From Cinnamomum chago (lineage: Eukaryota; Streptophyta; Magnoliopsida; Laurales; Lauraceae), in contig CP142452.1 in assembly GCA_038049695.1 (NCBI GenBank), positions 91,085,501 to 91,149,500 of the forward strand: a DNA stretch of 64,000 nt, read 5' to 3'. Positions 1-64,000 of the stretch are shown piece by piece; position 1 is the first letter of the stretch; every line of letters starts with the position of its first letter. The translations under genes were made by a program, and so were the position numbers. The notes below the pieces were generated by a model. That model was given only the letters and a program-made list of their open reading frames with translations. It was not told the DNA's origin and made no database searches.

Positions 1-582
1 ATAAGGAGGCCAAGTAAGAAGTGATACTCAAAATGATCTTGAGGTAGTGCAGCCCATAGTTCTTTGTTTGGTTGGTTGTTCATCCTGACCTAGATGCACC
101 CCACCTACATAAAGGCACATTCACACCTGCTTTGTTTTCTTTTTACATGGGTATTGTGCAGCTTTTTGTGTTCATAACTTGTTCCATCTAGGATCTAGTG
201 CTTGTTGCAAGGTTATATAAGTGTTGCATTTGTCACAGGCATTTGTGTTGTCATGCCTAGGCCCTTGCCCTTGTCTTGTCATTTTTCTGAAATAGATCCT
301 GTTGTCTAAGTTGTTAGGCTGACTACGTGTAGCTCAAAATGACCTGTTTCTGTTAGAGAAAACATTATTTAATATTCCACAACGTTGATTTTGTTTTGGA
401 AATTGAAACTTTGTCTACTTGTCTTCATCATATATTTTCCCTTTTGTGGAATTTTTTTCTTATCCATCTCCTCTGGGAGTTTGGTATGTTCCTCACTAAA
501 AGCAGTGACTAATGTTTTATTATTCCATGCAACAAGTCTTTAATTCAGGTCATTTCGGGGCTGCATTGATTTACACAAAAGA
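1..582 (+). other. Upstream region and probable 5' UTR intron of the DUF1644 gene
   Basis: No coding exon is recognisable here. The stretch is T-rich, as plant introns are. A possible 3' splice site (TTTAATTCAG before GTCATTTC, near 548) lies about 35 bases before the start codon at 583. This suggests an intron in the 5' UTR, with the first non-coding exon outside the window. That is inference; no transcript evidence is available. Confidence 0.35.
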
Positions 583-1584
583 ATGCCAAAGGACAGAGGA
601 AACCGTGATTCCTCATTCAGAAGATCAAGGGCATCCCCTTTTCCTTGCAGTTCCAGCCGTGCAAGACAATCATCATCCAAAGATCCCTTGGAAACCAAAG
701 AGGATGTAATAGAATGGGAAGAAGCTAGGTGCCCTGTGTGCATGGAACACCCCCACAATGCTGTCCTCCTCCTCTGCTCGTCCCAGGACAAGGGCTGTCG
801 CCCTTACATGTGCGACACAAGCTATCGCCACTCAAACTGTCTCGACCAGTTCCGAAAGGCATTTGGTGAACCCCTAGCTGGCCCAGCAATGCAAGTATCC
901 CAAGTTTTAAGCAGTGATCTTAATAGCACAACTAGCCAAGAAAGGCATTCAGTACTGCACCTTGAAAGTGAGGAGCTTTCCCCACGCTCTGTGCCCTGTG
1001 ATGGGCAGGAGCCACCAAAACTGTCATGTCCCCTTTGCCGAGGGCAGATAAATGGATGGGTTGTTGTTGACTTGGCTCGCCAGTTCATGGACGCCAAGGT
1101 GAGGAGTTGTGCCCAGGAGACCTGTTTGTTCACTGGGACATATGCAGAATTAAGGAAGCATGCAAGGCGTGAGCATCCACTGGCGCGGCCATCAGAGGCT
1201 GACCCTGAGAGAGAGCGTGAATGGAGGAGGATGGAACGGCAACGCGATCTGGGAGATGTGCTAAGCACATTCCAATCAGCATTCGGGGAAGAGAGCGGGG
1301 AGGAGGGCCTGCTATCCTTAAATGAGGGAGGCTGGCTTACTTTCTATTTTCTCATTCGTGTGCTTCCACAGAGTTCTGCATCAGGCTCTGGATGGTCGGT
1401 TCCATCAAGATTTAGAGGGCTGACAAGAAGCCGCAGGAGAACAACACTTTGGGGAGAAAGATATAATGGTGAATCAGGTCCGTCTGAAAGGGAATCAGAT
1501 GATGTGTTGGAAGGAGTTTCAGCCTCATGGCATTCTCCTGAGAGGAGTCAGAGAAGTACAACACCAGATGATGAACAATTATGA
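583..1584 (+). CDS. DUF1644 family zinc-binding protein (RING/C2H2-like)
   Basis: An uninterrupted 333-residue frame from ATG at 583 to TGA. It matches the plant-specific DUF1644 family as I remember it. There is a basic, Ser/Arg-rich N-terminus, then a Cys-rich block at residues 46-90 starting with EEARCPVCMEHPHNAVLL and containing the family signature GCRPYMCDTSYRHSNCLDQF. A second Cys pair (SCPLCRGQINGW, about 148-159) follows. After it comes a C2H2-like finger (CAQETCLFTGTYAELRKHAR..H, about 177-198), then an acidic/basic linker. The tail WLTFYFLIRV near 251-260 is also family-like, so a putative intron there is unlikely. The molecular role is poorly known; members are described as stress- and light-responsive nuclear proteins. 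The start is the only ATG that precedes the zinc block in frame. The gene appears intact and stands alone. Confidence 0.88.
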   Translation: MPKDRGNRDSSFRRSRASPFPCSSSRARQSSSKDPLETKEDVIEWEEARCPVCMEHPHNAVLLLCSSQDKGCRPYMCDTSYRHSNCLDQFRKAFGEPLAGPAMQVSQVLSSDLNSTTSQERHSVLHLESEELSPRSVPCDGQEPPKLSCPLCRGQINGWVVVDLARQFMDAKVRSCAQETCLFTGTYAELRKHARREHPLARPSEADPEREREWRRMERQRDLGDVLSTFQSAFGEESGEEGLLSLNEGGWLTFYFLIRVLPQSSASGSGWSVPSRFRGLTRSRRRTTLWGERYNGESGPSERESDDVLEGVSASWHSPERSQRSTTPDDEQL

Positions 1585-2620
1585 CCAAGCAAAGCTCAAT
1601 CCATTTTCTGTGTGGGCTGAGTAGCTGTACTATGAATCTCTGGTTCAACCGGTGAGTGTTCCTCATTCATTAATGCCTTCTTTCACCTTATATATGTCCG
1701 GTTGTATGGTTCTTATGTGTAGTCTAGCCCTTTTTTGGGCCATATGGCCCGCCTATGTTTTAAGTTACCACCTCACACACTAACCTAACCCCACCCACCA
1801 ACGAATTGCCACAACATCAAATTTGCTTACTCAAAACGTGACTCACCATTACTGTGAACGGCAGTGGCCCAAATTTTACTCAATTTGAGTAATGCATATT
1901 GTTGGGTTGATGAATTTGTATGATATAGGAGTTGGTCCCATTGGAAGATGTGTTTCTTATACATTTATCAGTCATAGTATCAACCTTAACCCCTATTAGA
2001 ATAAAATTCAGCCACATGCCATACAAAAGGGGTGGCATTTTTTTTTTTTTCAGTGGTTGGATCCCACTGTGGTGTTCCATGTGTGAGAGCAAGTATTTCA
2101 TGAGAACCTATAACTTAAGGTCCCTAAATCAATAGTTGTGATGATTTGGGGAGGTTTGGATGTGGATTAGCGAAATATGAGTTATTAGGCCAATGGAATC
2201 TTTGTATTTCTCAGTTTTATTTAATCAAACTTTAAGCAAATTTAGTGTAATTAAACCACGCCTCCCCCCTTCCCCCTCCCCCTCCCCCCCACCCACCCTC
2301 CCCCCAAAAAAAAAAAAATGGTGACAATGTGTGGAACTCTAAATATTAGGTTTGGTCCAATATATGTGTGTTTATCTGCTTGTGTTATTGAAGATGTTGA
2401 CCTTAATCTGCTGTTTAATGTTGATGCAGGTGGAACAGAGGCTTGGTGGCATGATTTGATTGGGTTATGTCTTGTACTCAGAGTTTGAAAGAACAAAGTT
2501 ATTTTTCTTTGATTTGTGCAATTTGGTTGCATATTGTATATGCAAATGTTCAAAATGATAATTAAATGTGGAACGATTGAGAGTCTCTCTCTCTCCTCTC
2601 TCATTTTATTGTAGATAGAA
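1585..2620 (+). other. 3' UTR of the DUF1644 gene, probably containing an intron
   Basis: Downstream of the stop there is a good donor (CAACCG before GTGAGTGTTCC, near 1651) and an acceptor (TTGATGCAG before GTGGAACAG, near 2430). A 3' UTR intron of about 780 bases is therefore plausible. The putative intron includes a very C-rich tract at 2263-2306. AATTAAA-like signals occur near 2562. No further gene is seen up to the tandem repeat at 2840. Confidence 0.35.
2263..2318. repeat. C-rich simple tract followed by poly(A)
   Basis: About 42 bases made almost only of C with interspersed T and A, in runs such as TCCCCCTCCCCCTCCCCCCC, followed by a 12-base A run. The opposite strand therefore has several G runs of four or more and could form a quadruplex. 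An open frame across it is low-complexity and not a gene. Confidence 0.8.
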
Positions 2621-2839
2621 GCATATGGGGTTTGCTGTGCTCAAGTAGGAACGCTGCTTACCAAAAAAAAAAAAAAAAGAAAAAAACGTTTCTTCTGCAT
2701 TGAAATTTATGGTATGGTCTGTGTGATAGAACTCAATAGCTGAGTCAACAATAAATTGTGGATTTGGGGAGGAATATCATTTGCTAATCCTATGTACTGC
2801 ATTTGCTGAGAATATACGTTGCTGCCAAACATTAAATTT

Positions 2840-2930
2840 GGAATTCATGTTACTGTGGATAACGAGAAGGACCAAGTAAAGAGGGGAATTCATGTTACTG
2901 TGGATACTGAGAAGGACCAAGTAAAAGAGG
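2840..2930. repeat. 45-bp direct tandem duplication
   Basis: Two adjacent copies (2840-2884 and 2885-2930) of a unit that starts GGAATTCATGTTACTGTGGA and ends near AAGTAAAGAGG. They differ at only a few positions. The pair lies directly beside the fold-back MITE at 2954. Confidence 0.85.
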
Positions 2931-2953
2931 TGAGGAGTGAGGATATATGAAAT

Positions 2954-3102
2954 CAAAAAGTCTCCTTGGACCGGTCCTGGCCCGGTCCCCAGGGAGGACC
3001 CTTGGATCCCCTGGGGACCCTTGGATCCCCCTGGGATCCAAGGGTCCTCCCTGGGGACCGGGCCAGGATTCGGTCCCCAGGTTGGTCCAAGGAGCAGGGT
3101 TG
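2954..3102. mobile_element. GC-rich fold-back MITE with 9-bp target site duplication (Mutator-type size)
   Basis: The whole 149-bp segment is a palindrome and is much more GC-rich than its surroundings. A 36-base arm at 2975-3010 is perfectly complementary to 3033-3068. The outer arms (CTCCTTGGACC at the left, GGTCCAAGGAG at the right) also pair, with a 13-base insertion on the right side. The direct repeat ATATGAAAT flanks it at 2945-2953 and 3103-3111. A 9-bp duplication is the usual size for Mutator-like insertions. The loop repeats GGACCCTTGGATCCCC. Family assignment is inference from TSD length only. Confidence 0.75.
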
Positions 3103-3964
3103 ATATGAAATTGCCATGTGAATGAGACCCTCAAGTTGTCTAAAATTTAATTTACTCATTTAATAATAGTCTTTTTGGTGGGAAGGCATTACCTGGAGTT
3201 CTGGCCCTTTCGGTAAGAAGGCATCATGATCAGTTGGATATCTTAAAATTTTTATATTCGATTGAACGAATCACCCAATAATTTTGATAGTGGGAAAGTT
3301 TTCTCTCCCCTGGTATTTAAAATGGTACCGTTTTAGCCTTTTTTGCATCCCCTTTTTACTAGTTAGAGTCTCTTTTCTGTTTATAGTTTCTTGGGACATT
3401 TACTAAATAAATTCCCTTAAAGAGGATAATCACTGTTGGGACTTCAAAACTTTTATATTATCAGGGAAGGACCTCCAGCCCAAATCTTCCTTATTTTTGC
3501 CCATTTTATCCTTTGTTAGTTGTTGCCAAAGGGAAGGAAGCTGAAACACAAAAAGAAGAAAAGAAGAAACGGAAGAAGGAGAAGACCAGACCAGTCCAGT
3601 CTCCATTTCACTTCCATCTCCAGTCGAACGGCCACCGGTCGCACTCCACGTCTCTCTCTGTCTCTCCTCCTCGCCCTCCTCTTTTCCTCTACATCAAAAC
3701 CCAAGCCCTAGAGGAAGTCCTCAAAATCTGAAGACCTGGTTTTCAAGGTAATAAAATTCTACACACTCAACTCTTTTCTTCTCTTGTAAAAATAGATAGC
3801 CCTTTCTTCTCCAAGGTTCTTCTCCAATATTTTACATCCAAGGCATTTCTTCTTACAGTGATTTTTTGTTTTTCTAGTTGGTTGATTGGATTGATTTTTT
3901 GTTTTTTTAGTTGGTTGATTGGATTTTTTAGATAATACAATACAAGTAATGCCTTACCCTTGCC

Positions 3965-4262
3965 AATGAAAGCATACTGATAGCACTATATAAGTTCTGA
4001 AAAAAAACACAGAGTTCGTTGATATCAACTAAAAAGTATGTTGACATCAACAAATAAATGTGTTGATATTAATGAAAGCGTACTGATAGCACTATATAAG
4101 TTCTGAAAAAAAAACACAGAGTTCGTTGATATCAACTAAAAAGTATGTTGACATCAACAAATAAATGTATTGATATCAATGAAAGCGTACTGATATCACT
4201 ATTTTAGTTCTTAAAAAAAACACAGAGTTCGTTGATATCAACTAAAAAGTATGTTGATGGCT
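3965..4262 (+). repeat. Left subterminal tandem array (three ~106-bp units)
   Basis: Units start at 3965, 4071 and 4178 with AATGAAAGC(A/G)TACTGATA. Each contains the dyads TTCGTTGATATCAAC and GTTGACATCAAC. The third unit is cut short near 4260. The array is the inverted counterpart of the one at 7781-8190 in the same element. Confidence 0.9.
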
Positions 4263-4339
4263 GCTTCTTCACATCATCGCTTCCATCTAAATATCAAGAC
4301 ATGTAAAAGTAACACGATAAGATATAAGAAAGTGTTAAG

Positions 4340-5681
4340 TGCCAAATAAATATATTAAGAATGGGTTGATGTGCAAAACAAAATCAAACACAAAAAAAGG
4401 ATCTTCGATTCAACCAAACAAGAAGGTGAAACCATACCTGAAGCAATTATATTTTCTGATCCTTTTCTAGCAGTGAAAATAGTTGATTTGGATGAAGTAC
4501 ATGATCTTTCATCATGCTTTGCTCCCATTGTGAGAGATGTTGTGGTACCAGCCATTGGTGACACTGGGCGATCAGACATAAAAGACTACTTCCTTTCTAT
4601 TATATTTTGTATTTTCCCTTGCTTCAAGCCTCCTGAATTGTCAGAACAAGAGCTAATAGTACACTGCAATTTAGCATCTGAATCATCGGTATTTAAGAGG
4701 CCTGAGATTGTGCTTTCGAAGGACAGATTTTTGCTAAATGTCTGAATCAACCCCTCTTTTCTTGTGACACCACTGGAAAATTCTCTAGTCAATTTTTGTT
4801 TCTGAGAAACATCATGTAACTCTTTGGCTTTTGGCTTTGATTTACTGACAGTAGATGGCCTTGAAAGAGAACCTGAAAGAGCCAATGAATTGTATAGCTT
4901 TAAAAAAAATTTCACCAACCGAGAGCTGAATTGCCTCTGCCTTCTAAATAAAGCAAGTTACTGACCCAAAAACAGTGAAGGTATTTAAACTTACTGTGAA
5001 GTCGTTCTTGCATCCATGATGCATAAGGCCTGGAAGAACCAAGCAGGTGAATAGTCTCCTGAGAACCATTAGCAAAGCAGCTTGTGGGTGAAGCTACTAG
5101 ATGCACTGGCTTTGGTTTCCCAACATTCGAATTCTTGAATGAATTCTCTTGGGAGAGTTCAGCCCTCTTGGAGCTGGCCGTCCCTGGTGATCCAACAGTT
5201 GTTTCAACAGCATCTTTATTTAAAATTGAAGCGGCTTCCATATTTCCTACACGCCTTTCGGTGGGAACCTTAGGAGTTGCCATGGCTTTTATGGCTTGGT
5301 TTGCCTCTGCCTTCTGTGCCTTGTTCTTCGACTTTGGAAAAAGTTCTTTTTCACCCAATGATCATGATTTTGGAGTTTCTGAAACCACTTCAGTTTTAAC
5401 CAGTTTTCGCTTTTCAGAATCTTCCTTGAGCTGGCATTCTTCACATAGCCAGTCACTCTCTGGAACTTTATGCAGCATTATTGGCATGCAATAGCTAAAT
5501 AACATTAAACGAATATGTTACCTTTAAAGGTGAATATATATATATGAATGTGAAATAGTCAATAAATATAGTACTAGAAAAAAAAGGATGATTACATGTG
5601 CTCTGCGCCATCATTGCATCTGCTACAAGTAGCAAGCATCTCCTCACGTCCTGTATCCCCACAGATATCACATACTTTTAC
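4340..5681 (-). pseudogene. Captured PHD-finger gene fragment (AIPP2/PAIPP2-like), three exons, decayed
   Basis: Exon at 5596-5681 encodes VKVCDICGDTGREEMLATC followed by SRCNDGAEH, the first half of a PHD finger. A normal GT donor joins it in phase to 4995-5494, which begins (I)YCMPIMLHKVPESDWLCEEC and completes the zinc site. This exon then has a Lys/Ser-rich region with an in-frame TGA shortly after the finger (…TPKS, stop, SLGEKELFPK…). A third exon at about 4340-4945 (RQFSSRLVKFFLKLYN…LSGSLSRPSTVSKSKPKAK…) is split by a frameshift near 4583. The arrangement resembles the PHD-finger proteins AIPP2/PAIPP2, which act with BAH-PHD complexes at chromatin. That identification is from memory of the motif. 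It lies wholly inside the MULE, so I read it as a transduplicated host fragment, not the functional gene. Confidence 0.7.
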
Positions 5682-6772
5682 CTATTTCCAGATGGCACAA
5701 AAAGTGTCAATTTACGGAAATAATCATTAGCTGAAATATACCAAGAGAAAAACCATTCAAATATAAGAGCATTTTCCAATAAATCTCATGGCTGCTTACA
5801 ATTTCCAACAAGATGAATCCTGAAATGGTAGCAGGCATCTTTTCAGAACCAAAAGAAGAAAAAGGTCCAATCTTCTAAACATCTTCAATTTGTGAAAAGG
5901 AAAACCGACAATGATCGACAATAAGTGTATGCTTCTCTTATTCATTATATTTAAATCAATATCTTTACCAAAAAAAAAAAAACAGAAAAAGAAAGAAAGA
6001 AAACATAGCAGGCCATCCTTTTAAATGGTTTTATTATTGTCTAGCTAGGTTCTCATTCCAGTGATCCATAGATCTTTTGAAATTGCATCTTTCATTATTA
6101 TTTTGATTCATCTAAGGTGGCATTTGCCATGATGAGCTTTTGTAGGCAAGATTGGACATGCTTTCTTCGGGTTAAAATCAGAAATATAAATATATATTTT
6201 AATTTTCACTATGCCTTGCCTCTTTCTTCCAAAATGGCATATTCAATACCAGTAATTTAAGGAAGTCTCCATTGCATTCCAACTACAAAAAATAGGCTAA
6301 TCACAGAAGTAAAAGAAGATCACCCCTGTGATTGGACAAAACGAAAAGGCCCATAACAGTGATCCTCTAGATGTTTTTCTTCTCTGGAATGCACTAAAGG
6401 CCAGACTAATCTTTTCTCAATGAGATATGAATTCAGTGATTGCAAGATCTCCAGATGCAACAATTCAGTTGACCAAATAAAAAGAAAAAAACATTTATAA
6501 AAGCAAACCAAAGTTGCCCTTTGGAAAACAAAAATTCTTGTGGTGCTTGGTGTTCCACTGTCTATGGTCTGAAACCCTCAAAACCATTCAATTCAAAATA
6601 TACGTGCACCAGTTACATCACTCTACATCCATTGCATTTAGTGTGAAGGGGGAAAAAATTAAAAAAGAACATTATTATCACAACACGGTATGTTATTATC
6701 TTGTTCACTAAATTGAATTTTGATTTCTTCCTTGAAAGATGAAGATGGACTAATCATTATTATTTGGATGCA

Positions 6773-7227
6773 GTGATTCTCACAAAAGCTCTTCGAAAGC
6801 ACTTGGACGTGACATTTATAATTTTGAAGCAAATCCCGATATTGGAGTAAACAGTATCCATTCTTGTGATACCATTGATCCCACTGTTGATCTCGAGGAA
6901 GACATTGAAGCCATCTTCTCCTTTTCACCTGATCACTTTACATTAATAGACTCTCAGCCATGGGCAAATGATGATCCTACAATAGGGGACAAAATGCAAG
7001 AAGATGTGGGAATCCGCGCCGAAACGTCAACCTTTGTTGAAGATCCTAACATTGAAGATACGCTAGTGCCAGCTGATGATTTCAAACATGAGTTGCTAGA
7101 GAGTACTGCGCAAGATTTGTGGAAAGGGAGAATGTTTCCAGATCGTGATACATTTAGGAGAACCCTCGCGAAATTGTGGCTACTTGTGGTTCTGGCATTT
7201 GTAGCACTTTTTTTTTTTTTTTTGTAA
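6773..7227 (+). pseudogene. Possible MuDR-type transposase N-terminal remnant
   Basis: After a plausible acceptor (TTGGATGCAG at 6772) an open frame of about 150 codons runs to the stop after 7224. It is acidic and ends with LWKGRMFPDRDTFRRTLAKL, which resembles the start of the MuDR DNA-binding domain (pattern: hydrophobic, G, x, x, F, then a charged helix). It then runs into a poly-Phe stretch encoded by a T tract. The position inside a MULE and in the orientation opposite to the captured PHD fragment fits a deleted transposase gene. The match is short and the call is tentative; it could equally be part of another captured gene. Confidence 0.4.
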
Positions 7228-7780
7228 AGCTGGAACCATGTCTTTTGAAGTTGTCTAACCATCTATTTACTGCACTTTTGTATTTAGTGCCTACATTTGT
7301 AACAGGAGGAACAATGTCCTAATATTTTTTGTAAAGAGTGTTGGTGGATGTAGCTCTTTCATTTAATAGCAGACCAATGTTTATCTTTTATAGTGGGTGG
7401 ATAGAATGGTTGGATAATGTTCTTTCATGATCATTGATGTATTTTCTATTAATGGATCACTGCCATTTGGCAGTGTATATTGGATGGTTGACATGTTAAC
7501 TCTGATGGCCACTGTTGTTGATTTCATTTTCTTCTTGTATATATGTTGGAAGATAATCTAAAGTGCCCGTTGACAGTTTATTGTCTCACTGTAGTGATAC
7601 TAGTTAGTTCACAGGTTGTTCATGTGCTGTAGATCACATTTCCAAGAGAATTAAAGCATGAGTTTCATGAGAGTTGGAAAGGATTTGCACGACCAAAGGT
7701 ACCTCCAAGTGGTGCCATAGAGAATGGGAAAAAAACTTTCCAAGCTAGCATGACGTTTTCATACATATATACCAAATTTA

Positions 7781-8192
7781 TTCGTTGATGTCAACAAACT
7801 GTTGGTTGACATCAACGAACACAGTGTTCAATTTCTACACATAATATGTGCTAACAATACGCTTTCATTGACATCAACGAATTTATTCGTTGATGTCAAC
7901 AAACTGTTAGTTGACATCAACGAACACTGTGTTCAATTCCTATACATAATATGTGCTAACAGTAAGCTTTCATTGACATCAACGAATTTATTCGTTGATG
8001 TCAACAAACTGTTGGTTGACATCAACGAACACTGTGTTCAATTTCTACACATAATATGTGCTAACAGTAAGCTTTCATTGACATCAACGAATTTATTCGT
8101 TGATGTCTCGTTGATGTCACAAACTGTTGGTTGACATCAACGAACACTGTGTTCAATTTCTACACATCAACAAACTGTTGGCATCAACTACA
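7781..8192 (-). repeat. Right subterminal tandem array (three full 105-bp units and a partial one)
   Basis: Units begin at 7781, 7886, 7991 and 8096 with TTCGTTGATGTCAACAAACT. Reverse-complemented, they align with the left array (AATGAAAGC.TACTG.TAGCAC..., then CACAG.GTTCGTTGAT.TCAAC). The 110-residue open frame across this array is an artefact of the 105-base period, which is divisible by three. Confidence 0.9.
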
Positions 8193-8564
8193 AAGGGTTA
8201 GAATGGGAAGCAACATTTTACATTTGGGCGGGAGGTCCTACTCTGATATTAGAAAATTTTTAGGGTCCCAACAGTGGTTATCTTATGTAAGGGAATTTAT
8301 TTAGTAAATGTTCTTTACTTTTGTTTTAGTTGTAATGAATCTCTCCTTTGAAAAACTAAATTTGTGTATGTCCTTTTTTAAAACTGCAATTCTAAAATCT
8401 CCCAATGGAATTCGTGGGGGCTCAGTGTATAAACAACATATTGCCTGATATACAGAGCCTATTTAAAAATTCTATGGGGCCATCCCCCAAAGTTCCACAA
8501 ATGCTTTCAAGTTATACGGAAGTAGAGTTTTTTTTTTTTCTTTTTCTTTTTAGCTTGGGGGTCT

Positions 8565-8935
8565 GTAGTGGAATTAGAGATTTTGAACGCACCCAATGTG
8601 GTCTCAAATAAGATTCCTAGGCCTCAAGCAAATTGTCAGTCAATGCACTCAGCCGAAACGACATTGATGAAAGATCTGCTCGAAACAGTGGTTCCGACAC
8701 TATCTGGCATTGGCTAACACCATTGCAGAATCTGCAACTGCAAAGGACTATCTGAATGTGAAAGGGAAATAATTCACTTCCTGACAGTAACTTACATATT
8801 TCTTCGTTTGTGGATTCTTTGAAGAATTTTCCCTTTAAATCAACATGCAACGCCTTTTTTTTTTTTCTTTCTGAGGAAGAGGAGCTCCAGAAGATATTTT
8901 AAATTCTGATAGAATAGGTGAGTGGGCAATCACAA
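8565..8935 (+). pseudogene. Decayed partial duplicate of TSO1-like exon 4
   Basis: The sequence parallels the 3' part of the TSO1-like exon at 13779-14250 in the same order and orientation. Shared blocks include GAGATTTTGAAC.CA.CCAATG, TGGTCTCAAATAAGAT, GACTGCTCGAAACAGTGG-like, ACTGCAAAGGACTAT.TGAAT, ATTTCTTCGTTTGT and the exon-end AGAATAG.TGAGTGGGCAAT. Between these blocks are several deletions and a T-rich insertion near 8852. It has no long frame. It sits between the MULE and the intact gene, about 5.2 kb upstream of the parental exon. Confidence 0.8.
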
Positions 8936-9997
8936 TATGTAAGTTGAGAAAAAATACTCAGTTTGTATCCAGGTGCAGGGGTTCTCACTTGAGGGCTTGA
9001 ATATCCCATGGTATCTATAATTAGGGGTTTGCATATGTAAAATCTGCTCAAAGTTTTCTAAAAGCCTAGCGGGTTTTATACTTTGGGGGTCCTGGTTCAC
9101 GAGTGCAAGCCTTGACGCCCCGCCCCATCTACAGCTAATTTTGACATTTGAAAAAAAAAAAAAAAATGAAGTTTGATGTAAAAATCTTATTTGTAGCAAT
9201 GGTTTAAGAGTAGACCTAAAAATAAAAAAATTAAAGAAATGAGAGGTTATAGGGTGATATAATAATAATTATTATAATATTTGAAAATAAAATTTGGGGC
9301 CCGCGAGCTTCATTGAAAGTCAAAATCAAGAAGTTGTCAAAGTTAAAATTAAGATGGTTAAACTAAATCAATCAAAATTGATTACTTTATATATATAATT
9401 ATAGGTTGACGTGGGCTCTGACGAAAGTCAAAATTGAATCCAAAGTCTTGTTAATATAGGGTACGATGAGAGTGAAAAATGAATTAATGGATATATTTTT
9501 TTGAAACGGATCCCCTCTTTGGTCCAAACAGGGGGGTTGCTACATGGGTTGAGATGTCACATTTTATTATTTTTTTTAAATCATCTCTTCAAAAAAAAAT
9601 TTCTTATCATATGGCAACCAAACTCTATTTGGACTAAATAGGGAATCAGAACATATATATATATATATATATATATATTTTATCCATAAGAAGGACCAAG
9701 ACAACATGCAAGGACAGATGCGATCAGTCCTCTCTCATATAAGTTGAACAAGGGTGAATTAGAAGCCAAAAACCAAAAAAATTGCAAACCACTACTATCC
9801 ACACCCGGTAGGTAGCCCTAGATGTGCACAAGTTCACGTCACGTGTAAAATCTTGGCACGCGTAGTCAGTTACATTCCCGCTCGATATCCCTGATTTAAA
9901 TAAGTCTTCCGGTTAGGGCATTTCCCAGGAGAAGCGATCGTGCTGGGCTGGGATTAGGGGTTTCGTTATTATTATTTTGATATGACATGTGATATTG
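8936..9997. other. Upstream region of the TSO1-like gene
   Basis: AT-rich DNA with an (AT)n run at about 9652-9680 and no recognisable coding sequence. The last 200 bases before the start at 9998 (including ACGTCACGTG near 9836) presumably hold the promoter and 5' UTR; the ACGTCACGTG block contains a G-box core (CACGTG). The promoter assignment is inference. Confidence 0.4.
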
Positions 9998-11263
9998 ATG
10001 GGCTCTCCTGAAATGAATCGGATGTATACTACTTCTTCTTCTTCTTTGTCCCCTTCTTCTTCCTCATTGCAGGTATCTCTCTCTGGTTTTTTTTTTTTAC
10101 TTTACTTTACTTTACTCATTTAATTACTATTCTATTTTTTTTTTAACGTCCGTTCTTACTTTACTTGGTCTTGTTGGAATTTCAGTTCTGCACAAAGTCT
10201 TGTATCTTTCTTTTCCTACTCTGTTGTGTTGTGACTTGTGATTCCAATTGTAATGATAAGAAATAGTAGATATATAGATTCTCAATTAACAGTGGCGGAC
10301 GACCCAAGTTACATACTTACATGCATCTGGGGCGGCTGCCCCAGGCCAAATTTCAAAACCCCTTTAAAGTTTTATTGGGCTATTGGCCTACGCCCCAAAA
10401 TGTTTAAGGCCATCCCCCCAAATCAAAAAGACAAAAACGATGAATGAAGAAAAGAAACAAACCCTACTTCGTTCTTCTGTTCTTCACTCCTCTCAACCTC
10501 AGCCAACCCCTTCTGGCTTCTTCTCTTCGGATGCTTGTGAGGTTGTGACAATCGTCCCACGTTGGGCTTCAGGTAAATCTATCTAATCCCCTTCTCTCTC
10601 TGTCGCCTCTCTTTCTATATCTCTATGTGACAATGTCATTGTCGCCTCTCTCTCTCTCTCTTCTATGATTAATGATTCCATTCATTATTTTAGGCACTGC
10701 ATAGAGAAGTTAGGGTTCTGTATTTTTTTTTAATTTATGTTTGATGGCTCTCTTTATTACATTACTTGATTTTGGGTTTTTTTTTTTTCTTTTTTGATCT
10801 TGTGTTCTTGTTTAATCTATGTATGAATGAGTGAGATTTGAGACAGAGGTACTTAGGGTTATGTTATGGTTCTCTTTATTACATTACTTGATTTTGGGTT
10901 TTTTATTTTTTTGATCTTGTGTTCTTGTTTAATCTATGAATGAGTGAGATTTGTCAATCACGGATAAGGGTTGGGCAATATTATTTGACTTCATTCATAT
11001 TTCTTGTTTGATTGGAGTTGGTGTCTTCCCATAAGTAGTTGATAGTAGTGTTGTGATTATCATTCAGGCTTCAGCAATTACTATTTGTTCTTTTGAAATG
11101 TGATCATCATCTTTATTTTGTGTTTTGATTGATTACATGACTTGCTCGCAACCTCGTGGTTGAGGGACACTAGCATCTTCCAACTGTGCTACATTTCAGA
11201 ATTTTATTATTCTCATTACTATCATTGATGGACTATTTATGCTTTGTTTTTGTGTGGATGCAC

Positions 11264-11299
<36 letters not shown>

Positions 11300-11978
11300 C
11301 AAACTGCAACCTGTGTGTGATAATGGTCTTGGCATGGAGCAGAGGTGTGCCAATAATGGTCCTTATTATTAGATCATCCTAATCCTTAATTATGGGCTTC
11401 AAAAGTTCAATAGTTTTCAACCCTTGTGTGGGTCTTTTTTAGATGTGGATAAAAATGAAGTTTAGCCCCACCTAAATGAAAATCCTGGGTCAGCCACTGT
11501 CTCAATAGGTTCCGAAAGGGCGTTGATCTCAAATCCAATCCTTTATATGAAAAACAAGTTCGGGTTTCTTTTTTCCATCCTTTTGGGGTGGGATTTTTAT
11601 AATGGGGGATCCTCTGCCAATCTCATGACACTCAACGCATAATGGGGCTCACAGTAGAGTCCATCTTAACGGACCATAAAACCAGGGATGGTCACTGATC
11701 CTGCGGTTTGGCACCCATCCCATCTGAATGGATTGGACTGTTGGATCGATTTGGGAGTGGGTGGAAGAGGGGGGTTCTTTCTATCCACTGGTGGGCCCCA
11801 CAAGCTCATGAGCTTTGGGGGCCTTTTTATAATGTTGTTGTTGTCTTTGATGCATGGATAGTTATAAATGGGCCCATATCGTAGGAGTATCATATCGAAT
11901 ACTTCACTTTTTATAGGTAAAACCTGTATCCCTCCATGTTCATGGTGTGTCCTTGTCATATTGGGCATCAAGGCCTAC

Positions 11979-12009
<31 letters not shown>

Positions 12010-15000
12010 GTTATTATTGAGGAGTGGGGTTTTATATTATTGATAACGCTGATGTAGTTTTTCATTTTGCAGGTCTCGCAGTTCAATTACCTTAGCAATT
12101 TGACTCCCTTAAATCTACACAACCTGCCACATGTTACAGAAACATGCAATGAATTCAACTTCTCCTCCCCACCACAGGTTTTTGCATCCCCGTGTGTTTG
12201 CTCCCAGCGTGAGGCAGGTTTCCTGAAAAGGTAAGAGGTGCATTTCAATTTTCATGTTTTCTTACTGGGGATGTTGGGCTTTGATTGACTAAAGATTAGT
12301 CATTGCAAGTAAATGGTTTTTCTGATTCAGGCCACCGTATCAGAGTCGGAATTCATCTGATGCAGGGAAGTGTTTTGAGGACGGCGCTCACGGTAAGATA
12401 CTTGCTTCAGCTCCAGATGTTGCTCAATCATCCATAAATTTGTCAGCAGTTGAGTTGATTCCATCCACTAGGATGGGAATTAAGCCCTGTACTACTTCTG
12501 GCATTGTTGACAAGTTCCTGGTTGATCACTCCAATGAGTGTGGTACTGATGCTCCTGATTTATGCTCGAAGAAAGCAGCCATTATGCCGCGATTTTTACA
12601 AAGTGGATGGAGTAGTCCCAAGGAACTGCTTGCAGATAATGATGGAATCTGTGAAGATGAGGAGACTGAAGCAGATGAAACACTTACCTCATCAGAACAA
12701 CCTGAAGACAATCAAGCCAGTGAAAAATCATTTCCCAATATGGAAATAGTTGAAACTGCAAGTCATAAATTAGAGCAAAAGAATGATGGAAAACCATCCA
12801 ATGAGTCCCAATATTTGGTTTTTAAGAATGTCAACTGTTTTATGGATGACTTCTTGTTTATAAAATCCGCCTCTTGCAAAGAAGATGACCCTCATTTCCT
12901 GGATTGGACTGCTAATGAGTTGACATCACTCCTGTCAAGCAGCAAGGAGTATGGCTTTGTAGAATGTGGGAAGGAAATGCCTCTTCATTCATCAGATCTT
13001 GATCAACATGGAGCAGAAGATATTAAGCCACACTTTGCAGAAGGCAGGCAGCAAGGAGAAGAGCAATTTACTCCGCAGATTCTGCCTGAATCTTTCCATA
13101 ATGATCAGGTGGATGACATCCACTATGAAAATGATGGAGAAATATCCCTCAGAAAAGTTAAGAACTGGATGCCACATGAATGCAAGGTATAACATTTTGA
13201 CTTCTGATCCTTGTCTTTGATTTCCTTTTGTTGGGATGTTAAAGTCGTGAACCATTACATGTAACAAATTAGTAGATTACGACGTGAGAGAGAAAATGCT
13301 AGTTGCTTCCTAAGGACAGATGATCTGGTACCCTTCACCACGAGGGTGACCTATGACATACTTATAATCTACAGTTCTGTGTTTAGTACTTACATTTTAG
13401 TGTTAGCAACATCAGTTCTCTTAACAAGAAGAAAAGAATAACTGAGTAAGATCTTTTTGCACTCCTCTATAGCTGGCATAAATCATGCTGTGTATTTTGA
13501 AAACTTCAAGGGCTTCAATATGGAAGACCTTTGGTATTTGTCTTTACCAACTTTTTGTTTGTTTGTTTGTTTTTTTTTTTTCCTTAGATTTCTTGACTTA
13601 TGCAGCATAATAATTACAAGATTTGATGTAGGAGTCTGCTCAGCAACGTGGCATGCATCGACGTTGTCTTCGATTTGATGCTTCAGAGGCTATTAGGAAG
13701 AGAGTCGGATGCAGCAGTTCTTGGAATGCTACAGATGTTGTTTCGATTGTAAGGTCACCTTCAGGTCTCACGGAGTCAGAGATTTTGAACACATCCAATG
13801 TGGTCTCAAATAAGATCTCCAGTAATAATCAATTAGTCAATTTCTCTAGCAATGCCTCATACAAATTGTCAAAGCAGCCATCCAAAACTCCAGAAGACCA
13901 CATGGATGAAGTTGAAAGACCTGCTCGAAACAGTGGTGGCACTTCTGTAACAGCTGCTACACCTTCTGGTATTGGCTTACACTTGAACAGAATAGGCTAT
14001 GATGTTGCAGACAGCTGCAATTTAAACAGGCAGTTAACTGCAAAGGACTATGTGAATGTGAAAGGGAAGAATTCGCTGCCTGAGACTAACTTACAGATTT
14101 CTTCGTTTGTCAGTCCTTCAGAAAGTTCCCTTCAAATCAATCTTACTGAACAACATGCAATGCCTTTTGTGAGTAAGAGGAGACCTCTAGAAGATCTTTC
14201 AAATTCTGTGTTCAACCAAATGAATTCTAGACAGAATAAGTGAGTGGGCAATTTCATTTTCTCATGTTTTAGCACTTACTTTGAACTCCCCCCCCCCCCC
14301 CCCCCCCCCGGGTAGACTTGAAATTGACAGCTTAGAGTTTCCAGGAAGAAGGAAGCCCACAGCGTTGAAAGTGAAGGCTGCAACCGCTGCCACTGTAAGA
14401 AGTCAAAATGCTTGAAACTGTAAGAGTTACTGGACCTTGTTAGATGATATCTTATATCTTCCACGTTATGATGCATTTAATGTTGGTCAGCCTTTAACTT
14501 TTATTTTCCATCATGTATAGTATATGTTTTATGCATTTCATGTTGTTTAACCTATACTTTCATGCAGCTATTGCCAGTGCTTTGCTGCTGGAGAATATTG
14601 TATTGGAGTTTGTTCGTGCAAAGATTGTTATAATAAACCTGAATATGAAGATACTGTTCTTGATGCAAAGGAACAAATAGAATCTCGTGAACCAAATGCA
14701 TTTGCTCCTAAAATAACGCAATTTGCTGCTGAATCTCCACGAAATAGTGGTGTAAGGACTCTTTGACCACCCAGCTTGATTGGCTCTTTTCCACATCATG
14801 CTATAGAACTTTATGGCACAGTTACATTCTGCAGGAAAATGGTAATCAGATAAAAACATTATCAGCCAGGCACAAAAAAGGATGCACTTGCAAGAAGTCC
14901 AAATGCCTGAAAAAGTATTGTGAATGTTATCAGGTTTGAAAATTTATCAGTTGCACAGTGTGTTTTCAGGATAATGTTAATTACCACTTTTTCCTCAATA

Positions 15001-15110
15001 TTCTGAATCTAACTGGACAAAGTTCACTCTTCTTTGTCTTGAAGACTGGTGTGGGATGCTCTATTTTATGTCGATGTGAAGGATGCGAAAATGTATTTGG
15101 CAACCAATGA
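9998..15110 (+). CDS. TSO1/tesmin-like CXC (CPP) DNA-binding protein, C-terminus apparently truncated
   Basis: Eight exons join in phase: 9998-10072, 12073-12230, 12331-13186, 13632-14239, 14345-14419, 14568-14751, 14835-14933 and 15045-15110. Together they encode 706 residues. All introns are GT-AG. Family landmarks are [10 protein letters not shown] near the N-terminus, [12 protein letters not shown] at the start of exon 4, and CXC motif 1 at about residue 578 ([18 protein letters not shown]…). These are followed by the spacer [10 protein letters not shown] and CXC motif 2 at about 669 ([17 protein letters not shown]…CRCEGC). CXC proteins bind TTYRAA-type DNA through zinc clusters and act in cell-cycle and germline transcription (TSO1, TCX, DREAM-like complexes). 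The frame reaches TGA at 15108 right after ENVFGNQ, where relatives read FGRKDG and continue. The next intron would join in phase to GSDEITEIERRK at 17819, so the stop looks secondary. The gene may be a truncated allele or a young pseudogene. Confidence 0.82.
10290..11499. mobile_element. Non-autonomous hAT element in intron 1 of the TSO1-like gene
   Basis: The ends are CAGTGGCGGACGACCCAAG at the left and, reverse-complemented, CAGTGGCTGACCCAGG at the right. CAGTGGCGGA-type termini are known from Tip100-like hAT elements. The flanks read TCTCAAT(T) at 10280 and TCTCAAT(A) at 11500, a near-perfect target duplication except for two extra bases (AA) at the left edge. The interior has no transposase frame. 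It contains a 122-bp tandem duplication (from 10749 and 10871) and an (AG)n run at 11269-11295. It lies fully inside intron 1, so it should be spliced out. Confidence 0.65.
11878..11958 (+). repeat. Dispersed repeat, copy 1
   Basis: The segment with ATACTTCACTTTTTATAGGTAAAACCTGTATCC… and …CATATTGGGCATCA recurs at about 21234-21335 in the same orientation. Its family is unknown. It lies in intron 1 of the TSO1-like gene and is followed by an (ATT)n microsatellite at about 11974-12018. Confidence 0.55.
14288..14309. repeat. Poly(C) run in intron 4 of the TSO1-like gene
   Basis: About 22 consecutive C bases occur some 35 bases upstream of the acceptor used for exon 5 (TTTCCAG at 14338-14344). 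Another AG (GGGTAG) directly follows the run, but using it would put the CXC coding sequence out of frame. Confidence 0.8.
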
Positions 15111-15111
15111 G

Positions 15112-17818
15112 GTAATTTTTATTGCTTGAGAAAATATAATAGTATCTAACATTTTTGCTACTACTGTCCATTCGTGTTTCTTTTCTTTTTTTTTCCTTTT
15201 TTGCTTCTTTTCTTTTACCTTTTCATCAGTCTGATGTTTGAATACCAGGGCTGTCTCCATCCAAATCCGAAGGGCCTGTTTGTTTAATCAGTATTCTACT
15301 CTTGGGAATTCCAAGCAATGCCTTCTTTCAAAAGGGCTAAAAGTGAATGATTACACCTGAAGATCCAGAAGAGGTGGTGGCTGGAGGGGAAAAAACAAAG
15401 ATCCAAAAGGGCCACTAAGTAACACCCATTCAACTGGAAATGATTACTCAACCATTATCCCAGTAAAGTAAATCCTCCGAAAGTGATGCTCCAGTCTAGA
15501 TCTCCACCTTAGATCCTTCGTAATTTACCTCTTTATAGAACCCCCTTTACACTGAATTCTTCGGAATTCAATTTGAAGTAGACGAGCAAGCCCAACGGGA
15601 ATGTTTGTTTTCTCATAATTGAATTCTTAGGAATTCTACGCATTGCCTCGCTATGAAAGGGGCTAAAATTGAAAATATAAATGTGATAATCCTCAAATGG
15701 CCATCAAATAGTCTCCCCTTTCGTGGAAATTGCTAACCCAGCCATCAGCCTAGTAAATCAAATCCTAGAGAAGTGAGGCTCTCATCTAATTCTGTCTTAT
15801 ATCCTTCACACTTCACCCTTTTAATTTTTCTTATTTTTTTTTATTGGTAACAGACATCTTGAACCCATGACCTCATGGTTTGCATTTTTAAAATTCTCTT
15901 CTTTAGACCTCACTTTATTGTGAATTCCTAGGAAATCAATAGCAGGAAAACAAACAGGCCCTAAATGTGTATTCATTCAGTTTTTGGAATTTCTCATTTC
16001 ATGTGTCTTCTCATGATTAAAAGAATGTAAGCACTTCTAAAAGAACAAGAAGCAAATAATAATTCCTCTAGATCGTGTTATTTCTATTAACCTCCTAAGA
16101 GAGGTGGGAGCTCCCCCTATGTCATTCAATTTGGAATTGCTCAAGCATTTAGAGGCAATCCTGTATCAGTTGTTTCTTTGAGACTCTTGAGCTAGTAGTC
16201 AGTCTGTCGGTGCATTGCTTTGCTATCTCATATGCTCTCCCACTTCAAGATTGACCGTATCATAGCTGAGACCATCATAAGGTGCTTCCTTTCTCAATTG
16301 CTCTGGCAGATTCAAACTAACAATGGTTAGATTTATAAGGGGAGCCAAAACCATCAAGTAATCTCTGCCTTCATTGGTGGAGGCTACAGTGAGTTCAGAT
16401 TGTTCACACCATTAAGGAAATTAACTCTCTAATACTTTGTTGCGAAACTAGACTTTGAGCTTCCACATTCTTAATATGCAACCTAATTCTCCATTTAGCA
16501 CTAGCCATGTGAATCTTTGCAGTTATGTTGTAATTTATCATATAGTGGAAAAATACTGATTTGTGTTTTATGGGAGAGAACCTTTTTTATTTATTAGAGC
16601 CGTATTTTCTTATTCCCCAAGGTTCACCTCGAGATGAGGTGTCCTAAAAGTGCCCAGGGCTCAACTGTGCAGCGTGACTGCCTGACTGGCATCTGGATTC
16701 ATGCCTCACCCACCATAAGAGGCTTATTTGAGGCATTTGCCCAGACAAGGCATGCGCTCTAGTCATGTTTCACATTGGGGGTTCACACCCCCATCGACGC
16801 TTCTTTTTTTAAGAAACAAGGGGCAGTTGATAGTTTTAAGAACTTCAAAGGGTTAAAAAAAAGATTAAATTTATGTTTATATATATATGGACACAAACAC
16901 CGAAAAAAATGGAAACAGAAAACAGGAAACAGAAGTCGTATTGGGTGGGGTTGTTCCTAGTGGATGCCATATTCTACACCTGCAGAAGAACAGATGTTTC
17001 CAGTTTTGGTGGCAGTGTAGTTTGATAAGAGAAACGCTGCAGGCTAGTACCAATAATGTAACTTTTCCCAAACACCTACATCACAATAAAGATCAAAACG
17101 TCCATGAGTTCTTTTACATGGTTGATGTAGAATTCAGTTTTGAATTTGATAACTGCAACCTTTTTTCAGTGGTAAGTTTTTTGTGCAGTCCAATGACCTT
17201 CCTTTTCAGCCAGTTCATGTATGTGTTTCCACTGCACAATTGAACTCGTTGTAAGTATGACGTGCCACTATGAAACCTTGATACTTGTATATCCCTTGTG
17301 TACCCTTATACTTGAGATGTTACACTGGTGTTGGTACTGTACCAATATTTTTTAGGATACCGTTTCTGCAAATTTTACTGTACTAATCCATTATTTGATG
17401 GGGTTATATTAGCTTTTGTAACGGTGACTGTTTTATTAATTTGGAAATGTGCTATAGGTGAAAGGAGTACTCTGTATAAAAAGTTTTAGTAGAAAATGTG
17501 ATACTAAATGTTACTGAATACTGATAAGATAGCCATATATCAATGCCCTGAATTTCATGAAGTGCAGAGTCGTATCTATCCCCCATCCATATTTGTATTA
17601 GGGTATTGTAGGTGTCAATTGATGGCTTGTTTTGGTCTGGAATTCAGTTCTGACTGGTGGTCAAGCAGATATGAATTTCTTGCACCCAATTAACTAGGCA
17701 TCCAGGTGATGCTGGTTTCTTGTGCTGATTTACGGCCTGTAATGGAATGGTTGTCTTTTGCAAGTTCCAATGGAATAGTTTTCTTCCTCCTATTCTCATT
17801 CTTATTATTATTACGCAG
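15112..17818 (+). other. Former intron 8 of the TSO1-like gene
   Basis: This 2.7-kb stretch separates exon 8 from the decayed exon remnant at 17819. It begins with GTAATTTT and ends with ATTACGCAG, both usable splice sites. Besides the MITE at 15271-15962 I see no recognisable feature; the open frames are short and unlike any known protein. Confidence 0.5.
15271..15962. mobile_element. Dimeric terminal-inverted-repeat MITE, 692 bp (hAT-like)
   Basis: The left end AGGGCCTGTTTGTTT mirrors the right end AAACAAACAGGCCCT exactly (15 bases). The left half (…GGGAATTCCAAGCAATGCCTTCTTTCAAAAGGGCTAAAA…) recurs in diverged form from about 15598 (…AGGAATTCTACGCATTGCCTC…GGGGCTAAAA…), so the element looks like a fused pair. 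Flanking octamers AAATCCGA and AAATGTGT match at five of eight positions, a weak trace of an 8-bp target duplication. No coding capacity. Confidence 0.6.
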
Positions 17819-17975
17819 GAAGTGATGAAATCACTGAAATTGAACGTCGAAAGGCAAAAGACGAACAAAATGAGGAGGAATTCTATAATCAGTAAAAGGG
17901 CGGGGTGTATGTTAAGTGTTCTTACACCGAGAGCAACACCATTTAGTTCGCATCGCACTTCTGATTCCATTATTG
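17819..17975 (+). pseudogene. Decayed downstream exons of the TSO1-like gene
   Basis: After the acceptor TTACGCAG the frame reads GSDEITEIERRKAKDEQNEEEFYNQ and stops. It fits the residues that follow the second CXC motif in relatives. In a different frame the same stretch continues as KRAGCMLSVLTPRATPFSSH, which recalls the LTP.TP segment further along in the family, so a frameshift separates the two parts. More scrambled exon-like pieces may extend to about 18280. Together with the stop at 15108 this indicates loss of the C-terminal region. Confidence 0.55.
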
Positions 17976-18289
17976 CAGTTCTTAAAGTATTGCTCATATA
18001 TTATTGTTATGCTACATTTCTGTTCTAGGACTTGGACTTAATTTAATCGACACCCGATCATCATTCTGCAGTTATGGATTAGATTCAACCAAATTTCAGA
18101 ATCATTCAAGAAGATATATGTCATCATCACCAATATCAGGGGTTTCTGCTTTATGAGCTAATGGTGAAGCCTCAAGATCTCCAAGAAATTCAAACAGCGG
18201 TGACAACCTTGTGAAAGCAGTTGAACAAAATGCATGTTTCACACCTCATGATCTGAAATTGGATTCTCAGTGAGTAATAGCAGATTGAA

Positions 18290-20343
18290 TTTCAGTGAGA
18301 GGGGATGAACTCCCCAATATATGCAGTGTTAGCCCATTGCCACAATTTCCTCGATAAGGACTTAAATACTTTAGAACCACCTGATACTATATATTGTATG
18401 AAAGCTTTTCCAACGTGCCAGTCATGTCATAAAAGTGAGCAGTTGGGTGTTTTCCTTCATTTGTGCAGCTTATTCCCTTACTCCATGTCCTTCCTATGCT
18501 GTGAGCAAGTTTGTTACAGACCCTGATTGTGGAAGTTAAGTGGATAATGTACATGAAGATTAATGGGGTAACTGCAAAAGTTCCATCTTCATCCACTTTA
18601 TCCGCCACAACTCCTGTGAAAGTTTATCATCATATTAGACATTGTTCCCACGTCTAGTCCTTCAACTGAATCAGAAATGAGTAATAGGCTGCACACCCCA
18701 AGTTGAGTAAAGGCTTTTCATGCATATTCATTCGAGCTCAAAGCTTTCCTGTAGTTCAATATGCTAAAACACTAGCTTATTTCCATTTTACCACTTTAAA
18801 GGCCATTCATTAATCTAAGGCAACGCCCAATTAGTGTTAGAAGACAACCATTAGTGGGAAAAAGTTGGGAGATAGAATAAGAAATGAAAAAAATAAATCA
18901 ATTCCAAACTTTCAGGGGCATGAATGGGTAGCAACGCTCCAGCCCCCAACTCGCATTTTCAGTGGAACCATGGACAACACAAGTAGATTTGAAACTTGCA
19001 TGAGACCTTTTGGCTTGATGCCTGTGTCCTTAGAAGAAAGGCTGCTAATCCTTTGAAACAGGTGCAAATGTATCAAACCCAAATGTAAACATAGTTTATA
19101 CTGTGGTCAGTGTTCATCATGCAAGCTTCTTCAAACACGTGCAGAACACATGCTCAAATGCTATTGTTTTAGTTCTATCCTACTTTTATGGGGAGGGTAG
19201 GACTCTCTGACGAGTTTTCATATGATGCCATAAGAAACATAATATTGTAAGCTATCATCCCAGACTTTCCATGTATAACCATAGATTGGCCCTGTGGACA
19301 ACAGGATTTCTGCCATTCATCATCAATAGCTCAGTATGCACATCAATCAATTTCATGCTGGCTGTGGGCACTGGGGCAACAAATGGGAGGGATGCTACCA
19401 CAAATCACAACTCTGAAGTTTTTTTTTTTTTTTTAAGTAACCCAGCCAAGGAGGCTGGAACCCAAACACACGGGAAGACGGCCAACACAAGTAGGAAAGA
19501 AGCCCGCACATGTGGGTAAAGGTGGCACACCCAGGGTTGGTACCTTGGGCAGCCAGGTGAGAACTGCCGTGAGACAAGTGGCCGTTCTCCTAATTGATAG
19601 CAAAATCACAACTATGAAGTTGCTACCAATTAGGCAGACCTCGCAAGTCACATTTAGCCACCACCTAGTTAAATGGGAAACTGAATGTGGGTAATCTGTG
19701 AACATGAAACGACTCCTTTAACATCAAGAGGTGGCCAATCAAAATAAGATTCAAGCTTTAACACAACTGTTGTGTTATCATCCAAAGAGAAATCCAGGTG
19801 CTTCCAGAACAGTTCTGGTGCTTCCAGAACAGTTATGGCACCAATCAAATATAACCATGAAAAATGTGATGGCACAAAGGATGATTGGAGAATCAAATCA
19901 GTTGGCATCCAGCAAGAAGCAACAGGATTGACTTCTGGATACATATTATTTTTTACATGAAATGGCATAAAAACATCCTCTGATCAACCAATGGCACATT
20001 TTAATGTTTCAAATAATGGAATGGAGTAACCCAATTGACAGACTATTCAGTTGAAAGTGAAAACAATGAATATCAAATGCATACCAATGAACTCTAGAGT
20101 AATATGGACCACATACAAATAAACCACACCATGGATATTCTCATTTTACCAAAAGACTAACCAATCTCATCAAGGAGTCAACAAGCCGAATTTAGAGAAG
20201 GCATATATTCTAGGTAGATTAATGACACTATACCATATACCCCAAACCCACTACTTACCAATATCTATACCTTACAGATATACTTTCCCTATACCATTCA
20301 CCCCTCCTTGCAATTATTATTTGAAAGTGACATCATTCTACAC
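18290..20343. other. Intergenic region between convergent TSO1-like and thioesterase genes
   Basis: No gene is recognised. Short open frames are random. The stretch holds a SINE at 19419-19602 and a small duplication of CTTCCAGAACAGTT(C/A)TGG near 19800. The 3' UTRs of both neighbouring genes presumably end here. Confidence 0.5.
19419..19602 (-). mobile_element. SINE (tRNA-derived type) with 17-bp target duplication
   Basis: The direct repeats AAATCACAACTCTGAAG (19402-19418) and AAATCACAACTATGAAG (19603-19619) enclose 184 bp. On the minus strand this ends in a 16-base A tail preceded by …CCTTGGCTGGGTTACTTA. A box-B-like block (GGTACCAACCC) lies about 85 bases from the tRNA-like head. The tail (TTGGGTTCCAGCCTCCTTGG, then CTGGGTTAC) matches that of the element at 44100-44387, so they are one SINE family. 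Confidence 0.75.
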
Positions 20344-22941
20344 TCAAGAGCGAGAGCCATCAAGTCCAAGCTTTGAAGTGAGCCATTTGCAGACATCATC
20401 CATCTCCTCAGGGACCGTGTAGTGCCCAAGCCTGTACAGGTTCCAGACGTTTTTTTTTTATACAGATTGCTTATGCTATATGAAGGCTGAATGAAAGATA
20501 TTAAAACTAAATGGACTATCAAAGTGATCAATTAGATGGGTACCCGCTGTAGGTTTTAAAAGCAAGATTCTGAAATCCTGTAGATGTCAAAACCTCTGCA
20601 GATTTCTGTCCATGTTTGTAGAGGACAACATCATCCCCTGCAAGAGGAAAAATGATGTTAACAACAGTACGTAAATATTCAACACAGAATTTCTTGCTGT
20701 AGAGTAACAGATGTTTTTGTAATCAAAGCTGCAAATTTACATTTATAATGCCTTTAATACTTGTGTAACTTTGGCTGGACGAAAGAAGGAACCTGCCAGG
20801 TTGAAATACATTCAAGTATACTCATCAAGTGAACTGCATAACTAAAAGGTCATCACCCAATGCAGTCCCGCCGAAGTAGGGTCCTGGGAGTGTCCAGACT
20901 GGAGACAGACCTAACCTTTGGCAATTTTGCACAAAGTGTTTGCTCGCAAGTCTCGAACTTACATTGTCACGCATGGCACCCAGGACTTTTAGCATTGCAG
21001 CAAAGCAATGACCCCTGCATAACTAATGTAGTTTATTATGCTTATGAACCCAACACATCTTAAGGTTCTGTTTGGATCTATGTAAATCAGGCGCAAGTAG
21101 CTCAAATTATGTCTAAGCCTACAGTTCTTGTTTTTGGATAGCAAAGTTTCACCCAGGTCAAGAGTTCATTCCTTTTACATCAACTAATTACAAGCTATGA
21201 TGCACAGATACTCCAAAAGAGGCAACGTATTGTGTTATATTGTATCAAATACTTCACTTTTTATGTGTAAAACCCATGTCCTTTCCGTGTCCATGGCATG
21301 TCCCAGCCGTATCCACGCCATATCTGGGCATCATAGATTACAAGTAAACTTGTTACATGTAGTTAGAGTCAAACTTGAGCACAGACTGAGTTCCAACGAT
21401 CCAAATGGGCCTAAGATATTGTGGAGAACTGAAAACAAACTCGAAAACTGAAAGCATGTGATTAGCCCAACATGTTCACAAATATTGTTCATCCTCTCCT
21501 TCTCTTTTTTTCTTTTTTATTTATTTTTGAATAATAACATTTTCAGAAACCATAGAACCATGAAAGAAGAATCAGATATTGAATGAATATGGTCTGTATA
21601 TTCAAGTCTCCAAGACCAGTAAACCAAGAGTAATTACTGAAAGACAGCGCTCACAGGGAGTTCAGTCTATAGTGACTGAACAGAGCATGTATCTGTTGAG
21701 CGGTGGAGTCCACAGGTTTACAAACAAGTACCCTCAGAGCAAAGCAGAGGAGGCAGTGAGTTCAGTTATCAAGCAGTAACAACAAATACAGAATAACAGT
21801 AGGAATCATCACCACCGTCGTCCCTTCAATCTGGGTTTGGCTTTGTGAGTTATACTTTTCCACTCAAGCATATGCATAGCCATATTTCCAGTAATTAGCT
21901 AGTTCACATAGAAATATAAAATACATAGTGACAAATAAAAAGGTATATAAGATAATATGGATGCATATGCTCCTTTTTCACATGCAAAATTACCTTTTCC
22001 ATGACAAAGCAAGAGGGGCAAGGATGCAGCACGCCTTGCAGCCACTTGTCCTTCAATCTTGTTTTTCAAGTTCCTGGAAAACAGAAGCAAACCACTGACT
22101 GAGAAAAGAATTTATATATATATATATATATGATAGGCATATATCAAGGAGATATAACACAGACAGAGCCCAGGACTGAAATGTTTTAGGAAATTTTTTA
22201 AATTGTTAACTTGATGGACATAATATGCGTACATAAGGGATACCCTTAAAATCGCGTTATCAAATCTTACTGTCCAAATGTTCCCTAAATAATTGTGGAC
22301 CATGGAAGGGATAGTCCATTTGTACAACGCTGTCTACAGGATGGGAAGTTACCATCAACAAATGATGGCTATGATAATCCATAAAAATGGAGATAAAATC
22401 ATGGACCATTTCATGATAGTTCCAACACTCCCACCAGATGAATGTACAATATGAAAGGTGAGCCCATATGTACCAGTTTCTTTTTCTAATTTTGACAAGT
22501 AACATGACTGGAATCCACAACCTCATGGTTGAGGTAATGAGCAACTTCAAACTGTGTTATGGCTCTTGTCAAGCATCATATTTTACTTTACAAGGTTAAG
22601 CTTTGAGGTAGAAGGACAACCAACCTTGAACAAGGAAGCCAGCCACTTAGACCAACAACTGCACTAAGGTTAACCTGATATGCATTGCCATTACCATATT
22701 TCCCATGAGCGGAGCAAGTGGCAGAGTATAATGCAATCGCAGCACCCATACTAAAGCCTCCAATACCAAGTTTGACTGTAACAGGAGATACGACATCACC
22801 AGTCAATTGAACACCCAAAACATTAAAATAAATCATCAAACAGGAGCGCTAAAATACAAGGTTTGCTACACCCAAAACATTAAAATATATCATAGAAGAT
22901 GAGTGCTAAAAAAACTCTTTCTTTCTTTTTCTTTTTCTTTT

Positions 22942-22976
<35 letters not shown>

Positions 22977-25900
22977 AGGTATGTTGTGGATTAGTGGTTG
23001 GCCAAAACTCACTCTAATCAGATAACTTTAAACATTGATTTTAGGGCCTCAGTTCAATTGTCTTGTAAGTGCACTTTTTCATTGTGAGTCAATCCAGTGT
23101 TGAATAATGGCCAGAACAGTGTCAAATTGGTAGTGCAACTCACAGGGTAGGTGAATGTCTAGATTGATCACGGGTGCGCCCGAATGAAACTTGCTTTCGT
23201 TTTATTTTTTATTTTTCTTGCCATCATGGAAACGTAAACTGAATCACAGACATGTTAGTTGCAGGCATGTATGTGATCTGAGTCAAATCACTGCAACCAT
23301 GGAAAACTAGATATGCTGAGACACCCACGGACCTATATGAAAATAAATATGCACATATGAGGAACAATTAAATACTATTACTTGTTAACAAGTTGCGAAG
23401 CTTTTGAGAAGATCTGAGAACCTGTGGAGCCCACTTCACATCAAGGTAAACCTGTGGATCAACCCTACTCATGTGAGGGAGGTGGGCCCAAATATTAATC
23501 TGATAGGTCACCCTTGGATTGAATCGGGCCTAAACTGAATCGTGTTTCCCTTGAGTTGCAGTGATACATCTGCCTGATTAAATCCCAACTTTGGTCATCA
23601 TCATCCAAGCCTCATCTGTTTGGGTTTTCTTTATGGGCTCTACTTTTGCATTCCACCCCATTTAAAGCAATGTTCTCTGTAACTACACAATCTAGAATGT
23701 CCATTCAAGCTATGTCATTCCGAATCTTTCTTGTTCTTCGCCTTCCTCTAGTTCCTTTAACTTTTGCACTTAAATACTTCATAGAGCGCTTTTCCTAATC
23801 TCTGTGTATGTCACAGCCCCACAGCATGATATTGTCCGCTTTGGCCCATGTGCACGCGCGAGGACTTCTCTGGCGGTTACCCATCTCGATACTTCTCCCA
23901 CCTGAGCACACTTCACTCTGGAGTTCTTACGGGATCCGGAACCGCACTACTTTAAAACGTGTCATGTTGAGTTAACACGGGGTTTGATTTATAAGCCCAG
24001 AGTCATAACTTGGATATTTCCAATGTGAGACTTGCGGAGGCTCTCCATTGGAAGCCCGTGGTTGACACGCTATGCCCCATGGTTAAAGATGCCACCCGGA
24101 CCGAGTTCTCACACGGTATTGCTCCCACGGTCCCACCCAAGCACACTTAACTCCAGAGTTCTTATGGGATCTGTAGCTACACGGCTTTAAAACGCGTCAC
24201 GTTGAGTTAACACAAGGTTTGACTCACAAGTTCAGGATCAGGACTTCGATATTTCCGATGTGAGGCTTACGGAGACTCTCCATTGGAAGCCTGTGGTTGA
24301 CACGCTACGCCCCATAGTTAAGGGTGCTGCCTGGACCGAGTTCTCACAATGTACATGACCAACCATTGCAAACACAATTCCGTCATTTTTCCCTTTTACT
24401 GGGAACACCCATAGATTTCCTTTTAAATACTAATTCCTAGTTTCATCCTTTCTTGTAACTCCACAAATCACAGCATATGCATCTCAACCACATACTTTAG
24501 CTGCTTGTTATTTCTTTGTACCGTTGATGAGAATTATATTTCGATTCATGACAAATCATGTGAGCCTGTGGCCAAAGGTATGTATCTAGATGAGGAGGAG
24601 CCCTAGAGGAGCAGCTCTGCTCTTTCCCATGATAATGACTGTCCTAGTGTCCTGATCCCTTGATGTAAAGAAAGAAACAGGTGTTGATCTACTCAATAGT
24701 ATGAAAACTTTATTGTAACCAATATTGAGTCATGGCTTTACAGAGAAATTGTGAAAAAATAAAAAAGAAGGAAAATGGTTATGAATCACTTTCAAGAAAA
24801 GTACGAACAAGGGTACTGGTAGTTGGTACAACCGTACAAGCATCCATCCAAGGGGAATCGGTAACAGGCACCAAAATATCCCCAAAATATCGGACCATCT
24901 CGGCCGATATTTTGAAAATATCGGTTTAGCCAATACATCGGTTGATATTTTCAAAATATCGGCCAAGGGGAATAAACCCTTTTTTTTTTCTTTTCCCTCA
25001 TTCCCTCATCTTCTTCATTTCCCCTCATCTCCTTAGAGCAGCCCCTCCTCCTTGGCACATTCTTTTTCATATTTCCACCACTCTTCCTTCAAGAAATCAT
25101 TTTATATGGTAAGAGAAAATCAACTTAACTCCCTTATTTTTACTTTTATGTGTTTTTTGTTTGTTTTAGATAAAGCATAGAAATGAATGAAAAGATCATT
25201 GGCATGTCATTTTTGGATTTGGGTTGTGTTCTTCTCTTAGATCTACACACTTTCATACTAGATCTACTCATATATATGATTTTGGGTGTAAAATTTTTTT
25301 AATATAAATCTTCTACTAAAAAAATAATAATTGTGTGTAAATGATAGATCTACTCATACACATGATTTTGGGTTTTTTTTTAATTCTTTTATTTTCGGAT
25401 TTTTTAATATTTGAATTATAATATCATTTTTTTGGGATTTCACCATAATAAGACAGTGAGTCAGTGACACAGATAGGACACATGACTTAAGGTGACCGAT
25501 ATTTCGATTTATTGTTGTTACTAATGGAAAAAAAACATTGTTTTCCAGCATTTTCTAATATTTTGGGTTTTTTTGGATATTTTTGCGAATTTTTTTGGAT
25601 AAAAAAAAATTTCACACCACGACGACTGCGACGGACCGATAACCACGACCGATACGGATATGATATCGGTTTTTAGTCCCGGCCGATACCGCAATTTTGA
25701 ACCATGGAAATGACAATAAATATGACAATCAAAATATAAAAAAAAAAGTATTATCCATATCATAACCACTGGACACCAGTATTTCCAGCCTATTGAAATA
25801 TCTAAGCATCATAGTGAACAAACATTTTCAGATAACATGCATTCATAGTATAAGATTAACAATTTCCAGCAGGAAGAAATAAACATACTATCAGCAGGCT

Positions 25901-28593
25901 CCGTTGACAACAAGTTTGCTACATGTGCTGCTGAAGCATCTAAACCCTCCAAATCATCAGGACCATCCTCTGAGAGGTCTCCTACATCAAACCCTGAGAC
26001 ACATTGCCCAAGTGCTGTCAGATCATGTTTGGTACTTTCCCTACAAGGTAAGACCTAAATCTTACTAAAAACCATAGTGGAACTGGAAACATGGGTAATG
26101 TTACCAAATGCGTGTTGATAATTGCACTAAACTGCCATGATGGTTATTTCAAGCATTGCATGCATTTTGTTTACAGCAAGGAGTCTTACATGCAGTGCAA
26201 GGAAATCCGCCAAAAACTGCTACTGGACGAGTGGGAGCCGTTGGGCATATCCATTTAATCTGTGTCATAGAATACCCAAATAAGCACAATTTTTTCTTCT
26301 TTCTTTTAAGAAGTGGAAAAATTCCTCCGTTTTTTCTTTTTGAAAGGACAGTTGGAAATTTTATCAAATATAAAATGTGCACAACGTCGGATAGTACAAT
26401 AAGGTGAGATTGAAAGACTTTGCTCGTGTCCTATCGTACATTAGGAGATAGAGGAATTAAAGTTGCATGCCTAATAGTAAGCTACAGTGTAATGATTCCT
26501 TGGGCTTACATTAGGTAGAGGAAGAGTCTCCAAGAGTTGGGACCAACTGCACAACAAAAACATAAACACAAGAATGAGGAAATTGATTATTTGTAACTTC
26601 ATCAGATAATATAAAACAATGGAGGAACAAAAATGTGTTGGAAATAAAACAAGCATAAAATAGTCCAGTAGACTTGTTTAAAGCTACAATTCAGACATTT
26701 GAGAAGTCATGATTATACATAATAACAATTCTGAGACACTAAGCTGTAAGCTCCCAACATATATCAAACTCACACACACTCAGAGCTGAAATTATAAAGG
26801 AGCACCAGCTTCCCCAGTGTTTGGGGAACAATTTGTGAGCTGTAAGAGAAATTACAAAATGGGATGCTCTCCAATAGATGTCCACCAGGTTATAAGAAGA
26901 GGTATAGCACAAACGGTAAAGTTAGACTTTAAAAAGGTTAAAAATAGAAAGAGCATCACTAGTTGGAAACAAATATGAACACAACTCAAAAAGACAATAA
27001 ATCCAGCAGGGAAATATCATTTACGTTTTTTGATGTTTCAAAGTAACCATCAGGGTTCAAACTTTGGTATTCCCCATGAAAGGAGGCATGTCTTGCCACC
27101 AATCCAACTTCAAAATGCACACTGCTTTTTTTTTTTAATGAAAATCCATATTGCATTTGTTAGTATTACATCCTAGCATCATAGTACATAACTTGAAAGG
27201 GGGGTTCTATGTAGGAAAGAATGTCTTAATCTGGAAGGACAAAAATAAACTACCATATTTGCTGTCTTGGCGTGACATCCTAGTATCCTACCATGAAGAA
27301 GGTTATCGGAGGCAAGACAAATGGGTTGTTCGGTTTTCTGAAAAAAGGTGTCGGTGCATTGGTGGTCCCCTATTCAAGCCATTAGGCACGATACTTTTTC
27401 TTATTCAGGACCACTCTAGCCAAAGCTTAGCACTAAAAGGAAATAAGAGGTAACAAAACCCCAAAAATGATTTTTTATTTAGCATGCGATGCCCATGCTT
27501 TCTATCTCGAATCAAGTCAAATGGGGACCTCCAAGAAAAGGTGATAGAGTTCACGCTTCACGCATGGTTAAATTAAAACTAAAATAATTCTTCTCCACGA
27601 ATAATGACAAGACGTTGGCATTCTCGTACCTCTGTTAGAGCCAACCATTGCATACATGGTATAAGCTTGGAAAAAGAAATGGAAGAGAAAAAAGAACAAA
27701 GAATATAATCACATTAATCACTTTCGATAAAGAAGGGAATGACATTGAGGATAAAAACTCGTATTTATATTTCACCAGTCACCCATCGTGCACTTCCAAA
27801 CCATATGTCAGCTGGCAAACACGAACAACAACTAGCTTGATACAGTTGAAATGGTGATCGTAACATGGAGCTTTGACATTCAAATTTAAGGGGGGAACGA
27901 GGACAACTTAGCCTAGCATGGAAACCTAATCTTTACATAATTAGTTTTTTTTTTCAAAAAAAGAAAAGAGGGTGCAACCCATTCATCAAAACCAGTCAGG
28001 AAAAAATTTGCTTGCAATTACAAAGTTCTCTTTTGCTCCTGAGGGATTTCTGAAATTCAGATGAAACCACAGAAATGAAGTCTTAACAAATCTAGTAGAA
28101 CAAATCTTTCACGCACATTAGGAAAAGCACCAAAAAATTTTAAAAAAAATTTAAAAAAAGAAAAAGAAAAGAAAGAGTAAAAGCAATGGTAACGCAAAGA
28201 TTGTCAATGGTACCTTGAGCCATTATCACCTAGGCCATGAAGCCAAACAATAGTAGCCTCGTGTCTCCCTTTGGGCCTGACCACATGGGTCCTTCCAAAC
28301 TCAAAAGACCTAGCATTCTTACTACCTGCATTTTCCCAACTAAATTGCATCAATACAGTTCCCCCAAGAGAGATGGATCCATTACCTAGCAAAAGCTACA
28401 TAACTACAAGTTGGTGACTTGTTACTATATCAAGCTCTAGTTCAAATGGGTTGAGGGGAAAAAACTTAAAACGCTAATACCTGCCATATCAATCTCAGCA
28501 CTAAAAATAATTTACAATCCCTCTGAAAAAAAAAAGAAAAGAGCAGAGAGAGAATTTCAAACCAGAACCCAGAGAGCTGCTCCCATAACTCAT
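20344..28593 (-). CDS. Acyl-protein thioesterase / carboxylesterase (alpha/beta hydrolase)
   Basis: Nine coding exons on the minus strand: 28563-28593, 28214-28325, 26510-26546, 26190-26259, 25889-25993, 22625-22775, 21994-22073, 20544-20637 and 20344-20431. They join in phase to 255 residues with no stop. Every intron is GT-AG. The protein starts MSYGSSSLGSGSKNARSFEF and is the usual length for plant acyl-protein thioesterases, which remove S-acyl (palmitoyl) groups from cytosolic-facing proteins. The catalytic Ser127 is in GFSMG, the Asp is in GKGDDVV (197 or 198) and His230 is in GLGHYTVP. The oxyanion region is WLHGLGDNGSSWS. An acceptor (TCATTGCAG) upstream of exon 1 suggests a 5' UTR intron. 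The gene appears intact despite several transposon insertions in its introns. Confidence 0.93.
21234..21335 (+). repeat. Dispersed repeat, copy 2
   Basis: It matches the repeat at 11878-11958 (…ATACTTCACTTTTTATGTGTAAAACCCATGTCC…CATATCTGGGCATCA) in the same orientation. It lies in an intron of the thioesterase gene. Confidence 0.55.
22943..22977. repeat. (GTT)n microsatellite
   Basis: About eleven consecutive GTT units within a thioesterase intron, preceded by a CTTT-rich tract. Confidence 0.85.
23809..24348. mobile_element. TRIM-like LTR fossil with 5S-rRNA-derived sequence (Cassandra-like)
   Basis: The segment begins TGTCACAGCCCCACAGCATG, with GATATTGTCCGCTTTGGCCC soon after, and ends …GAGTTCTCACA. 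These ends are typical of a common plant TRIM repeat. It consists of two similar units in tandem (about 23809-24113 and 24114-24348); the second lacks the first part. On the minus strand both units contain a block related to 5S rRNA (CGGATCCCGTAAGAACTCC… and ATGGGTAACCGCC…GAAGTCCTCGCG). That points to the Cassandra group, whose LTRs carry 5S sequence. Flanks GTGTA and ATGTA agree at four of five bases. It is incomplete, non-coding, looks old, and lies in a thioesterase intron. Confidence 0.6.
24895..25715. repeat. Repeat region rich in GATATCGG motifs with a perfect inverted repeat
   Basis: At 24902-24922 and 24944-24964 there is a perfect 21-base inverted repeat (GGCCGATATTTTGAAAATATC and its complement). 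Further CCGATAT and GATATCGG motifs occur at about 25494 and 25640-25690, ending near CGATACCGCAATTTTGAACC. The whole probably is a non-autonomous DNA element within the thioesterase intron, but I could not fix its ends or target duplication. Confidence 0.5.
26547..28213 (-). other. Thioesterase intron 2, no further feature recognised
   Basis: A 1.67-kb intron between the exon ending GLGDNGS and the exon SWSQLLETLPLPN. It holds low-complexity A- and T-runs. A 100-codon frame at 27151-27453 resembles no protein I know. I see no clear terminal repeats. Confidence 0.5.
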
Positions 28594-30590
28594 CTTGAAC
28601 GCTGCCGCAAAAGTCCTGCACCCTTGCAATGACTGAAAACAGCTCCTGCAATGACAAAAAACGCATTGTCCTTTCTCTTTATACCCATCAGAGGAAACAG
28701 TGTAAACCAATGAATCTAAATATATAAAAAAAAGTTTCTACAAATACGTTCACACCAGCTACTGACTACTCCTGAAAGAACCTAGAAACTCGGCAAAAGC
28801 AACAAAAGAGTAGCACCCAAAAAGGCTATACAGTGAAAGACGAAAAAAAGCATAAAAACTTTTGGATGGAGAATACACCAGAAGATTAGACACAATACAA
28901 CCATGCATTTGCGAAAAAAATAAATAAATAAATAAATAAATAAATAACCAAGGGAAAGAGAGTTTGGAATTGCACCAAGAATCAATCTTTTTGAGGAATG
29001 AGGAAAAGCGGCATAAAAACCTGCCCAATAAAATCTAAAATACAAACAAAAAAAGAAGCATTTGTATTCCTTTTCAAATACTCAAAAACAACCCCAATAA
29101 TCCAAATCAGAAAAGCAGCAATATGCAATGATAGAGAAGAAGGGAAGTGGGTTTTGCTTTTTTCCTCCCTTTACCTGTGGATTTGTGGAGCAAAACTAAA
29201 AGCACCAGACCTTTTTCTGTCTCTCTTTGGTTTTCAGCTTTGCATTTTGTTTTGTTGTTGGGTGAATGAGTTGTGACGCTGCAAATATGCTCTGGGTACA
29301 AACAATGCCATGATGGTGCATTGAAGAGTCAGCCCATAGCAAAATATCCTCCCAATGTTTCGGTACAAGGACACTGTGAAGTTACCTAAACGCCATTCAA
29401 GCATGAACCCAACTCCAAATCAAGATTTATATAAAAATGGGCTAAGTAAAATATTGAAAAGTGGGTCCCACCCTCCTGGGGAGGCTCTAAAATCCAAGAA
29501 TTTTAGGCTGGTACTAGTTTTGGTTGTGTCTTATTTAATGGAGAGCTGAAACATTAGACATGGTTACCCTATCAAAGGCATGGCAAGGGGCTTGGCCATT
29601 GTGGAACTGGAACCACATTTGGCCAGATGGGGAGGCATTTCTATCTACATGAGAATGGATATTATTGGTTCCAATCACAACTGAACTGTTCATGAGACTC
29701 AAACTCCTACTCCCCACGTGACATGGTCACTCTATCTTAGCTGTCACCACCAATTATCAGGGTCCACCTACTGTCTACCACCCAAACCAGGCCCTGGTTG
29801 TTTGCTTGGACTACATAGAACCGGAATGTAAATGTACAAAAATTCATTGTCAAATGAGCTTCACGTAAATATTTATAACACTATTGGTGAAAAAATTGTG
29901 TGAGGATGTGTGTGGGTGTGGGCATAAGTATTTACCAAAGAGATCATGATATAGATGACTTTCCTAGGATTTGGACCATATTGGTGATGGTTTGGTATTC
30001 GCTTTTTTTTTTTTTTTATTCAATTTTCATTAAAAAGAAAAATTATTTGATGGTCAATTTTAGATATTCATTCACTTTGATTCTTCATTTTTAACCACTT
30101 ACAAAAGTCACATAAGAATTCATAGGAATTCAATTACATGAAGAAAAAAAACCTTGCTTTATGTTTTGTGATTATGATGACTCATTGATTACCTTCTAGT
30201 GCTTGTCAAGTCATTTGAAAGTACATTTGAACCATGGTGAGAAGTGGAGAGTATCCCATTTAATTTTTTTCATCTCAGTAGAATGGACCATTTGGAAGTC
30301 CAACTCGTATTTGCATATGAAGAAATCAATGTTATATTTCACTGCTACATTTTTCTGAGAAAGAGAGGTAATCAGAACAAATGCTGGTACTGCATCTCAT
30401 CTATAGCATCAATTTCAAGTAATTTCTAAGCATTGCATAACTCTAAACCAATATTTTCAGGGAATCAAAATCAGAAGTGGATGATCAAGATAAAGGGGAA
30501 TGATGCAGACCTCACTTTTCTAAAAGCACTTCTTCTGTTTTTGAGGCGTGCCTATTGTCTGATTAATGTGAACTTTGGTGTGTGGCCTTT

Positions 30591-30700
30591 ACATCATATG
30601 GCCCAATGCAATAGTTATGTCTACGAAATGTGGAACATGTGTTGTACATCATATGGCCCAATGCAATAGTTATGTCTACGAAATGTGGAACATGTGTTGT
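30591..30700. repeat. Perfect 55-bp tandem duplication
   Basis: Two adjacent identical units (30591-30645 and 30646-30700) starting ACATCATATGGCCCAATGCA. I see no difference between them, which implies a recent duplication or an assembly effect. Confidence 0.9.
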
Positions 30701-31369
30701 TGCAATTTGACCCAAGGAAGGTGGCTGTGGTGTTGTCTTCCAGAATAGGGTCTTTAAATATTTTATTTGCTTAAGACATAAATTCAAACGGATAAACAAA
30801 ATTTATGTAGTGGGACCTAACATAATTGAGACAAGTCTTTGATGATGGTGGTGGTTTATTTAAGTATTATGCAAATCGCGTTCACGTGACAATTACAAGA
30901 CAAATGAACACTCCAGCATAATCAGATGGCTGATAGTCAAAATGGCAAAGGATTGAGTGCAGGAATGAATAATCCAGATCCTCTAAAGGCTTTTTCCCAC
31001 CAAGCCAATCAGGCTCTGCCATGTCACAACAAGTGCTTCAAAAATTCAAATAAATATAATTCCTTTAAGCAGATCACGTGAGCATGGAAAGGAAACTCAT
31101 CATCACATGTTATTCGATTATTGCAAGTGCGTTTTGTGCGTGGGATGAAGGGGCACATCATTGCGATGCTCTTCTTGCTTTTATTTGATGAAGGGAGAAT
31201 CAGAAAATTTTCCTAATGCAGTGAACGGGCAGCATTGATCTGTGTCAAAGGAGACTTGAGTCCAGCACAAGATCTGTTTAAAGCCCACTTGTTAATTTAA
31301 ATGCATGCATTGGGACTTGCACTGGGCCGACAAAAATTTCCTATCCATATAATGTGTATGATTAGGATT

Positions 31370-31735
31370 TAGTGAATGTTTGTTTGCATCAGAATGAATA
31401 GGAATTAAATACATAGGGCGGTTAAAATGAAGATTAAACGTGAGTTTTAAAAAATGAACAACAAATAACATTTTATTTTTGGGTTGTTTGTTTGCATTAA
31501 AATTTATAGGTATGAAATACATAGGGCGATTAAAAATGAATATTAAATGTAACTTTCCAATAATAAAACCTCTTTTGTAACTACCCAATGTATATAATTC
31601 CTATGTGTTTTAATGCAATAACCAAAATAAGATACAATTAGGTGCTCGTTATTTAAAATTCACCTTTAATCTTTATTTTTAACCACTCCATGTATTTAAT
31701 TTCTATGTATTTTAATGAAAACAGGCAGGGCCCTG
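31370..31735. mobile_element. Nested palindromic MITE
   Basis: Two forward copies of a head sequence (GTTTGTTTGCAT…AATACATAGGGCG.TTAAAA, from about 31378 and 31488) are followed by two inverted copies (about 31577-31628 and 31668-31730, e.g. ATGTATTTAATTTCTATGTA and TTTTAATGAAAACAGGC). The unit order head-head-inverted head-inverted head makes the whole segment fold back on itself. It has no coding capacity; superfamily unknown. Confidence 0.6.
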
Positions 31736-33383
31736 TACACAAAAAATACAAATGAGCTGAAAACAAGTCTAAGTGGCTTGTGACCCTAGGCAGATCCAAC
31801 CCGGAAATTTTTTTAAAACCCTAAACATGCATCCGGGTAGCTCAGATCCAGGCCGGATTCAGAACAATTGACAGCCTCACATATTTCCCTAAATCCATTT
31901 TGCACATACCTGGGCTCAACTTGAGACCTAAAATACATATAAAAATACATAATTGGCAGGCAAAGCACTCCGATCCTCGGGTTGAACCCAATGGACTTGG
32001 ACTTAGACCCATATTTCCCCAAACAAAAGAAACACCAAAAAAAAAAAAAAAGTTGAACTCTTGGACCACATCAAGTTTTCAATGGGGTCCTTGATAATTG
32101 GAGTGGGGGGCATTTCACCCCTAATAAGAAAAGGACATCCTGATCATTTTAAAGGGCTCTCTTTTTATCTGTTTGGAGGGAAAGTTGGGCTGTACTGCCT
32201 TCTGCAGAACTCCTATACAACTTTTTAGGAGAGTGGGAGGCCACGCATCACCTACAAAACATCCATCATTGGAACAAGGAAAATAGTCCCAACCAGCTGC
32301 TGACTCCATAAAGCTTAGGCATCCTGCTGTTTGTCAACTATATTCCCTTGCAGACAAACGATAGTGACTGCCAATTCCAACTTCCTGATTCTCATTAAAC
32401 AAATACCACCACCATTATACAAAACAAAACTGAGATTGAGAGAATATGCCAGTTTCAACTTTCCCCATTTTTCTAATGAGCAACAGCATCTGGTTTGCTG
32501 TTCGAAATTTCAGGTCACATGTCCTGCAAATAAAATGCAAATGCAGATTTTTAGGAAGTAGGGGCATGTTTGGCAACGGCCATGATTCCGAGTTTGACTG
32601 TAAATCCTATACATTTCCTAGGATAAAAGACATTTTTAACTCCTTTACCTAAACTTCAAAATCCTCAAGGTTGCAAATCATGTCAAAAATTTCTACACCA
32701 AACATCAGATTAGTAAATACCTGTAAAACTTAGGTTCTTATTGGGAAAACATTGAGCACAAACATAGCAACTGGTGCTACTGTTTAATAGATCAGAGAGT
32801 TGTATTGATTTTTGTTGCTTTTCTTAATGCATAAGCTCAGACAAACAGACTTATAAAAATGTGTGAACAATAATCAGTTCTTTTAAAAAGAGCCCGCTCT
32901 AGTGTGTGGCATTTGGCGTCTAGTGATGTGGATCCTGTGTCCCAATGCATCTGTAATACTGAAATGTGGCAGTATAAATTCTTGTTTACTTGATCTTTTC
33001 TTCTTTCTAGTGATATTCTGATGATATAGCCAATGTTGTCAGGCGGCAAAATGCAGGCGATGCACGGTGCTATATATTATCTAACAGAATCAATACTTTA
33101 AGCCCTGTTGATTAAATCAAATATCGAGGTTTCCGGATTTATTGATAGATCTTTATAAGCTACCCTAAAGTTAGGGCTGATGTATTATCCCACAATTTGG
33201 ATCTTGGGGTTTGTAGCTTTACTAGAACAAAACAAAAAAAAAAGCTGGTTTCCTCTTCCTCTTTTGTGTTCTGTTCTAGGGAGTCCTTGAAATCCCCTCC
33301 CACCCCCATCCCCATGTGGGTCCCCAAGTGGGCCCCACCACACACTTCCGCTTACATTATCCTAAGCTTGAGCTTATGAGAGC

Positions 33384-33419
<36 letters not shown>

Positions 33420-33687
33420 CCCTGGGATCTTCCTCTTTGCAAAAAATCATCCTCAACCGTGATTTCTATCATCTCCATATGGGCCCAAAAGTTTAATGGT
33501 CAATAGTCCATTTGGATCGATACATAATCGATCCAACGGTCCAATAAATTCGGATTTGACCGAAAGTTGGTTGACATGTGCAATTTAGAGGGGTCATGTG
33601 TTTGGTCCATTTGGATGGACCAACGGTGGGCCCCCGCAAGCATGAGCTTACGAGATTTTATCCTAAGCTTGAGCTTAGGAGAACCTT

Positions 33688-33859
33688 GGGGAATGTTCAA
33701 GTGCATCATAGGGTGAGGGCACTTTTCCTTTTTGCACATGAAGACAAGGAAGTGTACCTCACCCTATGAACTTGAAAATTTACTTTTGTACTTGAAAATT
33801 CTCATTTATAGAAGCATCTCTCACCCTATGGTGAGGGATGGATGCACTTGAAACTTCCC
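33688..33859. mobile_element. MITE related to the 37993-38190 element
   Basis: It starts GGGGAATGTTCAAGTGCATC and ends with GATGGATGCACTTGAAACTTCCC, with the internal motif CTCACCCTATGGTGAGGG near its right end. The same terminal motifs occur in the COX5B intron element. No clear target duplication is seen. The right flank is a TA repeat. Confidence 0.6.
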
Positions 33860-34439
33860 ATATATATATATATATATATGAGCAAATATGCCTCATGTTG
33901 TTTTAAGAAAATGGATTTACAAATGGAAAACCCATCTGGTTTCATCTTGCGCATTGGGTGTAGATCAAGATCCAGTCCATCCCACTTGCATATGTGCATA
34001 TTTGGTATTTTAATTGTACAAAGCATTTTTAACTTTTTCACTCTTTCCTATACTCTGTTACCATAGAATTTTCTCCTGCAGGAATGTGTTAAAATATGGG
34101 GGTCGGATTCGTAGGAGAATATTTCCCCTGCATTCACTTCATCAAGATCCAAACCATTACACCTCACCCAGGTGAATAGTGTTCTTAAAAACCAAAAAAT
34201 GGAGCCATCAATTATTTTTATGATGCCCTGACAGAAAGATGAAAGAATTCAAAGCCTAATGAATAACAAGGCCATTAGAACAAGTTGCTGAACCCAAACA
34301 ATGTTGAATTGAAAAGGCATCGAACAGGAAAAAGGGAAATCAAACAGGCCACCCAAAAGCTGTTTGATGCTACATGGTATAATCTAAACCATCTCATCTC
34401 ACCAATTTTTATTCCAGGAGAGGAGCTTGCAACCCAAAC

Positions 34440-37400
34440 TTAGTGATGCTCATCACCATGGCCATCAGGAGGTCCTCCCTCACCAATTACTTCCAGCTGA
34501 AAATCATATGAGAAGACATCACAAAACATACTCCAGCCCTAAAGGCAGTAGGGCAACATGTAACGACTAGGATGCTACAATTTCCGGAAAAAAAAAAAAA
34601 AAACACAGATTCTGGAAATGGGTGCATATGACTCGAATAAACCAGCATTAAGGTATGATGATATCCATCAGATGCTTTATACAATGAACAATTAAGCAAA
34701 AATAGAAAACAAAGAGCACAATACATAATAGTCTTTTATTTTGTAATTTCAAGAACTCAAGTAGGGAGAATGTTCTCCTATAAGCATATTGCATGTGCAG
34801 TCTAGCTCCATGAGGCCCGCTCGGGCCCACCTTTGATCAGTCCAGCCCCTCTCATACTCTTTCATACTGTGATCTGGCATGAGGCCCAACTTTACACTCA
34901 TCGAACCATCACCAACCATTGGATTGAATCTATAAAAAAATCTATGGTCTAAAGGCCATTAAAAATTTAAGGCTACTAAGGCTGATGTTTTGGATGACCC
35001 TTATCCATATGGAAACCTTCCATCTACCACTGTCCCAAAAATTGACATACATCTAAGTTGGCCCCACAAGCTGGACTGCATATCAATAATATGCAGTATG
35101 CTTGTAGCCACGTAGGTGAACATTTCCCCTTAAGTAGTATGTGGTAAAACAATGGGATATCAGTGCTCTAAGCAATGAGCATATCAATTACTCGAAGCAT
35201 ATACAAATTCTATTACCATAAGTGTGAGCTACAGAAACAGGCTTCTGAAAAGTAACTGGGATATCAACAATTATGGAAACTTAGGTGAATCATCTCCATA
35301 TTGATGATTTCAACAATTCAATTGCACTCCAAATCATTATCAGCATTAACTACTGATACGGGTTAAGGCAAAGAAGTCAAAAGGGAAAAAAGCAAAAAGA
35401 AGGGGAATTTTTTTTTTTATCCTAGCTAATGTGGCTTCCAATTCCTGTACCACCCTAAAAACAGTGAATGGAACCATCAATTCAACAACAACAACAACAA
35501 CAACAAAAAAAAAAGAAAAAGGAATCCTTTGTGATTCCAAAAAATGATATCATGCACTTTTCACTTTGTCAATGTTGCAGTAACATTTCATTTTAAGTTT
35601 TTAACAGTCAAAGCTAAACCAGAAAAGCTCAATCAGGATGTTTCAGTCTCAAAGTGACCTAGCTAAGTCCAAGCCGATGTCTAAATTTAGTCAAGCAATG
35701 AAAAATATATATATTTCATTAACTTTAACCATTTTCAGTTTTTTTGGCTCATTATATTTGACAATTATTTTATCAACTGATTTTTTTTATTGATATCAAC
35801 TGATATATATTCTTACCATGAAATATTGAGAACAAACAGAACACTCATGTGGCCTGTCTTTCTCCAGCCAAAACCACACGACATCATGCTCATCCTCTGC
35901 AAACAAAAAATTAGTTCAATTATATGGCTAATTAGCAAAGAGCTAGGCCTCTGTCTGCCAACATATAAAAGACATTTCTAGATAAAAATGCATTCAAAGA
36001 ACTGAGGTTCCAAATATACCGTTCTAATCCTCATTTTCAAAAAGTCATTTAAAAAAACATTTAAATAAAATGAGCTTGAAGCATGGAAGTGTTTTTCCAA
36101 TCAAGAAACAGCATTTTAGGCCACTTCTTAATCCTCAACCATTTATTCTTAATGCATCTTCTCTTCTCGAAACAGAACCAAGCAAAAATCAACATCCATG
36201 GTCAAAACAATGATGTCAATACTCTAATTGTAATTGACCTGGACTGTCCATTTTGGTCACTATTAATCAGATCACTGGAATTGTATGATCAAAGTTCTCG
36301 TTGAAATGCATGAAATAGTCCAAGATACAATGCCCAAATACCGGATGGATACAGCAGGCAGGGACATGCCACACGGGTGCAAAAGGGACACAGTATAAAT
36401 GAAGTATCGCACATGATACAATATGTTGCCTATTTTGAAGTCTTTGGGTATATCATAGAGCCCAAGATGCGGCCTGCACTATTGATGGACTAGATTGATG
36501 ATTTTTGTTGTAAAAAATCTGGCCAGTGGACAAGAGCCTGAACCATAGCACAGATGGAAGACATTCATTGTCGCAACCACAAGGCTGCAAGTTCAAGTCA
36601 AGTTACTTACAAAACATTGTTGCTAAAAGCATGTCACTCAATCTCGGTTCCTTTCAGTCAAATCGTCCAAAGCTTTTCATTTTGGTCAGCGTTCAGAAAG
36701 GGACATTGCACTTAAAGTTTCGGTTGGGATTCTGCACTCTTCAATCTAATCCCCCATTGGGTTCCAAATTCAGAGCTTATGACCAAGCAGGCAAAAATTC
36801 CATATTTCAGCCAAAATTTTCTCTGAAGTTGGTTTTGTACCATTATCCCTGCCATTAGGGTTGAATACGCATGGTTTTTTGTCTTTTCAATTAAAAGTAA
36901 GGCTTTTAGCCCCTTTAGGGCCTCACGCAATAAGCAATTCCATTTTTATTTTTTTTGGCTGAAAGCGATATTCCCTTCATTCGGCCACGACTTCTTCATT
37001 TGGATCCTCCCACCTCTGCAAAAAAAAAAGTAGGATTCTTTTTCTCGTGCAACTTAGGTGGGCTCCTTTCTTTCTTTCTTTCATCATAACAAGAACTGAG
37101 ATTCATTTATTAAGCATGTACTATAGCACATTCCATTGTTGATTTAGAAGAATTAATTATATATAGTTTATATGCTATTTTCACTTTTTTTATGTTTTTC
37201 ATATTTATCCTAACATCTTGTTATTATTAGTTTTTGAAATGGAACATCAAAATGCCAAAACAGCCAAAAAAAAATAGTTTCGAGACAGACCAAAGAGAGG
37301 TCTGAAATGAAATTGACAACAATGGCGCTAGCATGCACTCCATGCAAGCACCGGATAAAGAGGCTGGGTAATCATGTTCTAGTGCACCTAGTTATATAAA

Positions 37401-40400
37401 GGGCATAAATCTTATTTTGGGATGTTTTGGTAAGTTCTGAAAAGTTTATTAACCTTTTGAGAGAGACCTGAGAAAGGTTATTTTTATAATTCTACAAAAA
37501 TTACATAGCAAAACCCTACTTTGTGGGGTTTTTTCCCCCTGTTTTCTCATCTCAAAGGCTCAAAAAGTGAAGAAAAAGGATGAGGAGAAGAGAGAAGAAT
37601 GTAGACTCAAACCTCATCTCCACTCCCGGGGTATGTTTCTAATCTTAATCTTTTTCTTTCTTTCTTTTCTTTTCTTTTTTTCTTTTTTTTTTTTAATTTT
37701 TTTGTGTCAAAAGAAAGAGCCACGCCCTTCTTTTTTCTTTCCCATCATATGTTCCCATCATATGCGCAATTTTAAACATGGTTTCAGAAATCATATCAGT
37801 CAGTGCAAAAACCTTTATGTGTTATCCAATATATTGTTTCTTGACTGGTATTCTGATCTATTCTTTTTCTTAAAAAAAAAAAAATTTTAAAGCTAGAAAA
37901 TGAAATTTTGTGAATCTTCAATTTTAAAAAAAAATAATCAGTGTGTTAACCATAAAAAAGATACTCTTGGAATGTTATATATATATAATGATGAGAAATG
38001 TTCAAGTGCATCCATCCCTCACCATAGGGTGTTTTCAAGTACAAAAGGGGGATTTCAAGTACATGGGGTGAAGTACAAAAGGGAGATTCATGTGCAAAAA
38101 AGGGAAGCAGTACAAAAGGGAGATTCATGTGCAAAAAAGGGAAGCACCCCTCACCCTATGGTGAGGGATGGATGCACTTGAAACTTCCCCTATAATGATA
38201 TAGTGGTGATGGAAACAGAGTCCCATTTATGGTAGTTGTGTAACAAACATTTTACTTTGCAATGATTGCATCTAATACTTTACATGTTGGTTTTAGACTT
38301 AATATGGATTGATTTAATTTTAGTTCTTTTCAGTGGTTATGTAACAAAGCTTAGACTTCCAATGATTGCATTTACAATCTACATTGTTTTGTACTCAAAT
38401 GGATAAACCAAACCAAACCAAGCCTTTTCCCACTAGGTGGGGTCGGTTATATGGATTTGACGACGCTAATCAAATCTGTTTAGGGTCATGTCCTCCGTTA
38501 GATCCATGTAGGTAAGATCGTGTTTAATAGTTTCTTTCCAACTTCTCTTGGGTCTCCCTCTCCCTCTCCTACTCCTGGCAATCTCCATGCTTTCACACCT
38601 TTTAACAGGTGCCTCCGTTGGGCACCTTCTAACATGGCCGAACCATCTCAGTCGATTTTCTCTCATTTTATCTTCAATCAGTGCCATTCCTACTTTGCCC
38701 ATAATCTCCTCATTCCTAATCCTATCTCTCCTTGTGATCCCGCACATCCTTCTTAGCATTCTCATCTTCTTAACATAATTATGCTTTACTGCCCAATACT
38801 CTAATCCATATAACAACGCTGGACGTACCGCCACCTTCTAATACTTTCCTTTAACCTTGAGGGGGACTTTCCGATCACACAAGACCCCCGAAGCACTCCT
38901 CCATTTGGTCCACCCGGCCTAAATCCTGTGACTTACATTAGTATCAATCTCTCCATCCCGTTGCACCATAGATCCAATGTACCTAAAGTTTTCTTTCTCT
39001 ACAATCTTTTGTGTGCCCAAACTTACTTCTATGTTACCAAGTGTCCTACTTTGACTAAGCTTGTATTCCATATATTCCGTCTTGCATCGACTTAGCCTAA
39101 AACCTTTTGTCTCTAACGTTTTCCGCCACAATTCTAGCTTAGCATTCACTCATTCTCTCGTCTCATCCACTAAAACAATGTCATCTGCAAATAGCATACA
39201 CCATGGTACCTCATCCTGAATATGTCTTGTAATCTCATGCATAACTAGAGCAAACAAGTAATAGCTTAACGCTGAGCCTTGGTGTAGACCAATCGTGATA
39301 GAAAACTCTTTAGTCTCTCCGCAAAAGTTCTTATAGATGTCATGACTCTATCATACATATCCTCTATCGCCTCAATATATGCGACACACACTCTTTTCTT
39401 TTCCAGTACTCTCCACAGAATCTCCCTAGGAACCCGGTCATAGGCCTTCTCCAAGTCAATGAACACCATATGTAAATCTCTCTAACCTTCTCTATACTGT
39501 TCCATTAACCTTCTCAGGAGAAAGATAGCCTCCATGGTTGATCTCCCAGGCATGAAACTAAATTGATTCTCTGAAATGTTTGTTGTTCTTCTTAGTCTTC
39601 TCTCAACAACTCTCTCCCATAATTTCATCATATGGCTTATCAATTTAATCCCGTAGTAGTTCGCACAGTTCTGAATATCTCCTTTGTTCTTGTATAGAAG
39701 AAATATAGTAGTCACCTCTCAGTTCAGTTTCAATAGTGGTGATGTGCAATTATTTAATGTTTTATGTTTTAATTTGGGCAAACAAGTAGTAGACATTATT
39801 ATGTGGTTGTTAAGTTATATGAATTATTTAGGTTGTGTTCTCATTTTTTCATATTTTCTTAAGGATGCTTAGGCATGCACCTCGACTTGCGCCTGGCGCC
39901 TTAGGCTCCAACCAGTAATTTTGGCTGCCAATGAAATGATAATTTGAGTAACAAGGATTGTTCAAGGTGGAATATCTGTTGTCATAATTGAATCTTCACT
40001 GTCAAATCCAAACCACATTTGATTGTCATCAATCAAATGATAAGAACCATCTGATCTGATAAAAGACATACTCGACCAGCGTCAGTATCCAAGTTGAGAC
40101 TCATGTGTTGGTCAGATTGGCAATTAGACCTATGACATTGAAATTAATATGGATCATTTGCCTGGATTGACAAAGATTGAATAGTTAGAATCATCTTGAA
40201 CAAAGATTGAACGTCATGGACCATTAAAAAGAAAAAACATGGAACATCATGGGCAATCCAAGGTGAGGCAACAAGATGGCCTAAACTAAATTAATGACAA
40301 GAATGTTGTTATAACTTGTAATAGATCAATAGATCTACATTATCTATTTGAGTCATTAATTTTACAGTTAGAGTCACCTGTCCATGGTAAGACTCCAGTA

Positions 40401-42410
40401 ATCAAAGGTGGCGCTTACTGAAAAATGGTCCAACCAATGATGAGAGTTTTTTCATTGTGGATCCAAATTGTTCATTTTGGTCAACATTGACCAGATATAT
40501 AGAATCCTCGACTTAGATGATCCATCACTTAAAACAAGAGAAGTCACCATCTTATCAAATCTAGAAAAAGGGGCCAAACATTAGCACTTGCTGAGATTTC
40601 TTTTTTCTTTTCTTTTCTTCTTCTTCTTCTTTTTTTTTTGGCTGAGAGGGAGGTCTATTAAGTTAAATAGCCATTAAGTTAAATTGCTTTAGGACTGCTA
40701 AGCCAAGCAACATGCTAAGATCAAATCATTTTTCTGAAAAGTCATCTTCCAAAAAATCACTTAAGGTGAGAAGGCATTTTTCAGATATGTATTGCGAAAC
40801 AAGCATTTAATAAAAATCCAATCAATAAACTATAAACAAAACCATTCACATATAAAGAAAAAGAAATGAAGACCCAAGCAACTTACCACCCTCACCACCA
40901 GGGCATCCAACTATTCTTTTATCATAGTAGGATCTAACAATAGCAGGAGTTTCCTACAAATAAACCAGATATGAAAATAATTAACTATACACCGCTAAAA
41001 AATAGCATTAATAACATCCAAAGTAACAATGCACAAACATCATATGACCATATGCCCTTGAATCCTCCCAGATTAGAAGGTCCGAGTTCTTACATTGATG
41101 GCTTACAAACAAAAAGCTGATACTTTAAGAGAAGAACCAACAATGGTTCAAAAGGGAGGGGGGGCTCCTATTTTCTAGATCTGGGGGGCTTCCTCCATCA
41201 CAGTTTGTCCATCTCCGATGGCCCAATCATTAGTGGGTTCCTTTACTTTAAATTAGGTGCCGCAAACTGCTATACCTTTTCCAGGGCACAGGACCAAAAA
41301 GTTCTTCACATAAAATTAGAATCAGACAATCTCAGAAGAGAGTTTCAACTTAATCCACACAAACGACATCTCGAACACAAGTAAAAATCCAATGGTTCAT
41401 CTGGATACATCCTAGTCCAATATTTTCGCTCCTGACTTGATGAAAAACATGCCTACGACTCTATCCAGAAGAAAGAAAAAAAAAAGTTTCCTGGGCAGGG
41501 CGGAAGGCAGGTACCACAAGAGGCAGGACTCAGGTTTTTTAATTTTTTCTCTCCATCTCTATTCTACCTGCCCAGAAATGCTACATACATAAATCTAGAG
41601 GAAAGGCATCCTAACCCACAACACTTAGCAAAGGGTATCAGAGCATATCCTTAAAAGACACATTTCTCATCACTGTAGCAAAGGGCATCAGAGTATACCC
41701 TTAAAAGATAAACTTCTCATCATCTTGTCCTTCAAATAGAACCCTGGAAGGAGCTCATTGTCACAACTCATAGTTTCAGGTTCAATGTTCAAACAAGATA
41801 GATCAAGTGCTGCTTTCATATAAAACAAGACATATTTTAGGCATAGCCGATCACATGTAAATAAAACCAAATCATCATTTCCAGCATCACCATAAGATCA
41901 AAACCATTAAAACTGGTATTCACACAAACCTTGGTGCCAAACGGACCAGCGGGGGCATCCATGTCAAACCGCTTTCTTCCCTAAAATAAACCAATGAGGC
42001 ACGATTATAACAATCTCTTGAACGAAAAGCTTAAAAGAAAACAAAGGCATCAAAGACGTATTATATATTCATACGATATACCTCGATCTCGGCCTCGAGC
42101 TCCTCGCGCTCATGTCCGGTTGCAATCAACATTATGTTTTCTACTCTCTTCTTTCCGATACTGCTATCTGTCCACCACAAAAACCACCACCAATTCAATC
42201 GAAAAGAAGAAACAGAGAAAGAGATGGGGATTGGGGATTAGGGTTTTGATTACCGGAAACGGAAGTCGAGAAGAGATATGATGATGAGGATGAAGATGCG
42301 AGGAAGGAGGGATTCCGGACAGATGATCTACCGTTGGATCGGAGGAGATTGAGAGAAGATCTCCATGATGGCGATAGGGTTTGGAGTTGAGCTGAAACCC
42401 TTCTCCACAT
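34440..42410 (-). CDS. COX5B: Cytochrome c oxidase subunit 5b, mitochondrial
   Basis: Six coding exons on the minus strand: 42254-42410, 42082-42167, 41930-41980, 40887-40953, 35817-35896 and 34440-34496. They join in phase to 165 residues. The N-terminus [20 protein letters not shown] is Arg/Ser-rich without acidic residues, as in a mitochondrial presequence. The mature part has the conserved [20 protein letters not shown], then [16 protein letters not shown], then [20 protein letters not shown]. Next come [20 protein letters not shown] and a C-terminal GPP-like tail, [14 protein letters not shown]. The zinc-binding cysteines (GCPGG and ECSVC) are present. The product is a nuclear-encoded peripheral subunit of respiratory complex IV on the matrix side. 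The length matches plant COX5b. Intron 4 (35897-40886) is unusually long at 5 kb and contains a LINE fragment and a MITE. The gene appears intact. Confidence 0.95.
37993..38190. mobile_element. MITE of Mutator type with 9-bp target duplication
   Basis: Identical flanks TATAATGAT occur at 37984-37992 and 38191-38199. The inverted ends share TTCAAGTGCATCCATCCCTC followed by ACCATAGGGTG over about 39 bases with a few mismatches near the tips. The middle has a 44-bp direct repeat (GTACAAAAGGGAGATTCATG, then TGCAAAAAAGGGAAGCA). A 9-bp duplication indicates Mutator-type integration. It lies in COX5B intron 4. Confidence 0.85.
38399..39720 (-). mobile_element. 5'-truncated LINE fragment, RTE-like
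   Basis: On the minus strand, broken frames read in order. The first is a reverse transcriptase piece [20 protein letters not shown], then [20 protein letters not shown] (about 39715-39482). It is followed by [20 protein letters not shown] (39469-39266), then [20 protein letters not shown] (39149-38919). The last is the C-terminal block [50 protein letters not shown] (38834-38466). This order and the C-terminal block match plant RTE-clade non-LTR elements as I remember them. The tail ends in GGCTTGGTTTGGTTTGGTTTA rather than a long A run. Several frameshifts are visible between the pieces and the endonuclease part is missing. It is inserted antisense-neutral within COX5B intron 4, in the same orientation as the gene. 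Confidence 0.85.
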
Positions 42411-42679
42411 GATCTAAACTCTCTGAGAATCAGCTTGAAGAAGGAGAAGAAGAAGAAGATGGATTTGCAGTTTTTCGAATCTGAAATCGCTCGCATGGAA
42501 GCAGAGGTTGGTTTTGAGGGTTTTACGAGGGAAGATTTTCAAAAACATAATAAACTTTTGGCTGATTTTAAAAAAAAGTACACCAATTAAAGCCTTGAGC
42601 TTTTGAGAAAGATTTCAATTAAAGCCTTGAGCTTTTGTCTTATTTCATTAAATGAAACCATCTTCAAAACTTTTCTGAA

Positions 42680-43040
42680 TAGGGTGTAAGTTTTTTACTA
42701 AGTTTTTAATTAAGGACAACGGGCCATTTTTAGGATATTTTTTGGCAAATTTTTTCCTCAGTTTATTAAAATTCCTAAATTGCCCTTCATTTAAATTCAT
42801 GTTTGCTTTCGGCAACCACTTCATGCCATCAAACGTTGGGTTCCATCGGTTACTGCAAGGACGCTGGTGAAAGAAAGGAAGAGAAGAGAAGAGAAGATAT
42901 AGGAAAATGAGAAGTTTTTTTATTTCAAAAAAGGCTATTTTGGATATTTTAAAAAATTCAAAGAAAAAGTCACTAAATATACCTTTTAATGGTTGGTTGT
43001 CCTTAATTAAAAATCTACTGAAAACCTTAGGCCCTAATTT
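42680..43040. repeat. Probable fold-back MITE upstream of COX5B
   Basis: The left arm (…ACTAAGTTTTTAATTAAGGA, then CAAC) pairs with the right arm (GTTGTCCTTAATTAAAAATC, then TACTGAAAAC). Outward sequence is partly complementary. The ends and target duplication are unclear, and the call is tentative. Confidence 0.4.
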
Positions 43041-44099
43041 GAAAAAGTTTAAAATTATGTCCTTTTAGAAAATAAGGCAAAAACTTAACACCTTATTTGA
43101 AAAAAAAATTAAATTAAAAAAGTACAAAATTTTTCCATAGTTTCTTCAATCAAGTCCTCTCCATAAAAAAAAGTTTTAAAAAATGACAATAAATGCTATT
43201 ATGCTGTTTCTTCAAATTTTACCTTTAATAAATAATTTAAGAGAAATAATGAAGTCTGCCCAAATGACTTAGTGGGGCCTATTTCAACCACTTTTATGCA
43301 TGAAAATCAAAATGGTGATTTTGGAGAGGAAAGAGGCTAAGGAAAGACAAAAACCTCTTATAAAAGGGTATTTTTGTCGTTCTAAAAAAAATTAGGGTAA
43401 AAACCAAATTAAAAATCATTGTTAAAAACTTTTATATTTTTTTGAAATATTTAAAACTACATGGAATTTTTTTTTTCTTTTTTTGCTATCCTGTTTGGCA
43501 ATTCACTTGTAAAGTGAATTGAAACTGAATGACCAATTTTAAAAGATAAAGAGAAGAATAAGGTCTTGTCAAAAAGTATAAAATTTTAAAATCCATTTTA
43601 TTGAATTTTTGCCATTTTGTGGTAAGTGGAGGAACTTTTTGGATTAAAAAAGAGTGGGTTTTTTTTTTTCTTTTCTTTTGGTGGAATATTGAGATTCCCC
43701 TTTTGACTTCTTTTGAAAACAAAAAAAGATAAGGTGATTTTTAAAATTTTATATTTTTTTATAAGACCCCGTTCTTTTCTTGTCTCTTAAAAGTGACCAA
43801 ATACTTTAAATTTATTTTACAAGTGAATTGTCAGATGGGCCCGGAGTTACAAAACAAGACAGGAGAGCTTAATAGCTAGCATGTGTGAGCTTATCGTTTG
43901 AGTGAACAGCTGCCGGGTATGAATTGAGCGGGGGCCCCACTTATGGTGTTATTGACAGCCCATCAAGATGTAGAGTCCACCTTGGTGCCTGCCCATCACA
44001 GGAGTGAGTGTTCATCTAAAGCATTCGGTAAATTTTAGAGCCTCCAAGTGGTTTGGATTATATAGATGGTTACGATGATCATATCATTCGGGAGGACCT

Positions 44100-44387
44100 G
44101 AGAACGACTCTTTACCTTAGTCGTACGGAGTCCTAATTTTCATTGGAAGGTCTTGGGTTCGAACCCTCCCTCCTCCTTTGCATATGTGAGTTTTATTGTC
44201 TCACATGTGTGAGTTGTGTTAATTCTCCTCGCATGTGTGAGTTTCCATCACCGTACATGTGTGAGTTGTGTGTATGTATCCTTTTATTTGTGAGTTATCA
44301 TCACCTCACATGTGTGAGTTGTGTCCGTGTCTCCTCGCATGTGCAAGTTGGGTCCCAGCTCCTTTGTTGGGTTACGAGAAAAAAAAA
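44100..44387 (+). mobile_element. SINE with internal minisatellite
   Basis: It starts GAGAACG, has a perfect B box (GGTTCGAACCC at 44156-44166), ends …TTGGGTTACGAG plus an A run, and is flanked by TTCGGGAGGACCT (44087-44099) and TCCGGGAGGTCTT (44388-44400), ten of 13 bases alike. The middle has several copies of a ~30-50-bp unit built on CATGTGTGAGTTGTGT. The 3' part matches the SINE at 19419-19602. Confidence 0.7.
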
Positions 44388-46413
44388 TCCGGGAGGTCTT
44401 TTTGTTCTATTCATAATCATAACCTTCTTTGTTGGAAGAAAAATCTCATTAGTGAGGCCTGTTTTTGTTCTAAACTTGACGGAACCAGGCTCCTCAAAAC
44501 TTTTTAGTTAGGAGAATTTTACTCTAATCAGTGAAAGGAAAAAGATTATGCATTTCACACACCATTAATTTAGGTGTGGATATGTCTCGGGCTGTTGGTA
44601 AGCTAGTTAGGGACATGTGGTGTTCAGGGGTGTATTAGTTCGAGTCCCCTTTGAAAGAAAATAAATGTAAAACAAGGGGGCTATGCATGTAATTTAATTT
44701 GGGCACTCTTATTCTAGAAATTTATGGTAAAATATGTTCCAGTGGACCATTACCGAAGAGGATTTAGGATGTGTTTGTGTAATGCATTGAAAGAGGAAAG
44801 CTCTTATGTGAAAACAGGTTCCAATGGGAGAGGATTGGCTCTGCTTTTCTATGTCAGGAAAGAAAAATAGAGAGTTTTGGCATTTTTCATGGTGAAACAC
44901 ATAATATTGGGGATATGAAATGAAACGAAAGTTTCATTTTCGTGGAAAATCTTAACTTTTCTAGGATTTGATTTACTAAGGCGAGGGCCTGATATTCATT
45001 TCCATCTCCCTTTAATTTATTTTTCGTTAAATGAGTGATTATTTGATAGTCATTTATGGATCTTCACTTTTGTTTTTACAATTTTAGATAGTTTTAGGAA
45101 TCCAGTTCTCATGCCCTGTTCATGTAGAAGAATTTCTAACAAAAATATCATATGTTGGGAATTTTTTAGAGCAATTTTAGTTATTCTCCCCCAACATTTG
45201 AAATTTTAGTACCGTCACTTTCACCCGAGAATTCTCTGAATTTTATCCTCCACAATGATAGGTTGTGCTTGAGCATTTGTAAATTGTGCTGAAGGATATC
45301 ATTAGGAGAATTTGTAATGGAAAAATGTTATCTCACCATATTCGATAATTTATATATTATTATTTTTTTTTTTAGACAACTTTTTTCAAAATATATTCAT
45401 TTAGCTAGTTTATGGATTGCAGGTATTTTGTCAATTTGATGGGATCCAAAAATTAAAATGTCAGGATAAGCATTTTCCACTTTACAAAAATGTCCTATGT
45501 TTCATTTTTATCAATGTCGGGATAAGGCTCCCCCTGCTCGTATGTCAATTTGCTGGGGCAGTTATGTATGGTTCTTGATGAGATCTTTTGTATGAAAATT
45601 CACAGTGAGATGGGGATGATTTGCAAACATAGAAGGAATGCAAGAATACCATCTGGGTTGTCTAGAGGAGTGAATTTCTCATTCCTTGAGATCAATGTGG
45701 GTATCACTCTATACTTTTGGGGCCGGAGAGAGAGAGAGAGAGAGAGAGGTGCATTACATTGTTGTTTGATCCATGCATGGTTCCACAGTCTGCAACATGG
45801 AACATAATTCCCGTGCTCCCATAAGCATGGGGATGATTTCTCAGTATGCATTGCTTCTTAATGAGGGCCTCTAATTTTAATTGCCTTGCCCGTACAACGG
45901 GTCCACCTTGGACAGACAATGGAACAAGAATTTCTCCATTTGATCAAATCTCAATATTCGGACAAGTGGAATTTTTGCAGTTGAGTATGCGCTGTTGGCT
46001 ATATTTTCTTCAAACATTCATTTTCGAGTCACCTATCAGAGGCTATTTCTGTTCAGTGGGACACCTATTTTTCTGACCGATCGATCTGCAATATATAGGA
46101 CGCACTTCAGATGAAGGACCCCATCTGCTCAATATCCTTGCAAAGTGGATAGTTCTGATCACAACACCAAAACATCGATGAACTCATTGATAAATTACTA
46201 ATTGCCTTGCGGATTAAGTGATTCAAACGCACAAGAAACTGTGTTTGTCTCGTGGGACCTTTGCTCAACTCAAAGTAAAAGATTACTTACTTCCCTCATA
46301 GAGAATCGAAGAAAAAGAGATTGGTTTCTTTTAATACGGGGAAGGTTACATATAGCTCTTTATTCTCCCCTTGCCATATGAGTCCCAAAAAAACATACAG
46401 TTCATGCCGTCTC

Positions 46414-46519
46414 CATGGGCGGACCATGTGTTATGGGCTGGGGCAACTTAAAATAATAATTGAGTTTTTCAATTGACCATTGTGAGCCCCCTTCAAAACA
46501 CAATCATGGTCCGCCACTG
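46414..46519. mobile_element. 106-bp hAT MITE overlapping the AMT2 stop codon
   Basis: The left end CATGGGCGGACCATGTG mirrors the right end (CAGTGGCGGACCATGATTG on the minus strand). The octamers GCCGTCTC (46406-46413) and GCCCTCTC (46520-46527) flank it with one mismatch, the 8-bp duplication expected of hAT. The terminus resembles that of the hAT element at 10290. The last codons of the AMT2 frame lie inside its right end. Confidence 0.85.
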
Positions 46520-47466
46520 GCCCTCTCAACTTGACCACCAGTCCTGGCCACCTGGTTAACTTCAGCATTTAGAATTGGAGATCCAACAAAAGCCTCTTGA
46601 GTGTCATCTTTCTGCCAGATTGAATAGGCTTCCTCCCCATGAACTGCATCATCTCCAATCTCCAGCTCTTCATCAGACAGCCTCAGCGGCACTATGAGTT
46701 GTACCAGCAGGCAGATTATGCTTGTCGAGACGATATTAAGCACCACGACGAACAAAATGCCTACCAGTTGAAGAAGCAGCTGTCGGAATCCATAGTGGAC
46801 TTGGCCCATGTTGAACCCATAGAAGAGTCCCACGAACTTGCCCGGGGAGCTGTAGAAGAGGCGGTTGAGCTTAGGCTCTGCCAAGAGTCCTGTGAGGATG
46901 CCTCCTAGGCTTCCTGCAATGGCGTGGGTGTGTAAGACGGCCATGGTGTCGTCCACCTTCTGGAGGAGCTCGGACTTCTTGTGGATCACCATCATGGTGT
47001 ACCATGGGATGGAGCCTGACAGAATCCCCATGAGAATGGGGGCCCACCCCTGTACCACTCCTGAGCATCAATCATCATAAATCAGTGCAATAAGTTAATA
47101 TAATTTTACCCAGATTAATTTGTTATATGCTGAATTTTATATGATCTAATATATATACAAGATGTGGTTGCTCGGAATGCCTTCTTGGTGCACTTGGACC
47201 CTATACTTTGTAAACTATACAAAAGTTTTGACCTTGCTAAGATGAATTATGAGTTTCTGTGAGTAACAATGAAGGATTGAATTCGAAATATAGTAAAAGG
47301 GGGAGACACTTGATAGGAAGTAGTGAGCAAAGACATTAGTTCAAATTGAGTAAGCAGTGTAAAAGTAAAACTCAAGTTGTGTGGAAAAGTAGAATTTAAA
47401 AATGCAATCTTAAATAATTAGAATTAGCCTCTTATGTAACATCATCCATTATCCTGCACTCGAGTC

Positions 47467-47522
<56 letters not shown>

Positions 47523-50500
47523 GTTACCAGCAGCCGGAGTGATGCACACAAGTCCAGTGATCATGCCTTGCACCGCACCGATGACTGAAGGTTTTCCAAA
47601 GAAGAGGAGATCGAGAAGAAGCCACATGACCAAGCTAGTAGCTGTACAGAGGTGCGTGTTTAGGACGGCCAGGGATGCATCCACACTTACCACATACGGG
47701 TCCCCACCATTGAAGCCTGTCCAACCCATCCAAAGCAGCCCTGCCCCAGCAAGCATTAGAATTATGTTGTTCGGTGGGAACCTTTCTCTATCCTTGGTCA
47801 GCCGCGGACCTACCTGCAACATTGAATTTTAAGCTACATGAACATTAATGCAACATGCAATCCTTTTATGTAACTCTATATATCAATCAAACCAAAAGTA
47901 AGGCACCAACTCAAATCCTTATATAATCAAAATATAAAACAGCCCTGAGTATGTACTATTAATAGGGTTTCATATAAGAAATTATGTTAATGATGTGGTG
48001 TATGTTTTCCTGTTGATTGAACCTTTCATCTTCTATGCATCGAAGTCCACTGCCCCCTACCAAAAAATTTATGTGATACAGAAAGCAAGACACGGTAAGT
48101 TTAAATGTTTATAATGCATGCATTTGTTTTTACTTTTTAATATCAAGGATGACAGTGAGTTTCAATGACTATCAAAATTGATAGAAAACCAAAAGGACAA
48201 AAGTTTAAAATTAAGATGTCAAGGTTGCAATTGGGATGTTCGACACCGGCAAACCAATGTCTTTAAAACTACTATTACAGTTAAGTGCCCCATGGTCGGA
48301 ATGTTTATATACTGAAGCATGCATACATAAAAATGGCCCCAAGTATATGTTGTAACAGTCAATGGAAATTTATATAGATAGTGTTTTTCACAATAAGATA
48401 TTTACAGTTGATCCAGATTTAAATGTGGGCCTAGAGTACGTAATATTTGATTCCCATACCACTGTTGATCATGTCTAAATATCTAGGTAAATTTTGAAGA
48501 AAAAAAGAGTAGAAATGGTCAAATAGATTTGACCCACCCTGTTTCCTCTAAAGGCAAATTTCAATCCAATCCCATCCACACCCACCATTGATCACGGCTA
48601 AATTACGTAGTTAAGGAAAAAAAAAAAAAACAAAAACTGGTCAAATAATATTTTCCAGTAACAAGCATATTAAAAAATAATTCCTCTTAGAGCATGACCC
48701 TGATTTTCATAATAAGATATTATCTATTGATCAAGATCTAAATGTTAGCCTAAGAGTCTGGATCTTTTAAGAGTAAGGCTTCTAATGTTATTCAATTCAA
48801 ATACTGTAATCTTTCAGTAGAGCCTGCCTTTTAAAATTTAAGACATTAAGATGATCTTTCTTCACCAAGGCAAATTAACTTTCAATAAATATTAAAAAAG
48901 TAAAAATGGTTAAATATATATTTTTAGGACATATGACCACTAACCAGATACTTTCAAATCAATAGATAAAAAACCGAGATATCAAATTAAGGTATATCAA
49001 TATCCAATCACACACATGAAAATGGACAATAACCAAGACTATGTGGCTAGGATTGTTCAATCTCAACAATTTTCAAGACATGGGGCCCATCACCAGATGC
49101 CCACAAATCAATAGATCAAAACTATGAGGGCAGGTATAAAGATATGCATATAGAACTGACCTGAGTCAAAATTGGGGTCGATTTGGGTTTTGATACATCA
49201 TACAATAGTACGTGCAACGGAATCGGGTTTGGGATGGGATTGGGTAGCCTCGGCTTGCCTCATTATAGCCACTTTATATATTTTTAATGAGTTGATATTG
49301 TGAGTTTGAATCCCTAAAATAGTCAATAAAATTGTATGTATATATATATGTGTGTGTGTTTTATTATTATAATAATTGAAAGCCAAAATTGAAATTGGGA
49401 GTATCTGTTGAAACTACCAACAGTAATATAGTGAGATATGTTAAAGTTTGGAATTGAGAGGTCAAACTTAAAATTGAATTAGTTAAAATCAACATTTTAA
49501 TATATAAAAAACCAATTCTCATATGCTTATAGTGTAAAACATTTGGCATATCTCATAAATATGCCAAACTTTAAGTCCACTTTTTTTGTGAAATTAGCAT
49601 TTTACCAATTTCGCATTTACAGAATAAGGTTTATAACCGATACTGCTAAGAAATTGAATTAGCTCTAAGGGCCCTTTTCAGTTGATTTTCTTAAAATTCT
49701 AAGACCCGGTATTTCTATAAGTTTTTAGAGTGAAGAATTAAAGGTGACTATCCAAAATTAAGTTAACAACAAAAAATTACCCCTTTAATAGAAATCTGAA
49801 TTTAAGGGAAGATAAGAAAAATGAATAATTAATCATCACCCTTGTAATTCAAATCCTAAGAAAGTCAGGATCTCATCTAAGTCACTATCTTATATCTTAC
49901 TACATCCATCACTTCTTTAATAATCCATAAGTAGATTTTATTGACCATGAGTTTCTCAGTAATCTATCAAACAGGCCTAGCTAAGTGAGAAGCAACATAA
50001 TGTAATCACTTCCCATGTATATATTCTATGGAACAGACCAAGCTAAGTGAGAAGTAACAAAAAAAGAGATGCATGCACGTTCTTGCTAACCCAATAAGCT
50101 GCTGTAAAACCCGCAACACCAGATGACAAATGAATGACATAGCCCCCAGAATAATCTATAATTCCAGCCTTGGCAAGAAACCCATTTGGGGACCAGATAC
50201 TGAATGCACAGATGGTATATGAAAAGGTTAGCCACAGTGGGACAAACAGCATCCATGCAAAGAAATTCATCCTCCCCAGTAGAGCTCCCGCGATCAGAAT
50301 CAAGGTGATCGCCGCGAAAACAAACTGGAAGAAGACCATTGTCGCCGTGGGGAAACTCCCCGAGAAAGCCTTTTCAAGGAGATATGCTTGGTCCAATGCC
50401 ATCATAGGCTTCCCCAAGAATGGGACCATTTTATCTCCAAATGACATCCTGTAGCCCCACCCCACCCAACAGACTAGAACGCATGCAAATGCGTAGAGCA

Positions 50501-50681
50501 CCATGAACGCCGAATTGACTGCCCATTTCTTCTTCACCCCCCCGCCGTAGAGGATTATTAGGCCGGGAACACTCTGAAGGCCAACGAGCGTGGCCGCGGT
50601 GAGCTGCCATGCGTTGTCGGCTTTGTTCAGCCATTCAGGGCTGGCCTCAGTGGGGGCAAGGTTTGCTGGGAGTTGATTCAT
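46504..50681 (-). CDS. AMT2: Ammonium transporter, AMT2 type
   Basis: Three exons on the minus strand, 50091-50681, 47528-47813 and 46504-47060, join in phase to 477 residues, a normal AMT2 length. The ATG at 50679-50681 begins [20 protein letters not shown], followed by [20 protein letters not shown], which matches AMT2-clade N-termini (no signal peptide, first membrane helix at once). About 11 hydrophobic helices follow, with [31 protein letters not shown] (pore His184), NPxxx-like [27 protein letters not shown] and [18 protein letters not shown] (second pore His338). The cytosolic tail has [20 protein letters not shown]. The protein moves ammonium across the plasma membrane. Its last residues SGGP and the TGA come from the right end of a hAT MITE. 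An LYGGGVKKK segment differs from the usual LYGSIVKKK. Confidence 0.95.
47467..47520. repeat. (TG)n(AG)n compound microsatellite
   Basis: About ten TG units followed by about sixteen AG units, in the AMT2 intron directly downstream of the exon 2 donor (on the minus strand). This makes the first intron bases after GTAACAC a CT/CA repeat. Confidence 0.9.
47814..50090 (-). other. AMT2 intron 1
   Basis: A 2.3-kb AT-rich intron between the helices ending AAYW and [13 protein letters not shown] see no coding sequence or clear transposon ends in it; several similar short AT-rich phrases (e.g. CAATAAGATATT..CAGTTGATCCAGAT) recur, which hints at an old internal duplication. Confidence 0.5.
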
Positions 50682-51716
50682 GATATGCTTAATTCTACTC
50701 CTCTCGCTCAAATGTTAAGAAGCCAAGAACAAGAGCTGAACGTCTTTAGTTACAGTTTAATGTGGGATTGGATCCCTTGAACAAAGCTTATAACTGAATC
50801 TGGCTTGGTTGATACTCACGATCAGCTGTCTATGTAGTGGCGAGTCTTTTGTCATGGGTTGCAAGGGAGGTGTTTTATTTTCTGAGTCTTTGTCATAGGC
50901 AGTCCCGCCCCTTTATCTCTACTCGAATTTTGGCGGGTGTTCCAAGGCAATGGATTTTTAACGGTGATTCCTATGTCATCTTCCCATTCATCCATCCATA
51001 TTTCATGGTAAGGTGGCAATCTTTCTTGGCGGTTTTTATTACTGTCTGTTGGTTGATTTCATAAAATAAATAGATATTTCTCCCGACAGGATATATAATA
51101 TTTCAAGTAACAAGCAAAATATTCAAGTTCATCTCTTCCGAACATCTATTCAAACACGAAATATATCGGAAAAGATGCTTATAAGAGAGATGCTCTCATG
51201 TTTGGATAAGGTAACAGCGATCACATGATCTTGTCATAATAAAGTGACCTCATCTCCTGCATATATCAAGTAATTACAAGCAAAATACAACTAAAATGTT
51301 ATGAACACATGATATATGTTTTCACATCCATTTGGCCCAATTTGATGCATGTCAGCATTTATATCAGGAGGAGGAAGGCAGAGGTAAAGGTCTCATTATG
51401 GAAAGGTAGGGCAAAAAATTAAAAAAAATGGGGCCCATTGGATGTGCTCGGTATTGGACCTTGGTCCTTGATCGAGCTTAAACGCACCTGGTTACTTTTA
51501 TGTCCAATCCAGTTTGGAATTGGGTTCAAACCAATAACCACCTGGTAACTTTTAGGTGGAATCTGGTTGGGCGTTGGGACCAAGCGGACTCATTTAGAGG
51601 CCTAGCTACAAAGAAATGACAGATGTTAATTAGCCCATGTGATTGAGGCCAATAATCTGCCCCTTGGGACCGTGGCTTGTAAGTTGAGTATACTTTTTTC
51701 CTTGGATGTCTTCGGT
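50682..51716. other. Upstream region of AMT2
   Basis: Intergenic DNA between the AMT2 start and the CACTA-type element. No gene recognised. The 5' UTR and promoter of AMT2 should be in the first few hundred bases, but I cannot assign specific motifs. Confidence 0.4.
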
Positions 51717-53772
51717 CACTAAAAGAAAAACTGTTTTTAGCGGGGCCGGTGGCCGCCAGTAAAAGTGGTATTGGCCGCCAGTAAAAGATTTAGTGGCGGC
51801 CACTGTGGCCGTCGCTTAGCGACGGTATAAATAGAGTGGGTAAAAATGTTAACGGCATTTTTGTGGGCGCCACTAATTTTTACTTTTACCATTTAGCGGC
51901 GGTTAAGTGGCCACAGGTAAAGATAAAAAGCTCGTTGCTATATGCCTTGGCCGCCGGTAAAAGTAGAATCTTTTTTTAAAAAATACTGCTTTTAGCGGCG
52001 ATCAGACGGCCACCGCTAAAAGCAGTATTTTTTTTTTCAAATATTAACCACATCTAGTGCAAAAATATTTTCCAAATACACAAATACACCCAAAAAACAA
52101 GAAACAAAAGACCAAATGCACCCAATATAACCTTTCAGTTTACAATCAACTCAAAAATGCAGTGACCCTATGATCAATATTCATGCATTCAATCCCTTGT
52201 TAATTTTACTCATATTAGATCCTTCTCTACTAACTTGTTCACAAATAAAACTTCAAGACGCTTGTAAAGATGTATCTCCATGTAAGATCTTTTAAGTCAA
52301 AAAGATGAACACCTTTTTCAAGGGGAGGAGAGAAACATCAATGCATATTGGCCCACTTTCCATTATCAATCACTTTTACAGCTTTTCATACAAAACAACA
52401 CCAACCCTTTTTAGATCTTCACAGTCCAGACCCTGCATTATTGATTGAAAGACAAGCAGACAAACCTAATGAGATGAGCTGCTTGCGTTAGTTGTATTGT
52501 TGGACCTCTCCCCTGTGGAAAGAATGAAAAGCAACATTAAGTGAAATTAGAGAAGTTTTCACTAAGCAGTATTTCAAAATAATGTAAATAAGAAGCATAG
52601 TTTAACTTACTATGGGTGAAAAACAAAGTAGAGAAGTTAAACCTGCAAGTTCAGAAATAAGGAGCAAATCAGCTGCCAAAGTTTTTCATAGTATAATAAT
52701 CCAATATTCCCAACATGAGAATGAGTAATTGCATACATACAAATTGTATCTAGAGTGTGTTTGAATTTACCCCGTAACTCAAGTGGTTTGTGTATCTTGG
52801 CAGAGTAGATACCTGTTCCATTTCTGTCATTCTACCCCAAAGTATCATTAATACCAATTAACAATAATGATATTGGCCTGAATAAGTAGAAGCAATATTC
52901 TATAATTTGGTCCTTGATTTATCTAACATCCCAAATGTTCACCAAAGATTCAAATCGGTAGTTAATTTAGGTCCATCAAATGAACCCTGAGCTTACAAAG
53001 AAACAAAACCAACAGAGCCCCTCAAGGCTCAAACGTTATTGCTCTAGTGCTGACCCCAATAATGACGTTATAGCAGACGAGGGTTCTCTTTGGGAGATGA
53101 TCACAGGGTACTCCAAAAGATAACAAATTCTACATTGTAGTCCATAGCACTAAGGCAAACAAACAAATAGCCGACGCCAACGACAATGGTGTTAAGTGAC
53201 AAGATGAAATGGCTTAACCTAACAATGGAAAAGCTTCCTGAATGGTGTTAAGTTTTTGAAGTATTCTCAGATAAACCAATGATATAAGGCTTTTTTAATT
53301 GAGTATCAATGATCATCATCAATTATCCCTAGAACACCACAACATGAATAAATCCAGGAATAAAGACAGACATGGATGTTACACGTAAAATAAAATATCA
53401 AATAATACATGATATAGATACATTGCCTATTTGAACTATTTAGGTATCACAACTCAAGATGCATTTTAAGGTTCTTGGAACAGTTCTTCAAATGACTATA
53501 AACGATACATCCATATCCATCCTACAACAACAACAACAAAAAAAAAATAACAAAACTGAAACAAACGACTGGTTAAAGAAAACAAATAGAACTGCAACAG
53601 AAGATAAATTGTTTAACAAATAATAAGAAATAAACAGTTGAGCATGGCCACAGTAATTGAAAATTTCCTATCAGCTGAAGTGTCTATCGCATGACATTTA
53701 TTAAGCTTCAAGCTCTAATTTGATGCATGTAATGAGTAGTTAATTTTGCTGCAGCTCTAATGCCTAGGCTTT

Positions 53773-53945
53773 TGGGTGTATTGGTTAGCACCTTGAGATG
53801 GTATCAGAGCCAACCAACATGTCCCGGGTTCGAGTCCGCGCAAAGCAACAAAAAGAGGCCCCATGCTCGTCTAGTGTTAAAAATGTTGTAATGTGCAGAC
53901 GTGTGTAATCTGGCATATGAAATATGCCATCAATAGCCCATGTAA
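53773..53945 (+). repeat. SINE-like sequence with A and B boxes
   Basis: GGTGTATTGGTTAGCACC is box-A-like, and GGTTCGAGTCC at 53827-53837 is a perfect B box about 40 bases later. That is the layout of a tRNA-derived SINE head. The 3' end and target duplication are not clear. It lies inside the CACTA element. Confidence 0.45.
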
Positions 53946-54406
53946 CCTCACCAATCAATGCAAGTCCAAGAAGCACTTCCAGCAGCTGAGGAAAATTTTG
54001 AACTTGAATCAGTACAAAGAACTGGGTTTCTACATACTTATTCATCATTAAACTAAATAACACTTATTTCTCTGATCCCACCATGCAACAATCAATTTTA
54101 ATAGTTCATGTTCCTAAATAGTTGAATTAATGAAATTCAGGGTATTGGGAAGGTTAACACCAGTTAATAGACAAGACTGCAAGATACATCCTAAAAGAAT
54201 AACCAAAACCAGTTGATTCGCATTCCATCCTAAACTTGGATTGTGATGACATTAGAAGGGGGGAAAAGAAAGAAAGGAAAACATTTTCCATTCCATTGAG
54301 TCTCTGAATTTTTCTTTTTCTTTTCTTTCTTTTTTTTTGGGTAAGAATGCATGAAGGTTAAAATGGCAAAAGGCTATGAACTGTGTCCTTGAAACAGAGG
54401 ATTTAA

Positions 54407-54913
54407 ATGAAAATCAGTTTTGCTAAATCACTGACTGGTGTTGTCAGTCTAGCTCAGAATGCTGCCTCAGATTGGGATCTAAGATTTATCAAGGAGGAAA
54501 GGAGATTTCAGATAATTCAAAATCTAACCAATGATATTTCTAAGTCATTAAAAACAGTCAAGATGCATGATTGCTGCTCCATACAGAGTTTCCTGCCTTG
54601 GGAGGCTTTAGCTCCTAGATTTACCTGGGATTCAATGTGTGAAAATAAATACCAATCAGGCTACAACACAGCTGAAAAAGCCATTGGGAAAATATCTGCT
54701 GATGATGAAACAGCAGTAGCCAGTCATAGCCGCACCAATAATATGTACCCAGTCCTAGCCATGCTCAATGCTATACCTAGTCCAGGCTCCAGCAGCCTTG
54801 TGCAACTCAATTTTTTTCTTCACTTGCTTATTTTATTCCCAAAAGGTGCCTTGCTCCATGAGATTTATGGGGCCTTTAATGGTACCAATATTTCGAGAAA
54901 ATGGCATTTTTAA
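54407..54913 (+). CDS. Unknown 168-residue frame inside the CACTA element
   Basis: The frame starts with an ATG (MKISFAKSLTGVVSLAQN) and is open to 54913. I do not recognise any domain. The composition is ordinary for a protein (not low-complexity), with a hydrophobic stretch near residues 133-148 (LNFFLHLLILF). It could be a remnant of a captured host exon or of an element gene, or a chance frame. No splice context or relatives can be named. Confidence 0.25.
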   Translation: MKISFAKSLTGVVSLAQNAASDWDLRFIKEERRFQIIQNLTNDISKSLKTVKMHDCCSIQSFLPWEALAPRFTWDSMCENKYQSGYNTAEKAIGKISADDETAVASHSRTNNMYPVLAMLNAIPSPGSSSLVQLNFFLHLLILFPKGALLHEIYGAFNGTNISRKWHF

Positions 54914-55764
54914 AAATATCACATTCTGAAAATGTCAAGAATATCAGAAATTATTGTTTTGAAATTATGATGATGCTTAGATGAACACTGTTAAGTTGTA
55001 TCAAATCTTCTGTTCAGAGGTGTATCAAATATGTATCACGGACAGCGAGAGTAATTGTTTGGTGAACCATCATTTCACTAGCTATCAGTGGGTCAGACTC
55101 GGTTAATTGAGTACGCACTATATATGGGTGGGTGGGAGTAGGCTGTGTTAATCACTGTGGGTAACATCTCACCTTTACTAATCTAGATCCAAACTTCAAC
55201 CTGAACCATGCGATGTAACAGAGTGAGGTTGGGACAGGGACGAGGATGAATGTTTGCAGGTTAATAGACTGAATCCAACCACAACCCATTCATTAATGAG
55301 TTTAGAAGTCAATCCTAAACGCAACCTGTACCCCTTGTCTCTCAAGTCTCATCCCCAAGCAGCTCTTTTCAAAAAAAGAAATGAAAACATTTGCCAATGT
55401 CCATACAAATAGTGCTATATATAGTTAATGGACTTCACAAGAAATTGGCATTTTGGGGAGCAGATGAGCTCTGAGTAAAGGTGAACAGAGATGGGTTCAC
55501 GAATCTATGGCTAATGTAGAGATGAGAAGAACAAATAAATTCCTTTTGCTCCTTCAGCAAAGCAACCACTTTTATATCAAATCACATTACAAGCAATATC
55601 CTCTTAAAACCACACACCCACATTTGCAAGCAATAACACCATTCCTACAAATCAATTACGCAAACTCGAGGCATGGTTTCAGAACATCAGGTCATTTACA
55701 AATTACAAAATACGTTGTCCCCTCAAAATCATAAAGAAAAACACACTTCCTAGAAATCATAAAG

Positions 55765-55769
<5 letters not shown>

Positions 55770-55855
<86 letters not shown>
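55770..55855. repeat. (CT)n microsatellite, about 42 units
   Basis: A long, nearly pure CT run within the right half of the CACTA element. A shorter CTCTCT run follows near 55893. Confidence 0.95.
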
Positions 55856-55858
<3 letters not shown>

Positions 55859-57347
55859 ATCAAACACTCACTTCCAAGGAAATCATAAAGAATACTCTCT
55901 CTGTCTCTCATATATTCATCTTTCCCTCTTTAACACAAATGCCATCTCTCAACACAGACATACATCTAAAGGTCACAAAACACATTTGAGTTGGGGAAAA
56001 GTGTCGCTGAATTAATGCAAAATAGACCTTTGGAGTGAGAGCAAACTAAACCAAAACAAAAAAAAAATGCACATCTTAAGTATGCTAAATTCCAACAATG
56101 AACAGTACTATATATGTATACACAAAAAAAAAAAAAAAAAAAAAAAATTCACATATCCCATATCGAGATCTTCAAAACAAATGCAAACAAGCCTACAAAG
56201 AAATGAATACAAACCCAGAACAAAAATATGTTCAAATCAAACCCTGTTAAAACCAGAAACCCTAATTGAAGTAAAAAAAAAAATGCAGAATCACTCAAAC
56301 CACAATCAACGATTCCAACAAAATCATAAAAATGCAGATCCAACAAAATCGCTATGCATGAAAAGGAATCCTTCCAACTTAGGCCAGAAGCACAAAAACA
56401 TATCAAACGAAACGCAAATGATTTAGAGTAAGAGGTAGAGAGCTAGATCCAAGGATACCAAAGCAAAAGGATTAATGCAGGGAAACAGGTCGAGAGATTT
56501 GAGTTCTACCTTTCTCAGCTACGAACGAGGAGCAGATCCCTAAATGTTAGGGTTTTCATCTTCTTGTCTTTCTTCTTCTATTTGCTTATGGAAGAGAAGG
56601 GACTGAGAGAGATTTGGTTTGGCCACGGGAAACCAGAGAGATAAGGAAGAGAATGATCTGGTTCGGCGTCGAGCAGAGAGCTATGCGTGAGCAGGGAGAG
56701 AGCAGAGAGGGATGGCGTGAGCAGGGAGAGAGCGAGAGAGGGATCGATGAGGAAGAGAGGGATCTGTTTTGGCGTCGCCGAGACTTGAGCAGGGAGAGAG
56801 CGTGAGCAGGAGAGAGCGAGAGAGAGGGAACGATGAGTGAGAGAGGGATCGATTAAAACAGCGCACTTCATCGGCTTGTATAATTTTTAGCATTAATGCT
56901 GTCTTATACCGTCTCATTTAAGTGGCCGCCGGTGTAACTTCGACGCTAAATGTACATTTTCTTGTAGTGTGAATTTCACATGAAATATGTAAACTTTTGT
57001 GTAGTGTACTAAGTATCGTGACAAGAGAAAAGAGAAGCACATAGATTTGTGCCAAACCCAGATCCAAACTCAATCCCTACAATTCTTTATGGGCCAGGTT
57101 TAGACCCAAGTTGGGCGGGTTCTGGCCCAAGTTTGTCCATTTACCGCCCTAGGACACACCCACATTTCAATTTTAAGAGGTGTATAAAGGCACTAACTGC
57201 CCCCATCTACTTCCGTCCATTTCACTCTGTCCTTTCCTCTTTCAATTGCAAATTTTCCTCAAACTCTCATCTTTTAAAAAATGATTAAAGGTACTGGTGG
57301 GTCCAGCATTTTATTCTAATCCTTCAACAATCTTTTTGTAACACTTG

Positions 57348-57527
57348 TTTTTTTTTTTTTCCGCTATTAGAGGATTCACAACTCTTTGAGCTGGACTAAT
57401 CCCTTCTGAATCAGAAAGAAGCTGATAAACTCCCATTTAGCTCCAGTGTGGTAGTGCAGTTTCAAACCTATAATCTTATGATGCAAACTGTAGTCGTAGG
57501 CTAACTGAGCTACCCCTTGAGATTCAG
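57348..57527 (-). mobile_element. tRNA-derived SINE
   Basis: On the minus strand the head reads AAGGGGTAGCTCAGTTAGCC, a good box A, followed by GGTTTGAAACTGC as box B about 40 bases later, and it ends in a 13-base A tail (57348-57360). Flanks TAACACTTG (57339-57347) and CAACACCTG (57528-57536) match at seven of nine positions. Its tail does not match the other SINE family in this window. Confidence 0.7.
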
Positions 57528-58820
57528 CAACACCTGCTTATTATATCCGTTGTGTGCAAAACAGAAGAGTGCATCTTGCTGCTAAAGCTGTAGACTCTGC
57601 TTAGATGATGCTAATACTATGTATACACATAGCATGTATATATACATAACTAGCAAAACCCCGTGCTATGCACGGACCACAAACCACCAAATACACAGAC
57701 TAATAACTATTAAAAAAAGAACATATAAATAACAAATTCAATTGGTTGGGTATTGTTTCTCTGTCTCTCTCTTTTCTTTTCTTTTTTGAATGGTAAAAAA
57801 AAAAAAAAAGAAAAAGAGACAAAGTAACAATGTTGAGATTGGTGATAATAATGATTTCAAGCATGTATATTTCTTTTGCCCCACATTAGGATGAGATAGG
57901 TGGTAATAATGATTTAAAGCATGTATATTTCTGGGTGTGATCTCCGATTTCTGATTTTCCGTGAACAAATGGTGGAAGGATAATCATCCATTCAGCCATG
58001 TATTCAAGTTGTTTGTGATTTGGAGTAACCGAGAGGCACCCTTACTATCCATTCAGCTGATTTCACATGTTAGTTTGAATCAAGTTTCACTTGAGGGGGG
58101 CATTTTTTAGTTTGAAAAATATTTTCCTAAAAAAAATGGGGTTCTACGTCAAATTAAATTTATCTTGGATTTAAATAAAGTTGTGAATTTTTAATTGTAA
58201 CATCAATTGAAAGTTTCAAAATTTTCATCATAATTAATACAAAATGTCATCAAACTAATTCATTAGCATGGTATGTGTGGCATCAAGTGACATGGCACTT
58301 GGTCGAGGGGCCCTTTTTTCTCTTAACTACACAATATTCATCACATAATAGCAAATGTTAATATACTCTTGCAGATATGTTCACTTTCAACCTACTTATT
58401 TGATGAAAAATGGAAAGAACCAACCAAAATAACATTTCAATCCATGTCTTTAAATAAAGTTCTAAACAACACGAATTTCTAGAACCCCTAAAGACAGAAA
58501 AAATCCCCAGAACGATGACTCTAAGAAATTTCGGTAACGAACATCAAGAACAATTAACCCCCAAAATAAATAACCATTACTAATCTAATAAAATAAATGT
58601 CAAGCACAAACCTAGACCAACAAAAGAACACATAAAGCATTAAAGACCTGTATCCAAATAACGATAGACTCATGTCAAGATTCAAAGTATTGATATGATT
58701 TAGAGTGGTATAGTTTGATTATGAAACTCCACGACACCAAATTCCCAAGGCCGAAAACTCATATATTTTTTTTATTTGACAAAAGTAGTATTTTCCATCA
58801 AGCTTTCCCAAAATCATAAT

Positions 58821-60345
58821 CTATCTGATTAGAGCATTAGAGTCACATAGAATCATTCGCAGTCAATTTTCGATTAATCATGTCTATATGAGTCATATAG
58901 AATCATTGGTAGTCAGTTTCCCATTAATATTCCTCATCTTATTTGAGAGGTGTACTCATCTTATCTAGGTTAGAGTTGAAAAAATAAATTATCAATTGTA
59001 ATTTAAATGCAAGCAACAACAGATCTATCAAATTAGTAATAACATAGTAAGCAAGTTAATAACTTGGCACACATTATAAAATACTTGTAAAATAAACATA
59101 ACGACAAATAAGCAATTGCGGAATAAAATACTTTTTCGTCTTTGTTGATGTTAATATATAATTCAACATAAAAACATACAAAGTATTAAATACCTCAGTG
59201 AGAATCCTTAGGGCTTCTTCAATATACTTTTTCTTTATCAAGTTAAGCGGTGTATCCTGCGACTCATTAAGGAAAAAAGAATCAATGAAAGTGATTTCTT
59301 TGTTTTTTTTAAAAATTAAAATCCAATGGATTAGTCCAATGGGCGAGAGTCAATACTTGGAGGAGAAGGAATAAATGAAGGTTCTGATTCGTCACAGATG
59401 GGCCTCATTGAAGTTAAAAAAAAAAAAAACCTACTACGTGGGCCACTTATGGGGTCCCATCCCAACTCACTGCTCTCTTCTTGAGTTGCAACCAGACCCA
59501 ATTTGACACCCATCTAAACTGATCTCACCACTGGATTTGGGGTCTAACATTTTCTGAGAGTTGAATTTAGGAGTCACATGTCGTTTACCTCAGATCCTTT
59601 GGATCAGGCGGTGCATCCTACAACTCATTAAGGAAAAAAGAATCAATGAAAGTAATTTTTTTAATTAAAATCCAATGGATTAGTCCAATGGGTGAGAGTC
59701 AATACTTGGAGGAGTACGAATAAATAAATGTCCTGATTCGTCACATCTATCTGATTAGAGCATTAGAGTCACATAGAATCATTCGCAGCCAATTTTCCAT
59801 TAATCGTGTCTATATGAGTCATATAGAATCAATGGTAGTCAATTTCCCATTAATCCTCATCTTATTTGAGAGGTGTATTCATCTTATCTAGGTTAGACTT
59901 AAAAAAATAAATTATCAATTGTAATTTAAATGCAAGCAACAACAGATCTATCAAATTAGTAATAACATAGTAAGCAAGTTAATAACTTGGCACACATTAT
60001 AAAATACTTGTAAAATAAACATAACGACAAATAAGCAACCGCATAATCAAATACTTTTTCATCTTTGTTGATGTTAACATATAATTCAACATAAAAACAT
60101 ACAAAGTATTAAATACCTCAGTGAGAATCCTTAGAGCTTCTTTAATATACTTTTTCTTTATCAAGTTAAGCGGTGCATCCTGCGACTCATTAAGGAAAGA
60201 AGAATTAATGAAAGTGATTTTTTTTTTTTTATAATTAAAATCCAATGGATTAGTCCAATGGGTGAGAGTCAATACTTGGAGGAGTACGAATAAATAAATG
60301 TCCTGATTCATCACAGATGGGCCTCATTTAAGTTTACAAAAAAAA
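58821..60345. repeat. 926-bp tandem duplication inside Helitron B
   Basis: CTATCTGATTAGAGCATTAG starts at 58821 and again at 59747. Both copies go on with near-identical text through TTATCAAGTTAAGCGGTG.ATCC to GATGGGCCTCATT.AAGTT. A third, short piece of the same unit (GCGGTGCATCCTACAACTCA … TCGTCACA) lies at about 59606-59746. The second copy is slightly shorter. Confidence 0.85.
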
Positions 60346-60515
60346 AAAAAAAAAAACCCTACTATGTGGGCCACTTATGGGTCCCCCATTAGGAAAAGTC
60401 ATACGTTCTTATCAATACTATAGATATGAATACTTAAATTCTTGAGATGAAGGATGCAGTTATGGACGTGAAAAAATCATTCAGTAGGCTCCACCTTAAA
60501 TTGCGGTTCTCAACA

Positions 60516-63177
60516 TCTATTATACTAAAGGAATGTAGTCTCCCTTGGTATGGTCATCCTTCACATGAAGACACATGTCCTCCTTCATCAAGCCACTTGT
60601 CCCTCCACTAACCTCCGCATAACTTCTTCAACAAAACCTTCCGCAAAAAAAAAATTAGGTCCTCTACGAAGAGAAAGAGAAGAAGATGAAAGGAAGAAGA
60701 AGAGGGCTGAGTTCAGCCTGCAACTCCAGCAGAGAGGAAGAAGAAGAGGGACACTCTTAGAGGCCAGCTTGTAACTCCACCAGAGAGGAAGAAGAAAAGG
60801 GCCATGACTCTGATTTTTGAGAATACAAAACAACGACGAATTGCACTCCAATAGCACCATCACTCTTAGAGGTCAGCCTCCAACTCCATCTTCGTTCTAG
60901 CGACAACACCTCTACCATCCGTTTATGGACGATGGATGATAATTACTTAAAAATGATTTACAGACTTGAAAACTGATCATCTTATTTTGTAGCAAAATAA
61001 ATTGATGAACTGTTACGAAGTCAAATCATTTTGTCGAATGATCATTTTGGAATAATATCATTCTGGAAATGAAATGGTTTTAGGGTCAATTTCATTATCT
61101 AGTAAAGAATCCTCTTTTGAACTCAATGTAATACTCGTGACTGTTGGTGATTATGAGATTTGGGGAAGAAATCTCTGTGGGTTTTGCACAAACAGGTTGT
61201 ATGCCTCATGAGAAATTGAATGCGTTTTTCTGCCCAATCCCGTTTCTTTGAAGAGAACCATTAATGTGGTCTCACCTGTTGAAGAAATTTGTGCATCTTT
61301 TATACAAACAAGTTATGTGCTTTGTGAGAAAAGGAATGAAAGATCGTTTTCACCATTTCATTTTCTTGATTCTTTCCTAATAATTTCGAGTTATCGTTCT
61401 ATCTTATTTGATACTTATGCAGCGGGGGAACACTTGGACTTCTAAAGTAACCATCCATTAAAAGATAAACATTGAAATTTGTCCAAGTGTGAACCATGAA
61501 CGATCGTTTTCACCATTCATTTTCTTGATTCATTGCAAATAATTTCAAGTTATTGTTCTATCTTATTTAATACTTATGCAACGGGGGAACACTTAGACTT
61601 CAAAAGTAACCATCCATTAAAGGATAAAAATTGCAATTTGTCCAAGTGTGAACCAGCCTAAAAGATTCAACTCATTACCTTAACTCTGTAAATACTTCCT
61701 AACTTAGGACCTGAGTACAACATCAAAATAACAGCAAGAACCACCCCCACCCCAAAAAAAGAAAAAATAACCCCAAAAACATTACAAAAGTACTTATGCA
61801 ACGAGGAACACTTGCCTTCAAAAGTAATCATCTATTAATGGATAAAAATTGAAATTTGTCCAAGTGTGAACTAGCCTAAAAGATTCAACTTATTACCTTG
61901 ACTCTGTAAATACTAATCCCAACGATGGGTCTGAGTACAACATCAAAATAACAGCAAGAACCACCAAAAAAAAAAAAAAAAAAGAAAAAGAAAAAAGAAA
62001 AAAAAGAAAGGAAACCCAAAAAACATTAAAAAATTACCAAAAAGAACCATAACAAAGCCAAATCTTAAACAGAAACAATCCTCAAAGAAAAAATTAATCC
62101 CATTCAGCGGGAAAAAATGGAAAAAAAAAGCTTTTTATAGAATAAAACAAGATGCACAACAAGAAGTTCATATTAAAGTGCATCATCTATAACACAAAAT
62201 AAAAAAGAGGGTGTTTTGCCTGAGAAATGGTAGAGAAAACTTTTCACAATACAAATGTGAAGAACCGTTAACAGTTTTATTTGCCTTTGCTCCACATCTA
62301 GTCAGCCCCAAGGAGTTCTGAGTTTTTGCCAAAACAGTTAGTCCTCCAATTCACTATGTTTGAAAGTTCAGAAATTGTTGACAGCATTAGTCCAGAGTAC
62401 GCGTTAAAAAATTTGGTATTCTTGATACACGATTTTCCAAATTTTTTTCCGCGCATGACAACTACAATCAACTATTCTCCCAAAACATTACAAGTAATTT
62501 CAATATGGGGCACATTCAACACAAATGTACATTTTTAATAAACACTTGCGACCACTCAAATCTAGGTGCAAATACACATAATGTGAGTCACATCAGTCAC
62601 TCGATTCACCACAAACAAGATCAACCAGTAGATAGGACAAGAATCATGCAAAGGGAGGCACGGCGTGTAAGATCCACAATCTTGGATTTAAAGCAGCAAC
62701 ATCATGGTTATTCCAATGTAACGTCGGGCCACAGAATGATCAAAACATCGAGTACTTAATATTCTTTTCAACTCCTCACTATTATTACCCGACAATACTA
62801 AGTATTTTAAGGTTGAAAAAAAAATTCATTTCATGAAATAATATTGTCTTCTGCACAAGGAGAAAAAATATCTCAACGCGTTGGAGCTTTGGTTCTAGAA
62901 TTGGAATATTGCAACTCTGGAAATATGCTTGCTTTATTCTTTTGTTTTATTGTGAATGTGTCTTTTGTTTATTTATTTTTACACATGTCCGAGCTTCATC
63001 AAACTCTATTTACACCTCACCTAAAGAATAAAACATCTGAAAAAAATATAATGATCAAATTAGCAACAAAAAGAATGACTCAAAAGTTTACTAATTAATA
63101 AATTTAATAAAAATAATTCGTATTAGTCCGTACATTTGGTGGTTCCGTGGTCCGTGCATAGCACGAGGTTTTGCTAG
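60516..63177 (+). mobile_element. Helitron A (non-autonomous), plus strand
   Basis: It starts TCTATTATACTAAAGGAATG at 60516 and ends with the hairpin CCGTGCATAGCACGAGG followed by TTTTGCTAG at 63177. It is flanked by A (60515) and T (63178). Both ends are closely similar to those of Helitron B but in the opposite orientation, which together gives the false impression of long inverted repeats around 57.65 and 63.18 kb. No coding capacity is seen. Confidence 0.75.
61340..61980. repeat. Triplicated internal segment of Helitron A
   Basis: The phrase ACTTATGCA(G/A)CG.GGAACACTTG(G/C)…TAA.CATC.ATTAA..GATAAA.ATTG.AATTTGTCCAAGTGTGAAC occurs three times, from about 61408, 61572 and 61791. The second and third copies continue with AGCCTAAAAGATTCAACT(C/T)ATTACCTT. 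A poly-A/poly-C rich spacer separates them. Confidence 0.8.
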
Positions 63178-63478
63178 TTCACTATAATGGAATGATACGT
63201 ATCGGATCATCTCTTGTTTATTAAATCAGATGGTTAAAGAGGGCCTGAGTAGGAGATATGAGAGCAGTTATGGGAAGTTGGTTTCTTTTTGAGGAAGTTA
63301 TAGGTCAGTTTGTTTAGAGAGGATAGTGGAGAGAAAGGAGAGTGGAGATTTACTTGAGGAAGTTATGCGTAGGTTAGTGGAGGGACATATGGCTTGATGA
63401 AGGAGAACATGTGTCTTCATATGAAGGGGGACAAGTGTCAGCATACCAAGGGAGACTACATTCCCTTAGTATAATAGA

Positions 63479-64000
63479 TACACGTGAGCCCAAACAAGCC
63501 CAAGCTCGAGACCCTGTTTCTTACTTTAGCGTGTAAGACTCGTTACAGTCCTCCTTATAGTCAACAGTAGAAAAATAAATAAAAAGCGTGAAAGGAAATT
63601 CAGAGCAGGTAGGGTCGGATATTTGCTAACTAGCTTGAGGACCCATTCCGTAATTTAGCAAGATTTCTACTAGAAAATTGTAATCATTGTGATTTCTGAT
63701 TGCCTTCTTCTTGGCCTTTTTAAATTTAATTTTTAAGCCTATAAATTTAATTTTTTAGCTAAATTCTAAATTTCAACCACATGAAAAATCACTTTTATCT
63801 TTGCAATCCTAGCCTCTTTAAGCATTTTTTGGATACTCCAACTAAAACAACTTTTGGAGAATTAACTCTCTGGAAATGAATTCTTTGATCCTAATGATTC
63901 AGAATCAAAAGCTCTACATCACACCTCCAAATTTGTCAATGTATTACCATTTGTATACACACAGAGTCACCCTTTCCTACTTATATGATGAAAGTAAATC
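63479..64000. other. Right flank of Helitron B, nothing recognised
   Basis: The last 520 bases are AT-rich with no coding sequence or clear repeat ends that I can support. Confidence 0.5.

Follow-up and report, generated by a model that had tools for sequence, protein, structure and literature searches.

The locus analyzed here raises the question of how part of a host PHD-finger gene, in reverse orientation and with introns in place, came to lie between the terminal inverted repeats of a transposon. It also raises the question of whether the product is a Pack-MULE, a term usually kept for elements that have lost the transposase gene and hold no transposase-related sequence inside. The window, meaning the whole 64,000-nt stretch that was analyzed, is C2:91085501-91149500 of a 1.06 Gb plant genome (Cinnamomum chago, 14 contigs). 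We consider it very probable that the feature at 3393-8314 is a non-autonomous, internally deleted copy of a Mutator-like element (MULE) family, and that its PHD block reflects gene capture followed by spread. The window element is a clear yet ordinary transposon gene capture that has decayed since.

With respect to the boundaries, the left 205 bp (3396-3600) recurs in at least 40 places in the genome at 91-100% identity (the best 40 of 251 first-look candidates were scored), so the inverted repeat is not a chance pairing. Stretches of 10 kb were fetched around 19 of the other 39 scored matches, and because all 19 copies open with GGGACATTTAC, the element start is placed at 3393, three bases before 3396. 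Copy comparison puts the right end at 8314; the final bases there are TCT, against CCC in other copies. The preliminary description, which had set the limits at 3396 and 8311, was therefore nearly right, the true ends lying three bases further out on each side. Its inverted repeat is likewise real, although the length of about 90-100 bp was an underestimate: the arms at 3396-3529 and 8178-8311 comprise 134 nt and are 79% complementary. The framework of the element is as follows.

3393..8314, plus strand (oriented by the transposase): whole MULE copy, 4922 bp; left end from 19 of 19 fetched 10-kb copies, right end from the 12 copies with an accepted right end
3393..3529, plus strand: left terminal inverted repeat (repeat arms; 40 scored genome matches of 3396-3600)
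3961..4257, plus strand: left subterminal minisatellite, units of about 105-107 bp (repeat analysis of the window)
7775..8167, minus strand: right subterminal minisatellite, in inverted orientation to its left counterpart (repeat analysis of the window)
8178..8314, minus strand: right terminal inverted repeat, ending in TCT where other copies have CCC, without target duplication (copy comparison)

The subterminal minisatellites of the two sides, with their units of about 105 bp, pair imperfectly with each other and are, by guess, candidate transposase-binding arrays. TTGATRTCAA-like cores occur in both. Outside the element, a GC-rich, near-perfect palindrome is found at 2975-3068, with two 46-nt arms that are 93% complementary and separated by 2 nt.

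A right end was accepted in 12 of the 19 fetched copies, giving 13 two-ended copies with the window; L014, L015, L020-L022, L024 and L025 were left out, having no match or only an internal or dissimilar one. Ten of the 13 (L009, L010, L012, L013, L016-L019, L026 and L027) are flanked by a perfect 9-bp target duplication. Agreement is lower at L023 (8/9) and at L011 (6/9, so that no clear duplication was found there); at the window copy, only 4 of 9 bases agree, the right tip is altered and no target duplication was found. As a control, 156 left-right pairings between different copies gave no perfect agreement and four at 8/9, the flanks being A/T-rich. The window copy has thus lost, or never had, a clean target duplication, and its place in the MULE family follows from the ends and interior that it shares with duplicated copies. 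A search for a paralogous empty site with the joined flanks of the window insertion matched only their own place (2 matches). The preliminary reading of a multi-copy Mutator-like element with other copies elsewhere in the genome is nonetheless borne out by the recurrent left end, by similar long terminal repeats at other loci and by the roughly 9-bp duplications within the family.

Between the two minisatellites lies host DNA on the minus strand, and three spliceable exons can be recognized within it.

4258..6677, minus strand: host DNA from an AIPP2-like PHD gene, the rest of a 3.5 kb capture (copy comparison)
5681-5596, minus strand: exon A, first PHD-finger half; identity to the C6 gene 94.2% (86 bp), with splice sites
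5494-4995, minus strand: exon B, remaining PHD-finger half plus linker (C6 gene match, splice sites)
about 4872-4438, minus strand: exon C, linker region (C6 gene match, splice sites)

Splice signals are intact in the window copy. Specifically, AG precedes exon A, which ends CACAT/GTAAT; exon B begins TTTAG/CTATTG and ends ACA/GTAAGT; and exon C begins TTTCAG/GT and ends TTCAG/GTATGG. The reverse-oriented, intron-bearing PHD piece and the AEH-(I)-YCM junction across its intron, both proposed earlier, are therefore correct. The window copy carries a single stop in A+B and another in C. With its letters taken from the copy consensus, the spliced A+B finger scores 28.8 bits against PF00628 (cut-off 24). 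A sequence search of the PDB at 0.001 returned 33 distinct sequences; these are other PHD fingers, KDM5B being the best (2.9e-8), and none of the 33 is named AIPP2.

A genome search with the PHD block gave 24 matches. At 16 loci identity is at least 98%; 11 of these carry the whole block (window included), one a nearly whole block (1-1215) and four only 363 bp (1-363). Outside the element, the block matches C6:3701249 (73%), C7:62871436 (72%) and C6:73372503 (70%), together with C10:50163862 in three pieces (91-98%) and C5:89643569 in two (91-96%), so that a host gene fragment with relatives outside does lie between the element ends. The 73% C6 locus (L028) is alike over 1.4 kb including introns, plus a stretch of about 190 bp upstream, and it encodes a SPOC_AIPP2 domain (3.2e-24) that is absent from the captured DNA; its exons, which the comparison covered rather than whole-gene structure, look open. 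A PHD finger in the consensus exons and SPOC_AIPP2 in this paralogue agree with the AIPP2/PAIPP2-like source that had been suggested. In the AIPP2/PAIPP2 PHD proteins as presented in PMC7718874, the likeness extends to the matching PHD exons and SPOC_AIPP2 of the C6 paralogue, whereas the element holds PHD and linker exons and the upstream stretch only.

The C10 (L029) and C5 (L030) loci match the PHD carrier L021 at 87-96% per piece. Because both continue into further C6-like sequence, they are taken for host loci and not element copies. Against L029, a 12-copy consensus is 91.1%, 97.6% (84 bp, mostly intron) and 93.2% identical, and against L030 93.5% and 95.5%. Since introns are present in the element and similar outside it, a retrocopy is ruled out and genomic capture, as first proposed, stands. 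Of the parental gene that this proposal called for, relatives are at hand, including the mostly intronic 97.6% piece at C10, but the exact donor was not found. Either locus as the exact donor is disfavored, because both differ near the right capture edge, where the element agrees with the C6 gene. Both are broken, and some DNA that the element has in common with the C6 gene is missing from both. Judged by sequence, they are closely related to the donor but not the donor itself. At the left capture junction, no flank on the donor side was found.

In the broken PHD gene copy at L029 (C10:50162800-50171200), stretches of other DNA, about 0.5 kb and about 5 kb long, separate the matching pieces. 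Within the captured DNA, about 1.2 kb (L021 4407-5647, partly window 5763-6677) is absent from both near-donor loci, and most of window 5763-6677 belongs to this segment. A search with 4420-5640 of L021 gave 36 matches, some away from the 40 listed left ends (the best 40 of 251 candidates), and the segment is perhaps a nested insertion.

The history of the capture can be read from the fetched copies, which fall into five types.

Type A: window copy and L009-L013; 4.8-5.0 kb
Type B: L014, L015 and L021; same blocks as type A, with additional DNA between
Type C: L016-L019; 7.7 kb, PHD block largely lost
Type D: L020, L022, L023, L025 and the shorter L024; no match to the PHD block
Type E: L026 and L027; ends and weaker minisatellite matches only

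L021 matches the PHD-less copies L022 and L023 up to its position 2444; the match resumes at about 5982, and the interval is host DNA. An uninterrupted site, with about 75 bp between the same points, is present in L020, L022, L023 and L025 (4 of 19 loci); in L021 these 75 bp are replaced by about 3.5 kb of host DNA oriented opposite to the transposase. The right capture junction occurs at 7 of 19 loci (L014-L019 and L021). The original left junction occurs in L021 only, and the window copy and L009-L019 share a further deletion there. This junction pattern across copies is explained by one capture event that then spread. Three later junctions set type A apart.

5763..5766, no strand: deletion junction with a 4-bp overlap, relative to type B copies; common to the window and L009-L013
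6675..6677, no strand: deletion junction with a 3-bp overlap, joining captured DNA to the transposase gene; common to the same copies
7170..7175, no strand: deletion junction with a 6-bp overlap, where the remainder of the transposase frame was lost; common to the same copies

All three are found in the window and L009-L013 and at none of 14 other loci (4 substitutions allowed), and the deletions, with overlaps of 3-6 bp, removed most of the transposase. In PHD-less L022, an open 618-aa frame scores above Pfam cut-offs for PF10551 (MULE, 2.9e-18), PF03108 (MuDR DNA-binding, 2.7e-12), PF00872 (Transposase_mut) and SWIM, so that a relative of the window copy holds a MULE/MuDR transposase; a frame upstream has a PB1 match below cut-off. 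Coverage of this 618-aa frame differs among the other copies. In the PHD carrier L014, two stop-free pieces in different frames together span residues 1-618; L015 covers residues 2-88 and L025 (no PHD) 1-592, and the alignment of L021 contains 6 stops. None of the PHD carriers L014, L015 and L021, nor L022, showed a right end in its fetched 10 kb, and hence no PHD carrier with transposase and no open-frame element was seen from end to end. At 8672-8983 of L022, minus strand, an ORF resembles by eye an Ulp1-type cysteine protease; it has no Pfam match at 0.1 and, as no right end was found for L022, may lie inside or beyond the element. In the window two features pertain to the transposase gene.

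3748..3749, plus strand: GT of a presumed splice donor of a leader exon (CTGGTTTTCAAG/GTAATAAA), which would open the intron holding the host DNA (read from the sequence)
6958..7176, plus strand: MULE transposase gene remnant, residues 1-73 of the 618-aa L022 frame (tblastn)

Six separate window ORFs searched against Pfam gave sub-threshold matches for one and none for five. From the layout, the site that received the host DNA would be an intron of the transposase gene.

These comparisons indicate that the 4.9 kb window element was not made by the capture itself; the capture would have occurred in a larger, transposase-bearing element, of which the window copy is a later derivative. We propose that the series began with a MULE carrying a transposase and an uninterrupted site upstream of the transposase frame. 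There, an intron-containing segment of an AIPP2-like PHD gene, about 3.5 kb long, would have replaced about 75 bp, the direction being presumably gain and not loss. The exchange may have come about when a break or gap in the element was repaired and the template switched to the PHD gene. PHD carriers lie at many unlinked places, and the window branch has lost most of its transposase at the three shared junctions. The short copies were presumably moved by transposase supplied in trans, and the antisense, intronic position may have made the PHD load tolerable.

The rival that survives best, though we hold it to be unlikely, is that read-through from the left end would give antisense PHD RNA and thence small RNAs acting on AIPP2-like host genes. 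The captured exons do lie antisense behind the presumed leader-exon donor site, and maize capture-bearing elements are reported in a review to be siRNA reservoirs able to silence donors (PMC13317346). The overlap in 21-mers (only those with all four bases were compared) argues the other way, since just 20 of 2403 from the window block are shared with the L028 region (9.5 kb around the C6 gene) and none of 2403 with L034 and L035 (701-bp pieces from C7 and from the second C6 locus), most of the overlap falling on the broken C10 (L029, 180) and C5 (L030, 109) loci. It would be very improbable that the MULE lineage itself gained, with antisense AIPP2-type RNA from the transposase-gene intron lowering host AIPP2-type repression and favoring the spread of PHD carriers without any protein.

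VANC proteins counter silencing in Vandal elements, and by analogy the MULE might use an AIPP2-type PHD reader or decoy as a working gene against silencing, a reading we regard as highly doubtful. In its favor, the consensus of 12 copies keeps A+B and C open over the part compared, the window splice sites are intact and the finger scores as a PHD; moreover, AIPP2 and PAIPP2 act in repression (PMC7718874). Substitutions, counted as distinct changes from the consensus in 12 copies (L033 is without exon A; indels uncounted), speak against it. In A+B 26 are nonsynonymous, 15 synonymous and 5 stops, and in C 21, 6 and 4; the 77 distinct changes thus comprise 47, 21 and 9 against about 54, 19 and 3 expected. 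Apart from the excess of stops, changes among copies look close to neutral, with no sign of purifying selection, and a working PHD protein is therefore unlikely. By raw counts over few sites in A+B (references L029 and L028), the element branch after the split from the C10 relative has 12 nonsynonymous to 2 synonymous changes and the C10 branch 20 to 6, with 10 gapped sites and one ambiguous change. Comparison with L030, covering 195 sites only, gives 1 nonsynonymous and 1 synonymous on the element branch and 2 and 1 on the L030 branch, with 2 gapped. In addition, the captured DNA stops before the SPOC-coding part of the C6 gene, and at 4 of 16 loci the block is reduced to 363 bp. This substitution pattern and the stops disfavor a working PHD gene; most likely the captured exons are passengers. 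Finally, chance juxtaposition of a PHD pseudogene between unrelated inverted repeats, or repeated independent captures, can be given almost no credence and is refuted by the shared junctions. In its favor is the lack of a target duplication at the window copy; against it stand also the same block at 16 loci and duplications at other carriers.

One capture followed by spread and decay thus remains the preferred reading, and it bears on how the element is classified. PMC6446971 describes Pack-MULEs as having lost their transposase genes, and in Rehavkus a PHD is one zinc finger of the transposase. The window copy has no full transposase, yet residues 1-73 remain, which makes it Pack-MULE-like and not a strict member; the earlier label is apt for the MULE ends and host fragment but passes over the transposase remnant and the earlier capture in a transposase-bearing element. 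With Pack-MULEs of rice, maize and other plants it shares MULE ends, 9-bp duplications in the family, an intron-bearing host fragment and many copies; unlike them, the capture lies in a transposase-carrying lineage, and the window copy has a transposase remnant and no duplication. Ulp1-carrying MULEs (Kaonashi/KIU), with captured Ulp1 domains in Arabidopsis as well as grapevine, melon and rice, likewise place host sequence beside other MULE coding genes (PMC13317346), although there the Ulp1 domain is reported to be conserved across eudicots and to belong to an element gene, whereas here the host DNA is antisense, fragmentary and drifting. Gap filling with template switching has been described inside TIR elements, and in animal gap-filling Pack-TIRs a small interior part of the element is replaced by foreign DNA, with breakpoints spanning a median 4.6% of element length (PMC8277862); those are mostly single-copy, in contrast to the amplified product in this plant.

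The review of gene capture in plants that treats Kaonashi and the effects of siRNAs on donor genes notes that rice Pack-MULEs alone hold fragments of more than 1,000 genes (PMC13317346), so one more captured gene is no surprise. No captured AIPP2-like PHD fragment was found in the Pack-MULE literature searched, most subscription papers lying outside that search. What distinguishes this case is that copies with and without the insert, together with near-donor loci, occur in one genome and make a single capture readable almost base by base, in the order of a transposase-bearing element, about 75 bp giving way to about 3.5 kb, spread and deletion. The gene fragment would accordingly have entered a transposase-bearing lineage first and only later appeared in short Pack-MULE-like copies. 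As the source gene family reads repressed chromatin, an siRNA effect is worth testing.
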